A model generated the notes under the pieces. That model made no database searches. It saw nothing but the letters and a program-made list of their open reading frames with translations, and was not told the origin of the DNA. A stretch of DNA of 64,000 nt. Origin: Limnothrix sp. FACHB-406. GTDB taxonomy: Bacteria; Cyanobacteriota; Cyanobacteriia; CACIAM-69d. Both the position numbers and the translations under genes were made by a program. The stretch spans positions 186,001 to 250,000 of the forward strand of contig NZ_JACJSP010000002.1 in assembly GCF_014698235.1 (NCBI RefSeq). Direction: 5' to 3'. Positions 1-64,000 of the stretch are shown piece by piece; within the stretch, counting starts at the first letter, position 1; the number at the start of each line of letters is the position of its first letter.

Positions 1-68
1 AGCCCGATCGCCCCCAAAAGTACCCAAAATCGTCGCCCCTGTCCGTTGAATGGCTTCCAGCCGAACTG

Positions 69-158
69 AGACCGCTCAAACCCAGACCGCTCAAACCCAG
101 ACCGAGCAAACCCAAACCGGTCAGACTGGGACTGATCGAACCCAGACCGCTCAACCCT
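69..158. repeat. Six tandem 15-bp units at the left edge
   Basis: Six consecutive degenerate copies of a 15-bp unit, best form agaccgctcaaaccc, begin at 69, 84, 99, 114, 129 and 144. Because 15 is a multiple of three, each reading frame encodes a five-residue repeat. A plus-strand frame is open from base 3 to a stop at 249-251 and would read as a Lys-Pro-Arg-Pro-rich tail converging on the DUF2973 gene. Another frame with an ATG at 50 gives a short Gln-Thr repeat. I cannot tell whether this is the end of a gene cut by the window edge or a non-coding tandem repeat. Confidence 0.75.
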
Positions 159-222
159 AGGCCGATCTTTCCGATCGCCCGGAAATTGCCCGAGAACCGG
201 TGGAGTCAATCGTTGTGGATCC

Positions 223-555
223 TTAAGCCTCATCCGTCGGTTGAGAGTTAGAAGAAGGGTTAGACGAATCTCCCGGCGAAGCATCAAACAACGCATCCAG
301 ACGGCTGCGGGCATCTTCAACCGTGATTGACTTCATCACCAACAGGGGTTCACGAATCGGCTGCCCCCGATCGTCCAACATTTCCGGGTGCAACGAGATG
401 GGCGGTTGGGCCGGAGCCGCCGCCCGCGCTGAATGATCCACTCGATCGGCCGTGCGGCCCGCCTCAGTTCCCAGTGTGAAGAGATTGCGGACTAAATTCC
501 CGATCGCCAAGAATGCCAACACTGCAAAGGCCAGGATATACAACACCTGTAGCAC
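223..555 (-). CDS. DUF2973 family small membrane protein
   Basis: A 110-residue protein with a GTG start. Residues 3-25 form one hydrophobic segment (LQVLYILAFAVLAFLAIGNL) followed by a positively charged stretch, so it is probably a single-pass membrane protein. The C-terminal part contains the MKSITVEDARSRLDALFD block typical of cyanobacterial DUF2973 proteins and a Ser/Asn-rich tail. It lies downstream of and on the same strand as a DUF2605 gene, 64 bases away, a pairing seen repeatedly in cyanobacteria. No biochemical role is established for either family; co-occurrence suggests a shared membrane-associated function. Family assignment is from sequence resemblance only. Confidence 0.8.
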   Translation of the reverse strand: MLQVLYILAFAVLAFLAIGNLVRNLFTLGTEAGRTADRVDHSARAAAPAQPPISLHPEMLDDRGQPIREPLLVMKSITVEDARSRLDALFDASPGDSSNPSSNSQPTDEA

Positions 556-619
556 GGCCGTCGTCTCCCTAACGGATGATCTCTAAATAAATAGTCTCTA
601 ACATGATCTGAGAAGGCGA

Positions 620-952
620 TTACCCCGCCGAACCCGAAGGATTCTGTTCAGCCCGGAACCGCATTGCCACATGCCAGCATTCCTGAACTAGGTTGTGCCA
701 AGGCATGAGGGTTGACGTTTCAACACCCACCTGGGCCCCCATAGCCTCAAAGAGCAACTGAGTGCTGCTCACTTCCTGTTGGGCCTGCTTGACCCTTGCC
801 AGCAAGCTTTCCTGTTGCTCATCGCTCAGAAACGACAAGCGCTCCGATTCCAGCAAGGTGCGCGATCGCCCAAACCAATATTGAAAATCTTCAAGCAGCG
901 GCTGCAAGACGGTCTTCAGCAGATTGGGATCGGGAGGGGTAGGAGCCGACAT
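620..952 (-). CDS. DUF2605 family protein
   Basis: About 110 residues when started at the ATG at 952 (MSAPTPPDP); an in-frame upstream ATG at 985 would add 11 residues that look unlike the family. The protein is soluble and helical, with a Trp/Phe-containing segment (LEDFQYWFGRSR) near residue 35, a Gln/Glu-rich helix near residues 55-75, and a conserved-looking LMPWHNLVQECW block near the C-terminus. This matches cyanobacterial DUF2605, a family without known function that is normally adjacent to DUF2973, as here. The two genes probably form an operon read leftward. Confidence 0.8.
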   Translation of the reverse strand: MSAPTPPDPNLLKTVLQPLLEDFQYWFGRSRTLLESERLSFLSDEQQESLLARVKQAQQEVSSTQLLFEAMGAQVGVETSTLMPWHNLVQECWHVAMRFRAEQNPSGSAG

Positions 953-1163
953 AGGCAAAGTAGAAACTAACCAATCTACATACAAGCTTAACGCTATTCA
1001 TCTTTCGTAACATTTTTTTGGAAGATTTCGCATCGTCTCTTTCAGCGATTTCCCTTTCATCTCTTTCAGCACCAAGGGCCAAGCCATGGTCAGGATGGGG
1101 CCAGTCGTCATGTCTTGGGATCACACAAAAACGGTTACTCTTCCATGCCCTAACCACCCCAGA

Positions 1164-1183
1164 CAAGGGGCTTAAGCCCCTTG
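1164..1183. repeat. 20-bp palindromic element, copy 1
   Basis: Perfect 20-bp palindrome caaggggcttaagccccttg in the spacer between the channel gene and the DUF2605 gene. The same palindrome occurs at 63616-63635, and a variant with a changed centre occurs at 33974-33993. The flanks also resemble copy 3 (agacaagg before, ccttg-ccccc after), so this is a dispersed repeated hairpin rather than chance. It lacks a T-run, so it is not a classical intrinsic terminator. Confidence 0.85.
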
Positions 1184-1237
1184 CCCCCACGACTCGTCAC
1201 GGTGGAATCAGGGTTTCGGGCAATTGGACAACCAATC

Positions 1238-2701
1238 CTAAAGCCCCAAATCAAACAGGCGAGCAATCCGCTTGCGCACCCACTGCACCGGGTTGCTGTC
1301 ATCTTCATCGGCCGCAATCAAACCCAAGGCCCGAAGCTGGGCCTGTCGATCGCGCAATTCCTCTTGGCGCACGGACAGTTCCCGCACAATCACCTCCGCG
1401 ATCGGGGGATGCTTTCGCAACAACTCCGTGAACCCCCGCTGATTAATGGCAAACAGCAAGGTTTCCTCAGTGGCGCTCACCGTTGCCGTGCGCGGAATGC
1501 CCAGCATCAGTGCCAACTCCCCAAAAAAGCTCCCCGCCTCCAAATCCGTCAGGTGCTTATCCAACTCCGCCACAAACACCTTCACCGATCCCGACAGCAC
1601 AATGTAAAAACTATTGCCCGGATCCCCTTCCCGAAACAGCAGCTCATCTGGCTTGAGGCGCTGACGATAACCGCACTCAATCACCCGCCGCAGATCCAAA
1701 TCATTCAAATGCGAAAAGTAGTGAACCCGTTTCAGGGCTTCCGTCAGCAGGCTCGATCGCGTTTCGCTGGAAATTTGGCGTTGGGCCAAGGGCGCAGGGG
1801 ATAGAGCAGCCGTTGGATCACTGCCGCGCCCGAGGGGATAGAGCACTTCCGGGTTCCGAAGCCACAAATCCCGTTGAGGGAAGGGAATTTCAATGCCCTG
1901 TTGATGAAATCGATACTCGATCGCGCAGTTGAGGGCATGGCGAGCATCAAACTCCCGTTCATAGCCCCGAATCCAAACCCGCAGATCAAAGTCCAGCCCA
2001 TGATCGCCCAATCCCAGCAAAATCACGGTGGGAGCCGGATCATCCAGCACCATGGACTCGGAATAGGCCACATCCAACAGCAATTCCGTCACCACCAACG
2101 GGTCACTGCTGTAGGCCGCGCTGACTTTGATATGCAGCCTTGCGGCCAGGTCGTTGTAGTGCCAATTAATGACCCGTTTTTCCACTAAATCGCTGTTGGG
2201 AACGATCACATGGGCCCCATCCAGGGTGCGAATCACGGCCGATCGCAGGGCCACCTCCACCACATGACCCGCCAGCCCATCGAATTCAATGAAATCCCCC
2301 ACCCTCAGCTTGCGCTCCAACAACAGGTTCAAGCCGCCCACAAAGTTTTTGGTGATGTTTTGCAGGCCCAAACCCACGCCCACCCCCAAAGCGCCGGCCG
2401 GCACAGCGAGGGAATTGAGATTAAATCCGGCACTTTGTAAGAGCGCAACGAAAATCAAAACGCCGATGCCGTAGCTAACAATGCCGGCGATCGGGCCGCG
2501 ATTGCCCTCATCAATGCGGAGTTTGGCAAGCAGGCGGTTTTGCAGAAATCCCTTGATGATTTGCGCACCGCCATAAACCAGGGCGCTGTAGAGCACCAGT
2601 TGCAGTAAAAACCCGAGCGAAATAACCGTTTCGCCCAATTGAAACAGGGGCGTTTGCAGCAAATCCAGAAGGCCTTGCTGAAGGGGTTTGAACCAGTTCA
2701 T
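1238..2701 (-). CDS. MscS-family channel with C-terminal cyclic-nucleotide-binding domain (bCNG type)
   Basis: 487 residues. Hydrophobic segments lie near residues 28-50 and 70-92. A pore-lining TM3-like helix follows at about 98-130 (PAGALGVGVGLGLQNITKNF), with the Gly/Ala pattern and QN motif of MscS channels, then the MscS beta and alpha/beta regions to about 280. Residues 320-450 form a cNMP-binding domain: EGDPGNSFYIVLSG, then a phosphate-binding cassette FGELALMLGIPRTATV with Glu395 and Arg404 present. This architecture is that of bacterial cyclic-nucleotide-gated MscS-superfamily channels, several of which are ligand-gated rather than tension-gated. It follows a class III cyclase on the same strand, 144 bases downstream, suggesting the cyclase supplies its ligand. 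Thr405 after the cassette Arg is discussed under findings. Inner-membrane location is expected. Confidence 0.9.
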   Translation of the reverse strand: MNWFKPLQQGLLDLLQTPLFQLGETVISLGFLLQLVLYSALVYGGAQIIKGFLQNRLLAKLRIDEGNRGPIAGIVSYGIGVLIFVALLQSAGFNLNSLAVPAGALGVGVGLGLQNITKNFVGGLNLLLERKLRVGDFIEFDGLAGHVVEVALRSAVIRTLDGAHVIVPNSDLVEKRVINWHYNDLAARLHIKVSAAYSSDPLVVTELLLDVAYSESMVLDDPAPTVILLGLGDHGLDFDLRVWIRGYEREFDARHALNCAIEYRFHQQGIEIPFPQRDLWLRNPEVLYPLGRGSDPTAALSPAPLAQRQISSETRSSLLTEALKRVHYFSHLNDLDLRRVIECGYRQRLKPDELLFREGDPGNSFYIVLSGSVKVFVAELDKHLTDLEAGSFFGELALMLGIPRTATVSATEETLLFAINQRGFTELLRKHPPIAEVIVRELSVRQEELRDRQAQLRALGLIAADEDDSNPVQWVRKRIARLFDLGL

Positions 2702-2845
2702 GTTAGGGAGAGGTGAGCAACCTAGAGGCTGAAATCAAGCCAGACTAGCCGTTATTTGACCGCACTACTGTAGTTGAGTTGCTCGGGTGGGGAATTGATG
2801 CTGAAGCAAAAATAGTGTGATTTGTCAGCCGGGAACCGGTGATTT

Positions 2846-5188
2846 TTAAGCTTGAGGGGCAGTGGTGTTCGATTCTGAGGCTGTGGCCTGGGCCCGATCG
2901 CCCAGGGATTGCAGCCATTGACCCAGGGCCGGAGACTTGGATGTGAATTGCACCAGAACGTGATCCGGGCGATCGGGACTGGGGAGCACTTTGACGTAAA
3001 CTTCGCGGTTTTCCGGGCCTGGGGGCAAGGTATCTGGGGCCGAGGCTTCCGCCAGGTTCAGCTTGAGATTCGTTAGGGGCTTGGTTAAGGCCTGGGGGTT
3101 CGGGGCCGGGGCATTGCTGGCCGGGTTGATTGCCCCTTGAATTTTCAGCCAACCGCCTTTGGTAGACAGTTCCACCAAGGCAACGGCCCAAGCCTGACTG
3201 CTGACATGTTTGCCATCCAGGGGCTGAGCGGTGAATTGGAGGGGGGCGATCGGGTAGTAGGTTTCCTGGGCCCGTTCCAGGGTGAGGTGATAGGGCGCAC
3301 CCACGCCGCCCACGTCATAGATGGTGATTGGTTCAGGAACGCCCTTGGGCTGCACCTGTTGGGTGTCGGCGATTTTGACGTAATCGGAGCCGCCAGCTTC
3401 TTCAAGGGCCGATTCAGTAATCAGAATTTGGCCCCCGATCGTGTAGGACTCAATGCGATAGGTCAGGTTGACTTGGGCCCCCACCACGCCATATTTGGCT
3501 CGCTTGTAGGAACCAATGTTGCCGACCACCACTTCGCCCGTGTTGATGCCAATGCCCATTTCCAAGGGTTGGTAGCCCATTTCGCGCATTTTGGCGTTCA
3601 CACCGCCCATGGCTTGCTGCATGGCGATCGCACAGGCGATCGCCCGTTTGCCATCGTCCGATCGGATGGTGGGGGCCCCAAACAGCACCAAAATCCCATC
3701 CCCCATGAACTCATCGATCGTGCCCTGAAAGTCCGTGATTGCATCGGCCATGGCTTCCAGGTAAAGGTTAATGATTTCGATCACCCTTTCCGGGGGCAAC
3801 CGTTCGGCGGTGGCCGTGAACCCTCGCAAATCGGAGGTCAAGATGGTGATTTTGCGCCGCTCCCCGCCCATTTTCAGGCCCTCGGGATCTTCCAGCAGAT
3901 TGGCGACGACTTCATTATTCAGGTATCGGCCAAAGGTGTTGCGGATCTGGCCGGCGGTGCGGGCCAGGTAAAGGGCCACCATGGTCGCTCCCACCAACCA
4001 AGACAACAGGGGCGGCACAAAGGGAACCCACAGGCCTTGGATCATGGCTCCTTGGCAAATTCCCCACAACAGCAACACCAGACCGCCGGAACCTCCAATG
4101 CCCCAAATGGCGATCCAGCGGCGCGAGTCTGGCAGTCGCAATAACCAGGCCAGGGTGGAACCAATGGCAGCCCAGCCCACAATCCACAACCACTCGATCG
4201 GCTCCTGCCAGGTGGTGAGGAGGGGGCGATTGTCGAGGGCGGCGGCAATCACTTCACTGGTGAAGTGGGCATGGATTTCAACCCCGGCCATTCTTTGGGG
4301 CAGTTCTAGGGGTTTGCCGCTGTAGGGCGTGAGGAATAGATCGCGGCCGCTTTCGCTGATGTTGCCAATGAGTACCACCCGATCGCGGGCCCAGTTGGTG
4401 GGGAGTTTGCCATCCACCAAATCCCGCAAGGAAACGGTTTCAAAGGAGCCACTCCCGCCGCGATAGTTCAGCAGCAGTTGATTGCCCGCATCGTTGGCCC
4501 GAATATAGCCGCCGTCATGGCTCCGAAACCGCCGAAAAATGGCGTTTTTGAGCTGAAAGGCTCCGGGTTCGGCGGCCACGGTTTCGGGCGCAATGTTTTC
4601 TGGATCCAGATAGAGCAGGGCCAAGTAAAGACCCAAACCGTAGATTTTGTTGTTTTCGGTGTCTTGGGTATCAATCAACACCCGCCGCACTTTGCCATCC
4701 GCATCCACCACAAAATCATTAGTGCCCACTTGCCCTTTGGCGGCCAGGGCGGGTGGCGCGGCAACCCGATCGGCGGCGGTTTCCCCCCGCACCTTGGCAA
4801 TGCCCACCAGGTAATCCGTGTTGTTAAACAGGCGCACCAGGTTGGCGTGACCCGGTTCCTGGGGCAAGTCGCGGTAAATATCCAGCCCGATCGCCCGGGG
4901 GCCCATGGCCTTTAACCGTTCGATCGCCTGGGCATAGACCCCATCGGGCAGGGTTGTGGTGCCAAACCGTTGCAAGTCGGCATCGGTGATCCCCACAATT
5001 GCCACGCGCTGATCGGGAGCCTCGGCCGGCCGGGCCTGGAGCATTTGGTCATAGGCCAACCATTCCAGCCCTTGCAAGAGGCCAACCTCCCGCATTCCCA
5101 AAACAAAGCCGGTGGCCGTGGGAACCGCCAGCAGCACGCCCCGCCACTGCCAAACCCACCGTTTGAGCATTTTGGCCCAGGATTTCAT
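2846..5188 (-). CDS. CHASE2-domain class III nucleotide cyclase
   Basis: 780 residues. One N-terminal membrane segment (about 14-32) precedes an extracytoplasmic CHASE2 sensor domain (about 35-320, beginning RVAIVGITDADLQRFG). Three further hydrophobic segments follow (about 332-410), then a class III catalytic domain (about 443-620). Metal-binding Asp453 (TSDLRGF) and Asp497 (FMGDG) are present, as are the transition-state residues Asn574 and Arg578 (VNLTYR). The usual purine-specifying Lys and Asp of adenylyl cyclases are replaced by Glu493 and Ala571, so the product, cAMP or cGMP, is uncertain. A further 150-residue C-terminal part of unknown fold contains a TerD-unlike, Pro/Asn-rich segment. 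The gene sits 58 bases after the DUF928 gene and before the cNMP-gated channel, consistent with one operon. Confidence 0.92.
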   Translation of the reverse strand: MKSWAKMLKRWVWQWRGVLLAVPTATGFVLGMREVGLLQGLEWLAYDQMLQARPAEAPDQRVAIVGITDADLQRFGTTTLPDGVYAQAIERLKAMGPRAIGLDIYRDLPQEPGHANLVRLFNNTDYLVGIAKVRGETAADRVAAPPALAAKGQVGTNDFVVDADGKVRRVLIDTQDTENNKIYGLGLYLALLYLDPENIAPETVAAEPGAFQLKNAIFRRFRSHDGGYIRANDAGNQLLLNYRGGSGSFETVSLRDLVDGKLPTNWARDRVVLIGNISESGRDLFLTPYSGKPLELPQRMAGVEIHAHFTSEVIAAALDNRPLLTTWQEPIEWLWIVGWAAIGSTLAWLLRLPDSRRWIAIWGIGGSGGLVLLLWGICQGAMIQGLWVPFVPPLLSWLVGATMVALYLARTAGQIRNTFGRYLNNEVVANLLEDPEGLKMGGERRKITILTSDLRGFTATAERLPPERVIEIINLYLEAMADAITDFQGTIDEFMGDGILVLFGAPTIRSDDGKRAIACAIAMQQAMGGVNAKMREMGYQPLEMGIGINTGEVVVGNIGSYKRAKYGVVGAQVNLTYRIESYTIGGQILITESALEEAGGSDYVKIADTQQVQPKGVPEPITIYDVGGVGAPYHLTLERAQETYYPIAPLQFTAQPLDGKHVSSQAWAVALVELSTKGGWLKIQGAINPASNAPAPNPQALTKPLTNLKLNLAEASAPDTLPPGPENREVYVKVLPSPDRPDHVLVQFTSKSPALGQWLQSLGDRAQATASESNTTAPQA

Positions 5189-5246
5189 GACTACCGATTA
5201 ACCATAGAACCGGATGGGGGAAGCGGCATGGGCAACCTAATTCAGG

Positions 5247-6056
5247 CTAATTCAGGAGTCGAGCGCTGGCGAGGCTTTGCAGTCCCACCGATTCCAACAG
5301 GCTTTGCCATTGATCCGGTTGGGTGGTTTGGAGGGCAATGGCCGTGGCCAACGTGTCGTACCACAGGCGCGCTTCTGCCAGAACTTGGGCCCGTTGGAAG
5401 GGATCGCGGACTGCGCTGAGGCGGCGGTTAACGCTGTCCGGCAGGGCCACGAGTTTCACTTCCCCGATCGCGGCCACATCGCTGGCTCGATCGCTGGGGT
5501 CGCAAATAATCGAAAAAGCCCAGTTGTAGGTTTTGCCCGTTTGCAGCGCCTTGCCAGGGCTGAGGAGGGAAATTTTTAAGATCCCTGCCTGACCTGTGAG
5601 CGGCACGGCTTGGCGATCGATCAAATTGCCGTCTTGATCGGCCACCACCAACTCTGCGGTTTTGACCACCGTGGAGGGCACGTAAACAAAGACTGTTGGG
5701 TTGGCGCTGGTGGCTTGGCCTGACTGGTTTTGGGGCAACAACAGGGTCAAGTTGGGCCCCGTGGCCGCAATACATTCACCGCCTCGAGTGCCACCGCCAG
5801 TGGTGCGGTTGGGGCCGCCGCGATCTTCCGTTTGGGGAAACCGCAGCCCGGAGCGAGGTGCCCCAAAGCGAGTGCCACCCCCGATCGTGCGGTTGGGGCC
5901 GCCTCGGTTTTCGGTGTTGGGGAAAGCGGGCCCTGCGATCGAGGCGGCCTGGGCAGGGGCCAGGGAGAGGGCAATGCCACCGCATAGCAGCATGGCAACT
6001 GCGCTTCGGGTTGCCAATGGGTTCCGAGTGGGCGTTTTATTCTGAGGGTCGCTCAT
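5247..6056 (-). CDS. DUF928 family secreted protein
   Basis: 269 residues from the ATG at 6056, chosen over an in-frame ATG at 6098 because a GGAG sequence lies 8 bases upstream. Residues 17-37 form a signal peptide (VAMLLCGGIALSLAPAQA), so the protein is probably periplasmic. A Gly-rich block is duplicated: FPNTENRGGPNRTIGGGTR at about 45-63 and a near copy at 73-91, giving a 28-residue period. The rest matches the cyanobacterial DUF928 domain, including LTLLLPQNQ, TVFVYVPS, YNWAFSIICDP and a C-terminal LWYDTLATAIAL helix. Function is unknown. DUF928 genes are often near CHASE2 or CHAT-type regulators in cyanobacteria, and here the CHASE2 cyclase follows directly; a periplasmic ligand or modulator role is an inference. 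Confidence 0.85.
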   Translation of the reverse strand: MSDPQNKTPTRNPLATRSAVAMLLCGGIALSLAPAQAASIAGPAFPNTENRGGPNRTIGGGTRFGAPRSGLRFPQTEDRGGPNRTTGGGTRGGECIAATGPNLTLLLPQNQSGQATSANPTVFVYVPSTVVKTAELVVADQDGNLIDRQAVPLTGQAGILKISLLSPGKALQTGKTYNWAFSIICDPSDRASDVAAIGEVKLVALPDSVNRRLSAVRDPFQRAQVLAEARLWYDTLATAIALQTTQPDQWQSLLESVGLQSLASARLLN

Positions 6057-6321
6057 GACTGGTTCTCCAGCGTGTGTTGCACTGGCTTGCACCTGCATTG
6101 CCTGACGGGTTGATTACACCCTGCGATAGGAGTTTTGGACGAGAGAATGAGTGCCACAGGTTCCAAGGGCGAGGTTGGCAACGGTGAGATCGACGGGGAG
6201 CCAGCGCCCTGAAATGGGCTGACTGCCCTGGATCTCGCCGCTTCTGGGCAATGGAAATGGAATCTTAGTAATGGCTGGTAATGGCTGATTCCAATCTTAG
6301 CTGGCTGTTTTCAGTTTGCCC

Positions 6322-7314
6322 CTAGCCACCAATCTGGGACATGGTACGGGCGTAGCGTCCGGTGGTTCCTGATTCGCGATTTTTGAAGTTGATCTCTGGT
6401 TTGGCTTGGATCAGGTGGCTGACTTGGGCCCGCAAGTCCTGGAGGTCAACGCCCGATCGCAGTTGGCTTTTGAGGTCAATTTGCCCCGACTCATTCAGCA
6501 AACAGGGGCGCAACCAGCCATCGGCCGAAAGGCGCATTCGATTGCAGCGATCACAGAAGCATTCAGACATTTGGCTAATGAAACCGATCGTGCCCTTGGC
6601 CCCCGGAATTTGGAACACATCGGCGGGGCCATTACCGGTGACCCAACCCGTGGTCAGGCCCCAGCGCGATCGAATCCGTTGGCGCAACTGCTCTGAATCA
6701 ATCCAACCCCGATCAGCAAACAGATCCTGATTCCCGATCGGCATGAACTCAATGAACCGCACATGCCACTGGCGATCGAGCGTCAGGGCGGCCAAGGCTT
6801 CCACCTCTTGGTCATTGATGCCCGGGATCACCACCACATTCAGCTTCAGCGGATCGAAGCCCACCCGGTGAGCCGCTTGGATTCCATCCCAAACCTGTTG
6901 CCAGCGCGATCGCCCCCGATTCCCAATAATGACATCGAAGGTTTCTGGAATCAGGGAATCCAAGCTGATATTAATCCGTCGTAATCCTGCGTCGTAGAGC
7001 GGTTGGGCCAAATCCTTCAGCAAAAAGGCATTGGTGGTGAGGGACAGGTCTAGGGTTTCTGGAAACTGCGCGATCGCCTGGGTAATTTCCACCACCCCCG
7101 GCCGCAACAGGGGTTCTCCCCCCGTGAGTCGAAAGCGCCGAAACCCCGCCGGCATCAGCACTTCCCGCAACAACAGCAGCAACTCCCCATCGGTCAGCAA
7201 ATCCTGTTGCAACGCAAACTGCAAATCTGTTCCCTCGGGCATACAGTACTGGCAGCGGAAGTTGCAGCGGTCAATCAAACTGATGCGCAGATAATCAATC
7301 GTTTCAGCGGCCAT
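6322..7314 (-). CDS. moaA: GTP 3',8-cyclase, molybdenum cofactor biosynthesis protein A
   Basis: A radical-SAM enzyme that converts GTP to 3',8-cyclo-7,8-dihydro-GTP in the first step of molybdopterin synthesis. The N-terminal cluster motif CNFRCQYC and the C-terminal cluster cysteines [18 protein letters not shown] are both present, as are LTGGEPLLR and the GRSRW block. The protein ends in Gly-Gly (SQIGG), the functionally important tail of MoaA. The ATG at 7314 gives 330 residues, the usual length, with DYLRISL close to the start; an upstream TTG at 7386 would add 24 atypical residues. No other moa gene is adjacent. Its promoter should lie in the long divergent spacer shared with guaA. Confidence 0.95.
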
Positions 7315-7918
7315 AAGTGCCCAACCCAGTTCCTGACGAACTTGTTCGTGGCGATGTGGCCAATCATTATTCAGGATCTCGACCAAAATCCGTGCTTTTT
7401 CTTGACGGGTTCGTTCATACCTAATGGGTTATCCTTAACCGGTTTACTTGGTTCATTCATCCGCCCCATGGGTTATCATCGGGGCATTCAACGGCCATCT
7501 AGGTTGGTACACTTCTTTTGGCTCGTTAGCCCCTCAGGGCTGGCTGTGCCCGCGCTGTCCGCCGTGGACTGAGCCGCCGCCGATCGCCCGCCCGCTTCAT
7601 TCGGTTTGGTCGATCGCGCTTGGTGTCTTCGTTGCCAGCCAACGATTCGCCAGCTCAGGGCCTTCCATTCAGCCGCCGCAATTTATAAATTTTTTAGTCC
7701 AATCCTGAGTCCAATCCTGAGTCCAATCTTTCGGACTTTGCGGATTTTTCGGATCAACCAGTTTTCATAACCTAGCGTCGGGCCGCAGCATCCTGCTTTG
7801 GCAGTCACGGTAACTGACTGGCCTAGCCCGATCGCCCCTATTGATTTCTTCATCAAAATGGCCGCTGGCAGCGAGGCTGTCCGATATGCTATTCCGTCTA
7901 CCTTCTCGCTGACGACCC
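7315..7918. other. Divergent spacer between moaA and guaA
   Basis: About 600 bases with no supported gene; it must carry promoters for both divergent genes. The part next to moaA contains CAT-rich and HIP1-rich sequence with no clear structure. The part next to guaA has an AT-rich run (atttataaattttttag) at 7681-7697 followed by a 12-bp tandem repeat. No riboswitch of the purine or Moco type could be recognised by eye. Confidence 0.5.
7697..7732. repeat. 12-bp tandem repeat upstream of guaA
   Basis: Two exact copies of gtccaatcctga (7697-7708, 7709-7720) and a third, diverging copy beginning gtccaatc at 7721. It lies about 190 bases before the guaA start, directly after an AT-rich run. It could be an operator array or simply a short tandem repeat of the kind common in this sequence. 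Confidence 0.75.
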
Positions 7919-9526
7919 GTGACTACCGAAACCCTATCGCCCACCGTCGCTGCGCCTGACTCCCGAGTCAATCGCCAGTTCATCGCCATTTTGGACTTTG
8001 GCTCCCAATATTCCGAACTGATTGCCCGTCGGATTCGCGAAACCCAGGTTTATTCCGAAGTTCTGTCCTATCGCACCTCCGCAGAGCAACTGCGGCAACT
8101 TAGCCCCAAGGGCATCATTCTGTCTGGCGGCCCCAGTTCCGTCTATGCCGATGGTGCGCCCCTGTGTGACCCGGAACTCTGGAACCTGGGCGTTCCTGTG
8201 CTGGGCGTTTGCTACGGAATGCAGTTGATGGTGCAGCAGTTGGGCGGCCTCGTGGAAGCAGCCGATCGGGGCGAATATGGCAAAGCGGCCCTGTTTGTGG
8301 ATGATCCCACCGACTTGCTCACCAATGTGGAAGACGGTTCCACCATGTGGATGAGCCACGGCGATTCTTGCACCCAGTTGCCCAGCGGGTTTGAGGTTTT
8401 GGCCCACACGGACAACACCCCCTGCGCCGCGATCGCCGATCACCAACGCAAACTCTACGGCGTGCAATTCCACCCGGAAGTGGTGCATTCCGTCGGAGGG
8501 GCGGCCCTAATTCGCAACTTTGTTTATCACATCTGCCATTGCCAACCCACCTGGACCACGGAAGCCTTTGTGGAAGAGTCCGTGCGCGAAGTGCGGGCCC
8601 GCGTGGGCGATAAGCGAGTGCTGTTGGCCCTGTCGGGCGGGGTTGACTCTTCCACCTTGGCCTTTTTGCTGCACAAGGCGATCGGGGACAACCTCACCTG
8701 CATGTTCATTGACCAGGGCTTCATGCGCAAAGGCGAGCCAGAGCGCCTGTTGAAGCTGTTCCAAGAGGAATTTCACATTCCCGTGGAATATGTCAACGCC
8801 CGTCGCCGCTTCATCAATGCCGTGGATGGAGTTTCCGATCCTGAGCAGAAGCGCAAAATCATTGGCCATGAATTCATTGCCGTCTTTGAAGAAGAATCCA
8901 CCCGCTTGGGCCCCTTCGATTACCTGGCGCAGGGAACCCTGTACCCCGACGTGATTGAGTCGGCGGACACCAACATGGATCCCAAAACCGGCGAGCGCGT
9001 TGCCGTGAAAATCAAGAGCCACCACAACGTGGGCGGACTGCCAGACAACTTGCGCTTCAAGCTGGTGGAACCGCTGCGGAAGCTGTTCAAAGATGAAGTG
9101 CGCAAGGTGGGCCGGGCCCTCGGCTTGCCCGAAGAGATCGTGAAGCGGCAGCCCTTCCCCGGGCCGGGCTTGGCCATTCGGATCTTGGGCGAAATCACCG
9201 ATGAGCGGCTGGATATTCTGCGGGATGCGGATTTGATTGTGCGGCAAGAAATTAACCGCGCTGGCCTTTACAACGACGTTTGGCAGGCGTTTGCGGTGTT
9301 GTTGCCCGTGCGTAGTGTGGGGGTAATGGGCGATAAGCGCACCTATGCCTACCCGATCGTGCTGCGGATGGTGACCAGCGAAGACGGCATGACCGCCGAT
9401 TGGGCCAGGGTTCCCTACGATTTGCTGGAGACCATTTCCAACCGGATTGTGAATGAGGTGGAAGGGGTCAACCGGGTGGTCTATGATGTGACCTCCAAGC
9501 CGCCGGGAACGATCGAGTGGGAATAG
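7919..9526 (+). CDS. guaA: GMP synthase (glutamine-hydrolysing)
   Basis: 535 residues with a GTG start. The enzyme aminates XMP to GMP with ATP and glutamine in the cytoplasm. The N-terminal class I glutamine amidotransferase domain begins [21 protein letters not shown] and has the nucleophile Cys98 in GVCYGMQL and the partner His in VQFHPEV. The ATP-pyrophosphatase domain has the P-loop-like SGGVDSST. The C-terminal dimerisation domain ends with the family-typical [17 protein letters not shown]. It is full length with no anomaly. It stands alone between moaA (divergent) and a cation exporter gene (convergent). Confidence 0.98.
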
Positions 9527-9550
9527 GGCTGATTAGGGGTTAGCTCGATC

Positions 9551-9590
9551 GACCTTGATTAATCTTGATTGGTCTCGATTAACCTCGATT
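9551..9590. repeat. 10-bp tandem repeat after guaA
   Basis: Four consecutive decamers: gaccttgatt, aatcttgatt, ggtctcgatt, aacctcgatt. All share the core ct(t/c)gatt at one helical turn spacing. They lie 24 bases after the guaA stop. No terminator stem is associated with them. Confidence 0.7.
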
Positions 9591-9733
9591 CACGGAGCTT
9601 GATCGAGATCCCTTGAGGTCGATCGAACCAGGTGCTCTCCAAAGCAAACCCTTCAGCTTAACGAAATTTCCCCAATTAAACCGATCGCTCCCCAATTTCC
9701 CCGCTCAATTCGTTGATGCGGGGACGGTTATCC

Positions 9734-9784
9734 TGTGGAAAACTAAACATTTTCTGTGGAAAACTCGGCCGCTCTTGTGGAAAA
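9734..9784 (-). promoter_or_regulatory. Three DnaA-box-like sites at 21-bp spacing
   Basis: The word TGTGGAAAA occurs at 9734-9742, 9755-9763 and 9776-9784. Its reverse complement, TTTTCCACA, is the DnaA-box form reported for cyanobacterial replication origins. The three copies share orientation and are exactly 21 bp apart, two helical turns. They are followed at once by an AT-rich stretch (about 9785-9825). This could be a DnaA-binding locus or part of an origin. Because 21 bp is also seven codons, the array reads as a LWKT-containing heptapeptide repeat in one frame, but no supported gene covers it. Confidence 0.6.
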
Positions 9785-9816
9785 CTCAGGATTTTTAACC
9801 AATTATTAAATCTTCT

Positions 9817-10758
9817 TTAAACTTCCTTATGGGTGAGTGAGTCCATGCTGTAGGTCAACTGATCACTCTGATAACCGTTGGGTTCCACATGGATGGTCAT
9901 GCGCACGGGATGGTAGTGATCGCAAAGGGCTGACTCCACCGCTTCCGTGATGTCGTGGGCCCGGCGCACGTCCTCCGCCTCCACCACCAAATGCATTTCC
10001 ATAAAGACTTGCCGCCCCAATACGCCCCGTGAGGCGATGTCGTGGCAATTGACCACACCCGGCACGCTCATCACCAGACTGTGAATTTCTTCGGGGGGAA
10101 CAGCCATGGCATCAATCAACCAAGGCAGGTTCGATCGCAACACGTCCCAGCCACTCTTGAACACCAACAGGGCCACGGGGAACGCCAGGGCCACATCCAG
10201 CCAGCGCTGTCCCCACCAAACGCCCAATAACCCCCCAATCACGGTCATCGTGATCCATACGTCACCCATGGTGTGGCGAGCGTCGGCTAGCAGAATGTTG
10301 CTGTGGAGCTTTTGGCCCCAATGGCGTTCGTAGAGGGCCACCAAAATATTGATCCCCAACACCAGCACAGTCAGCCCGATCGCCGGGCCGGAGACGTTCA
10401 CGGCCTCGCCCTGGCCGGTTAATCGCTCGATCGCCCCCTGCGTAATTTCAAAGCAAGCCACTCCCAAAAACGCAGCGATCCCCAAGGCTCCCAGGGCTTC
10501 GTATTTCTGGTGACCGTAGGGATGTTCCCGATCGGGGCGAGGATCGGCGAGCTGGCTGGTAACCAACCCCAGCACGTTGCTGGCGCTGTCTGTCACGCTG
10601 TGCAGGGCATCGGCCAACAGGCTCAGGGAACCGGTGGCCCAACCCACGAGGGCTTTGATCACCAACACCAAAAGATTCAGCAGCAGCGTCAGCCACAGGA
10701 TATACCGAATCTTTCGCTGACGTTTATCGGGGCTAAGGAAACTGGCAGAGGCAGACAT
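9817..10758 (-). CDS. Cation diffusion facilitator family metal exporter
   Basis: 313 residues, inner membrane. Six hydrophobic segments span about residues 17-200, followed by a cytoplasmic ferredoxin-like domain of about 90 residues containing HDIASRGVLGRQVFMEMHLVV. The metal-site HxxxD signatures of CDF transporters are visible in TM2 (DALHSVTD) and TM5 (DARHTMGD). Members exchange Zn, Fe, Mn or Co for protons; the exact metal cannot be read from this sequence. The gene converges on guaA and its stop is 32 bases from the DnaA-box-like array. There is no linked metal regulator. Confidence 0.93.
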   Translation of the reverse strand: MSASASFLSPDKRQRKIRYILWLTLLLNLLVLVIKALVGWATGSLSLLADALHSVTDSASNVLGLVTSQLADPRPDREHPYGHQKYEALGALGIAAFLGVACFEITQGAIERLTGQGEAVNVSGPAIGLTVLVLGINILVALYERHWGQKLHSNILLADARHTMGDVWITMTVIGGLLGVWWGQRWLDVALAFPVALLVFKSGWDVLRSNLPWLIDAMAVPPEEIHSLVMSVPGVVNCHDIASRGVLGRQVFMEMHLVVEAEDVRRAHDITEAVESALCDHYHPVRMTIHVEPNGYQSDQLTYSMDSLTHKEV

Positions 10759-10815
10759 GGTGTTAGGCGGTGGTCAAGCCAAGGGACCGCAAGGGAGGTT
10801 GAAAAAGGATCGATG

Positions 10816-10880
10816 CTTTTGGGCATCACTTTTGCGTATTGCTTCTGGGCACTACTTCTGGGCATTGCTTCTGGGCATCA
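10816..10880. repeat. 13-bp tandem repeat
   Basis: The core cttctgggca starts at 10842, 10855 and 10868, giving three units of 13 bp, and a fourth related unit (cttttgggcatca) starts at 10816. The array lies between the transporter start and the end of the next minus-strand gene and just touches that gene's stop codon at 10878-10880. Confidence 0.75.
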
Positions 10881-11213
10881 AGACTCATCAGAGTGACTGG
10901 ATACATCGAGGGCGGGGCGATCGGGAGCAGATTCAACATCCAACTTTTTCGCCCGTTGTTCTTGGAATTGTTGCCAAATGCCAGCAGACCAAAACGACAC
11001 CAGGGCGATCGCAAACCAGTTCACGCGATCGTTAGAAGCGCCTAGGGCCACCGCTGGCCAAACGTAGGGAGCAACGAATTGCAACAGGGCGATCGTGCCA
11101 AACAAACCCCAGCCCAATTGGCCATAGCGTTGCCAAATCCAGATGCCTGCCAGGGCCGCTAGGATGGGCATCCAACCATAAAGGAACTGCAAACCAGCAT
11201 CGAGCGTTTCCAT
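10878..11213 (-). CDS. Hypothetical small membrane protein
   Basis: 111 residues from the ATG at 11213 (METLDAGLQF); an upstream TTG at 11252 is possible. Three hydrophobic segments are visible (GWMPILAALAGIWIWQ, LGWGLFGTIALLQFVAPYVWP, NWFAIALVSFWSAGIW), followed by a charged cytoplasmic tail (QQFQEQRAKKLDVESAPD). It could be a three- or four-helix inner-membrane protein. I do not recognise the family. It is read in the same direction as the downstream transporter, 119 bases before it. Confidence 0.65.
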   Translation of the reverse strand: METLDAGLQFLYGWMPILAALAGIWIWQRYGQLGWGLFGTIALLQFVAPYVWPAVALGASNDRVNWFAIALVSFWSAGIWQQFQEQRAKKLDVESAPDRPALDVSSHSDES

Positions 11214-11369
11214 GAGCCTTGTCAGTGATTGGAAAGATGGGGTGTTTGGCAACTTGTTTGGTTGGCAACTTGTTAGTTAGTGACTAGTCTATTGTCAGCT
11301 AGTTCATCGGTAACTCATTCACAAGCGCAAACTCAGAATAAATCACCATCAATTCAGCACCAGTTCAGT

Positions 11370-11397
11370 GTGAATTAACTGATGTGAATTAACTGAT
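11370..11397. repeat. Exact 14-bp tandem duplication
   Basis: Two back-to-back copies of gtgaattaactgat in a 267-base AT-richer spacer (11214-11480) that otherwise shows only short repetitive TTAGT/CTAGT words and no gene. Confidence 0.8.
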
Positions 11398-11480
11398 TTG
11401 CCAACCAATTATCTTTCTGGTGAATGAACTTGTCTGATTAACTAGAAAATCAACCAGATAACCAAAAGCCAACCAGAAAA

Positions 11481-12266
11481 TTAGCCCGAAAACTGGTAGG
11501 CAAACTGTGTTTTAGTAATAGCCTTCGGGTCATACCAATCGGTGAGGGCTTGGAGTCCATCAAACAGTTTTTTGGCCCGGAGAGCGCTGCGGGCGGAGAA
11601 GTTTTCCGCGTCTTCTCCGTAAGCAAAAGAAAACTCAACCACTGAAGGCTGCTTTTGGCGATCGGGATCTACATACCAGGCGGTGAGGGCCACTTCTGCG
11701 TCCTGTTTGCCAAAGTCAATGATTGCCCCGCGTTGCACAAACTCTTTGGCAACAAACTGATTCACAACGGTCAAGGGTTTGCTGGCCGATAGCTCCAGGG
11801 AATCAACTCCTGGGAAGTTGGTGGCCAAGTCCCCGATCGTTGTCCAATTTGCTGATTCCACAACGGCACTCGTGGAATGGGAAAACTGACTGCGGAAGGG
11901 GGGAACAATGTCCTCTTCAAATTTGGTTTCGCCTTTGAGCGTGGGGGTGGAAACATCTGCACCCCAGGCAATGTAGCGATCGGGCGATCGATACTTCAGC
12001 ATCACCTTCGTGCGGGCGGGTTTGCCAGCCTTCAGTTCCACCCGACGGCGCACGATGTAGCCGGTGTCGAGCAGGTCATGTTCTGGTGTGTCCAAAAACA
12101 CCACTTCCCGCTTCACCAATTCGCTGAGTTCGCCTGTCACCTTCAGGCCCAAACCTTCTGCAAGGTTGCGCACAACTAACCAAAATCGATCGACTCCAGC
12201 CGCTCGATCGGTAAATTGATTAGCCTGCAAAATTACTTTGTATTCACGAGATGCAACACAAGACAT
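11481..12266 (-). CDS. CYTH/triphosphate-tunnel-like protein of unknown function
   Basis: 261 residues from the ATG at 12266. The family was not recognised with certainty. Several features recall the triphosphate tunnel metalloenzyme (CYTH) fold. An early EYKVIL strand stands near the position of the ExExK motif. A block REVVFLDTPEHDLLDTGYIVRRR resembles the FDTP...L...G..LRxR signature, KVMLKYRSPD resembles the following TLK strand, and VVEFSFAY resembles the later acidic strand. The canonical ExExK is not intact, so triphosphatase activity cannot be assumed. Soluble, cytoplasmic; no signal peptide or membrane segment. It stands alone, with 444 bases of non-coding sequence upstream. Confidence 0.6.
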   Translation of the reverse strand: MSCVASREYKVILQANQFTDRAAGVDRFWLVVRNLAEGLGLKVTGELSELVKREVVFLDTPEHDLLDTGYIVRRRVELKAGKPARTKVMLKYRSPDRYIAWGADVSTPTLKGETKFEEDIVPPFRSQFSHSTSAVVESANWTTIGDLATNFPGVDSLELSASKPLTVVNQFVAKEFVQRGAIIDFGKQDAEVALTAWYVDPDRQKQPSVVEFSFAYGEDAENFSARSALRAKKLFDGLQALTDWYDPKAITKTQFAYQFSG

Positions 12267-12710
12267 GGGCAAGCCTTCTAGAAAGTAGCGTTCTGGGGAG
12301 GGGAAGCATTGGGGCGATCGGGGCCATCAGGGAAATTACCTATGGATCGATCGCCCATCAGAATCGGTGCTGATCAATACCTGAGATGGCTGAAAATACC
12401 TCGGTGATCACTCAGACTACCGTTCCTTATCCTTCATAACCCAAATTCTTTGAAAAGAAAAACTCAAGTTCATGAACTGTCACTCAGAATTGCTCCATCC
12501 TGGCTGCATAACTGCTAATCATTGCCGTTTGCTGGTAACCATGATTGCGATTCATTCGTGACAGCAACATTGCAAGCATGAACCAGCGATCATCGACTCA
12601 TGACTAGCGCCTTGATCGCCAGCCATTTGCTAGTGATTAACTTGCCAATGATTTGCCAATGATTTATTCATTATTTGCTATTGGCCAACCCGCTTGTTGG
12701 CTATTCATTG
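12267..12710. other. Spacer without a recognised gene
   Basis: About 440 bases between two minus-strand genes. It is rich in CAATGATT, TGCTAATTGC and CATTCATTG-like words, especially near 12640-12720, giving a loosely repetitive look. No coding region, terminator or RNA gene could be supported. Confidence 0.5.
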
Positions 12711-15700
12711 CTAATTGCTAAAAATAGACATGGCCTCGGCCTCATCCGTTTCGCTTTGAGATTGGGGTTTACGACCTAAGAGCCAATAGGTGGTCATCAT
12801 GCCGCGTCCTTTGACTTCCAGTTCACCGCGCGGCTCTAAGAGGAATTCTTGGCGCAAAATTTCGTAAACCGCTTCGGTAACCTGAATTTTGCCGGGTTCC
12901 CCCTGGGTTTCCATGCGGCTGGCCACGTTCACCGTGTCGCCCCACAGGTCGTAGGCAAATTTCTTGATGCCAATCACCCCGGCCACCACGGAGCCGGTGT
13001 TGATCCCAATCCGAATTTGGAAAGGCTTGCCACTGGGGGTGGTGAATTTGGAGATGGCCGCTTGCATGTCCAAGGCCAGTTGGGCCACGGCTTGCACATG
13101 GTCGGGCTTGGGGACGGGCAAGCCGCCCACGGCCATGTATTCGTCCCCGACGGTTTTGATTTTTTCGAGGTCGTGGTTTTCGGCCAGTTGGTCAAAGGTG
13201 GAGAAGATTTGATTGAGGAGGTTCACTAGCTCGATCGGGCGCATTTGGGCAGAAACGGGCGTGAAACCAACCAAATCGGCAAACAGAATAGTTGCTTCGG
13301 CATATTGTTCCGCCAAGGATCCTTCGCCCTGTTTGAGGCGCTCGGCAATCGCCTTGGGCAAAATGTTCAACAACAGGCGATCGGACTTTTCTTGCTCCAT
13401 CACCAGGGCTTCTTCCGCCTGTTTGCGCTCGGTGATGTTTTGGATCGTGCCTTCGTAATACAGCAGTCGCCCATCCCCATCGAACACTGTGCGGGCATTT
13501 TCGGAAACCCAAAAGGTATCGCCATCGCGATCGAACACTTGCGACTCAAAGTTATAGATCGTGCCTCGATCGGCAATGACCGTGAGGAAGCTGCCCCATC
13601 GTTCTGGATCCACATAGAATCGGCGGGTGCGGTTTAAGCCCAAGGGGCCGAGCATTTCCTCGATCGAGTCAAAGCCAAACATCTTGGCCAAGGATTGGTT
13701 ACCCCCCAAAAACTGACCATGGGGGGCGCACTGAAAAATCCCTTCCACCGCGTTTTCCACAATGCTGCGGTAGTTTTCTTCGGCCCGTTGCAAGGCCTCT
13801 TCCATTTGCTTGCGATCGGTCACATCCCGGGCCATCGCCAGGAAAATTTTCTGGCCTTGGGATTCGCGCATTCCCACCCGGGTTTCCACGGGCAAAGTGC
13901 GGCCGCTCTTGCAGCGATACATGCCTTCTACGGTCACGGGTTGCCCCGGTTTCATCATGGCCCAGATTCGATCGTGCTGATCCAAGGAAGCCAGGGTGTC
14001 GATCGCCCGCACATTCATTTGCAACAACTCCGCCTTGGAGTAGCCCAACACGGTGCAAACCTGTTGGTTCGCATCCAAAATTTGCCCATGCACGTCATGC
14101 ACCAACATCAGGTCGCCGCTGGCCTGTTCCGTCAGCATTCGGAATTGAGCTTGGCTTTCACTGAGGGCCTGTTCCGCCTGTTTGCGCTGGGTGATGTTGT
14201 CCGTAATGCAAAGCAAATAGGCCACGCCTCCGTTGGGATCAAACAGCGGCACTTTCACCGTGCGCAACACCAGGGATTCATTGGGCCCAGTCACCTGCTC
14301 TTCGGGAATTTCCAGCTCGCGCCGTTCTTCCACGGCCTGCACGTCCTGTTCCAGGATGGTGGTGGCTCGCTTAATGGGAAACAAATCATCGGCGTTTTTG
14401 CCCAATGCCCGATCGCGCGGAATGCCAAAGAGCTTTTCACTGGCTCGATTCCAGAGCACAAACCGGAAATTCTGCCGCACATCCTTGACATAAACCGCCA
14501 ACGGAATATGTTCAATAATGCCGTCGATGAAGCGCTTGGCCCGCAGCACCTCGGCAATCAGCCGCTTGCGCTCGGTGATGTCTCGAATCGCCAGAACGGC
14601 ACTGGTTTGGTTGTGGTTGGGTGCGCCGTCGGGATCCGGCAGCGTCACATTAGACCAAGCAATTTCCAGGGAATAGCGATCGCCCGCTGAGTTGTGAAAT
14701 TCATAAGCCGTGTTGCCCGAGCCGATTTCCAACGCCCGGGTGACCGGATGCAGAGGTGCTGGCAGTTGTTTGCCACGATGGATCAGAGGCAAGCAGTCAA
14801 TTAAATCTTGGCCAATGACTTGCTCATGGGACTGCTGGACTAACCGCTCAAAGGCAGGATTACACCATTGCACCTTGCCCGCTGGATCCGTCCAAACGAG
14901 GGCATCGCGTACGGAGCCAAGAACCGTTTCCAGCTTCTCTAGGGTCGATCGCAACTCATCGCGGGACACCTCCAACAGCGCCAAGGCCCGCCGCCGCTCC
15001 ATTTCCTCCAGGCGCTGTTGAGAATAGCGCAGGTCTTCTTCTAGGCCTTTGTAGTCCGTGATGTCATGGACTACCAACAGGGCGCATTCCATCCCGTGGA
15101 GGTAGAGCAACTCCGCCGACAGCAGCACCGTGCGGATATCTCGGCCCTTGGTGCGGACTGGAATTTCCTGGTTGCGGATGCTGCTGCCCCGTTGCAGGGC
15201 CTGCATCACGGCCAGGCGATCTTCCGCCCGCAGCCAGATGTTGAATTCCATGCTGGCAAAGCCCATCATTTCCTCGAAGCTATAGCCAAAAATGTCGAGG
15301 AAACTGTCGTTGAAGTCCAAAACGCAACTGTTATCCAGTTGCATCAGACAAATGCCGCTGGGGCTGGCGTAAAAGATTTTGGAAAACTTGGTTTCGGAAA
15401 GGCTGAGGGCGCTGGTGCGTTCACGGATGCGTTCTTGGAGGGTGTCCCGATCGCGCTCAAAGGCCGCCATGGCCGCCCGCAACTCTCGCATCATCAGCCG
15501 CACTTGGCGGGCCGCTTCATCTAGTTCTCGCAGACCCGTGGGTTCAATGGGCCCCGTAATGTGACCGCTGGCCATAGTTTGGGCCGTTTGGGCAAACCGG
15601 GCTAAGGGCTGCTCAATCAGCCGCAGCAATAACCAGGCCACACCCAGGGCACAGCCCAGGGAAAGGAAAAGAACGGCGACGGTGAGGGCATTGCTGCCCG

Positions 15701-16694
15701 GATCGCTGAGGCTATCGATCGGGGCGGCCACCAACACCACCCAGTTAGGTAAATTCGGATTCTTCAGGGGTTGGGCCCAAAGGCGATAGGTTTGGTTGCC
15801 CAGGCGAATTGTGGTCGATCGCTCCCCATCCCACTGTTCTAAGGGGCCGCTGGCCTGCTGCCAACGCTCCAGCAACAGGGGCCAGCGATTGCGGGCTGGC
15901 GGCTGACCGGCCTGGGTCGATCGCTCACTCAGGGCCAACAGTTGCCCCGATCGATCCACCACCGCCACATCCACATCCCCCAACTGGGCCAGTTCCACCC
16001 CCAACGGTTGCAAAGACACCGCCGACACCGACACCCCCAAGCGCCGGCCATCGGCCCCCACCACTGGCTCCGCGATCGCCGCGATCGGGGTTGCCGTCTG
16101 TTCGCTCAGGGGCCACAAAAACCAAGTGGGCCGGCCCGCCAAGGTGGCTGCCCGAAACCAAGCCTCCCGCTCGATCGCAAAATCGCCCTGGCTGCGCAGC
16201 AGACCCGATCGATCTCCTTGGCTGTTGGTGTTGTAAATGGCTAGCCCCTGATTCGGCTTCGGCGGCGCAGCCCACAGCAGCAAAGATCCCGTTTCCGTGC
16301 GCTCCACCGCCGTCAGGGCCCCATTGTCTCGGCCAAAGGCCGCAAATCGTAGAGCCCGCGATCGCTGGGACTGTTGCCACAGCCAACGCTCCAGGTCTTG
16401 GGGACTTTGGGCCCACTGGCCCCAGCGGGCCCCATCGCCCAAGGATTGATTAAGCTGAATTGCACCTTGCAAGTGGCTCACCAGTCGATCGCTAGCCCGG
16501 GCCCCCAACACCTGCTGCCATCGTTGGGCCGTGCGATCGCTTAAATCGCGCACCTGCCAGCCATAAATCCCCTGGCTAATCACCAACGCCACCCCCACCG
16601 GCAGCACCACCCCCAGCCCCAGCAGCCAACGCAACGACAACCGCCTTGGGCTGCCGCCGATGCCATCGCCTGTCTGTCCTCCCACCAAACCCAT
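12711..16694 (-). CDS. Membrane multi-PAS sensor adenylyl cyclase
   Basis: 1327 residues from the ATG at 16694 (MGLVGGQTGD); an in-frame TTG at 16724 is the alternative. TM1 (about 20-42) and TM2 (about 330-360) bracket an extracytoplasmic sensor domain. A HAMP linker (RLIEQPLARFAQTAQTMASG) and a coiled coil follow. Five PAS domains come next (roughly 440-560, 590-710, 720-840, 850-965, 970-1090), most ending in DITERK/DITQRK-type motifs. The class III catalytic domain starts near 1115. Metal Asp1140 and Asp1184, purine-selecting Lys1180 and Asp1253, and transition-state Asn1256 and Arg1260 are all present, so it should make cAMP. The first Asp-containing motif is FADLVGFT. It lies upstream of nothing obvious and has its own spacer on each side. 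Confidence 0.93.
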   Translation of the reverse strand: MGLVGGQTGDGIGGSPRRLSLRWLLGLGVVLPVGVALVISQGIYGWQVRDLSDRTAQRWQQVLGARASDRLVSHLQGAIQLNQSLGDGARWGQWAQSPQDLERWLWQQSQRSRALRFAAFGRDNGALTAVERTETGSLLLWAAPPKPNQGLAIYNTNSQGDRSGLLRSQGDFAIEREAWFRAATLAGRPTWFLWPLSEQTATPIAAIAEPVVGADGRRLGVSVSAVSLQPLGVELAQLGDVDVAVVDRSGQLLALSERSTQAGQPPARNRWPLLLERWQQASGPLEQWDGERSTTIRLGNQTYRLWAQPLKNPNLPNWVVLVAAPIDSLSDPGSNALTVAVLFLSLGCALGVAWLLLRLIEQPLARFAQTAQTMASGHITGPIEPTGLRELDEAARQVRLMMRELRAAMAAFERDRDTLQERIRERTSALSLSETKFSKIFYASPSGICLMQLDNSCVLDFNDSFLDIFGYSFEEMMGFASMEFNIWLRAEDRLAVMQALQRGSSIRNQEIPVRTKGRDIRTVLLSAELLYLHGMECALLVVHDITDYKGLEEDLRYSQQRLEEMERRRALALLEVSRDELRSTLEKLETVLGSVRDALVWTDPAGKVQWCNPAFERLVQQSHEQVIGQDLIDCLPLIHRGKQLPAPLHPVTRALEIGSGNTAYEFHNSAGDRYSLEIAWSNVTLPDPDGAPNHNQTSAVLAIRDITERKRLIAEVLRAKRFIDGIIEHIPLAVYVKDVRQNFRFVLWNRASEKLFGIPRDRALGKNADDLFPIKRATTILEQDVQAVEERRELEIPEEQVTGPNESLVLRTVKVPLFDPNGGVAYLLCITDNITQRKQAEQALSESQAQFRMLTEQASGDLMLVHDVHGQILDANQQVCTVLGYSKAELLQMNVRAIDTLASLDQHDRIWAMMKPGQPVTVEGMYRCKSGRTLPVETRVGMRESQGQKIFLAMARDVTDRKQMEEALQRAEENYRSIVENAVEGIFQCAPHGQFLGGNQSLAKMFGFDSIEEMLGPLGLNRTRRFYVDPERWGSFLTVIADRGTIYNFESQVFDRDGDTFWVSENARTVFDGDGRLLYYEGTIQNITERKQAEEALVMEQEKSDRLLLNILPKAIAERLKQGEGSLAEQYAEATILFADLVGFTPVSAQMRPIELVNLLNQIFSTFDQLAENHDLEKIKTVGDEYMAVGGLPVPKPDHVQAVAQLALDMQAAISKFTTPSGKPFQIRIGINTGSVVAGVIGIKKFAYDLWGDTVNVASRMETQGEPGKIQVTEAVYEILRQEFLLEPRGELEVKGRGMMTTYWLLGRKPQSQSETDEAEAMSIFSN

Positions 16695-16847
16695 TCGCTT
16701 CGTTCCTTTGTGGCCGTTGGGCAACCCGATCGCGCGGCCCCAACCCCTTTTATCAGGCTTTGGTCAGCCCATCAGCCTCGCTGCGTCCAGTTTGTCCTGC
16801 GCTCATGTCCTAGCTTAATCAACAAAATCATCAATCCAATATCACCA

Positions 16848-16895
16848 CCTCGATCGCCACTTCGATCTCCACCCCGATCGACATTCCGATCGACA
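16848..16895. repeat. Four 12-bp tandem units in the spacer after prk
   Basis: Units cctcgatcgcca, cttcgatctcca, ccccgatcgaca and ttccgatcgaca lie head to tail at 12-bp period in the 376-base spacer between prk and the PAS-cyclase gene. Each unit contains a CGATC core related to HIP1. A ggagg and an ATG follow directly at about 16901-16916, but the resulting frame is not a recognisable protein. Confidence 0.8.
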
Positions 16896-16992
16896 AAAAA
16901 GGAGGATGTCCCCATGGAACATCCCCACCATTATCTTCAAATTGTTTCAGATCCCCGGATTTCAACGAAAAGGATCCAGAAATTGAGTTTCC

Positions 16993-17014
16993 AAACCTGC
17001 TTCGAGGCGGGTTT
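16993..17014 (-). terminator. Hairpin downstream of prk
   Basis: aaacctgc and gcgggttt can pair across a short ttcgag loop (one wobble pair), 57 bases past the prk stop. No T-run follows on the minus strand, so this is at best a weak terminator or a 3'-end stabilising stem. Confidence 0.4.
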
Positions 17015-17070
17015 CTATCTGTTTCCTCAGCCTAGTCTCGAACCAGCTTCGAGGCCAGAATTCAGAACGC

Positions 17071-18072
17071 TTACAGACCCACACCCACCAGCGTCTTTTG
17101 GGTCAAACGCTCATAGGCCGCCCGCATCTTCAGACCCGTCAGCACTTGGAACAGACCCGAACCATTGTTCGAGCCGGGGTAGTCGCGGTGCTTCAGCAAC
17201 AGCTCCGTCATTTCGCCGTAGTACTTCGCAGAGGTGTTGCTCAGGTGGCTCTCTACGTAGATCATCTCTTCGAGATTCTCGAACTGGCCATCTACTTCCA
17301 GCACCGAAACTTGGTTGCCGTAGTAGGTGTCAGGCCCATAGAACAGCTTCATGCCGGGGTAAGAGCAGGTCAGCTTGCGGCCGCAGGGAGTCCAGTGAAT
17401 CGTGGAGCCTTCATCAAACAGATACACCGGCTCGAATCCTTCAACACCCGTGCGTTGCATCATCCGCACCCGCAGGATCTTGCGCTCTTCGTCGTTGGCA
17501 ATCAACTGCGTCGGCAGAATTTGCAGCACCACATCGGCATGGGTCTTCTGCGGGTCAATGTAAGCTTCAAAGTCCGGACGACGGGCCTCGATCGCGGTCA
17601 GCACATCCTCATAGGTGTGACCCCGTTCAGCCATGTCGCGTTGAATCTTCCAAGCGATTTTCACCTCATCGCTGATATCGAGGTAGACGCTAAAGTCCAA
17701 CAGACTGCGAACGCGCTCGTCATAGAGCGGGTGCAAGCCCTCAATCACCACAATGTGGTTGGGGTGTACCACTTCCGGCGGATCGATCAGGCCGGTTTCG
17801 TGGTTGTAGATGGGCTTATTGATGGTTTCGCCATTCTTAAGGGCTTTGATCTGCTCATACATCAGATCAAAGTTATTGGCTCTCGGATCCAGAGCCGTCA
17901 CACCCGCTTCCTTACGTTGCTTGCGGTCTAGACTGTGGTAATCGTCCAGACAGATCACGGTCATTAACTCTGCGCCGAACAAGTCTTCTAGGCGACGCAA
18001 AAAGGTCGATTTACCGCACCCGGAATCGCCGGCCACACCAATTAAGACGACGCGATCTGGCTTGCTGGTCAT
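17071..18072 (-). CDS. prk: Phosphoribulokinase
   Basis: 333 residues. It phosphorylates ribulose 5-phosphate to ribulose 1,5-bisphosphate, the CO2 acceptor of the Calvin cycle. The P-loop is GVAGDSGCGKST near residue 13, with Cys19 in the loop and a second cysteine in VICLDDYHSLDR near residue 41. These two are the thioredoxin-regulated pair of plant-type PRK. The following HPNHIVVIEGLHPLYDERVR motif is also intact. Length and sequence are standard for cyanobacteria, so redox control and CP12 binding are expected, though no cp12 gene is here. It is read away from petH across an 825-base divergent spacer. Confidence 0.98.
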   Translation of the reverse strand: MTSKPDRVVLIGVAGDSGCGKSTFLRRLEDLFGAELMTVICLDDYHSLDRKQRKEAGVTALDPRANNFDLMYEQIKALKNGETINKPIYNHETGLIDPPEVVHPNHIVVIEGLHPLYDERVRSLLDFSVYLDISDEVKIAWKIQRDMAERGHTYEDVLTAIEARRPDFEAYIDPQKTHADVVLQILPTQLIANDEERKILRVRMMQRTGVEGFEPVYLFDEGSTIHWTPCGRKLTCSYPGMKLFYGPDTYYGNQVSVLEVDGQFENLEEMIYVESHLSNTSAKYYGEMTELLLKHRDYPGSNNGSGLFQVLTGLKMRAAYERLTQKTLVGVGL

Positions 18073-20124
<2,052 letters not shown>

Positions 20125-20200
20125 ACCTTGAGGATTCAGCTCCTACCCCGGTTTTGGGCTGGAATGGCTGAGTTGGTTTAGGGATTGCCACGAAATTGAG

Positions 20201-20229
20201 GGGGCCGTTGCGATCGCGACGGCCCCTTT
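20201..20229 (+). terminator. Terminator-like hairpin after petH
   Basis: ggggccgttgcga pairs with tcgcgacggcccc (13 bp with one wobble), centred on a HIP1 GCGATCGC word, and is followed by ttt. It lies 77 bases after the petH stop. The T-run is short, so termination efficiency is uncertain. Confidence 0.6.
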
Positions 20230-20290
20230 GTATTGAGTATTGAGTTTGATTGGCTTTGGGTTGAATGGGCGTTGAATGGCGAGTGCAAGT

Positions 20291-20345
20291 TCTACCAATT
20301 CAAGTTCTATCAATTCAAGCTCTACCAATTCAAGCTCTACCAATT
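20291..20345. repeat. 15-bp tandem repeat spanning a stop codon
   Basis: Three full units (tctaccaattcaagt, tctatcaattcaagc, tctaccaattcaagc) and a partial fourth that overlaps the end of the adjacent minus-strand gene. Read on the minus strand, each unit repeats that gene's last Trp or following codon and its TAG stop in the same frame, so several in-frame stops lie in series after the real one. Confidence 0.85.
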
Positions 20346-21386
20346 GTCGTCCCAGTCATCATCGGGGGCCGATCGATCCCAATCGTTGACCTGAGGGGCG
20401 GCGGATTGGGGGGCGGGGGGAGTCAGAACGCGATATTCCGCATCGGTGACGGAGCGCGATCGCTCGGCGGGCGGCGGCAATTCTGATTCTGGCTTTGAAG
20501 GTTCTGTGCCTTGGGCCGTTGCGGCGCGATCGGCCTTGGGTGGTGCTGCCGATCTTGCGGGTGCTTCTACTTTTGGTGCTTCTACTTTTTTGGGTGCTTC
20601 TGCTGCTGGTTCTGCTAAATCGTCCTCGTCCCGTTGATAGCGAATGGAGTAGCTGGTTCCTTCGCGGCGGGTGGCAGCGGGGCGAGCGGGCGCTTCAAGG
20701 GGCTTAGGTTCTGGTTTTGGGGGGGCGGCCTGAGGGGCTTGGGGGCGAGCCGGGGCCGGGTCGGGGTCAAAGGGGCGATCGATCCGATTGGTCGATCGGG
20801 GACGATCCTGAGGCGGCGATGGGTTCGATCGGGGCGGACTCGGCTGGGTTCGGTTGCTGTCGGGAGCCGCTTCTGACCATTCATCCCACTCCGGATCGTG
20901 ATTCCAACCTTTCTGCGGGCGATCGGGCACAGTCCAATCGGCCAATTCCTGCTCCAGTTCGGCGGCAGTTGCAGAAGGGCGCGGTTCCGCTTGCAGGGAA
21001 AACAGATGCGATCGCCAAGAGGCGTTGCCCGGTTGACCTTTCGCTTGGCCCTCGTTGGCCGATTCCCCGCTGCCCCACTCGTCCTCCAACTCATCGCCTA
21101 AGGGCTGATTAATCAAACGCTGACGGGGCGATCGAGACTGCTCGGATTCGGGGGCTGGCCGTCGATCGATCACCGGACGGCGAGGCGGCCGGCCCAATTG
21201 AACCAACAGGCCAATCAGGCCCATCGTTGCGGCCCCCGCAGCCACCGCCCCAGCCAGCCACCACCCCAACGGCAAAACCACCATCGGCCGGCCAAACACC
21301 ACCAAAGGCAGCAGGGGCAAGGGGTTTTGAGCTGCTAACAACAGCAACCCCACCACCAACAGTAGCAATCCCAACAGGCGCGCCAT
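20337..21386 (-). CDS. LapA-like two-helix membrane protein with long disordered tail
   Basis: 349 residues. Two hydrophobic segments (about 3-33 and 36-66, including AQNPLPLLPLVVFGRPMVVLPLGWWLAG) resemble the LapA/DUF1049 membrane unit. The remaining 280 residues are low-complexity, rich in Pro, Ala, Glu, Ser and Arg, and probably disordered. A short more ordered piece (SYSIRYQRDEDD) lies near residue 240, and the protein ends in an acidic Trp-containing motif, DWDRSAPDDDWDDNW. Function is unknown; the membrane unit assignment is tentative. Its stop codon lies inside a 15-bp tandem repeat. Confidence 0.65.
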   Translation of the reverse strand: MARLLGLLLLVVGLLLLAAQNPLPLLPLVVFGRPMVVLPLGWWLAGAVAAGAATMGLIGLLVQLGRPPRRPVIDRRPAPESEQSRSPRQRLINQPLGDELEDEWGSGESANEGQAKGQPGNASWRSHLFSLQAEPRPSATAAELEQELADWTVPDRPQKGWNHDPEWDEWSEAAPDSNRTQPSPPRSNPSPPQDRPRSTNRIDRPFDPDPAPARPQAPQAAPPKPEPKPLEAPARPAATRREGTSYSIRYQRDEDDLAEPAAEAPKKVEAPKVEAPARSAAPPKADRAATAQGTEPSKPESELPPPAERSRSVTDAEYRVLTPPAPQSAAPQVNDWDRSAPDDDWDDNW

Positions 21387-21576
21387 TACCCGCTCTCTCT
21401 CCTTCTCCGGACGACCTTAGCTGTTTCGTGACCTGGCCGTTCAACCAACCTAGCTTGGATTGGGGCCGATGGGAGTGCTTCCGCCGGAGGAGGGATGCGG
21501 AGCGGTCTGGCCTTGGGCTGGTAATTGGGAATACCTGAAAAATGAGAATGGCTGCAAAAAGTTCAACAAGGGGGGG

Positions 21577-22293
21577 TTAGCCCGGCAAGTCTTCAGGCGT
21601 TTCGTTGCCCCCTTGCCAGCGCCGGAGAGGCACACAGTCGATCGCCAGGCGATCGAGTGCCCTGGCCACCACAAAATCCACCAAGTCCTCAATCGATTGC
21701 GGTTGGTGATACCAAGCGGGGATGGCCGGCACGATCGCCGCGCCAGCCTCGGCCAACTGGGTCAGGTTCCGCAAATGAATCAAGCTCCAAGGGGTTTCCC
21801 GAGGGACTAACACCAGCGGTCGCCCCTCCTTTAGTTGCACATCGGCGGCCCGCTCCAGGAGATCGCTGCTTAAACCCGCTGCCAATTTGCCCACGGTGCT
21901 CATGCTGCAAGGCATCACCACCATGCCCAACGTGCGATAGGAACCGCTGGCAATGGTCGCCCCCACGTTGCCGAAACGATGGCAGATGAGCTGCCCTCCG
22001 GTGGGCACGCCGGCCTGCGATCGCCAAAAAGCTTCCTGGGTCAAGGGTTCAAGGGGCATCTGCACTTGGTTTTCTGACTGCCAAACCATGTGGGCCGCCT
22101 TGGAAGCCACCAGTTCGATCGCGTAGCCCGCTGTTAACAGCCACTTCAGGGCCCGCACCGCGTAGATCAAGCCCGAAGCTCCCGAAACTCCCAAAATCAA
22201 CGGTCGCTGATCCGCTCGATCGCGCAATTGAGATTGATCAAGATTTGGGGAGATGTTGGGGCTAAGTTCTGTGTGCTCAACGCTGCCGGTCAT
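21577..22293 (-). CDS. ubiX: Flavin prenyltransferase UbiX
   Basis: 238 residues from the ATG at 22293. UbiX attaches a dimethylallyl group to FMN, making the prenyl-FMN cofactor used by UbiD-type decarboxylases. The flavin-binding start LILGVSGASGLIYAVRAL, the VMPCSMSTVGKLAAGLSSDLLERAADVQLKE block (here split across residues about 120-150) and LVLVPRETPWSLIHLRNL are all typical. The chosen start gives a 4-base ATGA overlap with the preceding thioredoxin-fold gene, a classic translational-coupling arrangement; an upstream ATG at 22320 is less likely. No ubiD is in the window. Confidence 0.93.
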   Translation of the reverse strand: MTGSVEHTELSPNISPNLDQSQLRDRADQRPLILGVSGASGLIYAVRALKWLLTAGYAIELVASKAAHMVWQSENQVQMPLEPLTQEAFWRSQAGVPTGGQLICHRFGNVGATIASGSYRTLGMVVMPCSMSTVGKLAAGLSSDLLERAADVQLKEGRPLVLVPRETPWSLIHLRNLTQLAEAGAAIVPAIPAWYHQPQSIEDLVDFVVARALDRLAIDCVPLRRWQGGNETPEDLPG

Positions 22294-22835
22294 CGGCCGG
22301 GCCGCCATTTCACAGAACAACCGATCGCCTCCGTGAAGGCGATCGCGATCGGCTGTTCATCCAAAAAACTGGTGATCGCATCCCGCAAATAAGCCTGCGT
22401 GACAACGGATGGATCCTGGGGGCTGTCATCCACCGCGCCGATATAGCGCATCACACTGTTGGCATCCACTAAAAAAGCCTGGGGCGTTTTCTTGGCCCCG
22501 AAGCAGTCCGCCACATCCTGGGTGGGATCCCACAGGTAGGGAAAATTCAGCCCCCGCTCCCGAGCAAAGACCTTCATTGCATCAAAGCTATCTTCGGGGA
22601 ACTGATTGGCATCATTGGCATTGATCCCGATGAGCGTTACGCCCTGTGGCTCAAATTCCGCTTGCAGAGCCTTCAGCCGATCGAGATACATCCCCACGTA
22701 GGGGCAGTGATTGCACATGAAAACCACCACCGCCGCTTTGTATTGACCGAGATAGGTCGCAAAGTGGTGTACTTTGCCATCGGCCCCAGGAATTTCAAAA
22801 TCGGGGGCGTATTTTCCGATACGTTCCATAAGCAT
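22290..22835 (-). CDS. Thioredoxin-fold (AhpC/TSA-Redoxin) protein
   Basis: 181 residues; a second ATG two codons in (22829) is equally plausible. The domain begins APDFEIPGADGKVHHFATYLG and has the active-site-like MCNHCPYVG near residue 40, a CxxC-type pair as in redoxins. The motif WDPTQDVADCFGAKKTPQAFLVD follows, with the cis-Pro of thioredoxin folds in TPQAFL. No signal peptide, so cytoplasmic. It may be a thiol-disulfide reductase or peroxidase of the small redoxin family common in cyanobacteria. It is transcribed with ubiX, overlapping it by 4 bases. Confidence 0.85.
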   Translation of the reverse strand: MLMERIGKYAPDFEIPGADGKVHHFATYLGQYKAAVVVFMCNHCPYVGMYLDRLKALQAEFEPQGVTLIGINANDANQFPEDSFDAMKVFARERGLNFPYLWDPTQDVADCFGAKKTPQAFLVDANSVMRYIGAVDDSPQDPSVVTQAYLRDAITSFLDEQPIAIAFTEAIGCSVKWRPGR

Positions 22836-23731
22836 GGGGGTAAGCCAGTTGCGCCGCGCTCAGACGGCTAGTTTGCTGGGGGTCTCAGCGAGGGGGTGCC
22901 ACTTCGCCGAGAGCCGTCTATCCGGAAGCACACTTCCATTGATTCTACGAGGATTCGGCCAGATTCGTGCGCTGGAATCATTTAACCTCAAGAACCCTAA
23001 GCCGTTTGCGCCAGGATGGGAATTGATGAACTTGCGATCTTGGGTCGATCGCGGGGTGTGCAATGTTGAAGCGACCTTGAAGCAACGTGCGATCTGCTGT
23101 CGTCGTTGAGATTCCGGCTTGGCTCAGGATTGACTACGGATTTGCCCTAGATTCACCCTGCCATGCGGGCGCGATCGGTTGGTTTCTAGTTCCGAAATCA
23201 GCGGCTCAGCAAGGCTCAAGATGGGCAAGCCTTGGCAAGTCATGGATCGGCCATGCCATGCAAGCTCTCTGCAAGATCTCAATTTCGGATTGCGAGATTT
23301 CAGTAGGGGGTTGCAAGTCAGGATGGGATGGACAATTCGTCGGAATTTGTCAGGATTTGCCGGGAGATCGGGCGCTTTGTAAAATATCTGCGTGAAATTA
23401 CGTAATTAATTCGCAAGTCTTGGCATTAAATCGCACTCCGCAAGAATTGGGCCAAGGGATGAGGAAAACAGAAACCGATCGCGAATGGCTCGAAAAATTG
23501 GGGCGATCGGGGTTTGGGCAGCACCTGAGGCCATGCTTGAGACCAAAATTTGGAAAAAGCAGTGGGGAAAGGCAGCGGCAAAAGGCCATTGGGAAACCCG
23601 TTGGGAAACTGGCACAATACCGAATTGGAGTTCTGAATCCCCAGCATGGCTTGCTCCCGGTTGGTTGGCTGGTTGTCGGCTGAGCCATGGATTCATGATC
23701 CAACGCACCCTATTGCACCTTTGCCACTGCC
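22836..23731. other. Long spacer without a supported gene
   Basis: About 900 bases between a minus-strand and a plus-strand gene. Several overlapping frames are open near 23400-23700 on both strands, but none resembles a protein family. The stretch 23215-23290 repeats GGCAAG/GCATGGC-like words. Promoters for the Hsp70-like gene should lie at its right end. Nothing else could be identified. Confidence 0.5.
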
Positions 23732-25411
23732 ATGACCATTGCGATCGACTTTGGAACCAGCAACACGGTGGTGACCTATCTCAACCCCGTAACCGGCAAT
23801 CCCGAAACCCTGGATCTCAGTGGACTTTCGGTGCGACAGTCTCCCAACCCGCCGCTCATTCCCAGCCTGTTGTACGTGGCCCAGGCGGCCGAAGGTCAGG
23901 TGGTGGCTGGTCAAGCAGTGCGCGATCGGGGGCTGGATCAATTGGCCGATGGGCGCTTATTTCGGGGATTCAAGCGGGGGATCGGAACCGCCGTCCAAGG
24001 ATTTGTGCCCGAGTTAGACGGGCGATCGGTGGACTTTGAGCAGGCGGGGCAGTGGTTTTTAGATGCCATCGCCCGCGCCCTGACAGAGCAGCAGTTTTTG
24101 GGCGGTGCAGGGGCTGGGTCACAACTGATTTTGACCGTGCCGGTGGATAGTTTTGAGCAATACCGCAATTGGTTAACCCGGGCGATTGCCCAGTCGGCCT
24201 TGGGGCAAATTGAACAGGTGCGTTTGCTGGATGAGCCAACGGCGGCGGCTTTGGGCTATGGCGCAGGCGATCGGGACTTGGTGTTGGTGGTGGACTTTGG
24301 TGGCGGCACGTTGGATCTGTCCCTGGTGCGGCTCGATCGCCCCAGTGCCACCAGCGCCGGCCGGCCCTTGGGGTTTCTGTTGAAGTGGGGGAACCGCGCC
24401 ATCGAGGATTCCCAACAAACCGTGAAAACCGCCAGGGTTTTGGCCAAAGCAGGCTTAAACCTGGGCGGATCCGATTTGGATAACTGGATTGTGGACTATT
24501 GGAGTCAACAGCAATCTGCGGTGGATTTGCCAAGCAATGCCTTGGGTAATTCCTCGGGCAATCTCGCGGGTCATTCCTTCCAGAAAACGCCAATTTTGCT
24601 GCGATTGGCGGAGCGGGTCAAAATTGCCCTTTCGCATCAGGAAACAGCCCAGGAAGTCTACTTTGATGACGCGACGTTTAATAGCTTGGAACTAAGCCTT
24701 TCACGCACGGAATTGGAAACCATTTTGCGCGATCGGGGTCTGTTTCAACAACTCGATCGCGCGTTAGATCAAATTTTTCAGCAAGCCATTCGCCAGGGAC
24801 TAGAACCCCAGTCGATCGAAGCGGTGTTATTAGTAGGTGGCACTAGCCAAATTCCTGCCATTCAGTCCTGGATTCGCAACTATTTCCCTGCCGAAAAAGT
24901 CGCCACCGATCGCCCCTTTGAAGCGATCGCCCAAGGAGCCTTGAAACTGGCCAGCGGCTTAGAAGTGCGCGATTTTCTCTATCACGGCTACGGAATTCGC
25001 TATTGGAATCAACGGGAAAAACGCCACAGTTGGCATCCCATCATCCCCAAAGGTCAGCCTTATCCCACCGCCAAGCCCGTTGAATTGCTCTTGGGAGCCT
25101 CCATTGAAAATCAGCCCCAAATTGAACTAATCCTTGGAGAATTGGGCGACGAAGAACAGCGCACCGAAATCTTCTTTGATGGCGATCGATTGGTCACCAA
25201 AACCATCGGTGGCCAAGCCTCAGTGCAACCGCTAAATGATCGGGATGGCGCACGCAGTTTGGCTCAACTGGATCCGCCTGGAATGCCTGGCATTGACCGA
25301 ATTCGGGTGGCCTTTGAAGTGGATGCCGATCGCACCTTGCGAGTCACCGTTGAAGACTTGCTGAGCGATCGCACCCTGCTTAACCAATGCCCGATCGCCC
25401 AACTGAGTTAA
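23732..25411 (+). CDS. Hsp70-like actin-fold ATPase
   Basis: 559 residues. The Hsp70 nucleotide-binding fold is clear: phosphate 1 motif MTIAIDFGTSNTVV at the start, LDEPTAAALGYG near residue 168, phosphate 2 VLVVDFGGGTLDLSLV near 190, and the adenosine motif VLLVGGTSQIPAIQSWI near 365. The C-terminal region (about 420-559) is shorter than and unlike the DnaK substrate-binding domain plus lid. It ends in a beta-rich segment with VRVAFEVDADRTLRVTVEDL, which resembles only part of the SBD-beta. It is therefore a divergent Hsp70 relative, not DnaK. No DnaJ or GrpE partner is nearby. Cytoplasmic. Confidence 0.9.
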   Translation: MTIAIDFGTSNTVVTYLNPVTGNPETLDLSGLSVRQSPNPPLIPSLLYVAQAAEGQVVAGQAVRDRGLDQLADGRLFRGFKRGIGTAVQGFVPELDGRSVDFEQAGQWFLDAIARALTEQQFLGGAGAGSQLILTVPVDSFEQYRNWLTRAIAQSALGQIEQVRLLDEPTAAALGYGAGDRDLVLVVDFGGGTLDLSLVRLDRPSATSAGRPLGFLLKWGNRAIEDSQQTVKTARVLAKAGLNLGGSDLDNWIVDYWSQQQSAVDLPSNALGNSSGNLAGHSFQKTPILLRLAERVKIALSHQETAQEVYFDDATFNSLELSLSRTELETILRDRGLFQQLDRALDQIFQQAIRQGLEPQSIEAVLLVGGTSQIPAIQSWIRNYFPAEKVATDRPFEAIAQGALKLASGLEVRDFLYHGYGIRYWNQREKRHSWHPIIPKGQPYPTAKPVELLLGASIENQPQIELILGELGDEEQRTEIFFDGDRLVTKTIGGQASVQPLNDRDGARSLAQLDPPGMPGIDRIRVAFEVDADRTLRVTVEDLLSDRTLLNQCPIAQLS

Positions 25412-26471
25412 GTTCTGGTAAGTCCCGCCATCCCTGAACTTGCTGTTAATCCCTATTCATCCCTGAATCAGCGCTATGGGCTGCCCAAGGGGTGTTTCGC
25501 CAGCTTGCAGCTCCCCCAACCGACAGGCCACATTGGGGCACGATGTGCAAGGGTTGGCGAGTATTGACTCGTATTCGTTAGCATGAGCAAGATAAAACAT
25601 TCAACTTCAGTCTTGGCTGCATTGGGCTTCATTGGGTGCTATTGGGTGCAATAGAACTCCGATGTGGTCTAAGCTCCTATGCTGAATTCACCTGAGTTCG
25701 GGATAGTTTGAAACCTCGCAACTTCTAATGGGTAAGCTAGATCCCAAAAGGCCGTTAGCAAACCATTAGGTACTTGGGGTGGGCAAGGGTAACTTCAGAA
25801 GTTCCAAACCCAACCCAAGATCAACAACAATTGACGGTTTCTGCCTATCCCTTGCTCACGTTGTAACTGTTGACTGGTCTCCCAATTTTGATCGCCCTGA
25901 TCCCGATCATGCGTCCTCGATTTTGGGTTGGGGAACCGAAATTGCCATGGCTAAACCTAGGGTGTCTTTAGGACTTTCCCGGGGTCTGGTTGTGTCATTT
26001 TTTACAATCAATTTCCGACTATTGTTTCGATTGTTGTCGCCGCTTGATCCAGCCAACCTGACTTAGTTGAGGGAAATTTGACCTGAAAGTCGCTGAAGCA
26101 GGATGAAAGATTCAACAAACTCCACCTGCAACCCGACTGATATCAACCACTAGCGCTTTAGGTCTTAGGAATTTGGGGGGTTAGAAATTTTTCAGCATTG
26201 ATCACCACTAGTCCTTGGCCCATGGATCCCAATCCCAGTGCGCTCATCACCCATCGGAGCTAGTTGTCTCTTGGTGCATATCATTCCTGTCCATTGACCG
26301 CGATCGCTTTCGAAACGCGATCGATTGCCAAAAATAGTGCTATTCAGGAGTTTGAGTTAGGGGGTAACCAACAGCGCTCTGGAGTGCTGAAGCGGGGTGA
26401 ATCGCCCCCCCTAGTTGCATCACTCCAGTGCAGCAGAATCCAGTCGTGCTGAGTGAGGATCACCTGTCAGA
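25412..26471. other. 1.06-kb spacer without a supported gene
   Basis: The longest non-coding stretch in the window. Attgggcttcattgggtgctattgggtgca at 25620-25650 is a short 9-10 bp repeat. A 95-codon plus-strand frame (25779-26066) has no recognisable domain and atypical composition. Stem-forming words and AT-rich runs are scattered without a clear RNA signature. An uncharacterised small RNA or leader of the following regulator gene cannot be excluded. Confidence 0.5.
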
Positions 26472-27596
26472 ATGCGCAATTCGATCACCGCCCGCACCGA
26501 TGCCAATGTTGCGGCCAGTTACCCATCACTCTCATCCAGTCCTCTCTCCCACCCGATCGCATCGCCAGACATGGAGTCCAGCCGCAAACACTACTCACTG
26601 TTGATCGTTGACGACACTCCCGACAACGTGGATCTGTTGCGGCGCTACCTGATGCGCTTCAAGAAATTTCGCATTCAAAGTGTTGAAAACGGTCAACTGG
26701 CCCTTGAATATCTGCAAAATGTGCCACCTAAGGATCATCCTGACCTGATTTTGATGGATGTGGTGATGCCAAAGCTGAACGGGTTTGAGACCTATCGCGC
26801 TTTGCAAACCCTTTACCCTGACTGGGATGTGCCCGTGATCTTCATGACGGGCCTTTCGGACTTGTCCAGCAAGCTCGAAGGGTTGGAACTGGGCGCAGTG
26901 GACTACATCATCAAGCCCTTCCAAAAAGAAGAAGTCTTGGCCCGTATTGAGCTGCAATTGCGGCTTTTGGACTTGACCCGGCAGTTACGCGCCAAAAATG
27001 AAGAACTGGAGCGGGAGGTGGCGGAGCGGCAGCGGGTGGAAGCCACGCTGTTGACGGTGAATTTGGAACTGGAGCGCCTGGCCACCAGCGACGGCCTGAC
27101 GCAGGTGGCAAACCGCCGCTGCTTTGACACCACGATTAATCGCGAATGGCAACGCCTGGCCCAGGATCATCGTCCAATGTCGTTGGTGCTCTGTGATGTG
27201 GACTATTTCAAGCGCTTCAACGACCATTACGGTCATCAAGCGGGCGACGATTGTTTGATTCAAGTGGCCCGCACCTTGCAGGATGGCACACGCCGGGCGA
27301 CGGATTTGGTGGCTCGCTATGGGGGGGAAGAGTTCGCGATTCTGTTGCCAGACACGGACTTGACGATGGCAGTGGAGGTGATCGATCGACTGCGACGGGC
27401 GATCGAGAACTTAAAAATTCCCCACGAGCGATCGGAAGCTAGCCCCTGGGTCACGATCAGTTTGGGCTTAGCCTGTCAGTTTCCCAAAATGGGCAATACT
27501 CCCCAAAATCTGATCGCCGCCGCCGATGCGGCCCTCTATGAGGCCAAACAGCAAGGGCGCAATACCTACTGCAAGCGCTATCTCTTGGAGAGTTAG
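26472..27596 (+). CDS. Response regulator diguanylate cyclase (REC-GGDEF)
   Basis: 374 residues from the first ATG; an internal ATG at 26571 (MESSRKHYSLLIVDD) would remove a Ser/Pro-rich leader of 33 residues and is a realistic start. The receiver domain (about 42-160) has the acidic pair in IVDDTPDN, phosphoacceptor Asp96 (ILMDVVMPKLNG) and Lys148 (IIKPF). A coiled coil (about 165-200) links to a GGDEF domain (about 203-374) with GGEEF at 284-288. The inhibitory I-site RATD (275-278) is present five residues before it. It should make c-di-GMP, with product inhibition, under control of an unlinked histidine kinase. Confidence 0.95.
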   Translation: MRNSITARTDANVAASYPSLSSSPLSHPIASPDMESSRKHYSLLIVDDTPDNVDLLRRYLMRFKKFRIQSVENGQLALEYLQNVPPKDHPDLILMDVVMPKLNGFETYRALQTLYPDWDVPVIFMTGLSDLSSKLEGLELGAVDYIIKPFQKEEVLARIELQLRLLDLTRQLRAKNEELEREVAERQRVEATLLTVNLELERLATSDGLTQVANRRCFDTTINREWQRLAQDHRPMSLVLCDVDYFKRFNDHYGHQAGDDCLIQVARTLQDGTRRATDLVARYGGEEFAILLPDTDLTMAVEVIDRLRRAIENLKIPHERSEASPWVTISLGLACQFPKMGNTPQNLIAAADAALYEAKQQGRNTYCKRYLLES

Positions 27597-27667
27597 GGCC
27601 AGCTAACCAGTTGCCAAAGGCTGGGTGCTTCGATCCCTGGGCATTCATCTCCCAAAATCAACGACTT

Positions 27668-27751
27668 AAAATCAGCGGCTCAGAATTTGCTGCCCAGAAT
27701 TAACCGCCCAAAATCAGCAGCTCAGAATTCGCTGCCCAGAATTAACCGCCC
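27668..27751. repeat. 42-bp tandem duplication
   Basis: Two copies of a 42-bp block start at 27668 and 27710, differing at two positions. Each block is itself built of two related 21-bp halves (aaatcagcggctcagaattt and ctgcccagaattaaccgccc), so the array is roughly four 21-bp units. A smaller tctgttgccgg duplication follows at about 27780-27803. It lies 94 bases before rfbC. Confidence 0.85.
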
Positions 27752-27845
27752 AGAGTTAATCGCTCGCAATTTGCGATCGGTTCTGTTGCCGGTCTGTTGC
27801 CGGTCTGTGGTAGTCTCAGGCCGGTTTTGAGCGATCCCCAGCGCC

Positions 27846-28403
27846 ATGAACGTCACGCCGACCGAGATTCCCGATGTTTTGCTGATTGAGCCGAGGGTCT
27901 TTGGAGACGATCGCGGCTTTTTTTATGAGAGCTTCAACAGTCGCACCTTCGCTGAAAAAACCGGCCTTGATGTGACCTTCGTGCAGGACAACCATTCCAA
28001 GTCCGTGAAAAACGTGCTGCGCGGCCTGCACTACCAGGTGCAGCAGCCCCAAGGCAAATTGGTGCGGGCCGGAGCCGGGGCGCTGTTTGATGTGGCGGTG
28101 GATATTCGGCGCGGGTCGCCCACCTTTGGTCAATGGGTGGGCTATGAGCTGAGTGCCGAAAACAAGCGCCAACTCTGGATTCCGCCGGGATTCGCCCATG
28201 GGTTCCTCACCCTGACCGATACGGCGGAATTGCTCTATAAGGCGACGGATTTCTATTGCCCAGCGGGCGATCGCTCGATTTTGTGGAACGATCCGCAAAT
28301 CAACATTGCCTGGAACCTGGATGGCGAACCGATCCTGTCGGGCAAAGACCAGGCGGCCAAACCCTTGGCGGAAGCAGATCTGTTTGAGTACGGGCAAATC
28401 TAG
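27846..28403 (+). CDS. rfbC: dTDP-4-dehydrorhamnose 3,5-epimerase
   Basis: 185 residues, the usual length for RmlC. Third enzyme of dTDP-L-rhamnose synthesis, acting in the cytoplasm on dTDP-4-keto-6-deoxyglucose. Diagnostic motifs are VFGDDRGFFYESFN, QDNHSKSVKNVLRGLHYQ (with the catalytic His in GLHYQ), AVDIRRGSPTFGQW and PPGFAHGFLTL. Rhamnose feeds O-antigen or other surface polysaccharides. rfbD starts 12 bases downstream, so the two are co-transcribed. Confidence 0.97.
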   Translation: MNVTPTEIPDVLLIEPRVFGDDRGFFYESFNSRTFAEKTGLDVTFVQDNHSKSVKNVLRGLHYQVQQPQGKLVRAGAGALFDVAVDIRRGSPTFGQWVGYELSAENKRQLWIPPGFAHGFLTLTDTAELLYKATDFYCPAGDRSILWNDPQINIAWNLDGEPILSGKDQAAKPLAEADLFEYGQI

Positions 28404-28415
28404 GATCGCGGAACC

Positions 28416-29294
28416 ATGCGGATTTTATTGACGGGCGCACAGGGGCAGTTGGGCGAGGCCCTGCAACCGGTGTTGGGGGCGATCGGGGAGCTGACGGCGG
28501 CCGGGCGCGATCAGGTCAACCTGGCCAACACCGCCCAGCTCTACGACGCGGTGATGGCGCTCCAGCCGGATTTGATTGTGAATGCCGCCGCCTACACGGC
28601 CGTGGACAAGGCGGAAACCGAAGCCGACTTGGCGATGGCCGTCAACGGAACGGCCCCCGGAATTTTGGCCCAAGCAGCCAAGGATTTGGGCGGGCGACTG
28701 ATCCATGTGTCCACCGATTACGTGTTCAACGGGCAGCAGGGGCGACCCTACCGGGAAACCGACCCCACCGATCCGCTGGGCAGCTACGGGCGATCGAAGT
28801 TGGCTGGGGAAACGGCGATCTTAGCCACGGCTCCAGGCCAGAGCGCGATCGTCCGCACCGCCTGGGTCTATGGCGCGGGCAAAACCGGCAACTTTGTGAA
28901 AACGATGATTCGGCTGGCGACCGATCGCCCGGAACTGCGGGTGGTGGCGGATCAAATTGGTTCACCCACTTGGACGCGGGACTTGGCCGGGGCGATCGGG
29001 CAGCTTGCCGGCTGCCTGGATGCCGACACCGCCGGGGTCTACCACTACACCAACAGCGGGGCCGTTAGCTGGTATGACTTTGCCGTGGCGATCATCGAAG
29101 AGACCCGCGCCCTGGGGCTGGAACTTGCGGTGGAGCGGATCGTCCCGATCGCCACGGAGGATTACCCAACCCCAGCCCAGCGCCCATCCTATTCAGTGCT
29201 GTGGGGCGGCAAGTTGGCGGCGTTGCTCGGCAGTCCGGCTCCCCATTGGCGGGCCAGCCTCCGCCAAATGCTGCCAGAACTGCTGAACCGCTAG
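28416..29294 (+). CDS. rfbD: dTDP-4-dehydrorhamnose reductase
   Basis: 292 residues. An NAD(P)H-dependent short-chain reductase that performs the final step to dTDP-L-rhamnose. The Rossmann motif is MRILLTGAQGQLGEAL, and the catalytic Thr/Tyr/Lys set is visible in HVSTDYVFNG and in YGRSKLAGE. PSYSVLWGGKLAALLG near the C-terminus is family-typical. It forms a pair with rfbC. rfbA is about 600 bases away beyond two hairpin elements, and rfbB is absent from the window. Confidence 0.97.
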   Translation: MRILLTGAQGQLGEALQPVLGAIGELTAAGRDQVNLANTAQLYDAVMALQPDLIVNAAAYTAVDKAETEADLAMAVNGTAPGILAQAAKDLGGRLIHVSTDYVFNGQQGRPYRETDPTDPLGSYGRSKLAGETAILATAPGQSAIVRTAWVYGAGKTGNFVKTMIRLATDRPELRVVADQIGSPTWTRDLAGAIGQLAGCLDADTAGVYHYTNSGAVSWYDFAVAIIEETRALGLELAVERIVPIATEDYPTPAQRPSYSVLWGGKLAALLGSPAPHWRASLRQMLPELLNR

Positions 29295-29315
29295 ATTGCT
29301 TCCCCAATCCCAGCC

Positions 29316-29393
29316 CCGTAGGTTGGGTTGAGGCACGAAACCCAACACCAGTGCCAAACTCGCGTTGGATTTCGCAAACCTCTACGCAACCTC
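29316..29393. mobile_element. Hairpin element, copy A (degenerate)
   Basis: An approximately 78-bp relative of copies B and C. It begins gtaggttgggttgag and contains cgaaacccaac and a decayed inner partner gttggatttcg. The terminal inverted repeat at the right end is decayed. It lies 22 bases after the rfbD stop. The family has no coding capacity, so it is MITE-like. Confidence 0.75.
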
Positions 29394-29444
29394 CTGACTG
29401 ACTAACTTTGCTACTTGTTATTCACTCAATCCAGGCCTATTTCG

Positions 29445-29732
29445 ATGAACCCCCATGCAGTCAAAATCATAGTTACGGGGCTGACGGCATTGGCAGAAGA
29501 TCCGCAACGGATCGGGCGATTGCTGGATCACCTGGGCTGTATGCCTAATATCGAAGCGCAAACGCTGGGTGGCACAGTATTTTGGGACGATGTGGCTAAT
29601 GTTGGGGGCTGGCGAGTTCAGAGAAACCGTGTGTTTGGCAACTGCCGAATTCTTGACCCCAACGATGTAAGACGTGCATGGGGTGGAGAAACTGAAGTGC
29701 TGCAAGCATTTTCTAGTCTCTCCGGTGAGTAA
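29445..29732 (+). CDS. Hypothetical small protein between hairpin elements
   Basis: 95 residues from the ATG at 29445 (MNPHAVKIIVTGL); a TTG at 29415 would add 10. It reads as a compact soluble protein with one hydrophobic start strand, an RIGRLLDHLGCM helix, a GGTVFWDDVANVGGWRVQRNRVFGN segment rich in Trp and Gly, and an acidic end. I do not recognise a family. It is flanked on both sides by hairpin-element copies, and its base composition is more AT-rich than the rfb genes. That raises the possibility that it was inserted between rfbD and rfbA. Confidence 0.5.
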   Translation: MNPHAVKIIVTGLTALAEDPQRIGRLLDHLGCMPNIEAQTLGGTVFWDDVANVGGWRVQRNRVFGNCRILDPNDVRRAWGGETEVLQAFSSLSGE

Positions 29733-29739
29733 TAGCCCC

Positions 29740-29823
29740 GTAGATTCGGTTGAGGCACGAAACCCAACATCAGCAGACCTTGCCAAAATCACGTTGGGTT
29801 TCGCAAAGCTCTACCCAACCTAC
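29740..29823. mobile_element. Hairpin element, copy B
   Basis: 84 bp, from gtagattcggttgag to ctacccaacctac, with inner inverted repeats cgaaacccaac and gttgggtttcg intact. It starts 8 bases after the stop of the small hypothetical gene and ends 74 bases before rfbA. The outer repeat has a few mismatches compared with copy C. Confidence 0.85.
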
Positions 29824-29897
29824 TGACTCTGTGATTGAATCCCCATTAATTCGATCAGTTATCCACAAATCAACCGCGATCGCAGCGAGTTAATAAC

Positions 29898-30971
29898 ATG
29901 AAAGCCTTGATTCTTTCGGGTGGCAAAGGAACCCGCCTGCGACCCCTGACCTATACGGGTGCAAAACAGCTCGTGCCGGTGGCCAATAAGCCGATTCTTT
30001 GGTATGGCATCGAGCGAATTGTGGCGGCAGGCATTACCGATATTGGGATTATTATCAGCCCGGAAACCGGCGACGAAGTGCGCGAAAAAACCGGCGATGG
30101 CAGTCGGTTTGGCGCAAACATTACCTATATTTTGCAAGAGCATCCATCGGGGCTAGCCCATGCGGTTTCCGTGGGGCAAGAATTCCTTGGTGACTCGCCA
30201 TTCATCATGTATTTGGGCGATAACGTGATCCAAGCGGATTTGGGGCAGTTTATCGACCAATTTAAAAAGCCCGGTGTGGATTCGGTGATTATCCTGCGGG
30301 AAGTGCCCGATCCGCGTGCCTTTGGGGTGGCAGAAGTGGACGCGGCGGGGCGAGTGATTCGGTTGGTAGAAAAACCGAAAAATCCCCCCTCGAATTTGGC
30401 GATGGTCGGGATCTATTTCTTCCAGCCGGTGATTCACGAGGCGATCGCCCAAATTCAACCCTCAGCCCGGGGCGAATTGGAAATTGTGGACGCGATTCAA
30501 AAGCTGATTGATACGGGCAAAACCGTTGAGGCTTGCACCCTTGAAGGCTGGTGGTTGGACACCGGTAAAAAGGATGATTTGCTGGAAACCAACCGAATTA
30601 TTCTCGATACCGATTTGCAGCCTTGGAACTATGGCGAAGTCGATGAATCGAGCAAAATTATCGGGCGGGTGGAAATTGGTAAAGGCTCAAAGGTCGTCAA
30701 TTCCACGGTGCGCGGCCCGGCGGTAATTGGCGAGAATTGCACGATCGAGAATTGCTACATTGGCCCCTACAGCAGCATCAGCGATCGCGCCCATTTGGTG
30801 GATGTGGATTTGGATCACAGCGTGGTCTTGGAAGGGGCGGAAATTGTGGGCGTAACGGAGCGAATTATCGACAGCGTGATCGGTCAACGGGTGAAGCTCC
30901 ACGTGGGGCCAAAACGCCCGAAAGCCCTCCGCTTCATGATCGGTGACGACTCCCATATCGAATTAACCTAA
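29898..30971 (+). CDS. rfbA: Glucose-1-phosphate thymidylyltransferase, long form
   Basis: 357 residues. First step of the dTDP-sugar pathway: glucose-1-phosphate plus dTTP to dTDP-glucose. The N-terminal nucleotidyltransferase starts MKALILSGGKGTRLRPLTYT and has MYLGDNVIQ near residue 105, VEKPKNPPSNLAMVGIYFF near 157-175 and the DTGKKDDLLETNR block. Unlike the 290-residue RmlA, it carries a C-terminal left-handed beta-helix of hexapeptide repeats (about 240-345; AVIGENCTIENCYIGPYSSI), as in StrD-type enzymes. The pathway match with rfbC and rfbD supports the gene symbol, but the long form could serve other dTDP-sugars. Confidence 0.92.
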   Translation: MKALILSGGKGTRLRPLTYTGAKQLVPVANKPILWYGIERIVAAGITDIGIIISPETGDEVREKTGDGSRFGANITYILQEHPSGLAHAVSVGQEFLGDSPFIMYLGDNVIQADLGQFIDQFKKPGVDSVIILREVPDPRAFGVAEVDAAGRVIRLVEKPKNPPSNLAMVGIYFFQPVIHEAIAQIQPSARGELEIVDAIQKLIDTGKTVEACTLEGWWLDTGKKDDLLETNRIILDTDLQPWNYGEVDESSKIIGRVEIGKGSKVVNSTVRGPAVIGENCTIENCYIGPYSSISDRAHLVDVDLDHSVVLEGAEIVGVTERIIDSVIGQRVKLHVGPKRPKALRFMIGDDSHIELT

Positions 30972-30979
30972 CAACAAAA

Positions 30980-31063
30980 GTAGGTTGGGTTGAGGAACGA
31001 AACCCAACACCAGTAAGCCTCATTTGGATCGCGTTGGGTTTCGCAAGGCTCAACCCAACCTAC
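30980..31063. mobile_element. Hairpin element, copy C (best preserved)
   Basis: 84 bp. Perfect 15-bp terminal inverted repeats gtaggttgggttgag and ctcaacccaacctac, plus an inner perfect 11-bp pair cgaaacccaac (30998-31008) and gttgggtttcg (31033-31043). The element therefore folds as an outer stem with an inner stem. It lies 8 bases after the rfbA stop. No target-site duplication was evident. Confidence 0.88.
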
Positions 31064-31114
31064 AGGATTGGTTGGCAGGGTTATGGATTTGGGGTTGGAT
31101 TTTGATGGGGCGAG

Positions 31115-31996
31115 ATGCCGATTTTTTATTTCGTGATTGTGAATTATTGGTGTGGGGAATCGATCGCCCAATTATTACGATCGCTTGCCCAAGATAGCCC
31201 CGACCAGAATTACCAAATCCTGATCGTCAATAATTCACCGGAGGATCGATCGCTTGATTCCTTCAGCACTGAATTTGCCCATTGCACAATCCTGGAAGCC
31301 GGCGAGAATTTGGGATTTGGGCGGGCCTGCAATCGGGCGATCGCCTGGGTGGCCGATCGCGATCCAGGGGCGATCGTCTGGCTGATTAATCCCGATGCTT
31401 GGCTCCCGGTGGGAACCATGGCAGCGGCCCGATCGCTCCTGAGCCAGATCGATTGGGCAATTGTGGGCACGGCGATCGACCAGCCCGACGGCCGGCCAGA
31501 GTTTCGGGGCGGCCGGTTCGATCGGCGATCGGGCCTCATCGAGCCGATCGCCCAAGAAGCCCCCACCGATCCCAAAATTCAGCCCACGGATTGGGTCAGT
31601 GGATGCAGCTTGTTGATTAATTTGGCGGCGTTTCGGGTGTTGCCCCAGTTCGATCGCCGCTTCTTTTTGTATTACGAAGATTTCGAGTTTTGCCGCCGCT
31701 ATGCCCGCCAAGGCTACCCGGTGGCGATCGCCCCAAGTCTGCGGGTGATTCATGCCACCTCCACCGTCACGGGTCGCCAGCCAGAGCGGAAACTGCGCTG
31801 GTCGATCGGGGGCTATCTGTTGGCCCTGGCGATTCACGGCAGCCGTTGGGCGCTGGTCTATCGGTTGGCGCGGATTTTGATCAGCGCGATCGCCCAGTGG
31901 CCGCAGCATCCCGCCCGATCGCGCGCCAAGCTCCAGGGCGTGGCCGATGCTTGGCAAAGTTGGCAATCCACACGCAACGGCTCCCCACGGCGCTAA
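31115..31996 (+). CDS. Glycosyltransferase family 2, rhamnosyltransferase-like
   Basis: 293 residues. GT-A fold features: FVIVNYWCGESIAQLLRSL at the start, LIVNNSPEDRS near 38, a DXD-like INPDAW near 92, and a WVSGCSLLINLAAF plus FFLYYEDFEFCRRYARQGY block near 160-200 that is typical of WbbL/RfbF-like rhamnosyltransferases. It probably adds a sugar, plausibly rhamnose from the neighbouring rfb pathway, to a surface glycan at the cytoplasmic side of the membrane. The acceptor is unknown. Confidence 0.88.
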   Translation: MPIFYFVIVNYWCGESIAQLLRSLAQDSPDQNYQILIVNNSPEDRSLDSFSTEFAHCTILEAGENLGFGRACNRAIAWVADRDPGAIVWLINPDAWLPVGTMAAARSLLSQIDWAIVGTAIDQPDGRPEFRGGRFDRRSGLIEPIAQEAPTDPKIQPTDWVSGCSLLINLAAFRVLPQFDRRFFLYYEDFEFCRRYARQGYPVAIAPSLRVIHATSTVTGRQPERKLRWSIGGYLLALAIHGSRWALVYRLARILISAIAQWPQHPARSRAKLQGVADAWQSWQSTRNGSPRR

Positions 31997-32036
31997 AGTA
32001 AAGCTCGACTTGCTTGGCCCACTTTTTCGGAAACCT

Positions 32037-33926
32037 ATGCTGGACTTGCGCTTAACTCGATCGCTGCCGGAGCCGTTGCGCTCTTGGATGGGGCGGCTGG
32101 CGGCTTTGGACGATCGGGGGCGGGGCTGGCTGGGCCTGGCTTGGGTGCTGCTGGTTTGGGCGATCGCCTTGTTTTGGCACTCGGGCAGCGTGGGGTTGGT
32201 GGACGAAACGGAGCCGATGTTTTCGGAAGCGGCCCGCCAAATGACCGTGACCGGCGATTGGATCACGCCCTATTTCAACGGAGCGACCCGCTTCGACAAG
32301 CCCCCGTTGATCTATTGGCTGACGGCGATCACCTACAAAATTTTGGGCGTGAATGAGTGGGCCGTGCGGTTGCCCTCGGGATTGGCGGCCCTGGCGACGA
32401 TCGGCCTGGCCTTTGCCACCCTCTGGCGCTTTTCCGTCACTGGCGAGGCGCGTCAACAAGCCCCTTGGCGACCCTGGCTGGTGGGGGCGATCGGGGCTGG
32501 GACGATCGCCTTTTCACCCCACATGATCATCTGGGGCCGGGTTGGCGTATCCGATATGTTGCTCACCGGCTGCATCAGCACCGCCCTGCTGGCCTTCTTT
32601 TGGGGCTATGCCAGCGATCGCCCCCAGGTCAAAACCCTGGCCTATGGGGGCTGCTACCTGGCCATGGCCCTCGGCGTACTCACCAAAGGGCCGATCGGGG
32701 TGGTGCTGCCGGGGCTGATTATTCTGGCTTTTGGGCTATATCTCGGGGAATTCAAGCAGCTCTGGAAGGAAGCGAAGCCGCTCTGGGGTTTGCTGCTGGT
32801 GGCGTTGCTATCCGTGCCCTGGTTCGTGCTGGTGATTTTGGCCAATGGGGATGCCTATGTTGAATCCTTCTTTGGCTACCACAACATTGATCGCTTCACC
32901 CGCGTGGTCAACCAGCATTCGGCTCCCTGGTTTTTCTATTTCATTGTGGTGGCTTGGGGCTTTGCGCCTTGGTCGGTCTATCTACCGATCGCCCTGGGCC
33001 GGCTGGAAATTTGGCGGCGCAAGTGGTGGCTGCGGCGATCGCGGGCGGAACGGTTGCCCCTGTTCGCGGGTGCTTGGTTTTTGGGGGTGTTTGGCTTTTT
33101 CACGATCGCCGTGACCAAGTTGCCCAGCTACGTGGTGCCCTTGATGCCGGCCGGTGGATTGCTGGTGGCGTTGCTGTGGCGGGACTTGCTGAGTGGAGAC
33201 TTGGCTCCCCGTCGATCGATGCCCCGGCCGGGGTTGAGCGAACCGCCGATCGCCACGGAAGATGTGGTGTCGCCGGGATTCCACCGCACGGCGATCGCTG
33301 CCGTCGTCGTGATGGGCATTTTGGCGATCGCCCTCAGTGCCCAAAACCTCTGGCTCCCGTTGATCAAGGATCCGACCATGCCCCGAATTCGGGAGGTGCT
33401 GATCGAATCCGGAGCCATTACGCGGGGGGCGATCGATTGGGCGATCGCTGCTGTCTTCGGTGCGGTGATGATTTACCGGCGGCGCTATCGCTGGCTGTGG
33501 CTGATCACGTGGGTGGGTGGCGTGCTGTTTTTCGTGGGCACGATCGTGCCGGTGACCTTTGCCCTCGATTCCCAACGTCAATTGCCCCTGCGGATCCTGT
33601 CGACGGACGTAATTCGGGTGCGGCAACCGGAGGAAGAGTTGATGATGGTGGGGTTTGCCAAACCGAGTGTGGTGTTCTACACCCAGCAAATCGTTAACTT
33701 CTCCCAACGGGCGACTCCGTTAATTGAAGGAGAGCGGGAAGCGCTCAAAATTAACCCCAACCCCAAACCGACCACGGTGTTGTTGTTGGGCGATCGCAAA
33801 AAATTGGCGGAAACCGGTTTAGACCAAGTGGGTCAACCGATCGCCGCCGCGGGTTCCTATCAATTATTCCGGGTCGATCGGCGTGCCTTCGCCAACCACC
33901 AACCGCCCACCGATCCAGACGATTAA
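32037..33926 (+). CDS. ArnT/PMT-like membrane glycosyltransferase (GT39/GT83 type)
   Basis: 629 residues from the ATG at 32037; an upstream frame-open ATG at 31947 would overlap the GT2 gene by 50 bases. About 10-12 hydrophobic segments are visible. The first periplasmic loop has GLVDETEPMFSEAARQM, with the acidic pair of ArnT/PMT enzymes, followed by GDWITPYFNGATRFDKPPLIYWL, the classic family signature. The C-terminal 200 residues form a soluble domain. Such enzymes use polyprenyl-phosphate sugars to glycosylate lipids or proteins on the periplasmic face. It probably forms an operon with the preceding GT2 gene. Confidence 0.9.
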   Translation: MLDLRLTRSLPEPLRSWMGRLAALDDRGRGWLGLAWVLLVWAIALFWHSGSVGLVDETEPMFSEAARQMTVTGDWITPYFNGATRFDKPPLIYWLTAITYKILGVNEWAVRLPSGLAALATIGLAFATLWRFSVTGEARQQAPWRPWLVGAIGAGTIAFSPHMIIWGRVGVSDMLLTGCISTALLAFFWGYASDRPQVKTLAYGGCYLAMALGVLTKGPIGVVLPGLIILAFGLYLGEFKQLWKEAKPLWGLLLVALLSVPWFVLVILANGDAYVESFFGYHNIDRFTRVVNQHSAPWFFYFIVVAWGFAPWSVYLPIALGRLEIWRRKWWLRRSRAERLPLFAGAWFLGVFGFFTIAVTKLPSYVVPLMPAGGLLVALLWRDLLSGDLAPRRSMPRPGLSEPPIATEDVVSPGFHRTAIAAVVVMGILAIALSAQNLWLPLIKDPTMPRIREVLIESGAITRGAIDWAIAAVFGAVMIYRRRYRWLWLITWVGGVLFFVGTIVPVTFALDSQRQLPLRILSTDVIRVRQPEEELMMVGFAKPSVVFYTQQIVNFSQRATPLIEGEREALKINPNPKPTTVLLLGDRKKLAETGLDQVGQPIAAAGSYQLFRVDRRAFANHQPPTDPDD

Positions 33927-33973
33927 CCCGCAAGGTTCAACGAAGGTTCAGCGCTAGAAAGTGCTTGATGAGG

Positions 33974-33993
33974 CAAGGGGTTGAAACCCCTTG
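33974..33993. repeat. 20-bp palindromic element, copy 2 (variant centre)
   Basis: caaggggttgaaaccccttg: both 7-bp arms match copies 1 and 3 while the central six bases differ. A partial echo, ccccttgtctag, follows at 34010-34020. It lies between convergent genes. Confidence 0.8.
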
Positions 33994-34064
33994 TCTGACT
34001 TGGTTTTGCCCCTTGTCTAGATTTGACCTGCCTAGCTGGGGGCTGTCTGGATTGGGATTGTTGC

Positions 34065-35909
34065 CTAATCACCCGACGGAATCGGCACTTGCTTGATGTC
34101 GAAGGGCAGGTTCAAATCATCCGGCAACTGCTGTTGAGTCTGTTTCAGCCACTTCAGAAATTGTTTGCGCAAGCCCTTGAGGGGGCGATCGGGCGTTGCC
34201 GTGGCCGATGGGGTTTCCGATGGCGTTGGCTCAACGATCGGCTCCGGGGTCACCGGCTCGATCGACTCAAGCACAATCGGCGGTTTTTCTTCTGTTGAAG
34301 GCGCTGACTTGGGTGTAGCCACCGCTGCCGGTTCCGGTTGGGCTGCCGGTTCGATCGGCTCCGTGGTGGGAACTTCCGTTGCTGACGCTTCCGGCTGTGT
34401 TGCCTCCGCTGGTGCAATCACATCCGGTGGAGCAGCTTCCGGCTCCGGTTCGCTCACCAATGCTGGCGAAGCAGACTCTTCGCGGTCTTCGCTCAGGGAA
34501 CGGTCGATTCTCTGGGCCTCTGCTTGAGGCAGGGCTGCATCCGGTGGCTCTGGGCTAGCTGGCTCTGGGCTAGCTGGCTCGGCACTGGGTTCCGGCATTG
34601 GCTCCGGTTCCGGAGCCGCAGGCGGGTTAATGATCGCTGACTCCTCGGCCGTTTCCGGTTCTGGAGCCAGAGCGGTGGCCTCCGCCGGAGTCACAGCACT
34701 GGGCTGTGGAGCTAGGGTCTCACCCGGGTCGATCGTGTCGTTATTTGTTGCCTTCTCGTCGCCTGCGTCCTCTGGCTCGACCGCTTCCATCGACGGGGCC
34801 GCCGGTTCTGATTTTGGGGCGATCACCTCCGGTGCTTCGGTCTTTGGCGCTTCGGTCTTTGATTCTTCGGTCACGGCCGGCAGGTCTTGCGGCAACGGTG
34901 CGATCGGCGCGATCGGCTCAGGCGCGGTCACTGGTTTCGGTTCCGGGGCCGGTGGCTCATAGGTTGGGTCAATCAGCGCCCGAGCTTCCGACTCCGGCAA
35001 CGCACCCTTCAGCAGTCGGTCGATCGCGCTCGTCTGGTTGGGGTCAAACTCCACCAGCGCCACCGACTCATTAAACGCATTCTCCAGCAGCTCTCCCCGA
35101 TCGTCGATCAGCTCCAACTTCACCCAGTTTTTGCCCCGACGGAATCCCTTCAAATAAATAGACTGCCAATCATCCAGCAAAAAGCTGTCGCCATTGACCG
35201 TCACCCGCACCTTCCAATCCACAATCTCATCATCATCCCGCTCCCGAGCCAGCAGATGCAGCGGTGCATTGGTCAAGTAAAAGTCCAGCAACACCGGCTC
35301 CGTACCCACCGTCCCGATCGGTTGGTTATAGGTCAGCAGTGGCCGGCCCGAGTCGGGAACCTGGGTTTGGGTTTTTGCAAACACATGGAAAGAAACCTGA
35401 GCATAGGCCCCATCATTCTTAAAGCTTTCATGCCAGGGACGTTCCGCAAAGGCCCGGATTGTGTGAGTTCCCGGCGTTAAGTCGCTAATCGTAATCGGAT
35501 CCGTGACATCAAAAATCTCCGCCACCGGGCGATCGTCCAACATCAGCTTTAAATGTGGCCCGGCGGCCAGCGCTTCATCCTTAAATAGCGGCAAATCCTG
35601 CACCCGCAACTGCACTGCCACCTGTGTTTGCGTCAGGGTTTCATCGGGCCTTGGCGCAATGATCTGCACCTGGGGTTGATAGCGATCCAACTCCCGATTC
35701 AATCGCTGCACGATCGATGGTGGTGCTACCTCATCAATGGCCCCCACCACCTTGCCTTGATTGGGTTTAGGCGGCGTGGCCGTCGCCAGCGGTGGTGGCT
35801 CCTTGGCGCATCCCCCGATCGGCAACAGGAGGCATCCCCAGACCAACACCACGCATCCCCAGGCCATTCGCCGCCCTAGCCCTCGACCCAGCGCCCCGAG
35901 CCACCTCAT
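34065..35909 (-). CDS. Large Pro/Ala/Glu-rich lipoprotein of unknown function
   Basis: 614 residues from the ATG at 35909. A signal peptide ends in a lipobox-like LPIGGC (Cys near residue 34), so the mature protein is probably a membrane-anchored lipoprotein. Residues about 65-290 are folded: they start VQIIAPRPDETLTQTQVAVQLRV and hold beta-rich Ig-like segments, TPGTHTIRAFAERPW and FHVFAKTQTQ, then a KVRVTVNGDSFLLDDWQS region. Residues about 310-580 are low-complexity, built of repeated Pro/Glu/Ala words (PEPEPMPEPSAEPASPEPASPEP). The last 35 residues (LKGLRKQFLKWLKQTQQQ) are basic and amphipathic. I do not recognise the family. Divergent from psaA. Confidence 0.75.
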   Translation of the reverse strand: MRWLGALGRGLGRRMAWGCVVLVWGCLLLPIGGCAKEPPPLATATPPKPNQGKVVGAIDEVAPPSIVQRLNRELDRYQPQVQIIAPRPDETLTQTQVAVQLRVQDLPLFKDEALAAGPHLKLMLDDRPVAEIFDVTDPITISDLTPGTHTIRAFAERPWHESFKNDGAYAQVSFHVFAKTQTQVPDSGRPLLTYNQPIGTVGTEPVLLDFYLTNAPLHLLARERDDDEIVDWKVRVTVNGDSFLLDDWQSIYLKGFRRGKNWVKLELIDDRGELLENAFNESVALVEFDPNQTSAIDRLLKGALPESEARALIDPTYEPPAPEPKPVTAPEPIAPIAPLPQDLPAVTEESKTEAPKTEAPEVIAPKSEPAAPSMEAVEPEDAGDEKATNNDTIDPGETLAPQPSAVTPAEATALAPEPETAEESAIINPPAAPEPEPMPEPSAEPASPEPASPEPPDAALPQAEAQRIDRSLSEDREESASPALVSEPEPEAAPPDVIAPAEATQPEASATEVPTTEPIEPAAQPEPAAVATPKSAPSTEEKPPIVLESIEPVTPEPIVEPTPSETPSATATPDRPLKGLRKQFLKWLKQTQQQLPDDLNLPFDIKQVPIPSGD

Positions 35910-36153
35910 CTCGTTACCTCTTTGCAATCTTCAGTAATGGGTATAGGAACTGATATGACCTAGGCGATCCTAAGCAAACCTAGGCAATGCAGAATTTGGA
36001 AAACTTGCGAAATCTGCGAAATTTGCGATCTGAAGGCGATTTGAAATCGAGTCCAGTGTATCCGAGAACCATAGCCGGGCCGCGGTTTCCAGCCTTTACC
36101 ACAAAGAACTACCCAACTCGACCTCAGATGCTTTGCAATTCTTAATCAAACTG

Positions 36154-36170
36154 TTTGTAAAGTTTATAAA
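36154..36170. promoter_or_regulatory. HLR1-like direct repeat upstream of psaA
   Basis: tttgtaaa and tttataaa, separated by one base. The reverse-oriented HLR1 motif bound by RpaB in cyanobacterial high-light promoters has two WWTGTAAM half-sites. The first half-site matches fully and the second has one mismatch, but the spacing is 9 bp instead of 10. Position, about 330 bases before the psaA start, fits a promoter element. Confidence 0.35.
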
Positions 36171-36212
36171 CCTAACTTTCTGGATCTTACTACTGAATAA
36201 AAAAGCTCCAAT

Positions 36213-36229
36213 GCCTCATGGGATGAGGC
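36213..36229. other. Perfect 7-bp hairpin in the psaA leader region
   Basis: gcctcat and atgaggc with a ggg loop, following a run of seven A residues. On the minus strand it would be followed by attggagctttttt, so it may act as a terminator on that strand or as a leader stem for psaA. Confidence 0.4.
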
Positions 36230-36482
36230 TTTACGGATTTTGAAATATTGTTAACCCCCTCAAGTCCCTTGAAAACCCACGTCTATAATCTTCAAGAGAG
36301 AAGCCACCCCGGTCGTTCACTGCGAGCTAGATGCGACGGGAATTCCAGGCAATCTGGCTGTGATGCGTGTCTTGATCCCTGCTATCCAAGCCGTGATCAA
36401 CACCATCGCTGACCCGCTGTACCCCCCTGTTTGGGGCGCTGCGAAGGCCAGCCGGGTGGATAGTCCTCGTTTCCTGTCTTGA

Positions 36483-36490
36483 GAGAGGAG
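36483..36490 (+). promoter_or_regulatory. psaA ribosome binding site
   Basis: gagaggag lies 7 bases before the ATG at 36498 and complements the 16S anti-Shine-Dalgarno. It is one of the best Shine-Dalgarno sequences in the window, fitting a highly expressed gene. Confidence 0.7.
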
Positions 36491-36497
36491 AATCTCG

Positions 36498-38756
36498 ATG
36501 ACGATTAGCCCTCCAGAGCGAGAGGCAAAAGTCAAGGTCTCGGTTGATAAGAATCCGGTTCCGACTTCTTTCGAGAAGTGGGGCAAGCCGGGTCACTTTG
36601 ATCGAACTTTGGCTCGGGGTCCCAAGACGACGACTTGGATCTGGAACCTCCACGCTGACGCTCACGATTTTGATAGCCATACCAGCGACTTAGAAGACGT
36701 TTCGCGCAAAATTTTTAGCGCTCACTTCGGCCACTTGGCCGTGGTTTTCGTTTGGTTGAGCGGCATGTACTTCCATGGTGCACGCTTCTCGAACTACGAA
36801 GCCTGGTTGAGCGACCCGACTCATATCAAACCCAGCGCCCAAGTGGTTTGGCCGATTGTGGGCCAAGAAATCCTCAATGGCGACGTGGGCGGTGGATTCC
36901 ACGGTATTCAAATCACCTCCGGTCTCTTCCAAATGTGGCGGGCCGCCGGTTTCACCAATGGCGATCAACTCTATGTGACCGCGATCGGTGGGCTGGTGAT
37001 GGCTGCCCTGATGCTGTTTGCTGGCTGGTTCCACTACCACAAAGCAGCACCCAAGCTGGAATGGTTCCAAAATGTCGAATCGGCAATGAACCACCACCTG
37101 GCAGGCTTGCTGGGCTTGGGCTGCTTGAGCTGGGCTGGTCACCAAATCCACGTTTCTCTGCCCATCAACCACCTGCTGGATTCGGGTGTGGCGCTGAAGG
37201 ATATTCCGCTGCCCCATGAATTCATCCAAAACAAGGATCTGATGGCGGAGATCTACCCGAGCTTTGCTCAGGGTCTGACCCCCTTCTTCACGCTGAACTG
37301 GGGCGCTTACGCCGATTTCCTCACCTTCAAGGGCGGTTTGAACCCCGTCACTGGTGGTCTGTGGCTGTCGGATACGGCTCACCACCACTTGGCTTTGGCT
37401 GTGCTCTTCATCGTGGCTGGTCACATGTACCGCACGAACTGGGGCATTGGTCATTCCATGAAGGAAATCCTGGAAGCCCACAAGGGCCCTTACACCGGCC
37501 AAGGCCACAAGGGTCTCTACGAAATCTTCAATACCTCGTGGCATGCGCAACTGGCCGTTAACTTGGCTGTGTTGGGTTCGCTGACGATTGTGATCGCGCA
37601 CCACATGTACGCGATGCCCCCTTACCCCTACATTGCGACGGATTACCCGACGCAGATCTCGCTGTTCACCCACCACATGTGGATTGGCGCGTTCTGCATC
37701 GTGGGTGCTGGCGCTCACGCGGCGATCTTCATGGTTCGTGACTACGATCCGGCGAAGAACGTTGATAACTTGCTCGATCGCGTGATTCGTCACCGCGATG
37801 CGATCATCTCGCACCTGAACTGGGTGTGCATTTTCCTGGGCTTCCACAGCTTCGGTCTGTACATCCATAACGACACGATGCGTGCTTTGGGTCGTCCCCA
37901 AGACATGTTCTCGGATACCGGTATTCAGTTGCAGCCGGTGTTTGCGCAATGGGTGCAAAACCTGCACGCCCTTGCGCCTGGTAACACGGCTCCTAATGCC
38001 TTGGAAATCGTCAGCCACGCTTTTGGCGGCGGCATCGTGGCGGTGGGTGGCAAGGTGGCAATGATGCCGATCACCCTGGGTACGGCGGACTTCATGGTTC
38101 ACCATATCCATGCGTTCACGATTCACGTGACGGCGCTGATTCTCCTGAAGGGCGTGCTGTATGCGCGTTCGTCTCGCTTGATCCCCGATAAGGCGAACTT
38201 GGGCTTCCGGTTCCCTTGCGATGGTCCGGGTCGTGGCGGTACTTGCCAAGTGTCCGGTTGGGATCACGTGTTCCTCGGTCTGTTCTGGATGTATAACTCG
38301 CTGTCGATCGTGATCTTCCACTTCTCCTGGAAGATGCAATCGGATGTGTGGGGCACGGTGAACCCTGATGGGTCGGTGGCTCATATCACGGCGGGCAACT
38401 TCGCTCAAAGCGCCATTACCATCAATGGTTGGCTGCGTGACTTCCTGTGGGCGCAAGCTTCGCAGGTGATCACCTCCTATGGTTCGGCTCTGTCGGCCTA
38501 TGGTCTGCTGTTCCTGGGTGCTCACTTTGTGTGGGCGTTCAGCCTGATGTTCCTGTTCAGCGGTCGCGGCTACTGGCAAGAACTGATTGAGTCGATCGTG
38601 TGGGCGCACAACAAGCTGAAGGTGGCTCCGGCGATCCAACCCCGTGCTCTGAGCATCACTCAGGGTCGTGCGGTGGGTGTTGCTCACTACCTGCTTGGCG
38701 GCATTGTGACCACTTGGTCGTTCTTCCTGGCTCGAATTATTTCGGTCAGCGGCTAA
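36498..38756 (+). CDS. psaA: Photosystem I core protein PsaA
   Basis: 752 residues, eleven transmembrane helices. It forms the reaction-centre heterodimer with PsaB, binding P700, antenna chlorophylls, phylloquinone and cluster FX. The FX-binding loop [21 protein letters not shown] is present near residue 575 with both cysteines (shared with PsaB). The start [20 protein letters not shown] and the repeated HHHLA antenna His motifs are typical. Codon use favours ctg/ggt and has few HIP1 words, unlike neighbours, as expected for very high expression. psaB follows after 74 bases. Confidence 0.99.
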
Positions 38757-38830
38757 TCCCTTTAGCCCCGGATTGCATCTGAGGTCGAGACGCGACTTCG
38801 GCAACGAGGATTAAGACAAAAACAGGACTT

Positions 38831-41044
38831 ATGGCAACCAAATTCCCAAAATTTAGCCAGGATCTCGCCGCTGATCCCACGACGCGGCGGATCTGGTACG
38901 GGATTGCCACAGCCCACGACTTTGAAAGCCACGATGGCATGACGGAAGAAAATCTTTATCAAAAGATTTTCGCGTCGCACTTCGGTCACCTGGCAATCAT
39001 CTTCCTGTGGACTTCGGGCAACCTGTTCCATGTGGCCTGGCAAGGCAACTTTGAGCAGTGGGTGAAAGATCCCCTGAACGTCCGTCCGATCGCCCACGCG
39101 ATTTGGGACCCGCACTTCGGCCAAGCCGCCGTTGATGCGTTTACCCAAGCGGGTGCGTCGGGCCCTGTGAACATCGCCTTCTCGGGTGTGTACCACTGGT
39201 GGTACACGATCGGGATGCGCACTGTGGGCGACCTGTACCAAGGCGCTGTGTTCCTGCTGGTGTTGGCGGCTTTGATGCTGTTTGCCGGTTGGCTGCACTT
39301 GCAACCCAAGTTCCGCCCCAGCCTCTCCTGGTTCAAGAACGCAGAATCGCGTCTGAACCACCACTTGGCGGGTCTGTTCGGCGTGTCGTCGCTGGCTTGG
39401 ACGGGTCACTTGGTGCACGTGGCGATTCCTGAATCGCGCGGTGTGCATGTGGGTTGGGATAACTTCCTGTCGGTGGCTCCTCACCCGGCTGGTTTGGCTC
39501 CTTTCTTCACCGGTAACTGGGGCGTGTATGCCGAGAACCCCGATACGGCTGGCCATGTGTTTGGCACGGCTCAAGGGGCTGGCTCCGCAATCTTGACCTT
39601 CCTGGGCGGTTTCCACCCCCAAACGGAAGCCCTGTGGCTGACGGATATTGCTCACCACCACCTGGCGATCGCGGTGATCTTCATCGTCGCCGGTCACATG
39701 TACCGTACCAACTTTGGTATTGGTCACAGCATCAAGGAAATCTTGGAAGCGCACAAGCCACCTTCGGGCAAGCTGGGCGACGCTCACAAGGGTCTGTTTG
39801 ATACGCTGAACAACTCGCTGCACTTCCAACTGGCTCTGGCCCTAGCTTCGCTGGGTGTTGTGACCTCGTTGGTGGCTCAGCACATGTATTCGATGCCGTC
39901 GTATGCCTTCATTGCGAAGGACTTCACGACTCAGGCTGCCCTGTTTACTCACCACGAGTACATTGCTGGCTTCCTGATGGTGGGTGCGTTTGCCCACGGC
40001 GCAATCTTCCTGGTGCGTGATTACGATCCCGCCCAGAACAAGAACAACGTGCTCGATCGCGTGCTTCAGCACAAAGAAGCGATCATCTCGCACCTGAGCT
40101 GGGTCTCGCTGTTCCTCGGTTTCCACACCTTGGGTCTGTACGTTCACAACGATGTGGTTGTGGCGTTCGGTACGCCTGAGAAGCAAATCCTGATCGAACC
40201 CGTTTTCGCTCAATGGATTCAAGCGGCTCACGGCAAACTGCTCTACGGCTTCGATACGCTGCTGTCGAACCCCGATAGCTTGGCGGCGACGGCTTGGCCG
40301 AACCATGGCGATGTGTGGCTGCCTGGTTGGTTGGAAGCAATCAACAGCAACGCTAACTCGCTGTTCCTGACGATCGGTCCTGGCGACTTCCTGGTTCACC
40401 ATGCGATCGCTCTGGGTCTGCACACCACCACCTTGATTCTGGTGAAGGGTGCTTTGGATGCCCGTGGCTCCAAGCTGATGCCCGACAAGAAGGACTTTGG
40501 TTACAGCTTCCCTTGCGACGGTCCCGGCCGTGGCGGTACTTGCGACATCTCGGCTTGGGATGCGTTCTACCTGGCCATGTTCTGGATGCTGAACACGATC
40601 GGCTGGATCACGTTCTACTGGCACTGGAAGCACCTGTGCGTGTGGCAAGGCAATGTGGCTCAATTCAATGAGTCCTCGACTTACCTGATGGGCTGGTTCC
40701 GCGATTACCTGTGGCTGAATTCGTCGCAGTTGATCAACGGCTACAACCCCTATGGCATGAATAACCTCGCTGTTTGGGCTTGGATGTTCCTGTTCGGTCA
40801 CCTGATCTGGGCAACGGGCTTCATGTTCCTGATTAGCTGGCGCGGTTACTGGCAAGAATTGATCGAAACCCTGGTTTGGGCGCATGAGCGCACTCCGCTG
40901 GCGAACCTGGTTCGCTGGAAGGACAAGCCGGTGGCCCTGTCGATCGTGCAAGCTCGTTTGGTTGGTTTGGCCCACTTCACCGTTGGCTACTTCGTGACCT
41001 ACGCAGCCTTCTTGATCGCCTCGACTTCGAGCAAGTTCGGCTAA
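38831..41044 (+). CDS. psaB: Photosystem I core protein PsaB
   Basis: 737 residues. Partner of PsaA in the PSI reaction centre. The start [30 protein letters not shown] is invariant in the family (given here to residue 30 in two parts for orientation: [12 protein letters not shown] and [10 protein letters not shown]). The FX loop [20 protein letters not shown] near residue 555 supplies the other two cluster cysteines, and the C-terminus ends SSKFG. Same biased codon use as psaA. It is the second gene of the psaAB operon, ended by a strong terminator. Confidence 0.99.
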
Positions 41045-41067
41045 ATCTAATTGCCTCCTAGGTAACT

Positions 41068-41109
41068 AGCAAAAATCCCCCGGTCTCTTTGAGATTGGGG
41101 GATTTTGCT
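41068..41109 (+). terminator. psaAB terminator
   Basis: agcaaaaatccccc pairs with gggggattttgct (one bulged A) around a loop ggtctctttgagatt, 24 bases after the psaB stop. The U-rich side of the stem makes it intrinsic-terminator-like, and because the stem is nearly symmetric it could also serve the opposite strand. Confidence 0.85.
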
Positions 41110-41362
41110 ATTGCAGAATGGGGCGATCGATTCAATTCAATTCAATCGATTCAGATTCTAATGGCTTGTTCCAATGGCTCGCTTGGTAGGGCGCTGCAAT
41201 CTCTGGAGACCTAGGGCGATCGATTCAGGATCGCTGGATCGCTTGAATGATGTAAGTCTCCACGGATTCAAGAAAAGACCCATGCAAAAGCGGGGCGCAC
41301 AGGTTGCCCTGCCTTCGCCCCGCTTGCCATTGCAGTTCTGATTGTTTGAAAGAGGATGAAGC

Positions 41363-42901
41363 TTAGCGCACCGTCTCGAAGCTGTCAGCACGCGACTTGA
41401 ATTGCCCCAGGAAGATATCCAAAACCGATCGCTTGCGGGTCTTGATCCGTGCCGAAACCGACATCCCAGCTTGAATCTTTAACTCCAAGCCCCGATTAGT
41501 TTTCAGGGTCTGCCGTTCCAGCTCAATCCGAATGGGAAACGTATAGGTGGGGCGCTCTTGGGTGGGTGCTAGGGCATCTGACCCGATCGAGACTAATTTC
41601 CCCTTGATGCTGCCAAATTCCAGCGAGGGGAACGTGTCCACACTCACCTCCACTGGCATTCCCACTTCCACGAACCCGATATCCTTGTTGGTTACATAAA
41701 CCGATGCCACCAACTCGCCATCGGGCACAATGCTCAACATGGGTTCCGTGGGGCTGGCCACATAGCCCGGACCGCTAGCCTTAATATCAAAAACCGTGCC
41801 AGCAATGGGGGCGCGTAGTTCTTGATAGCGTACCGCTTGCTCTGCTTTCACCAATTGGCTTTGCACCTGGGCAAGCTGGCCGACCACGTTGGCATCCTGG
41901 CGGCGGTTATCCAGACGGGACTTCGCCAACTGGGTGTCAATATCGGCGATCGCCCGATCGTTGTCCGCAATGCGGTTTTCCAAATCCGCCGCCCAACTGG
42001 TTTGGGTGGTGCGAATTTCCGCCAACTGCGTCCCAATTTCCGCCTGCTTGGTTTGCATGGAAGCCATGAGGCGAGCTTCTTGCTCATTCAAACTGGCGAT
42101 TTGCCCCTCCAGGGTTGCCACCGCATCAGCATTCGACAGCACAGCCTGCTGTTGGTTTTTGAATTGCAGTCGGGCAACGGCCCCTTCTTCAACGAGGGGC
42201 TGCAAATCAGCGATGATTCCCTCATTGATATTTAGGCGTTCTTGGGCCTGTCCCAATCGAATTTGGATGGCCCGTCGTTGGGCGCGAGTGTTGGCCACAT
42301 CACTGCGCAATTCGTTGATTTGCGAGTTCAGTTCCGCCACGCGCGATTGCAGTTGCGACAGTCGAGAAGCTTGGGCCGCTCGGTTTTCTGCTAAACGACC
42401 GGCTTGGCCAGCCGGAGCCGCGCGATCGCCCCGCAGCAGCGCCCGCAGATAGATATTTTCCGCCACTCGCACAGCTCGGTTGCGTTGAAGGTCAATAATA
42501 CTAGCCTGGCCCTCGCGGGTTAAGCCCAAGCCAGCGGCCTCCGCTCTAATCAGTTGCTTTTGGCGTTCGAGAGAGTCCTGGTTGGCCTTCAGGGATTGCA
42601 CATCCGCCGCCTGCCCCGTGGGGTCAAAGGTGGCGAGCAATTGGCCCTTTTCGACCCGTTCGCCGTCTTTGACCACAATTTCCCGCACTACCCCGCCGGC
42701 CGGTGCTTTGATCGGTTTTGTGGAGTCCTTGGGCTGTAACTTACCGGCCGCCGGGACGGACTGGTCAATCTGGGCCACTGCGGCCCAAGTGATACCGCCG
42801 ACCACAAAGGTCACAATCAACCAAATAAATCCACTGGCGAGCAATGCCGGCCGTTGTAGCAAGACCGGTTGCTCTTCCCGTTCGATAAAGGCCTTTAGCA
42901 T
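41363..42901 (-). CDS. HlyD-type periplasmic adaptor of a type I secretion system
   Basis: 512 residues. One membrane anchor (about 18-42; LLASGFIWLIVTFVVGGITWAAV) is followed by a biotinyl-lipoyl-like half (VVREIVVKDGERVEKGQLLATFDPT) and a very long coiled coil (about 100-345) rich in Gln/Ala/Glu. The second lipoyl half (RYQELRAPIAGTVFDIKASGPGYV) and a beta-barrel end (YVTNKDIGFVEVGMPVEVSVDTF) complete the adaptor. It would bridge the ABC exporter and an unlinked TolC-like outer-membrane channel. It is the last gene of the PPIase-ABC-HlyD row, 81 bases after the exporter. Confidence 0.93.
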   Translation of the reverse strand: MLKAFIEREEQPVLLQRPALLASGFIWLIVTFVVGGITWAAVAQIDQSVPAAGKLQPKDSTKPIKAPAGGVVREIVVKDGERVEKGQLLATFDPTGQAADVQSLKANQDSLERQKQLIRAEAAGLGLTREGQASIIDLQRNRAVRVAENIYLRALLRGDRAAPAGQAGRLAENRAAQASRLSQLQSRVAELNSQINELRSDVANTRAQRRAIQIRLGQAQERLNINEGIIADLQPLVEEGAVARLQFKNQQQAVLSNADAVATLEGQIASLNEQEARLMASMQTKQAEIGTQLAEIRTTQTSWAADLENRIADNDRAIADIDTQLAKSRLDNRRQDANVVGQLAQVQSQLVKAEQAVRYQELRAPIAGTVFDIKASGPGYVASPTEPMLSIVPDGELVASVYVTNKDIGFVEVGMPVEVSVDTFPSLEFGSIKGKLVSIGSDALAPTQERPTYTFPIRIELERQTLKTNRGLELKIQAGMSVSARIKTRKRSVLDIFLGQFKSRADSFETVR

Positions 42902-42982
42902 TGAGTTTCACCAAATAGCAGACTGAAAGGACTGAAAGGATTGACGGGTTACAAACAAACGGGGTGAGGACGGGGGGAATCG

Positions 42983-45900
42983 CTAGCTAAACGACCCCTC
43001 CTGTTGTTGGAACAGGCAATAGTAGCGACCCTTCATAGCCATCAATTCCTCGTGGGTTCCCTGTTCAACCACGGCCCCCTTATCCATCAGGATGATGGAG
43101 TCTGCGTTCAGAACCGTGTTCAATCGGTGGGTGATGAAGAACACCGTGCGGTTTCGGAACTCAACGGCCAGGTTATTACAAACCTGACGTTCTGAGTTGT
43201 AGTCCAGGGCGCTGGTGGCTTCGTCCAAAATCAGGAGTTTGGGCTGTTGCAAAACGGTACGGGCGATCGCAATCCGCTGTCGTTGTCCCCCAGAAAGCCC
43301 GGTTCCCCGTTCCCCAACCACGGTGTTGTAGCCGTTGGGCAACTGCATGATGAAGTCGTGGGCGGCGGCCACCTTGGCGGCGTGAATCACTTCCTCGGTG
43401 GTGGCATCCGGGTTGGCTAGCATGATGTTTTCTTGCACCGTGCCCGTAAACAGAAGGGTGTCTTGCAGCACCATCCCAATTTGTCGGCGCAGGGAGTAGA
43501 GTTCTACCTTGCTGATGTCGTAGCCATCAATTTGGATGTAGCCAGCGGTGGGAGCGTACAGCCGCTGGAGGAGTTTCATGAGGGTGGATTTCCCGGAACC
43601 GGATTCCCCCACAATCCCTACAAAAGTGCCCGGGGCAAAGTCGAGATTAACGTTGGCTAGCTGCAAGGGCCCCGTTTCTGCAAAGCGGAAGGAGAGGTCG
43701 GAGAACTTGACGGAGCCGACCAATTCCGGCATGGGGATGTTGTCGCGATCAGCATCGCTGGACTCCGGTTGGCTGTCAACAATATCCGCCAGACGTTCCA
43801 CAGAAATTGAAATCTCCTGCACCTGTTGCCAAGCACCCACCAGGCTGAGGAGGGAACCCGTGACGTTTCCGGCCAGGATTTTGAAGGCGATCAATTGCCC
43901 CAGGGTGATTTGGTTGCCAATCACCAAATAGGCCCCTGCCCAGAGCAGGGCTAGGGTAGACAGGCTGTTCAGGAAGGAGGTGGCCCCCCCGATCGTGGTG
44001 CCGGTCATGATCGTTTTGAAGTTTGCCTGGATCATGCGGGCGTAGCGCTCTTGCCACTGCCACAGCACCTTGGTTTCGATGTTTTGGGCCTTGACGGTTT
44101 GGGCCCCGGAAATCACTTCCACCATGTAGGAGTCCACGTCGGCGCGGCGTTCCGCTTGGCGACGAATGAGTTGGCGGATGATCGGGGCGGCAAAGACAAT
44201 AATCCCGCCCAAGATGGGGACGACCGCCAGGGCTACCAAGGTGAGCAGCCAACTGTAAACCACCATCACCACGATGTAAATCACCGAGAAGATGGCGTTC
44301 AGGAAAACGGTGAGGGCTGTGCCGGTCAGGAAGTTCCGAATGCTGTCGCGCTCATTGACCCGACCCGCCAGCTCACCCACCCGGCGCACGTCAAAGTAGC
44401 CCAGGGGTAGACGCATCAGGTGACTGATGATGGCGGAACCGACGTTCATGTCGATTCGGTTCATGGCATCGACAAACAGGTAAGTCCGCAGGATGTTGAG
44501 GATCCCTTCAAAGACGGCCACACCCAACATGAAGAAGCCGAGGGCATCCATGGTTTCGATGCTGCCTTGGCCCAACACTTTGTCGATGATCACCTGGGTG
44601 ATGATCGGCTGCACCAACCCGAAGGTTTGAACGAAGAAGGACGCGACGACCACTTCGATCAGGGCGCGTTTGTAAGGCAGGATCCAGGGAACGAACCAAC
44701 TGAGACCGAATTTTTCTGGCAGTTCTTCTACGGGGGCTTCGAGAAGCAACACCATGCCGCTTTCGCCCCAGCTTTCTAGGAACTGCTGGGGGGTCTTGCG
44801 CATCACGCCTTCTTCGGGGGTGGCGAGGATGATGCGGGTTTCGGAAATGTCGTAGATGACGGCGAAGCTATCTTTCCAGGGGGTGAGGGCGGGTGCTTTC
44901 AGCCGATTGATGAGGACACCGGAAATTTGGATCAGTTGGGGCCGAAAGCCGATGGTTTGGGCGATCGCCCCGCAAACCTGCATGGAGATTTGCCCGGTGG
45001 CCCGCAGTTGATCTTCCAGGAGCCGCCGAATCCGGTCTTTGCGGAATTGCAACCCGGGCACGAATTCATTCAGCATCTGGAAGCAGGCCAGAGTGCCGTT
45101 GACGGGCCCCCGCCCCCGCACATGGGGATAGGTGGCGGGCTGGGTTAGCAGGGCTTCTCGGGGGAGTTCGGGCGGTTTTTCGGGGGCGAAGGGAATTTCG
45201 GGAACGGGAACCGGAGCTGCCGCAACGGGAGCCGGTTCGGTGACGGGGGCGGCGTTGCCGGTGACGATATCAACCGGGGGGGGAGGCGGGGCGATCGCGG
45301 CTTCGGTTTGGGGGGTGCGCTGCCGGAGCCAGTCTTGGGTGAACCCAACGACGCGGGCCGCATGGCCGCCGGTGATGGTAACGGAGCCGCTGCCGGCCCA
45401 TTGCAGTCGATCGCCCGCGATCAGTTTGCCGCTGACGGTTTCCGCTTGGCCACCGCTCAGGAGCCAGACGAGTTGCGGATCAATCAGCCGTTCAAGGGTG
45501 GCCTCATCGACAATCCCTTCGGGAATGCCCATCACCTGCACTTCATCGAGCATCCGCAGGGTGATGTCTTTTAGGTTGCCGCGTCGATCGGCTTGGCGCT
45601 GAAGCTCCTGGCTGAGCAAACTGAAGAGTTCACAGAGGTTGCAGCGCGACTCCCAGGCCTGACGGAAGGTGGCCTCTTCGGCCATCACGGTCAGAAAGTC
45701 GGCGGCGGGAATGCTGATGCAGGTGGTTTCGGTGGAGGCGATCGCCGTTTCGCAGGCCACGCCTCGCAACAGCCCAGCCCAACCGAGAATTTCGCCGGGA
45801 GTGGCTAGTTTGAGGCTGACGGGCCGTTGCGATCGCTCGTCAAATCCCAAAACCCGCACTTGCCCTTGGAACAAAACCAAGACTTGGGCCGGTAGGGTTT

Positions 45901-46048
45901 GGCGATCGAGCAGTGGTTGCCCCACCCGGTAGCGCAGTAGCTGGGCCCCCTGGAGTAAGCGTTCCAAACTGGCGGAGCTGAGGCGGCTGAACGGATCGAT
46001 CTCCGCCAGAAACACTTGAATGGGCTGATGGCTAGCAGCTTGAGTCAT
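42983..46048 (-). CDS. Type I secretion ABC exporter with cNMP-like and C39-like N-terminal domains
   Basis: 1021 residues from the ATG at 46048. Residues about 12-150 form a cyclic-nucleotide-binding-like domain. The expected phosphate-binding Arg is Glu100 (CETAIA), so nucleotide binding is doubtful. Residues about 305-440 are C39-peptidase-like. The catalytic-Cys position is Gly318 or Thr319 in VNGTLACFQML, so it is probably a non-cleaving domain, as in HlyB. A six-helix transmembrane domain (about 455-750) follows. The ATPase has Walker A GESGSGKST (814-822), LSGGQ (918-922) and Walker B LLILDE (938-943). The architecture resembles HetC and HlyB-type exporters. Substrate unknown. Confidence 0.93.
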   Translation of the reverse strand: MTQAASHQPIQVFLAEIDPFSRLSSASLERLLQGAQLLRYRVGQPLLDRQTLPAQVLVLFQGQVRVLGFDERSQRPVSLKLATPGEILGWAGLLRGVACETAIASTETTCISIPAADFLTVMAEEATFRQAWESRCNLCELFSLLSQELQRQADRRGNLKDITLRMLDEVQVMGIPEGIVDEATLERLIDPQLVWLLSGGQAETVSGKLIAGDRLQWAGSGSVTITGGHAARVVGFTQDWLRQRTPQTEAAIAPPPPPVDIVTGNAAPVTEPAPVAAAPVPVPEIPFAPEKPPELPREALLTQPATYPHVRGRGPVNGTLACFQMLNEFVPGLQFRKDRIRRLLEDQLRATGQISMQVCGAIAQTIGFRPQLIQISGVLINRLKAPALTPWKDSFAVIYDISETRIILATPEEGVMRKTPQQFLESWGESGMVLLLEAPVEELPEKFGLSWFVPWILPYKRALIEVVVASFFVQTFGLVQPIITQVIIDKVLGQGSIETMDALGFFMLGVAVFEGILNILRTYLFVDAMNRIDMNVGSAIISHLMRLPLGYFDVRRVGELAGRVNERDSIRNFLTGTALTVFLNAIFSVIYIVVMVVYSWLLTLVALAVVPILGGIIVFAAPIIRQLIRRQAERRADVDSYMVEVISGAQTVKAQNIETKVLWQWQERYARMIQANFKTIMTGTTIGGATSFLNSLSTLALLWAGAYLVIGNQITLGQLIAFKILAGNVTGSLLSLVGAWQQVQEISISVERLADIVDSQPESSDADRDNIPMPELVGSVKFSDLSFRFAETGPLQLANVNLDFAPGTFVGIVGESGSGKSTLMKLLQRLYAPTAGYIQIDGYDISKVELYSLRRQIGMVLQDTLLFTGTVQENIMLANPDATTEEVIHAAKVAAAHDFIMQLPNGYNTVVGERGTGLSGGQRQRIAIARTVLQQPKLLILDEATSALDYNSERQVCNNLAVEFRNRTVFFITHRLNTVLNADSIILMDKGAVVEQGTHEELMAMKGRYYCLFQQQEGSFS

Positions 46049-46298
46049 AACTCCAGGCACGGGCAAAAACGGGTCAAAGCAGTCAGGCGGGGCGATCGAG
46101 GCGGGCGGCGATCGGGATTGAGAGCCAAATCAGCGCATGGGTTCACGGCTGGCTAACGGTTTCGCAAATTATGGATCGTTTTTATGGATCATTTGCGGAG
46201 TCAGGAGCTGAATCAAGATGGGTCAAATTGGATGGGTCAAATTGCCTTTGATCAAACTAACCGTAGCGGGCGATCGCCCTGGCTCATCCCGATCGCCC

Positions 46299-47051
46299 TC
46301 AACTTCCCGAATCGGAAGCGGCCCAAAGTAACTGGGGCGAACCAAGGGCTTGAATTTGTTCGCGCATCCAGTTTTCAAACATTTCATCGATCATTTGTCG
46401 GCGCATGGCTTCATCAAGCTGCGACGGCAAAAACTGTTCCAGCCGCACAATAATAAACCATTCCACCAGGGCACGCGGGGGCCACAATTGACCCGGCTGG
46501 CTCACTTCCAACATGCGGGCAATGAAGGGGTGAGGCTGGTTCAGAGGCACGGGCCCCAAAAGACCATTGGTTTGAGCTTCTGGACCTTGGGAATAGGTGC
46601 GAGCCATTTCTGCGAAGGAAGACTCGCCCTCTTCAATGCGGTAATAAATTTCCTGGGCCAGCCCTTCATCCTGCACGCGAATCAAGGAGTAGACCACCTT
46701 ATCGAGGCGGCTCTTTTGACTGACAAAATAGTTTTCTACTTTGCGCCCAAATTGGGACTCTTTGAACTTTTCCAGCCGCATGGGCCGAATGGCCAGCTCT
46801 TCAAGCCCTTCAATGGAGAGGTTGTTTTCCTGCATCCAACGGGTAATGTCTGCGTCCTCAATAATCCGATGTTGCTTCCGAAAGTTGATCACGGCCTGTT
46901 GCCGTTCTTCTTCGGTGAACTCCACATCGGCGATCGCCCGATCGATCACCAATCCGCGTAGGAATTGCGGCATCAGGTGATAGCGACTGAGCAGCGAGAG
47001 CATCTCATGCGCTTGGATAACATTCGGACCAATTTGGAAGAGACCTGCCAT
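46299..47051 (-). CDS. Parvulin-type peptidyl-prolyl isomerase linked to the exporter
   Basis: 250 residues from the ATG at 47051; a TTG at 47090 is an unlikely alternative. An N-terminal SurA/trigger-like helical region (about 20-125) precedes a PpiC/parvulin domain (about 130-225) containing KVVYSLIRVQDEGLAQEIYYRIEEGESSFAEMARTYS and the GGLLGP-related NGLLGPVPLNQ loop. No signal peptide is visible, so it is probably cytoplasmic, unusual for SurA relatives but common for PPIases adjacent to cyanobacterial HlyB-like exporters. It is first in the row PPIase, ABC exporter, HlyD; it may keep the substrate unfolded. Confidence 0.85.
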   Translation of the reverse strand: MAGLFQIGPNVIQAHEMLSLLSRYHLMPQFLRGLVIDRAIADVEFTEEERQQAVINFRKQHRIIEDADITRWMQENNLSIEGLEELAIRPMRLEKFKESQFGRKVENYFVSQKSRLDKVVYSLIRVQDEGLAQEIYYRIEEGESSFAEMARTYSQGPEAQTNGLLGPVPLNQPHPFIARMLEVSQPGQLWPPRALVEWFIIVRLEQFLPSQLDEAMRRQMIDEMFENWMREQIQALGSPQLLWAASDSGS

Positions 47052-47601
47052 GGTGAATTGATTTGCAGCGATTGCAGGCAAAACGAACAAAAAGTGTAAA
47101 CGAAACGTTAACGACTAACTGGTGATTGGCCAATTGATTCAGTCAGTCATCAACTAACCATTAAGCAGCGATCGGGTAACCATCACAGGGTTGGTGTGGC
47201 ACTTTGGGGTGCGCATCAGTTTTGTGTTTGGGTTGCCCTGTCAGTTAAGCCGCTCATTCAATCGTGGCTGAACGGGGTGGAGCATGAATCTTCCAAAGAA
47301 TACCATCGCGCCTGGAATCAAGCCGGATAGGTTGTTGCGTTGGGAAAACGGGTGCTCAATGCCTTGGGGACAGGACATAGGGAACAAAAGCCTTGGCCAG
47401 AATGCATTGGAACGCGGGGATAGATCTAGATCATGAATTTGATCACTTCAATCACAAGGGCGGATTAAGGTTGTGGACGCAGGGCCGCCGGGCGAGGTTC
47501 CGTTGATGGAAAGTGGCGGCTGTGGCTTGTGTCGGGCGATCGGGCGCGATAGCCTAGGGCGGTGATCTGTTCACCCAATCGCTCGCCATCTTCCTGTTCC
47601 G
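47052..47601. other. Divergent spacer
   Basis: 550 bases between the PPIase gene and a divergent methyltransferase gene. The left 100 bases are relatively AT-rich with GTTAACGACTAACTGG-like words and could carry the secretion operon promoter. No gene or clear structured element was recognised. Confidence 0.5.
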
Positions 47602-49320
47602 ATGACTTCTGAACCCGCCGCATCCCTGGCCTACAGCGACATTCACAATGCCGATTTGTTGAAACTGCTGCCCGGAGATGCCCGATCGATTGTGGAAGTG
47701 GGCTGTTTCACAGGGGCCTTGGGACAGGCCTACAAACGAATTAACCCCTTTGCCCAATACATCGGCTTAGAGCAAGATCCAGCGGCGGCCCAAATCGCGG
47801 CGGGCCGGCTCGATCGCGTCTATGTGGGCAATGCGGAAGATCCCCAACTGGGGGCAGAAATTCCCCCGGAAAGCATGGATTGCCTGGTTTATGGGGATGT
47901 GCTGGAGCATTTCATTAATCCTTGGCAAACCCTGACCCACCATGCACGCTGGCTGGCTCCCGGTGGCCAAGTGATTGCCTGCATTCCCAATATTCAATAT
48001 TGGGGAGCCATTGTGGATTTGCTGTCGGGCCGTTGGGAATATGCGGATTACGGCATTTTCGATCGGGGCCATTTGCGCTTCTTCACCAAGGATTCCATTA
48101 CCCAGCTTTTTCAGCAGGCGGGGTTAGAAATTGAAGAAATTCGGGGTCGCAGTCGCCCCGACGAAATGCGCGACAAATTCCAAGAGGCGATCGGGCCGCT
48201 GCTGGATCGGTTGGGGGTCGATCGGCAGCGGTTTAATCAGCAAAGTGCTTCGGTGCAATACCTGGTGCGAGCCATGCGGCCGGGCGATCGGCCCCAGCGA
48301 CACTTCTTTGCCCAAACCCTGGTGATGGAAGCCAAGGTTTGCAAACGAGTGCGAGTGACCGAACCGAATGAGTTTTTAAATCGAATTCCCGGAATGCGGG
48401 CGATCGCCCAGGATCGCACCGCCACCGCCGGAGCCGTGCAAGCCCACGAAGAGCCAATTTTTATTTGGCAACGGGCGATTTTGAACCGAGAACAGGACTT
48501 GGTGCAGCAGCGCAAACTCCTGGCCCGAGGTTATCTGATCATCTTGGAAGTGGACGACGACCCCTACCGCTGGGCCCGCACCGAAAAAACCGACTTTTTC
48601 GCCTATCGCAGCGTCCACGCCATCCAAACCTCCACGGAACCCCTGGCCGCCTTCCTGCGCCAAGTGAACCCCTACGTGGCCGTGTTTCCCAATCAGTTGG
48701 CGGAATTGCCGCCACCCGCCGCCATCGATCCACAACGACCGGTCACCCTCTTTTTTGGGGCCCTAAACCGGGAAAACGATTGGAAACCGCTGATTGACGG
48801 CATTAACCGCGTACTCAATCAACGGGGCGATCGAATTCTGGTGCATGTGATTCACGATCGCCGCTTTTTTGAAGCCCTGCAAACGCCCCACAAAACCTTC
48901 CGCCCCTTCTGTCCCTACGAGGAATATGCGGAACTGTTGCACCAAAGCGATGTGGCCCTGTTGCCCCTGGAACGCACCCGTTTCAACGGCATGAAATCAG
49001 ACTTGAAGTTCATTGAGTGTGCCGCCCACAGCACCGCCGCCCTGGCCAGCCCCGTGGTCTATCAACAAACCCTGATCGATGGTCAAACGGGCCTGCTCTA
49101 CTACAGCCCAGCGGACTTTGAGCAAAAACTAGCTGCCCTGGTTGACTACCCCCAATTACGCGAAACCCTGACCCAAAACGCCTATCAGTGGGTGTCCCAA
49201 AACCGGCTGATGTGCCAGCACTATCGCCAACGATATGAGTGGTATCAATCCCTGCTCGATCGCCTGCCGGAGTTGAACGCGGCCTTACAGCGCCGAATTC
49301 CCGATCTATTTGCAGGATGA
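47602..49320 (+). CDS. SAM methyltransferase fused to a glycosyltransferase-like domain
   Basis: 572 residues. The N-terminal half (about 25-200) is a class I methyltransferase: [17 protein letters not shown] is motif [10 protein letters not shown] and [10 protein letters not shown] follow, then [18 protein letters not shown]. The C-terminal half (about 270-560) has the shape of a GT4-like or ADP-heptose-like Rossmann domain: [26 protein letters not shown] and [35 protein letters not shown]. This last block resembles the donor-binding end of GT1/GT4 enzymes. Such fusions occur in cyanobacterial surface-glycan clusters. Substrates are not deducible. Confidence 0.85.
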
Positions 49321-49379
49321 CCCCAGGGCTATTGACCTCTCGCTTGTCCTCGCCGTTTCAGTCAGCCTGGATCCTGCAT

Positions 49380-49871
49380 TAGCGCAACTGATTCCAGGGT
49401 GAATGCTGGATTATTTGATTGGATTTTGTTAATTGAAAAGATAAATAATTCAAATTTTCTGAGATCATTTCGGCAACTAGCTAAAGAGCTGAATTGAGGA
49501 ATTAAAGATTCGGATTTTGATGATCTTTAAATGAATCTGAATTTGATAAAAACTTAGTTAGGAATTTCTAAATTCTTGCCATCTGTATTGACTCATTGCA
49601 ATAAATTTGAAATTCAATTCATGATCGATAAATGCTCTGTATGAAAAAATCAATCTCTAAAATACTAGATAGATCTTGATAAAGAATTGAAGATTTAAAT
49701 CAAAAATATCTAATTCACTGAAAAAATAAAAATGCGTGAAAAAAATCAGGTTTATCTTGAAATTAAGATCAACGAAAAATGCCCGATCGGTAGCCAAAAG
49801 GTTTCTGATCGGACAATTTCGAGAGTTTTTGAAATGAAATAAGCCAAGATTGACTTAAGACAATTAGAGCA
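49380..49871. other. AT-rich spacer
   Basis: Roughly 490 bases much richer in A+T than the rest of the window (runs such as attgaaaagataaataatt and gatttaaatcaaaaatat). No open frame of useful length. A ccgatc ... gatcgg stem near 49782-49811 is the only clear inverted repeat. It could be a regulatory or foreign-DNA remnant, or contain an unannotated small RNA. Confidence 0.6.
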
Positions 49872-50090
49872 TTAACCTGAAAATTCTTCGAGTTGATCCA
49901 AGCGGAGCCAAATATTGGGGGTTGGCACTTTGCACCACTTCACCAAGGCATAGTCACCGCGCAGATCTAGCACCTCTCCTTTGCTTTCAAATAGGTAGGA
50001 AGAAAAGCGCTGATCACTGGCGGTTGCTTCGACGCTGTTTTCTAGCTTTTCGCGAATGGCACGAACAAAGGAACCTTTTTTGACGGGCAT
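49872..50090 (-). CDS. ndhO: NAD(P)H-quinone oxidoreductase subunit O
   Basis: 72 residues, the standard length. A cyanobacteria- and plastid-specific peripheral subunit of the NDH-1 complex in cyclic electron flow and respiration. Recognisable throughout: [41 protein letters not shown] (read to the end as RGDYALVKW), then [14 protein letters not shown]. No other ndh gene is nearby, which is usual for ndhO. It lies 87 bases downstream of the iminopeptidase gene, on the same strand. Confidence 0.95.
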
Positions 50091-50177
50091 AGGAGTTAAT
50101 GGCGCGATCGCACGTAATTGTTAACTGAGAACAACCGTTTCCCGGTTGATGCAGATTGTCCCATTTTAAAGCTGAGA

Positions 50178-51128
50178 TCAGACTTTCAGTTGGGCAAAAC
50201 GTTGGGTTGCCGCCACCAATGCCTTCAGAATTCCCGGTTCCGCCATGGAGTGGCCCGCGTCGGGGATGATCTGCAACTCGGCTTCCGGCCAGGCTTGGTG
50301 TAATTCCCAGGCAGAAACCACCGGGCAAACCACGTCATAGCGGCCGTGGACAATGACGGCGGGCAAATGGCGGATCCGATCGACCCGTTGCAGCAGTTGA
50401 TCGGCCGGGTCAAACCAGCCCCCATGGACAAAGTAGTGGCACTCAATTCGGGCGAAGGCCTCCGCAAAAAAGGGATCGGCAAAGGCCGCCTGCAAATCCG
50501 CATCGGGAATGAGCTTGCTGGTGCTGGCTTCCCACACGGCCCAGGCTTTGGCCGCTTGTCGTCGCACCGCTGGATTTTTATCTGTCAGGCGACGGTAGTA
50601 AGCCCCCATCAGATCATGTCGCTCGGCTGGGGGAATTGGCTCTAGGTATTGGGCCCAGGCTTCGGGAAACAAATAGCTGGCTCCCTCTTGATAAAACCAG
50701 CGCAGTTCCTGGGGCCGCAGCATGAAAATTCCCCGCAAAATCAACCCCAAACAGCGATCGGGATGGGTTTCTGCATAGGCCAGGGCGAGGGTGCTGCCCC
50801 AACTGCCCCCAAACACCACCCATTGCTCGATCGCCAAATGCTCCCGCAAACGCTCAATATCCGCCACCAAATCCCAAGTGGTGTTGTCGGTCAAGTCCGC
50901 ATGGGGCTGGCTGCGGCCACAACCGCGCTGGTCAAATTGCACGATTCGCCACTGGGTCGGGTCGCAATATTGCCGATAGCTCGGTTGGCTGCCACCGCCG
51001 GGCCCGCCATGCAGAATCACGATCGGCTTGCCGGTGGGATTGCCACTTTCTTCAAAGTAGAGGGTGTGGCGATCGGAAACGGGCATTGTCCCTTGGCGAT
51101 AGGGGTCGATCGGCGGAAATAAACTCAT
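50178..51128 (-). CDS. pip: Prolyl iminopeptidase
   Basis: 316 residues. Alpha/beta-hydrolase that removes N-terminal proline from peptides in the cytoplasm. Diagnostic: the oxyanion-hole HGGPGGGSQPSYRQYCDP near residue 40, FDQRGCGRSQPHADL near 65, the nucleophile elbow GGSWGSTLALAYAETHP near 108, GRYDVVCP with the catalytic Asp near 270, and the catalytic His in DAGHSM near 297. Full length. The start MSLFPPIDPYRQG is typical. It is divergent from the peroxiredoxin gene. Confidence 0.95.
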   Translation of the reverse strand: MSLFPPIDPYRQGTMPVSDRHTLYFEESGNPTGKPIVILHGGPGGGSQPSYRQYCDPTQWRIVQFDQRGCGRSQPHADLTDNTTWDLVADIERLREHLAIEQWVVFGGSWGSTLALAYAETHPDRCLGLILRGIFMLRPQELRWFYQEGASYLFPEAWAQYLEPIPPAERHDLMGAYYRRLTDKNPAVRRQAAKAWAVWEASTSKLIPDADLQAAFADPFFAEAFARIECHYFVHGGWFDPADQLLQRVDRIRHLPAVIVHGRYDVVCPVVSAWELHQAWPEAELQIIPDAGHSMAEPGILKALVAATQRFAQLKV

Positions 51129-51219
51129 GGCAATCCGTCATGTCAAAATCGTAATGACTATGATATTCTCGTAACAGTTCGTAATTCGTCTAAAACAGCG
51201 CAACAGGAGACTCACTCCC

Positions 51220-51813
51220 ATGACCGAAGGTTGCCTCCGTGTGGGCCAAGTTGCCCCTGACTTCACCGCTACGGCCGTTTCTGACCAAGAGTTCAAAGAA
51301 ATTAAGCTGTCGAACTACCGTGGCAAGTATGTAGTCCTATTTTTCTATCCCCTGGACTTCACTTTTGTCTGCCCCACGGAAATCACGGCCTTCAGCGATC
51401 GCTACGCTGAGTTCTCGCAACTGAACGCCGAAGTATTGGGCGTTTCGGTGGACAGCGCCTTCTCGCACCTGGCTTGGATCCAAACCGATCGCAAGTCCGG
51501 CGGTGTGGGCGATCTGAGCTACCCGTTGGTTTCGGACATCAAGAAGGAAATCAGCACCGCTTACAACGTGCTGACTGAAGAAGGCATTGCCCTGCGCGGC
51601 CTGTTCATTATTGACAAGGAAGGTGTGATTCAACACGCCACCATCAACAACCTGGCCTTCGGCCGCAGCGTGGATGAGACCTTGCGCGTGCTGCAAGCGA
51701 TTCAATACGTGCAAACTCACCCCGATGAAGTGTGCCCCGCTGGTTGGCAACCGGGCGAAAAGACGATGAATCCGGATCCTGTGAAGTCGAAGGACTATTT
51801 TGCCGCCCTGTAA
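51220..51813 (+). CDS. Typical 2-Cys peroxiredoxin
   Basis: 197 residues. Reduces hydrogen and alkyl peroxides, using thioredoxin as donor. Peroxidatic Cys51 sits in DFTFVCPTE and resolving Cys172 in [18 protein letters not shown] and the C-terminal YF (KDYFAAL) correspond to the GGLG and YF motifs linked to hyperoxidation sensitivity, so the protein may be overoxidised under peroxide stress. The start is preceded by caacaggaga. tatgat at 51159 may be its -10. Its transcript is ended by the terminator at 52027. Confidence 0.96.
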
Positions 51814-52145
51814 TTGACGCAAATTTCGGCGTTCTAGCCGGAATTGGTCGGCTGATGGCCACCGTTGCGATTGCCCTCAGGCTTGGGTAATGGTGGCTCA
51901 AGCTCCTCCTTCCTAGGAACCCAACCCGATCGACCGATGAGCCAAAACCTCTCGATCGAGCTGTAGGGTTGGAGATCATTTCTTGGACATCATTTCGAGG
52001 TTGGCTGAACTGACTCCTGAGAGAGGGTCGCTATCTTTTGGCAAGATGGCGACTTTTTTGTTAGTTGGGCGTTCGGGATTGGGGTTCGATCGATTCGGTA
52101 GACTTTGGGATGAATTGCCCTGCTGAATGGTCTCAAAGCTGTCCA
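51814..52145. other. Spacer with peroxiredoxin terminator
   Basis: 332 bases. Apart from the strong terminator stem at 52027-52059, only unremarkable sequence is seen. Confidence 0.6.
52027..52059 (+). terminator. Intrinsic terminator after the peroxiredoxin gene
   Basis: gtcgctatctt pairs with aagatggcgac (11 bp with one wobble) around a ttggc loop and is followed by six T residues, a textbook rho-independent terminator on the plus strand. Confidence 0.9.
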
Positions 52146-52574
52146 ATGAGTCGTCGCCCATCCCCATCATCTGCCGATCGCCCGGATCCTTTGCCTAAGG
52201 AGCCTTTGTCTGAGGAGGCGGAGTTTTCGGCTTTTTTAGCCCAGTTGAGCGATCGGTTAGCGGCGACGGAAACCGCCATGGGCCAGGTGCGATCGCGCTT
52301 GGAGCAGGTGCGGGCCGATCGGGAGCGGCGAGCCAGTTTGGGCCATCAGGTGGAAGTGGTGCGGGCGGATTTGGCCCGGGCGCGCGATCGAGAAATTCGC
52401 AGCGAATTAACGCAAACGATCCAGACCTTGCAGCGGGAGCTGGAAGAGTTGGACTTGGCCTTGGAAAGTCGCCTCTTTGCGGACAGCGGTTTAAAGGAAG
52501 TGTTTTGGCAAGCGGTGCGGTTTGGCAGTTTGGGAGTGGTGTTGGGTTGGTTGCTCAAGCTATGGGCCGGTTAA
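52146..52574 (+). CDS. Hypothetical coiled-coil protein with C-terminal membrane helix
   Basis: 142 residues from the ATG at 52146 (MSRRPSPSSADRP); an in-frame upstream ATG at 52065 overlaps the terminator region and is less likely. Residues about 30-105 are a charged coiled coil (LAQLSDRLAATETAMGQVRS, REIRSELTQTIQTLQRELEE). Residues about 122-140 form a hydrophobic C-terminal helix (AVRFGSLGVVLGWLLKLWAG), so this is probably a tail-anchored membrane protein. Family not recognised. Its stop overlaps the start of the SGNH gene by one base (TAATG), implying translational coupling. Confidence 0.7.
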   Translation: MSRRPSPSSADRPDPLPKEPLSEEAEFSAFLAQLSDRLAATETAMGQVRSRLEQVRADRERRASLGHQVEVVRADLARARDREIRSELTQTIQTLQRELEELDLALESRLFADSGLKEVFWQAVRFGSLGVVLGWLLKLWAG

Positions 52575-53866
52575 TGGCGGGTGGGGCGCTGGTGTGGGCG
52601 GTTCTGTTAGGTTTGGGGATCGATCGAGCTGATGCCGATCGGCCGATCGAGCCGCCTCAACCCCCCGTGGATGCGCAAACCCTGGATGCGCAAACCCTGG
52701 ATGCGCAAACCTTGCTCAAAAACTGGGAAGCGCCCTTGCCCCCGGAGCGTCGGCGGCCCCTGTGGCCCCTGACTCCGCGACCGCCGGTTTCGCTCGATCG
52801 CGCCCGGTGGGGGAGTCCTCGGTTGGAATCGCAGTTGCGGCTCTATCGGCAATATTTGGCGACCCATGGCCAGCCGCCGGATTTGTTGATTGTGGGTAGT
52901 TCCCGATCGCTCCAGGGCATTGACCCGACGGTTTTGGCCCGTTCGTTGTCAACAACCCTGCGGCGGCCCGTGCGGGTGTTTAACTTTGGCATTAACGGTG
53001 CAACGGCCCAGGTGGTGCGCTGGTTGCTGATGGATTTGTTTCCGCCGGACTGGTTGCCTCGGGTGGTGGTTTGGGGCGATGGCTCGCGGGCCTTTAACAG
53101 CGGTCGGATCGATCGCACCTTTGCCAGCATTGCGGCTTCCGAGGGCTTTCGACAACTGGCCATGGCCCGCGCCCGGGGCGGTCATCCCTGGTCTGTGGCG
53201 CGGTGGCGGGAATCTCCTTGGGGGCGATCGGTCAACGGGTTGCCATCCTTGACCCTCAACAGCAGCACTTATCCCAGCGCGGCCCTGATGCCCGGCCTGA
53301 TGCCCGGTTGGTTTCAACGACAACCACCCTTGCCACTGCGCCCAGAGCCAGAACTCGATCGGCTGGGATTTTTGGCTGATTTGCGCCGTTTTGCGCCCGA
53401 TCGCTACTACCAACAATTTCCGAAAGTGCCCGGTCGCTATGACGATATGTACAGCGGTTTTCAGTTGGCAGGCGGTGTTCAAGATCGAGCGGTGCGCCAG
53501 TTGATCACCTTTGCTCGATCGCGCGGCATTCGTCTGAGTTTTGTGAACTTGCCCCTCAGTCAGGATTATTTGGATCCGGCCCGGCTGACCTATGAACGGG
53601 AATTCCAGACCTATTTGGCACAACTGCGAGATCAGGGGTTAATCGTTCAAGATTGGTTGCTGCGCTGGCCCGATCGCCACGACTATTTCGCAGACCCCAG
53701 CCACATCAACCGCTACGGAGCCGCCGCGATCGCCCTGGATTTGGCCCAGGATGCCTGGCTGCGTTGGAATTTGACCCCGATCGCCGGTCGGCCTGCACCG
53801 GTTTTGAATGGAGCGCCGAATCGGGAGAACAGTGGGCGATCGGGGCCACTGCGGCCAGCCCCTTAA
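52574..53866 (+). CDS. SGNH-hydrolase-like exported protein
   Basis: 430 residues from the ATG at 52574; ATG at 52562 is an alternative. A signal peptide or anchor (about 1-20; MAGGALVWAVLLGLG) leads into a DAQTL pentapeptide repeated three times (about 31-45), encoded by 15-bp repeats. The folded part resembles SGNH/DUF1574-type acyl-transfer or esterase domains: LLIVGSSRSLQGIDP (GSS nucleophile block), FNFGINGATAQVV (block II Gly/Asn), and a C-terminal YFADPSHINRYGA, with the Asp and His of the catalytic dyad spaced two residues apart. It may modify a surface glycan. The preceding coiled-coil membrane protein is a likely partner. Confidence 0.75.
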   Translation: MAGGALVWAVLLGLGIDRADADRPIEPPQPPVDAQTLDAQTLDAQTLLKNWEAPLPPERRRPLWPLTPRPPVSLDRARWGSPRLESQLRLYRQYLATHGQPPDLLIVGSSRSLQGIDPTVLARSLSTTLRRPVRVFNFGINGATAQVVRWLLMDLFPPDWLPRVVVWGDGSRAFNSGRIDRTFASIAASEGFRQLAMARARGGHPWSVARWRESPWGRSVNGLPSLTLNSSTYPSAALMPGLMPGWFQRQPPLPLRPEPELDRLGFLADLRRFAPDRYYQQFPKVPGRYDDMYSGFQLAGGVQDRAVRQLITFARSRGIRLSFVNLPLSQDYLDPARLTYEREFQTYLAQLRDQGLIVQDWLLRWPDRHDYFADPSHINRYGAAAIALDLAQDAWLRWNLTPIAGRPAPVLNGAPNRENSGRSGPLRPAP

Positions 53867-54197
53867 AAGATTGGCTTTCGCGTTAGAAATCCGAATGGTT
53901 GTGGACTCGGATCGTTGGCAATAATCGTTGGCAATGATCACTGGCAATTGCCCTTGGAATCAACCTTGCGATCGGGGGCGAGATCATGAACCGCGATCGG
54001 GTAGGTGAGTGGAACCCAAAGGGGGGCGATCGGCTGAATGAGCCACCGAAGCGATCGGGACTAAATCCTTATGGAGCCTTGTTTTACGTCGTTTTGTCGA
54101 GACAGTTGGCCGTGAATTAACAAACGGTCTAGTATCTAACAAACGGTGTTAGGATTGCCACAGTAATAGAAAGAATCTCCAAGGATCATCATCATTC
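53867..54197. other. Spacer containing the pnp promoter
   Basis: 331 bases. Caatgatcactggcaatt-like repeats (gttggcaataatcgttggcaatgatcactggcaatt) occur at 53914-53950. The right end carries the taacaaacggt direct repeat described separately. No gene supported. Confidence 0.55.
54118..54147. promoter_or_regulatory. Direct repeat in the pnp promoter region
   Basis: taacaaacggt occurs at 54118-54128 and 54137-54147, 19 bp apart. Between the copies is tagtat, a possible -10 hexamer. A repeated word bracketing a promoter is compatible with a repressor or activator site; no protein can be named. Confidence 0.4.
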
Positions 54198-56354
54198 ATG
54201 CAAGAAATTGACAAGTCAATATCCTTTGATGGAAGGGATATTCGGCTGAAGATCGGTTTGCTCGCACCCCAAGCTGGTGGATCGGTACTGATTGGGTCGG
54301 GCGATACCGCAGTGTTAGTAACCGCCACCCGTTCCTCAGCGCGCGAGGGCATTGATTTTCTTCCCCTCACTGTTGATTACGAAGAACGGCTGTATGCCGC
54401 CGGCCGCATTCCGGGTAGCTTCCAACGCCGCGAAGGTCGCCCGCCGGAAAAGGCAATTTTGACTGGGCGCTTAATCGATCGCCCCCTGCGCCCGCTGTTC
54501 CCGAATTGGTTGCGCGACGATATCCAAGTGGTGGCCACCACCGTGTCCCTCGATCCCGACGTGCCGCCGGATGTGCTGGCCGTGACGGGTGCTTCGATCG
54601 CCACCTTGCTGGCCCAAATTCCCTTCCAGGGGCCGATGGCGGCGGTGCGCGTGGGTTTGGTGGGCGACGAGTTCATCATCAACCCCACCTATGCGGAAAT
54701 TGAAAAGGGTGAATTGGATCTGGTGGTTGCCGGATCGCCCGATGGCGTGGTGATGGTGGAGGCGGGGGCCAATCAACTGCCCGAAGCGGACATCATCGAG
54801 GCGATCGACTTTGGCTATGAAGCCGTGCGCGACTTGATTCAAGCGCAACGGGACATCATCGCTGAATTGGGTCTGGAGCTGGTGACGGCGGAACCCCCCG
54901 CGATCGACACCACCCTCGAAGACTTCATTCGATCGCGCACCACGGGCGAAATCAAAGGCATCTTGTCGCAATTTGAGCTGGGCAAAACCCGGCGCGACGC
55001 GGCCTTGGATGCCCTGCAAGCCACTGTGGCCCAGGAAATTGCCGATCGGGCCGATGACGACGCGATCAAAGTGGCCGCCACCGCTGACCCCAAGGCCCTG
55101 CCCAAGGTCTTCAAGGCTGTCACCAAGTCCCTGATGCGTCGCCAAATCGTTGAAGATGGCGTGCGCGTTGATGGGCGCAAACTGGACGAAGTGCGGCAGG
55201 TCTCCTGCCGGGCCGGGGTGTTGCCCCCGCGCGTTCATGGCAGCGGCCTGTTTCAACGGGGCTTGACCCAGGTGATGTCCGTGGTGACGCTGGGGACTCC
55301 CGGCGATGCCCAAGAACTGGACGACCTGCACCCGGACGAACAGAAGCGCTACCTGCACCACTACAACTTCCCGCCCTACTCGGTGGGTGAAACCCGCCCG
55401 ATGCGATCGCCCGGTCGCCGGGAAATCGGTCACGGGGCCTTGGCAGAACGGGCCCTGGTTCCCGTGTTGCCGCCGAAGGATGCCTTCCCCTACGTGTTGC
55501 GCGTGGTGTCGGAAGTATTGTCCTCCGATGGTTCCACCTCCATGGGGTCCGTTTGCGGCTCCACCCTGTCCCTGATGGATGCCGGTGTGCCGATCGCCAA
55601 GCCCGTCAGCGGCGCAGCGATGGGCCTAATTAAGGAAGGTGAAGAAATTCGCGTCCTCACCGACATCCAAGGTCTGGAAGACTTCCTGGGTGACATGGAC
55701 TTCAAGGTGGCTGGCACCGACAGCGGCATCACCGCCTTGCAAATGGACATGAAGATCACCGGGTTGGACATGGGCACGATCGCCAAGGCGATCGAACAGG
55801 CCCGCCCGGCGCGTCTGCACATCCTGGAAAAGATGATGGCGGCGATCGATCAACCGCGTGGCGACCTGTCGAAGTTTGCCCCGCGCCTGCTGACCTTCCG
55901 GATCGACCCGAGCGACATCGGCATGGTGATCGGGCCCGGTGGCAAAACGATCAAGGGCATCGTCGAAGAAACCGGCGCGAAAATCGACATCGAAGACAGC
56001 GGCTTAGTCACCGTGTCCTCGAACGATGGCGAAAAGGCCAAGCGCGCGGCCCAAATTGTCCAAAACATGACCCGCAAGATCGAAGTGGGCAGCGTGTTTG
56101 TGGGCAAAGTCACCCGCACGATCCCGATCGGGGCCTTTGTGGAATTCTTGCCCGGCAAAGAAGGCATGATCCACATTTCCCAACTGGCCGATCGGCGTGT
56201 GGGCAAAGTCGAAGACGTGGTGGCCGTGGGTGATGAGGTGATCATCAAGGTGCGCGAAATTGACAATCGCGGCCGGATCAACCTGACTCGTTTGGGCATC
56301 CACCCCGACGAAGCGGCGGCGGCCCGCGATGCGGCCGAAGCAGCGGCCACCTAA
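54198..56354 (+). CDS. pnp: Polynucleotide phosphorylase
   Basis: 718 residues. Phosphorolytic 3'-5' exoribonuclease and, in cyanobacteria lacking poly(A) polymerase, the tailing enzyme. Domains in order: RNase PH-like 1 (about 5-215; [25 protein letters not shown] read in part), helical linker (about 235-310), RNase PH-like 2 (about 315-545; [23 protein letters not shown] and the catalytic-site D in [14 protein letters not shown]). A KH domain follows (about 560-620; [21 protein letters not shown] in part), then an S1 domain (about 630-700; [15 protein letters not shown]). Full length, cytoplasmic, followed by a strong terminator. Confidence 0.98.
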
Positions 56355-56455
56355 GGAACTGGGGCCTAAAAGCCCCGCCCCGGCCTCCTCCAGCAGCCTA
56401 TTGGCGAGAGGTATGGGGCCAATTCCATGGCTCTTGCATGAGGGCTACCCAACCT

Positions 56456-56491
56456 AAAACCGGAGATCGAACAGTCGATCTCCGGTTTTTT
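56456..56491 (+). terminator. pnp terminator
   Basis: aaaaccggagatcga pairs perfectly with tcgatctccggtttt around acag and is followed by further T residues: a near-perfect 15-bp intrinsic terminator, about 100 bases after the pnp stop. The symmetric A/T flanks make it potentially bidirectional. Confidence 0.92.
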
Positions 56492-56947
56492 GTGGGCATT
56501 GTTCTGAATTGGTTCTGAATTGTTTGCAGAACGGCGCTCAACAATGGGAGGCGATCGAACAAAAACGCCGATCGCCCCATGCTGTCAGGCCTCTAGGCAA
56601 AAATCACTAGCGAGGTTAACCAGAATCACAGGGAATGATGATGGCGATCGCAGGACTCAGCTCCCGAAATCCTTGACCATAGCTCCTTAGCAGAACGGAG
56701 GGAATCTTCGTTGTGACGCTTCCCTCCGCTGTTACCAATCTCTCGATGCCTGACCTCATCCTTGTGGGAATGTTCCCCATGGGTGGGGTCAAGCCTCCAT
56801 ATTAACCAAAGAATTTGCTCAAGCCCGACTTTGCCAGCGCGTGGCCTTTTGATGGTTGGTATTCGGCTCAAATTGTGGTGAAATGCGGACATGAGCCGCC
56901 TTTTGTAGCCTTGAAATCAACTTAAAACAAAACCGAAGCCGGTTGAA

Positions 56948-57032
56948 TCTTGGATCTTGAATCTTGAGTCTTGAATCAAGATGGAATTCGTATTGAACGC
57001 CTATGGAACGCCTATGGAACTCCTATGGAATT
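56948..57032. repeat. Heptanucleotide and 11-bp tandem repeats
   Basis: tcttgga, tcttgaa, tcttgag, tcttgaa run head to tail at 7-bp period (56948-56975), a heptanucleotide STRR as known in cyanobacteria. Then cctatggaacg, cctatggaact, cctatggaatt run at 11-bp period (57000-57032). Confidence 0.85.
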
Positions 57033-57163
57033 CGGATGGGATCCGCGGGTGACTTGGGTTTGGATCAGGGGTGTTTCCTTGCTGCTGGGGCGGCCCTGTT
57101 AAGCTAAGAGCATGAGAAACCCCTGGCCAAGTCGTTTATTCCCACCGGGCGATCGGGCGATCG

Positions 57164-57556
57164 TTGAAGACTTCTCAGATTGAGCTAACGGAGTCCTACC
57201 CTTGTCCCTGTCGGCAACGGGGCACCCTGCGGCCGATCGCACTCATGGACGCATTTGGCTGCGATCGCTGCCAGCAAATTTTTGTGGTGACCGAATCGGG
57301 CGATCAAATTGAGCAGGTGTCTTCTGGGGCAATCTACCGACGGCTGTGGCGATGGACAGGAACGCGCTGGCTCTCTGTGCGTCCACCCTTGCGTGAAAAT
57401 TATTTGCCCATTACCCTTTGGGCTGGATTTGTCTTGGTGTTGGCTTGGTTGCCCCTGATTGTCAAAGGACTGGCAGGCACGGCGGCTTGGCTGTTGCCGG
57501 GATTGCTGGTGATTGGGCTACCGCTGTTGTTGTTATGGCTGGCATACCGGCGCTGA
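57164..57556 (+). CDS. Hypothetical membrane protein with N-terminal zinc-ribbon-like cysteines
   Basis: 130 residues with a TTG start (no in-frame ATG lies upstream). Four cysteines form pairs, CPCRQRG near residue 15 and CDRC near residue 34, consistent with a small zinc ribbon. Two hydrophobic segments (about 84-103, LWAGFVLVLAWLPLIVKG, and 107-127, AWLLPGLLVIGLPLLLLWLA) anchor the C-terminus in the membrane. The family is conserved-looking but not known to me by name. It ends 4 bases before proA, so the two are probably co-transcribed. Confidence 0.75.
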   Translation: MKTSQIELTESYPCPCRQRGTLRPIALMDAFGCDRCQQIFVVTESGDQIEQVSSGAIYRRLWRWTGTRWLSVRPPLRENYLPITLWAGFVLVLAWLPLIVKGLAGTAAWLLPGLLVIGLPLLLLWLAYRR

Positions 57557-57560
57557 GATT

Positions 57561-58826
57561 ATGGTTGGAAATCCCCTGGTTAATTCGGGAGCGCTGGATT
57601 TATTTGGGGCATTGGCGGCGGCGGCCCGAGGGCGATCGGCCCTGGTGGCCATGCGTGGTGGCGAGCGATCGCGGGCGCTGAAAGTGATGGCCAAGGCTTT
57701 GCGAGCCGCCCAAAACGAAATTTTGGAAGCCAACACACTGGACTTGGAAGCCAGCCGCGAAAAGGCCAACAGCGGCTTGCCGTCCCTGTGGATTAAGTTC
57801 ACGCCCGATCGATTGCAACAGGTGGCCGATATGCTCGATCGGCTGGCGGATTTGCCCGACCCCACTCGGCAGGCCATTCGCGCCACCCACCAAACCCAAT
57901 ACCTACAAAGCTATTGCCAACTGATGCCCCTGGGGACGATCGCCCTGGTGCATGAAGGCCTGCCGGAACTGGGGGCGATCGCGGCGGGCATGGGCATCAA
58001 AACCGGCAACAGCATGATTTTGTATGGCAGCAGCGACACCAAGCACACCAACGCGGCAATCGCGGCGGCCCTCACCGATGGGCTGACGGCTGGAGAATTG
58101 CCGCCCGAATGTGTCACAGCCATTCCGCCCGATCGGGATATTTCCATGCGCGACCTGCTGGCCCAGGAGCGCTACTTGAACCTGATTGTGGCCTATGGCC
58201 GGCCAAAGCTGGTGCAACAGGCCAGTCAGTTTGCCACCGTGCCCATTCTGGGCGCAGCGATCGGCAATTGCTATCTCTACTGGGCCCTGTCCGGCGAGTT
58301 AGACGTGGTGCGTTGGGCCATTTCCGACAGCCACCAGGGCGATCCGGAAGCGGTGAACGCGATCGAAAAGGTGCTGGTTCACGAGCGCCACAACCGATCG
58401 ATGTTGGGGGTGCTCTTTGGCTCCTTGCAAACGGACGGGTTTGAAGTGCGGGTCGATGCCCATTTGCAACAGGATTTTCCTGACTTGCCCTTGGCAGCCG
58501 ATGATGAGTGGAATCGGCCCTATTTAACCAAAACCGTTGCGTTTCGCACCGTGGCCAGCGTGGAAGAGGCGATCGCGGTGATTCACACCCAAAGCAGCGG
58601 CCACGCGGACTGCATCGCCACCGAGTCCTATCGAGAAGCCCACCAATTTGCCTCCCGCCTCGACAGCGCCTCCACCTACATCAATGCCTCACCCCGATTC
58701 CAGCGCAATCCCCGGGGCAGTGCTTCGGTGTTTTTGGGCATGTCGAATCAAAAGGGCTATCGACGCGGGGCGATCGGCCTGGACATGTTGACCACCATCA
58801 AGCAAATTGTCCAAGGGGACGGCTAA
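57561..58826 (+). CDS. proA: Gamma-glutamyl phosphate reductase
   Basis: 421 residues from the ATG at 57561 (MVGNPLVNSG). NADPH-dependent reduction of gamma-glutamyl phosphate to glutamate semialdehyde in proline synthesis. Typical motifs: LMPLGTIALVHEGLPELGAIAAGMGIKTGNS (in part), ILYGSSDTKHTN, then the active-site region GNCYLYWALSG near 240 with its catalytic Cys, and HNRSMLGVLFGS. NPRGSASVFLGMSNQKGYRRGAIGL ends the protein. Full length; no proB is adjacent. It starts 4 bases after the preceding membrane-protein gene. Confidence 0.93.
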   Translation: MVGNPLVNSGALDLFGALAAAARGRSALVAMRGGERSRALKVMAKALRAAQNEILEANTLDLEASREKANSGLPSLWIKFTPDRLQQVADMLDRLADLPDPTRQAIRATHQTQYLQSYCQLMPLGTIALVHEGLPELGAIAAGMGIKTGNSMILYGSSDTKHTNAAIAAALTDGLTAGELPPECVTAIPPDRDISMRDLLAQERYLNLIVAYGRPKLVQQASQFATVPILGAAIGNCYLYWALSGELDVVRWAISDSHQGDPEAVNAIEKVLVHERHNRSMLGVLFGSLQTDGFEVRVDAHLQQDFPDLPLAADDEWNRPYLTKTVAFRTVASVEEAIAVIHTQSSGHADCIATESYREAHQFASRLDSASTYINASPRFQRNPRGSASVFLGMSNQKGYRRGAIGLDMLTTIKQIVQGDG

Positions 58827-58877
58827 TTTGGCCCCTTGGTTTGATTCGTTCAGGCTCCTTTCAACTGATTCCCAACC

Positions 58878-59654
58878 ATGCCGGTAAGCACTCGTAAGTG
58901 GGCCGCCAAACAACAGGTGGCGATCGAAATTCTTGATCGCCTGAAAGTGCTCTATCCCGATGCCACATGCAGCCTGAATTATGAAACACCCGTGCAATTG
59001 TTGGTGGCGACAATTCTGTCGGCCCAATGCACCGATGAGCGGGTGAACCTGGTCACACCAGCTCTGTTTGCAAGGTTTCCCGACGCGGTGGCCCTGGCCG
59101 GGGCCGATCGAGCCGAGTTGGAAGCCTTGGTGCGATCGACCGGCTTCTATCGCAACAAAGCCAAGAATATCCAGGGCGCTTGCCAAATGATCCTGGACAG
59201 ATTTGGCGGCGAACTGCCCAAGCGGATGGAGGAACTGCTGTTGCTGCCGGGGGTGGCGCGTAAAACGGCGAATGTGGTGCTGGCCCACGCCTTTGGCATC
59301 AATGCGGGCGTGACGGTGGACACCCATGTGAAGCGCCTGGCCTATCGCTTGGGCATGACTGAGCATCAGGATCCGGTGCGGATTGAGCGCGATTTGATGC
59401 GGCTGTTGCCCCAACCGGACTGGGAAAATTGGTCGATTCGGCTGATTTATCACGGGCGGGCCGTTTGCGATGCCCGGAAACCGGCTTGCGATCGCTGCCA
59501 GTTGGCGGATCTATGTCCCCAAAAGGGACTGGGCGCAACGACAACCAAGGCCAAACCCCAATCCACTGCCCGATCGACCGGCAAAACCAGCAGCAAATCT
59601 AATAGCAAAGCCAGTTCCAGCACAGCTAAGGCCAAAACACCCCCCAAACCCTAG
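58878..59654 (+). CDS. nth: Endonuclease III
   Basis: 258 residues. DNA glycosylase/AP lyase that removes oxidised pyrimidines. Helix-hairpin-helix LPGVARKTANVVLAHAFG contains the catalytic Lys, followed by the catalytic Asp in TVDTHVKRLAYRLG. The [4Fe-4S] cysteines follow the C-x6-C-x2-C-x5-C pattern in CDARKPACDRCQLADLC. About 40 extra C-terminal residues are Lys/Ser/Thr-rich and low-complexity, longer than the E. coli enzyme, perhaps a DNA-binding tail. The gene stands after proA on the same strand. Confidence 0.96.
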   Translation: MPVSTRKWAAKQQVAIEILDRLKVLYPDATCSLNYETPVQLLVATILSAQCTDERVNLVTPALFARFPDAVALAGADRAELEALVRSTGFYRNKAKNIQGACQMILDRFGGELPKRMEELLLLPGVARKTANVVLAHAFGINAGVTVDTHVKRLAYRLGMTEHQDPVRIERDLMRLLPQPDWENWSIRLIYHGRAVCDARKPACDRCQLADLCPQKGLGATTTKAKPQSTARSTGKTSSKSNSKASSSTAKAKTPPKP

Positions 59655-59783
59655 CCCCCGTTCAACGATCAAGTCCTTCGCTTCCGAGCTGGGGCCACAG
59701 AGCGTGTCAAATCGTTACCAGTTGCGCTCTCCAACCGATCGCCCGTCCTAGAATGAGGGCAGAAGCATTTAGGGATCGAGCGA

Positions 59784-60248
59784 ATGGCTGCAACGGTTGC
59801 CGATGTAATGAGCCGCGATCCGATCGTCGTCCGTCGTGACACCTCCCTCATCGAGGTCATCAAACTCCTGGCGGAACAGCGCATTAGCGGCGTGCCCGTG
59901 GTGGATGAAGCGGGGCAGTTGATTGGGGTCGTGTCGGAAAGCGATCTGATGTGGCAAGAGACCGGCGTGGATGTGCCGCCGTTCATCACCATTTTGGACA
60001 GTGTGATTTATCTCAAAAATCCCCTGCAATTTGAAAAGGAATTGCACAAGGCCTTGGGCAGTACGGTGGCCGATGTGATGAGCGATCGGGTGAAAACCAC
60101 CAAGCCCGATACATTGCTGCGCGATGCCACGCGGCATTTGCTGGAAGGCAATATTCACCGAATGCCCGTGGTAGATGATGCGGGAGCGATCGTGGGCATC
60201 CTGACTCGGGGCGACATCATTCGAGCCATGGCCAACGGGTTGCAATAG
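59784..60248 (+). CDS. CBS-domain pair protein
   Basis: 154 residues, essentially two CBS domains. The first covers about residues 5-60 (VADVMSRDPIVVRRDTSLIE, then ISGVPVVDEAGQLIGVVSESDLM). The second covers about 90-150 (VADVMSDRVKTTKPDTLLRD, HRMPVVDDAGAIVGILTRGDII). Such stand-alone pairs bind adenine nucleotides and regulate partners, but no partner is indicated by the neighbours. Cytoplasmic, full length for the small CBS family. Confidence 0.92.
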   Translation: MAATVADVMSRDPIVVRRDTSLIEVIKLLAEQRISGVPVVDEAGQLIGVVSESDLMWQETGVDVPPFITILDSVIYLKNPLQFEKELHKALGSTVADVMSDRVKTTKPDTLLRDATRHLLEGNIHRMPVVDDAGAIVGILTRGDIIRAMANGLQ

Positions 60249-60419
60249 GCCAGCATTGCCTGGGCTGTTGAGTGATGGCTGAGGCATGATTTTGAACCGT
60301 TTGGGCCGATCGAGCCGGATTTGTGGCCGATCGCTCAGCATCAACAGTGGTTAGGGTTCGGCGGCTGTGGCATTTTGGAAGAGGCCGCTGGAATTTGCTG
60401 ATCGCTGAGGTTGAAGTTC

Positions 60420-61394
60420 ATGACTGCCGATCGCCCCGTTGCAAATCGTTCTGACTGGCTTGATCGGGCCCTGTTGCCAGCGGGGGCGGCCTGCTTGGCC
60501 CTGGCCTATGGGCCGCTGTTGGTGCATTGGGTGCGCGGTTGGCTCACCAAAGACATCAGCATTGAGCATGAATATTTCAGCTACGGCCTGATTGGGCTGC
60601 CCTTTGCGGCCTATTTGGCATGGGAAAAGCGATCGCGCTGGCAGCGATTGGCGGATCGATCGCACCCGGTGGGCTGGGGGCTGTTGGGGTTGAGCGTGGC
60701 GTTTTACCTGAGCGGCGTGGCCGATTGGGTGAACCTGTCGTTCCCGATCGCCCTCTGGGGGCTTTGTGGTGTTTGGAAAGGGGCGGCCGGTTGGCGGCTG
60801 ATGGCGGCCCCCTTGGTCTTCACCACCCTGGCCACGCCTAACGAGGTTCCCTACCTCATTTCGCCCTATGTGGTGGGGTTGCAGCGGTTCATTGCCGCCA
60901 TGGCTGGTTTTTTGCTGAACCAAGTGGGACTGGAAGCGCAGGTGGAGGGCATTTATCTCTACGTGCGCGATCGGGCGGTGGAAGTGGCTCCCCACTGCGC
61001 GGGCCTGAAAATGCTCCTGACCTGTTGGTATGTGGGACTGATGGCCATCTATTGGTGCGGCACGGTGCGGGGGCGATCGCCCATCGCTCTGTTTTTGGTG
61101 GGAACGACGGTCATCAGCGTGTTGATGAATGTCTTTCGGAACACGATTTTGGCCTACTTGCACGGTACGGGTCAGGACGGCCTGTTCGACTTCATGCATG
61201 AGGGAACCGGCGGCGACCTGTATTCAGCCGTGATGTTGCTGACTGTGGTGCTTTGGTTCCGAATCATTGAGCGGTTTGTGGGCGAAGGGCCGGATGCTGC
61301 CCTGGCCCCATCGCCCTCGAAGGTTGCGCCCCGACCTGACCCGATCGCGCCGGAGGATCAACCGGAAGTCGCAGAACGAGATCCCGATTTCTAG
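60420..61394 (+). CDS. Cyanoexosortase (exosortase family, probably B type)
   Basis: 324 residues from the ATG at 60420; a TTG at 60411 is an alternative. An inner-membrane transpeptidase-like enzyme with about eight hydrophobic segments, predicted to process proteins with C-terminal PEP-CTERM-like sorting signals. The catalytic trio of exosortases is visible: Cys in VAPHCAGLKMLLT, Arg in MNVFRNTILAYLHG, and His in FDFMHEGTGGDLYS. About 45 C-terminal residues (APSPSKVAPRPDPIAPEDQP) are a disordered Pro-rich tail. The associated-protein gene that usually follows cyanobacterial exosortase B is not present here. Confidence 0.85.
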   Translation: MTADRPVANRSDWLDRALLPAGAACLALAYGPLLVHWVRGWLTKDISIEHEYFSYGLIGLPFAAYLAWEKRSRWQRLADRSHPVGWGLLGLSVAFYLSGVADWVNLSFPIALWGLCGVWKGAAGWRLMAAPLVFTTLATPNEVPYLISPYVVGLQRFIAAMAGFLLNQVGLEAQVEGIYLYVRDRAVEVAPHCAGLKMLLTCWYVGLMAIYWCGTVRGRSPIALFLVGTTVISVLMNVFRNTILAYLHGTGQDGLFDFMHEGTGGDLYSAVMLLTVVLWFRIIERFVGEGPDAALAPSPSKVAPRPDPIAPEDQPEVAERDPDF

Positions 61395-61516
61395 CGATCG
61401 GCTCCTGTGGCTGCAAAACCCTAGATAAACCCTAGAAAAAGGGATTCAGACCCTTGCCCCCCCGATCGGGACGTGGCGAGATCGGGAGTGGAGAGATTGG
61501 GTCTAGGACTTTGAGT

Positions 61517-62731
61517 TTAGGGCGTGTTAAAGGATTCGATGATCCGCAAAAACAACTCCACTCCCATGGCCAGCGCCGTTTCATCAAAATCAAAACGGGG
61601 GTGGTGATGGGGGAACGCTAAGCCCCGATCGGGATTGGCCGCCCCCACAAAGAAATAGCAACCGGGGACTTCCTTTAGGAAAAAGGACATATCCTCACCG
61701 CCCATGGTTTGGCAGTTGGGCACAACCCCGATCGGCGTTTCAATCACCGTTTCGGCCACCCGTCGCACCCGATCGGCTGCGGCCGGATCGTTGACCGTGG
61801 CCGGATAGATCGATCGATAGTCCAGTTCGTACCGGGCCCCGTGGGCGGCGCAAATGCCCGCAATAATCGACTCCACCCGCTCCCGAATCACCCCTTCTAG
61901 GGCCGGATTGAAATAGCGCACCGTGCCAGCCAAGCGGGCCTGATCTGCGATCACGTTTTTGGCCGTGCCCGCGTGAAATTCGCCCACGGTCACCACCGCC
62001 GAATCGATCGGGTCAATGTTGCGAGCCACAATCGTTTGCAGAGCCGTGACAATTTGCGCCCCCACCAACACCGAGTCGATCGTTTGGTGAGGCATGGCTC
62101 CATGGCCGCCTTTCCCAAACAGGGTGCAAGCAAACAGTTCCACCGCCGCCATTAACGGCCCCGGCCGCACGCCTACCGTACCCAGCGGCAAGTTATTCCA
62201 CAAATGCAGCCCAAAGATGGCATCCACATCGGGATTGTGCAGCACCCCGGCTTCGATCATCGGTTTTGCGCCGCCGGGCCCCTCTTCGGCCGGCTGAAAA
62301 ATCAGCTTGATGGTTCCGGCCAGTTGCGATCGATGGTGGGCCAAATAATAGGCCGTGCCCAGGGCGATCGCCGTGTGGCCGTCGTGGCCGCAGGCGTGCA
62401 TTTTGCCCTCGTGGCGCGATCGATAGGGCACTTCGTTTTGCTCTTGCACGGGCAAGGCATCCATATCGGCCCGCAAGGCAATGGTTGGGCCCGGTTGGCT
62501 GCCTTTAATGACCGCCACAATGCCGGTTTTGGCGATGCCCGCTTGGTAATCAATACCCCACTCTCGCAGGCGATCGCACACAAAAGCGGCCGTCAGGGCC
62601 TCTTGAAATCCCAACTCTGGGTACTGATGAAACTGTCGCCGCCAAGACACCAATTGCGGCAACAAATTTCGCACATCTAACCGTAACTTCGATAGGTCAA
62701 TTCCTGGAGCGGTGGGTAAGGTGGAAATCAC
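61517..62731 (-). CDS. M20-family N-acyl amino acid amidohydrolase
   Basis: 404 residues with a GTG start at 62731. Metallopeptidase-type hydrolase of acylated amino acids or related amides in the cytoplasm. Metal-ligand motifs: HACGHDGHTAIALG near residue 106, FQPAEEGPGGAKPMIEAGV near 140, and the C-terminal GGEDMSFFLKEVPGCYFFVG near 345. GQ/RADMDALPVQE near 87 is also typical (the first acidic site). These fit the HipO/ILR1-like subgroup. It converges with the exosortase gene. Confidence 0.93.
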   Translation of the reverse strand: MISTLPTAPGIDLSKLRLDVRNLLPQLVSWRRQFHQYPELGFQEALTAAFVCDRLREWGIDYQAGIAKTGIVAVIKGSQPGPTIALRADMDALPVQEQNEVPYRSRHEGKMHACGHDGHTAIALGTAYYLAHHRSQLAGTIKLIFQPAEEGPGGAKPMIEAGVLHNPDVDAIFGLHLWNNLPLGTVGVRPGPLMAAVELFACTLFGKGGHGAMPHQTIDSVLVGAQIVTALQTIVARNIDPIDSAVVTVGEFHAGTAKNVIADQARLAGTVRYFNPALEGVIRERVESIIAGICAAHGARYELDYRSIYPATVNDPAAADRVRRVAETVIETPIGVVPNCQTMGGEDMSFFLKEVPGCYFFVGAANPDRGLAFPHHHPRFDFDETALAMGVELFLRIIESFNTP

Positions 62732-63071
62732 GGAAGTTCAGATACTTTTCAGATTTTCCTTAGACCTTAGCTTAGAGTTTTTCTGTTGGGCCTTGTACGA
62801 ATGGCGATCGGGAGAGCGATCGGGACAGGGGCAGAATCCAAAACAGCGCGATCGCCCTGAAAATGCGGAAAGCACTCGGTCTGGAAACCCTGAGATCTGC
62901 CATAAATCTTGATGCAATTACCCCAAGGTGACGGTCGGTGACGATCAATTGTGGACTTTCATCAACTTCCATCGCGAATTGATCCAGAACGCCCCGATCG
63001 CCCTGGCCATTGGCTAGATCGAAAAGAGAATTCAGCGCTAATCACCGGATCCCAAACCGGAGGGAGCCACC
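62732..63071. other. Spacer upstream of the TerB-like gene
   Basis: 340 bases, no gene supported. It ends in ccggagggagccaccatg, a strong ribosome binding site for the following gene. Confidence 0.55.
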
Positions 63072-63554
63072 ATGCTAAAACCGCCACCACCTCCCCCGAT
63101 CGCCCCCAAGCAAATGAACCTGCTGCGGGTGGTTGCTGCCATGGCCTGGGCCGACGGACATTTGGCCGACGAAGAAATTGAAGTGATGCTCGATCGCTTC
63201 AGCCAACTGTTTGCCCGCGACGGCCAACAATCGATCGAACTGAAACAAGACTTGCGGGAATATTTGGTGCAAAATCTGCCCCTGGCAGAAATTGTGCCTA
63301 AGCTCACCAACGACGCTGACAAAGAATTGGCCCTGGAATTGGCCTATGAAACCATTGCCTCCAGCGCCCGCACGCCCGATGAAGCGGTGATTAATGCCGA
63401 AGAATCCGCCGCCTATGGTGAATTGGTGCGGCTGTTGGCCCTGTCGCCGGACGTGGTGAAACGGATTGAATCGAACAGCAATCAGGCCGGGGCTTCCAAG
63501 CAAGACCTAATTGAGTTCTTGGCTCAAAAGCTCGCAGAAACCGACCTGTCCTAA
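63072..63554 (+). CDS. TerB-like helical protein
   Basis: 160 residues. After a Pro-rich start (MLKPPPPPPIAPKQ) comes an all-helical TerB-type fold: LRVVAAMAWADGHLADEEIEVMLDRF carries the acidic ADG..xxEE motif, expected to bind a metal. LALELAYETIASSARTPDEAVINAEESA repeats the same pattern. TerB-like domains occur in tellurite resistance and, more often, in uncharacterised membrane-associated stress systems. Here no ter genes are nearby and the role is unknown. Well-placed GGAGG upstream. Confidence 0.85.
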   Translation: MLKPPPPPPIAPKQMNLLRVVAAMAWADGHLADEEIEVMLDRFSQLFARDGQQSIELKQDLREYLVQNLPLAEIVPKLTNDADKELALELAYETIASSARTPDEAVINAEESAAYGELVRLLALSPDVVKRIESNSNQAGASKQDLIEFLAQKLAETDLS

Positions 63555-63615
63555 GGCTCGATCGGGAGCAGACCGGAAGCAACGATCCGCCGCCTGCTCC
63601 CAGAATCAACCCAGA

Positions 63616-63635
63616 CAAGGGGCTTAAGCCCCTTG
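63616..63635. repeat. 20-bp palindromic element, copy 3
   Basis: Perfect palindrome caaggggcttaagccccttg, identical to copy 1 at 1164-1183, 61 bases after the TerB-like gene stop. Confidence 0.85.
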
Positions 63636-63699
63636 TCCCCGTGAGGGTTAGTGCTTGATCAGTCTCCCAAAATACTGATCAGGCATCTGCTAAGACCTT

Positions 63700-63743
63700 C
63701 GCCAAGATTTCGCCAAGACCTCGCCAAGATTTCGCCAAGATCT
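63700..63743. repeat. 11-bp tandem repeat
   Basis: cgccaagattt, cgccaagacct, cgccaagattt and cgccaagatct start at 63700, 63711, 63722 and 63733. Related ccaagacct and taagacg units flank the array to 63689 and 63778, reaching the end of the next gene. Confidence 0.85.
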
Positions 63744-63770
63744 CAACAAAAACCTCCGCCAAGACCTCAG

Positions 63771-64000
63771 CTAAGACGATTGCGAAAGGCGCTTCACCGC
63801 CCCGCCCGCCAGTAACTGGTGCGCCTCCGTCAGAATATTCAAGACCCGATCGGGATAGGGACTGCGGGCTAAACAGGGGCGCAAGTCTAGCTCCGACAGG
63901 CGATCGCCCCGTTGCCCCGGAAACCAGTGGCCCCCATTGCCCAACAGGTTGTAGCGCATCTTGCCATAGGCCACCATGTCAAAGGCCTTCACCAAATTCC
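63771..64000 (-). CDS. Aldo/keto reductase, C-terminal fragment (continues past the window)
   Basis: Open to the right edge, so only about the last 76 residues are seen. FDMVAYGKMRYNLLGNGGHWFPGQRG and a following LDLRPCLARSPYPDRVLNILTEAHQLL segment (read in two parts) match the C-terminal region of cyanobacterial aldo/keto reductases, which carries a cysteine-rich or degenerate cluster-binding end. The stop is at 63771-63773. The tail after LLAGGAVKRL is unremarkable. Full identification needs the rest of the gene. Confidence 0.8.
   Translation of the reverse strand, partial: NLVKAFDMVAYGKMRYNLLGNGGHWFPGQRGDRLSELDLRPCLARSPYPDRVLNILTEAHQLLAGGAVKRLSQSS

Follow-up and report, generated by a model that had tools for sequence, protein, structure and literature searches.

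Three head-to-tail DnaA boxes lying 3' of guaA in Limnothrix sp. FACHB-406 probably form a DnaA assembly site outside oriC that controls free or active DnaA, a reading to which we give a probability of roughly 0.6 and in which both the binding of DnaA and the effect on initiation are predictions. Arrays of this kind are kept in many cyanobacteria and lost together with dnaA, so that they look like replication control sites. How DnaA is controlled in cyanobacteria, many of which are polyploid and some of which are able to live without DnaA, is the question addressed here. The two studies of cyanobacterial DnaA that we searched give ChIP-qPCR measurements of DnaA binding only for oriC and one control locus, and no paper in the literature searched connects guaA, the DnaA box and cyanobacteria. 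Neither the arrays 3' of guaA nor a second class of arrays, upstream of genes encoding DUF2811 proteins, are described as off-origin sites in the papers searched.

The box array and its surroundings

The features of the locus are as follows.

7919-9526, plus strand: guaA, glutamine-hydrolysing GMP synthase, the conserved 5' neighbour of the array (NF000848/TIGR00884; co-location in relatives)
9734-9784, plus strand: DnaA-box array, three head-to-tail TGTGGAAAA boxes (sequence, exact search, conservation 3' of guaA in relatives)
9734-9742, plus strand: DnaA box 1, TGTGGAAAA (complement TTTTCCACA), exact match
9755-9763, plus strand: DnaA box 2, exact match
9776-9784, plus strand: DnaA box 3, exact match
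9788-9825, no strand: AT-rich run adjoining the array, 79% A+T, overlapping the 3' end of the CDF gene (base composition)
9817-10758, minus strand: CDF-family zinc efflux transporter gene (Cdf31 type), the convergent neighbour (NF052602)

A preliminary description of this DNA had reported three same-strand TGTGGAAAA sites with an exact 21-bp period, and an exact search of the window (the whole 64-kb stretch of DNA analysed) confirmed them, the boxes following each other in 21-bp steps with 12-bp gaps. The only further exact copy in the window is a single one at 13753-13761 on the minus strand, inside a large ORF. The array sits between guaA, which stops at 9526, and the convergent CDF gene, with its 3' end at 9817; searches of the locus found no intrinsic terminator, no promoter-like site and no Rfam match indicating a structured RNA. 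The assignment of the sites to the cyanobacterial form of the DnaA box also held, since the 9-mer is identical to the boxes in the genome's own oriC and its complement TTTTCCACA is the box reported for cyanobacteria, which DnaA binds at the Cyanothece oriC according to EMSA and footprinting (PMC4674748). Judged by sequence, the DnaA-binding reading of the array is well supported. The adjoining AT-rich sequence is real as well, and only 44 of the 63,961 40-mers of the window equal its best 40-mer in AT-richness. The run is common to the genus and present in some other families; in 39 distinct arrays 3' of guaA the A+T content is 58% after the boxes vs 55% before them, which rules out the run as a general component of the arrays.

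Conservation of the array 3' of guaA

We searched 388 cyanobacterial genomes for strict triplets, defined as three boxes with gaps of 9-13, and found them in 119 genomes, while the reversed pattern was found in none. Arrays stand at two to three places per genome, with none in reversed controls. When the positions of triplets, GuaA and DnaN were joined in 80 triplet-bearing genomes, a triplet lay 32-1090 bp 3' of guaA in 36 of the 80, a fraction that is no prevalence because these genomes were picked for having triplets; the array near guaA in relatives, proposed earlier as a check, is present. The triplet has the orientation of guaA in all 36 cases, and seven of the 80 genomes have a triplet at dnaN. 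Of 70 more guaA loci, most of them in genomes lacking a strict triplet, nine, all in families f16 and f24, had imperfect or wider arrays; no array was found outside these two families. Overall, the guaA array is spread over about ten cyanobacterial families, with Elainella, Trichocoleus, Oscillatoria and Phormidium tanganyikae among its named carriers. It is missing in Nostocales and many other families, though dnaA is present there, so that the array cannot count as a constant companion of guaA throughout the phylum. Mapped onto a GuaA tree, the array label takes 12 changes vs 32 in shuffles, none of 500 shuffles being as low, which indicates that the array is inherited and has been repeatedly lost or gained. 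The GuaA encoded on contig JAAUUT010000018.1 (L157), which is filed under Candidatus Gracilibacteria, groups with Xenococcaceae and other cyanobacteria of family f31, and this contig is probably a misbinned cyanobacterial one.

The 39 distinct guaA-3' arrays provided 77 box intervals, of which 65 measure 20-22 bp, four 10-11 bp, seven 30-31 bp and one 43 bp, values close to multiples of 10.5 bp. A lack of conserved 21-bp phasing in related genomes had been named as what would speak against the array; the phasing is conserved. In these arrays the spacers are nearly information-free, apart from a conserved pyrimidine before the 9-mer and a conserved C following it, the exactness of the 9-mer itself being a consequence of the search design. 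Different genes occupy the far side, convergent in 25 cases and co-directional in 15, and guaA has moved away in 11 arrays, which have remained next to the CDF gene or, for those of family f24, next to a coiled-coil gene. The conserved unit is the array, independent of either neighbouring gene.

A second array class, dnaA and DUF2811

A genome-wide join located 37 arrays (28 triplets and nine pairs) in 16 families at distances of 252-607 bp upstream of a gene for DUF2811 (PF10929), and all 37 are oriented away from DUF2811. The Limnothrix genome has its own member of this class, a four-box cluster at C10:28601-28663 (L039:3602-3664). Two off-origin arrays are conserved, one 3' of guaA and one upstream of DUF2811, and this pair offers exact targets for deletion. 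Other arrays lie near a SigA-like sigma-factor gene (L283, L284), a photolyase-like gene (L273, L275, where DUF2811 is also nearby) or a small gene of unknown function, and those of L257 and L259 are likewise near other genes.

The relation of the arrays to dnaA was followed in 13 genomes without dnaA whose completeness is 90% or more. Paired boxes at array spacing are found in none of 12 of these, and the exception (G299) carries a tandem repeat with identical spacers; pairs are present in 10 of the 11 dnaA-bearing genomes of families f31 and f35. These counts ignore phylogeny and cover mostly arrays other than the one at guaA, so that the dependence on dnaA supports the class of arrays and not the guaA array alone. 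The same contrast is seen within genera, G326 having dnaA and a triplet and G149 neither, and G347 having dnaA and a pair and both G353 and G383 neither. Boxes at guaA were found in none of the four dnaA-less genomes examined for them, whose families mostly have no guaA array anyway. Retention of such arrays is confined to genomes that retain dnaA.

DUF2811 is absent from 14 of the 388 cyanobacterial genomes, namely from 10 of the 13 near-complete dnaA-less genomes vs four of the other 375 (Fisher p 2e-14 for the joint absence, phylogeny ignored). The genomes lacking both fall into at least four separate groups (f32 g87, f32 g84, f36 and f42). Where DUF2811 is kept without dnaA, the upstream array is gone (G149) or down to one exact box (G383), and one genome with dnaA and no DUF2811 (G294) has no paired boxes. 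A relaxed Pfam scan with DUF2811 gave, beyond DUF2811 itself, chance-level matches only, and the literature searched holds no mention of it. The joint loss suggests that this small protein family, so far uncharacterised, may belong to the system, and we propose DUF2811 as a candidate DnaA-linked protein.

Alternative explanations and the assembly site

The array had been likened to a replication origin, and three ordered boxes adjoining an AT-rich run do recall one; however, a full oriC is found elsewhere in the genome. Eleven copies of the same 9-mer occupy C13:44875-45113, upstream of dnaN, with spacings in this region that are multiples of 10-11 bp, and they are followed by CTACTACTACTA, whose other strand reads TAG four times, the DnaA-trio motif of the basal unwinding system, BUS (PMC8287927). 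Cumulative GC skew, computed on contigs C2, C10 and C13 as assembled from stretches, turns near 40 kb on C13 and is flat around C2:195.7 kb, so that the skew check suggested earlier yielded no turn at the guaA array. The 11 boxes, the TAG repeats and the skew turn on C13 together place oriC most likely elsewhere than at the guaA array, and C13:44875-45164 (L038:3376-3665) is the probable oriC of this genome. The guaA array shares with a cyanobacterial oriC the 9-mer and the spacing in multiples of 10-11 bp, whereas an oriC carries numerous boxes, on either strand, together with DnaA-trios and a skew turn; the array has far fewer boxes, no DnaA-trios were found at 9500-10000, and the AT run is not kept with arrays. 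The array, on contig C2, also stands away from dnaN (C13:45502) and dnaA (C16:33834), as the preliminary description had stated. As far as the sequence tells, the guaA array is not an origin: trios, skew and context rule this out, and a second or alternative origin at this place is extremely improbable. Chance, or a functionless mobile or simple repeat, is just as hard to credit. Single copies of TGTGGAAAA are indeed spread over the 4.50-Mb genome, which has 72 exact copies vs 22 of a reversed control pattern, but they cluster at three places only, C13:44875-45113 (11 copies), C10:28601-28663 (four) and C2:195734-195784 (three). At this box density a genome would be expected to contain about 1e-7 such triplets, so that chance cannot account for the array, and the spacers are unrelated between genomes, so that the array is not a copied repeat; these unrelated spacers and the absence of triplets from the reversed controls exclude both variants, and the arrays vanish together with dnaA.

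The main rival to an off-origin assembly site, although an unlikely one in our judgement, is that DnaA on the array acts as a terminator or roadblock for RNA polymerase leaving guaA and ties GMP synthesis to the level of DnaA. The fixed orientation relative to guaA and the locus in which no intrinsic terminator was found would fit such a role, but the constant orientation may merely be common descent, arrays outlast the departure of guaA, in some cases next to a gene that now diverges from them, and the DUF2811 arrays precede a divergently oriented gene, a position in which a terminator would serve no purpose. In E. coli the gua boxes are located at the promoter and inside guaB, while here three boxes lie 3' of guaA. 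E. coli nonetheless offers precedents in the asnC terminator and in DnaA control of the gua operon, which share with our locus DnaA boxes 3' of a gene and the involvement of a gua gene, both of them cited in PMC10950094 and PMC11317965; the directionality of the asnC terminator is the subject of a paper cited in these articles. We regard as very improbable a promoter-proximal operator through which DnaA, or another factor using the 9-mer, regulates a neighbour such as the zinc exporter. DnaA is a transcription factor in other bacteria (PMC8203912), but the array is flanked by gene 3' ends on both sides and no promoter-like site was found there, and the downstream gene varies in identity and direction between genomes.

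We therefore favour the assembly site outside oriC. On the three boxes DnaA would assemble cooperatively into a head-to-tail oligomer along one face of the helix. This complex would either reduce the pool of DnaA for oriC through titration or ATP hydrolysis, in the manner of DnaA-box clusters or datA, or reset that pool, in the manner of DARS. Three boxes are few against the 72 exact copies in the genome, which makes plain bulk titration weak and a structured complex more likely. The preliminary description had offered an origin or a DnaA-titrating locus, and the second is the better half of that reading, the array being conserved, helically phased and of a kind seen only where dnaA exists, while the origin half is not supported. 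A wider cyanobacterial DnaA circuit may also be pictured, in which two off-origin arrays act with DUF2811 as a regulator and initiation in often-polyploid cells is tied to GMP supply by the guaA array, guaA read-through displacing DnaA; we consider this scheme quite doubtful.

Several known systems resemble the proposed site. The DnaA-box clusters (DBCs) of Bacillus subtilis (Okumura et al. 2012, as reviewed in PMC5295017) are clusters of consensus DnaA boxes outside oriC, few per genome. Here too, several consensus boxes, three exact ones, stand on a contig other than that of oriC, and they are non-coding and conserved beyond their surroundings, the boxes being kept while spacers and neighbours vary. 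Phylum and loci are different from those of the DBCs, and the present array is a head-to-tail, helically phased triplet at a conserved place. Compared with E. coli datA, an IHF-like site (TAAnnnnTTGATW, within one mismatch) was not found at 9500-10000, and the distance of the array to oriC varies among the few complete genomes that were compared, amounting to about 10% of the genome in G028 and G029 vs about 32% in G023, which rules out a constant distance from oriC among these. On the side of likeness, datA, DARS1 and DARS2 are non-coding DnaA-box loci off oriC in which boxes are kept and spacers vary (PMC4585315, PMC5295017). Moreover, datA is located downstream of a transcription unit, glyV-X-Y (PMC10950094), as the guaA array is located 3' of a gene, and DARS has a core of three DnaA boxes, the number found here.
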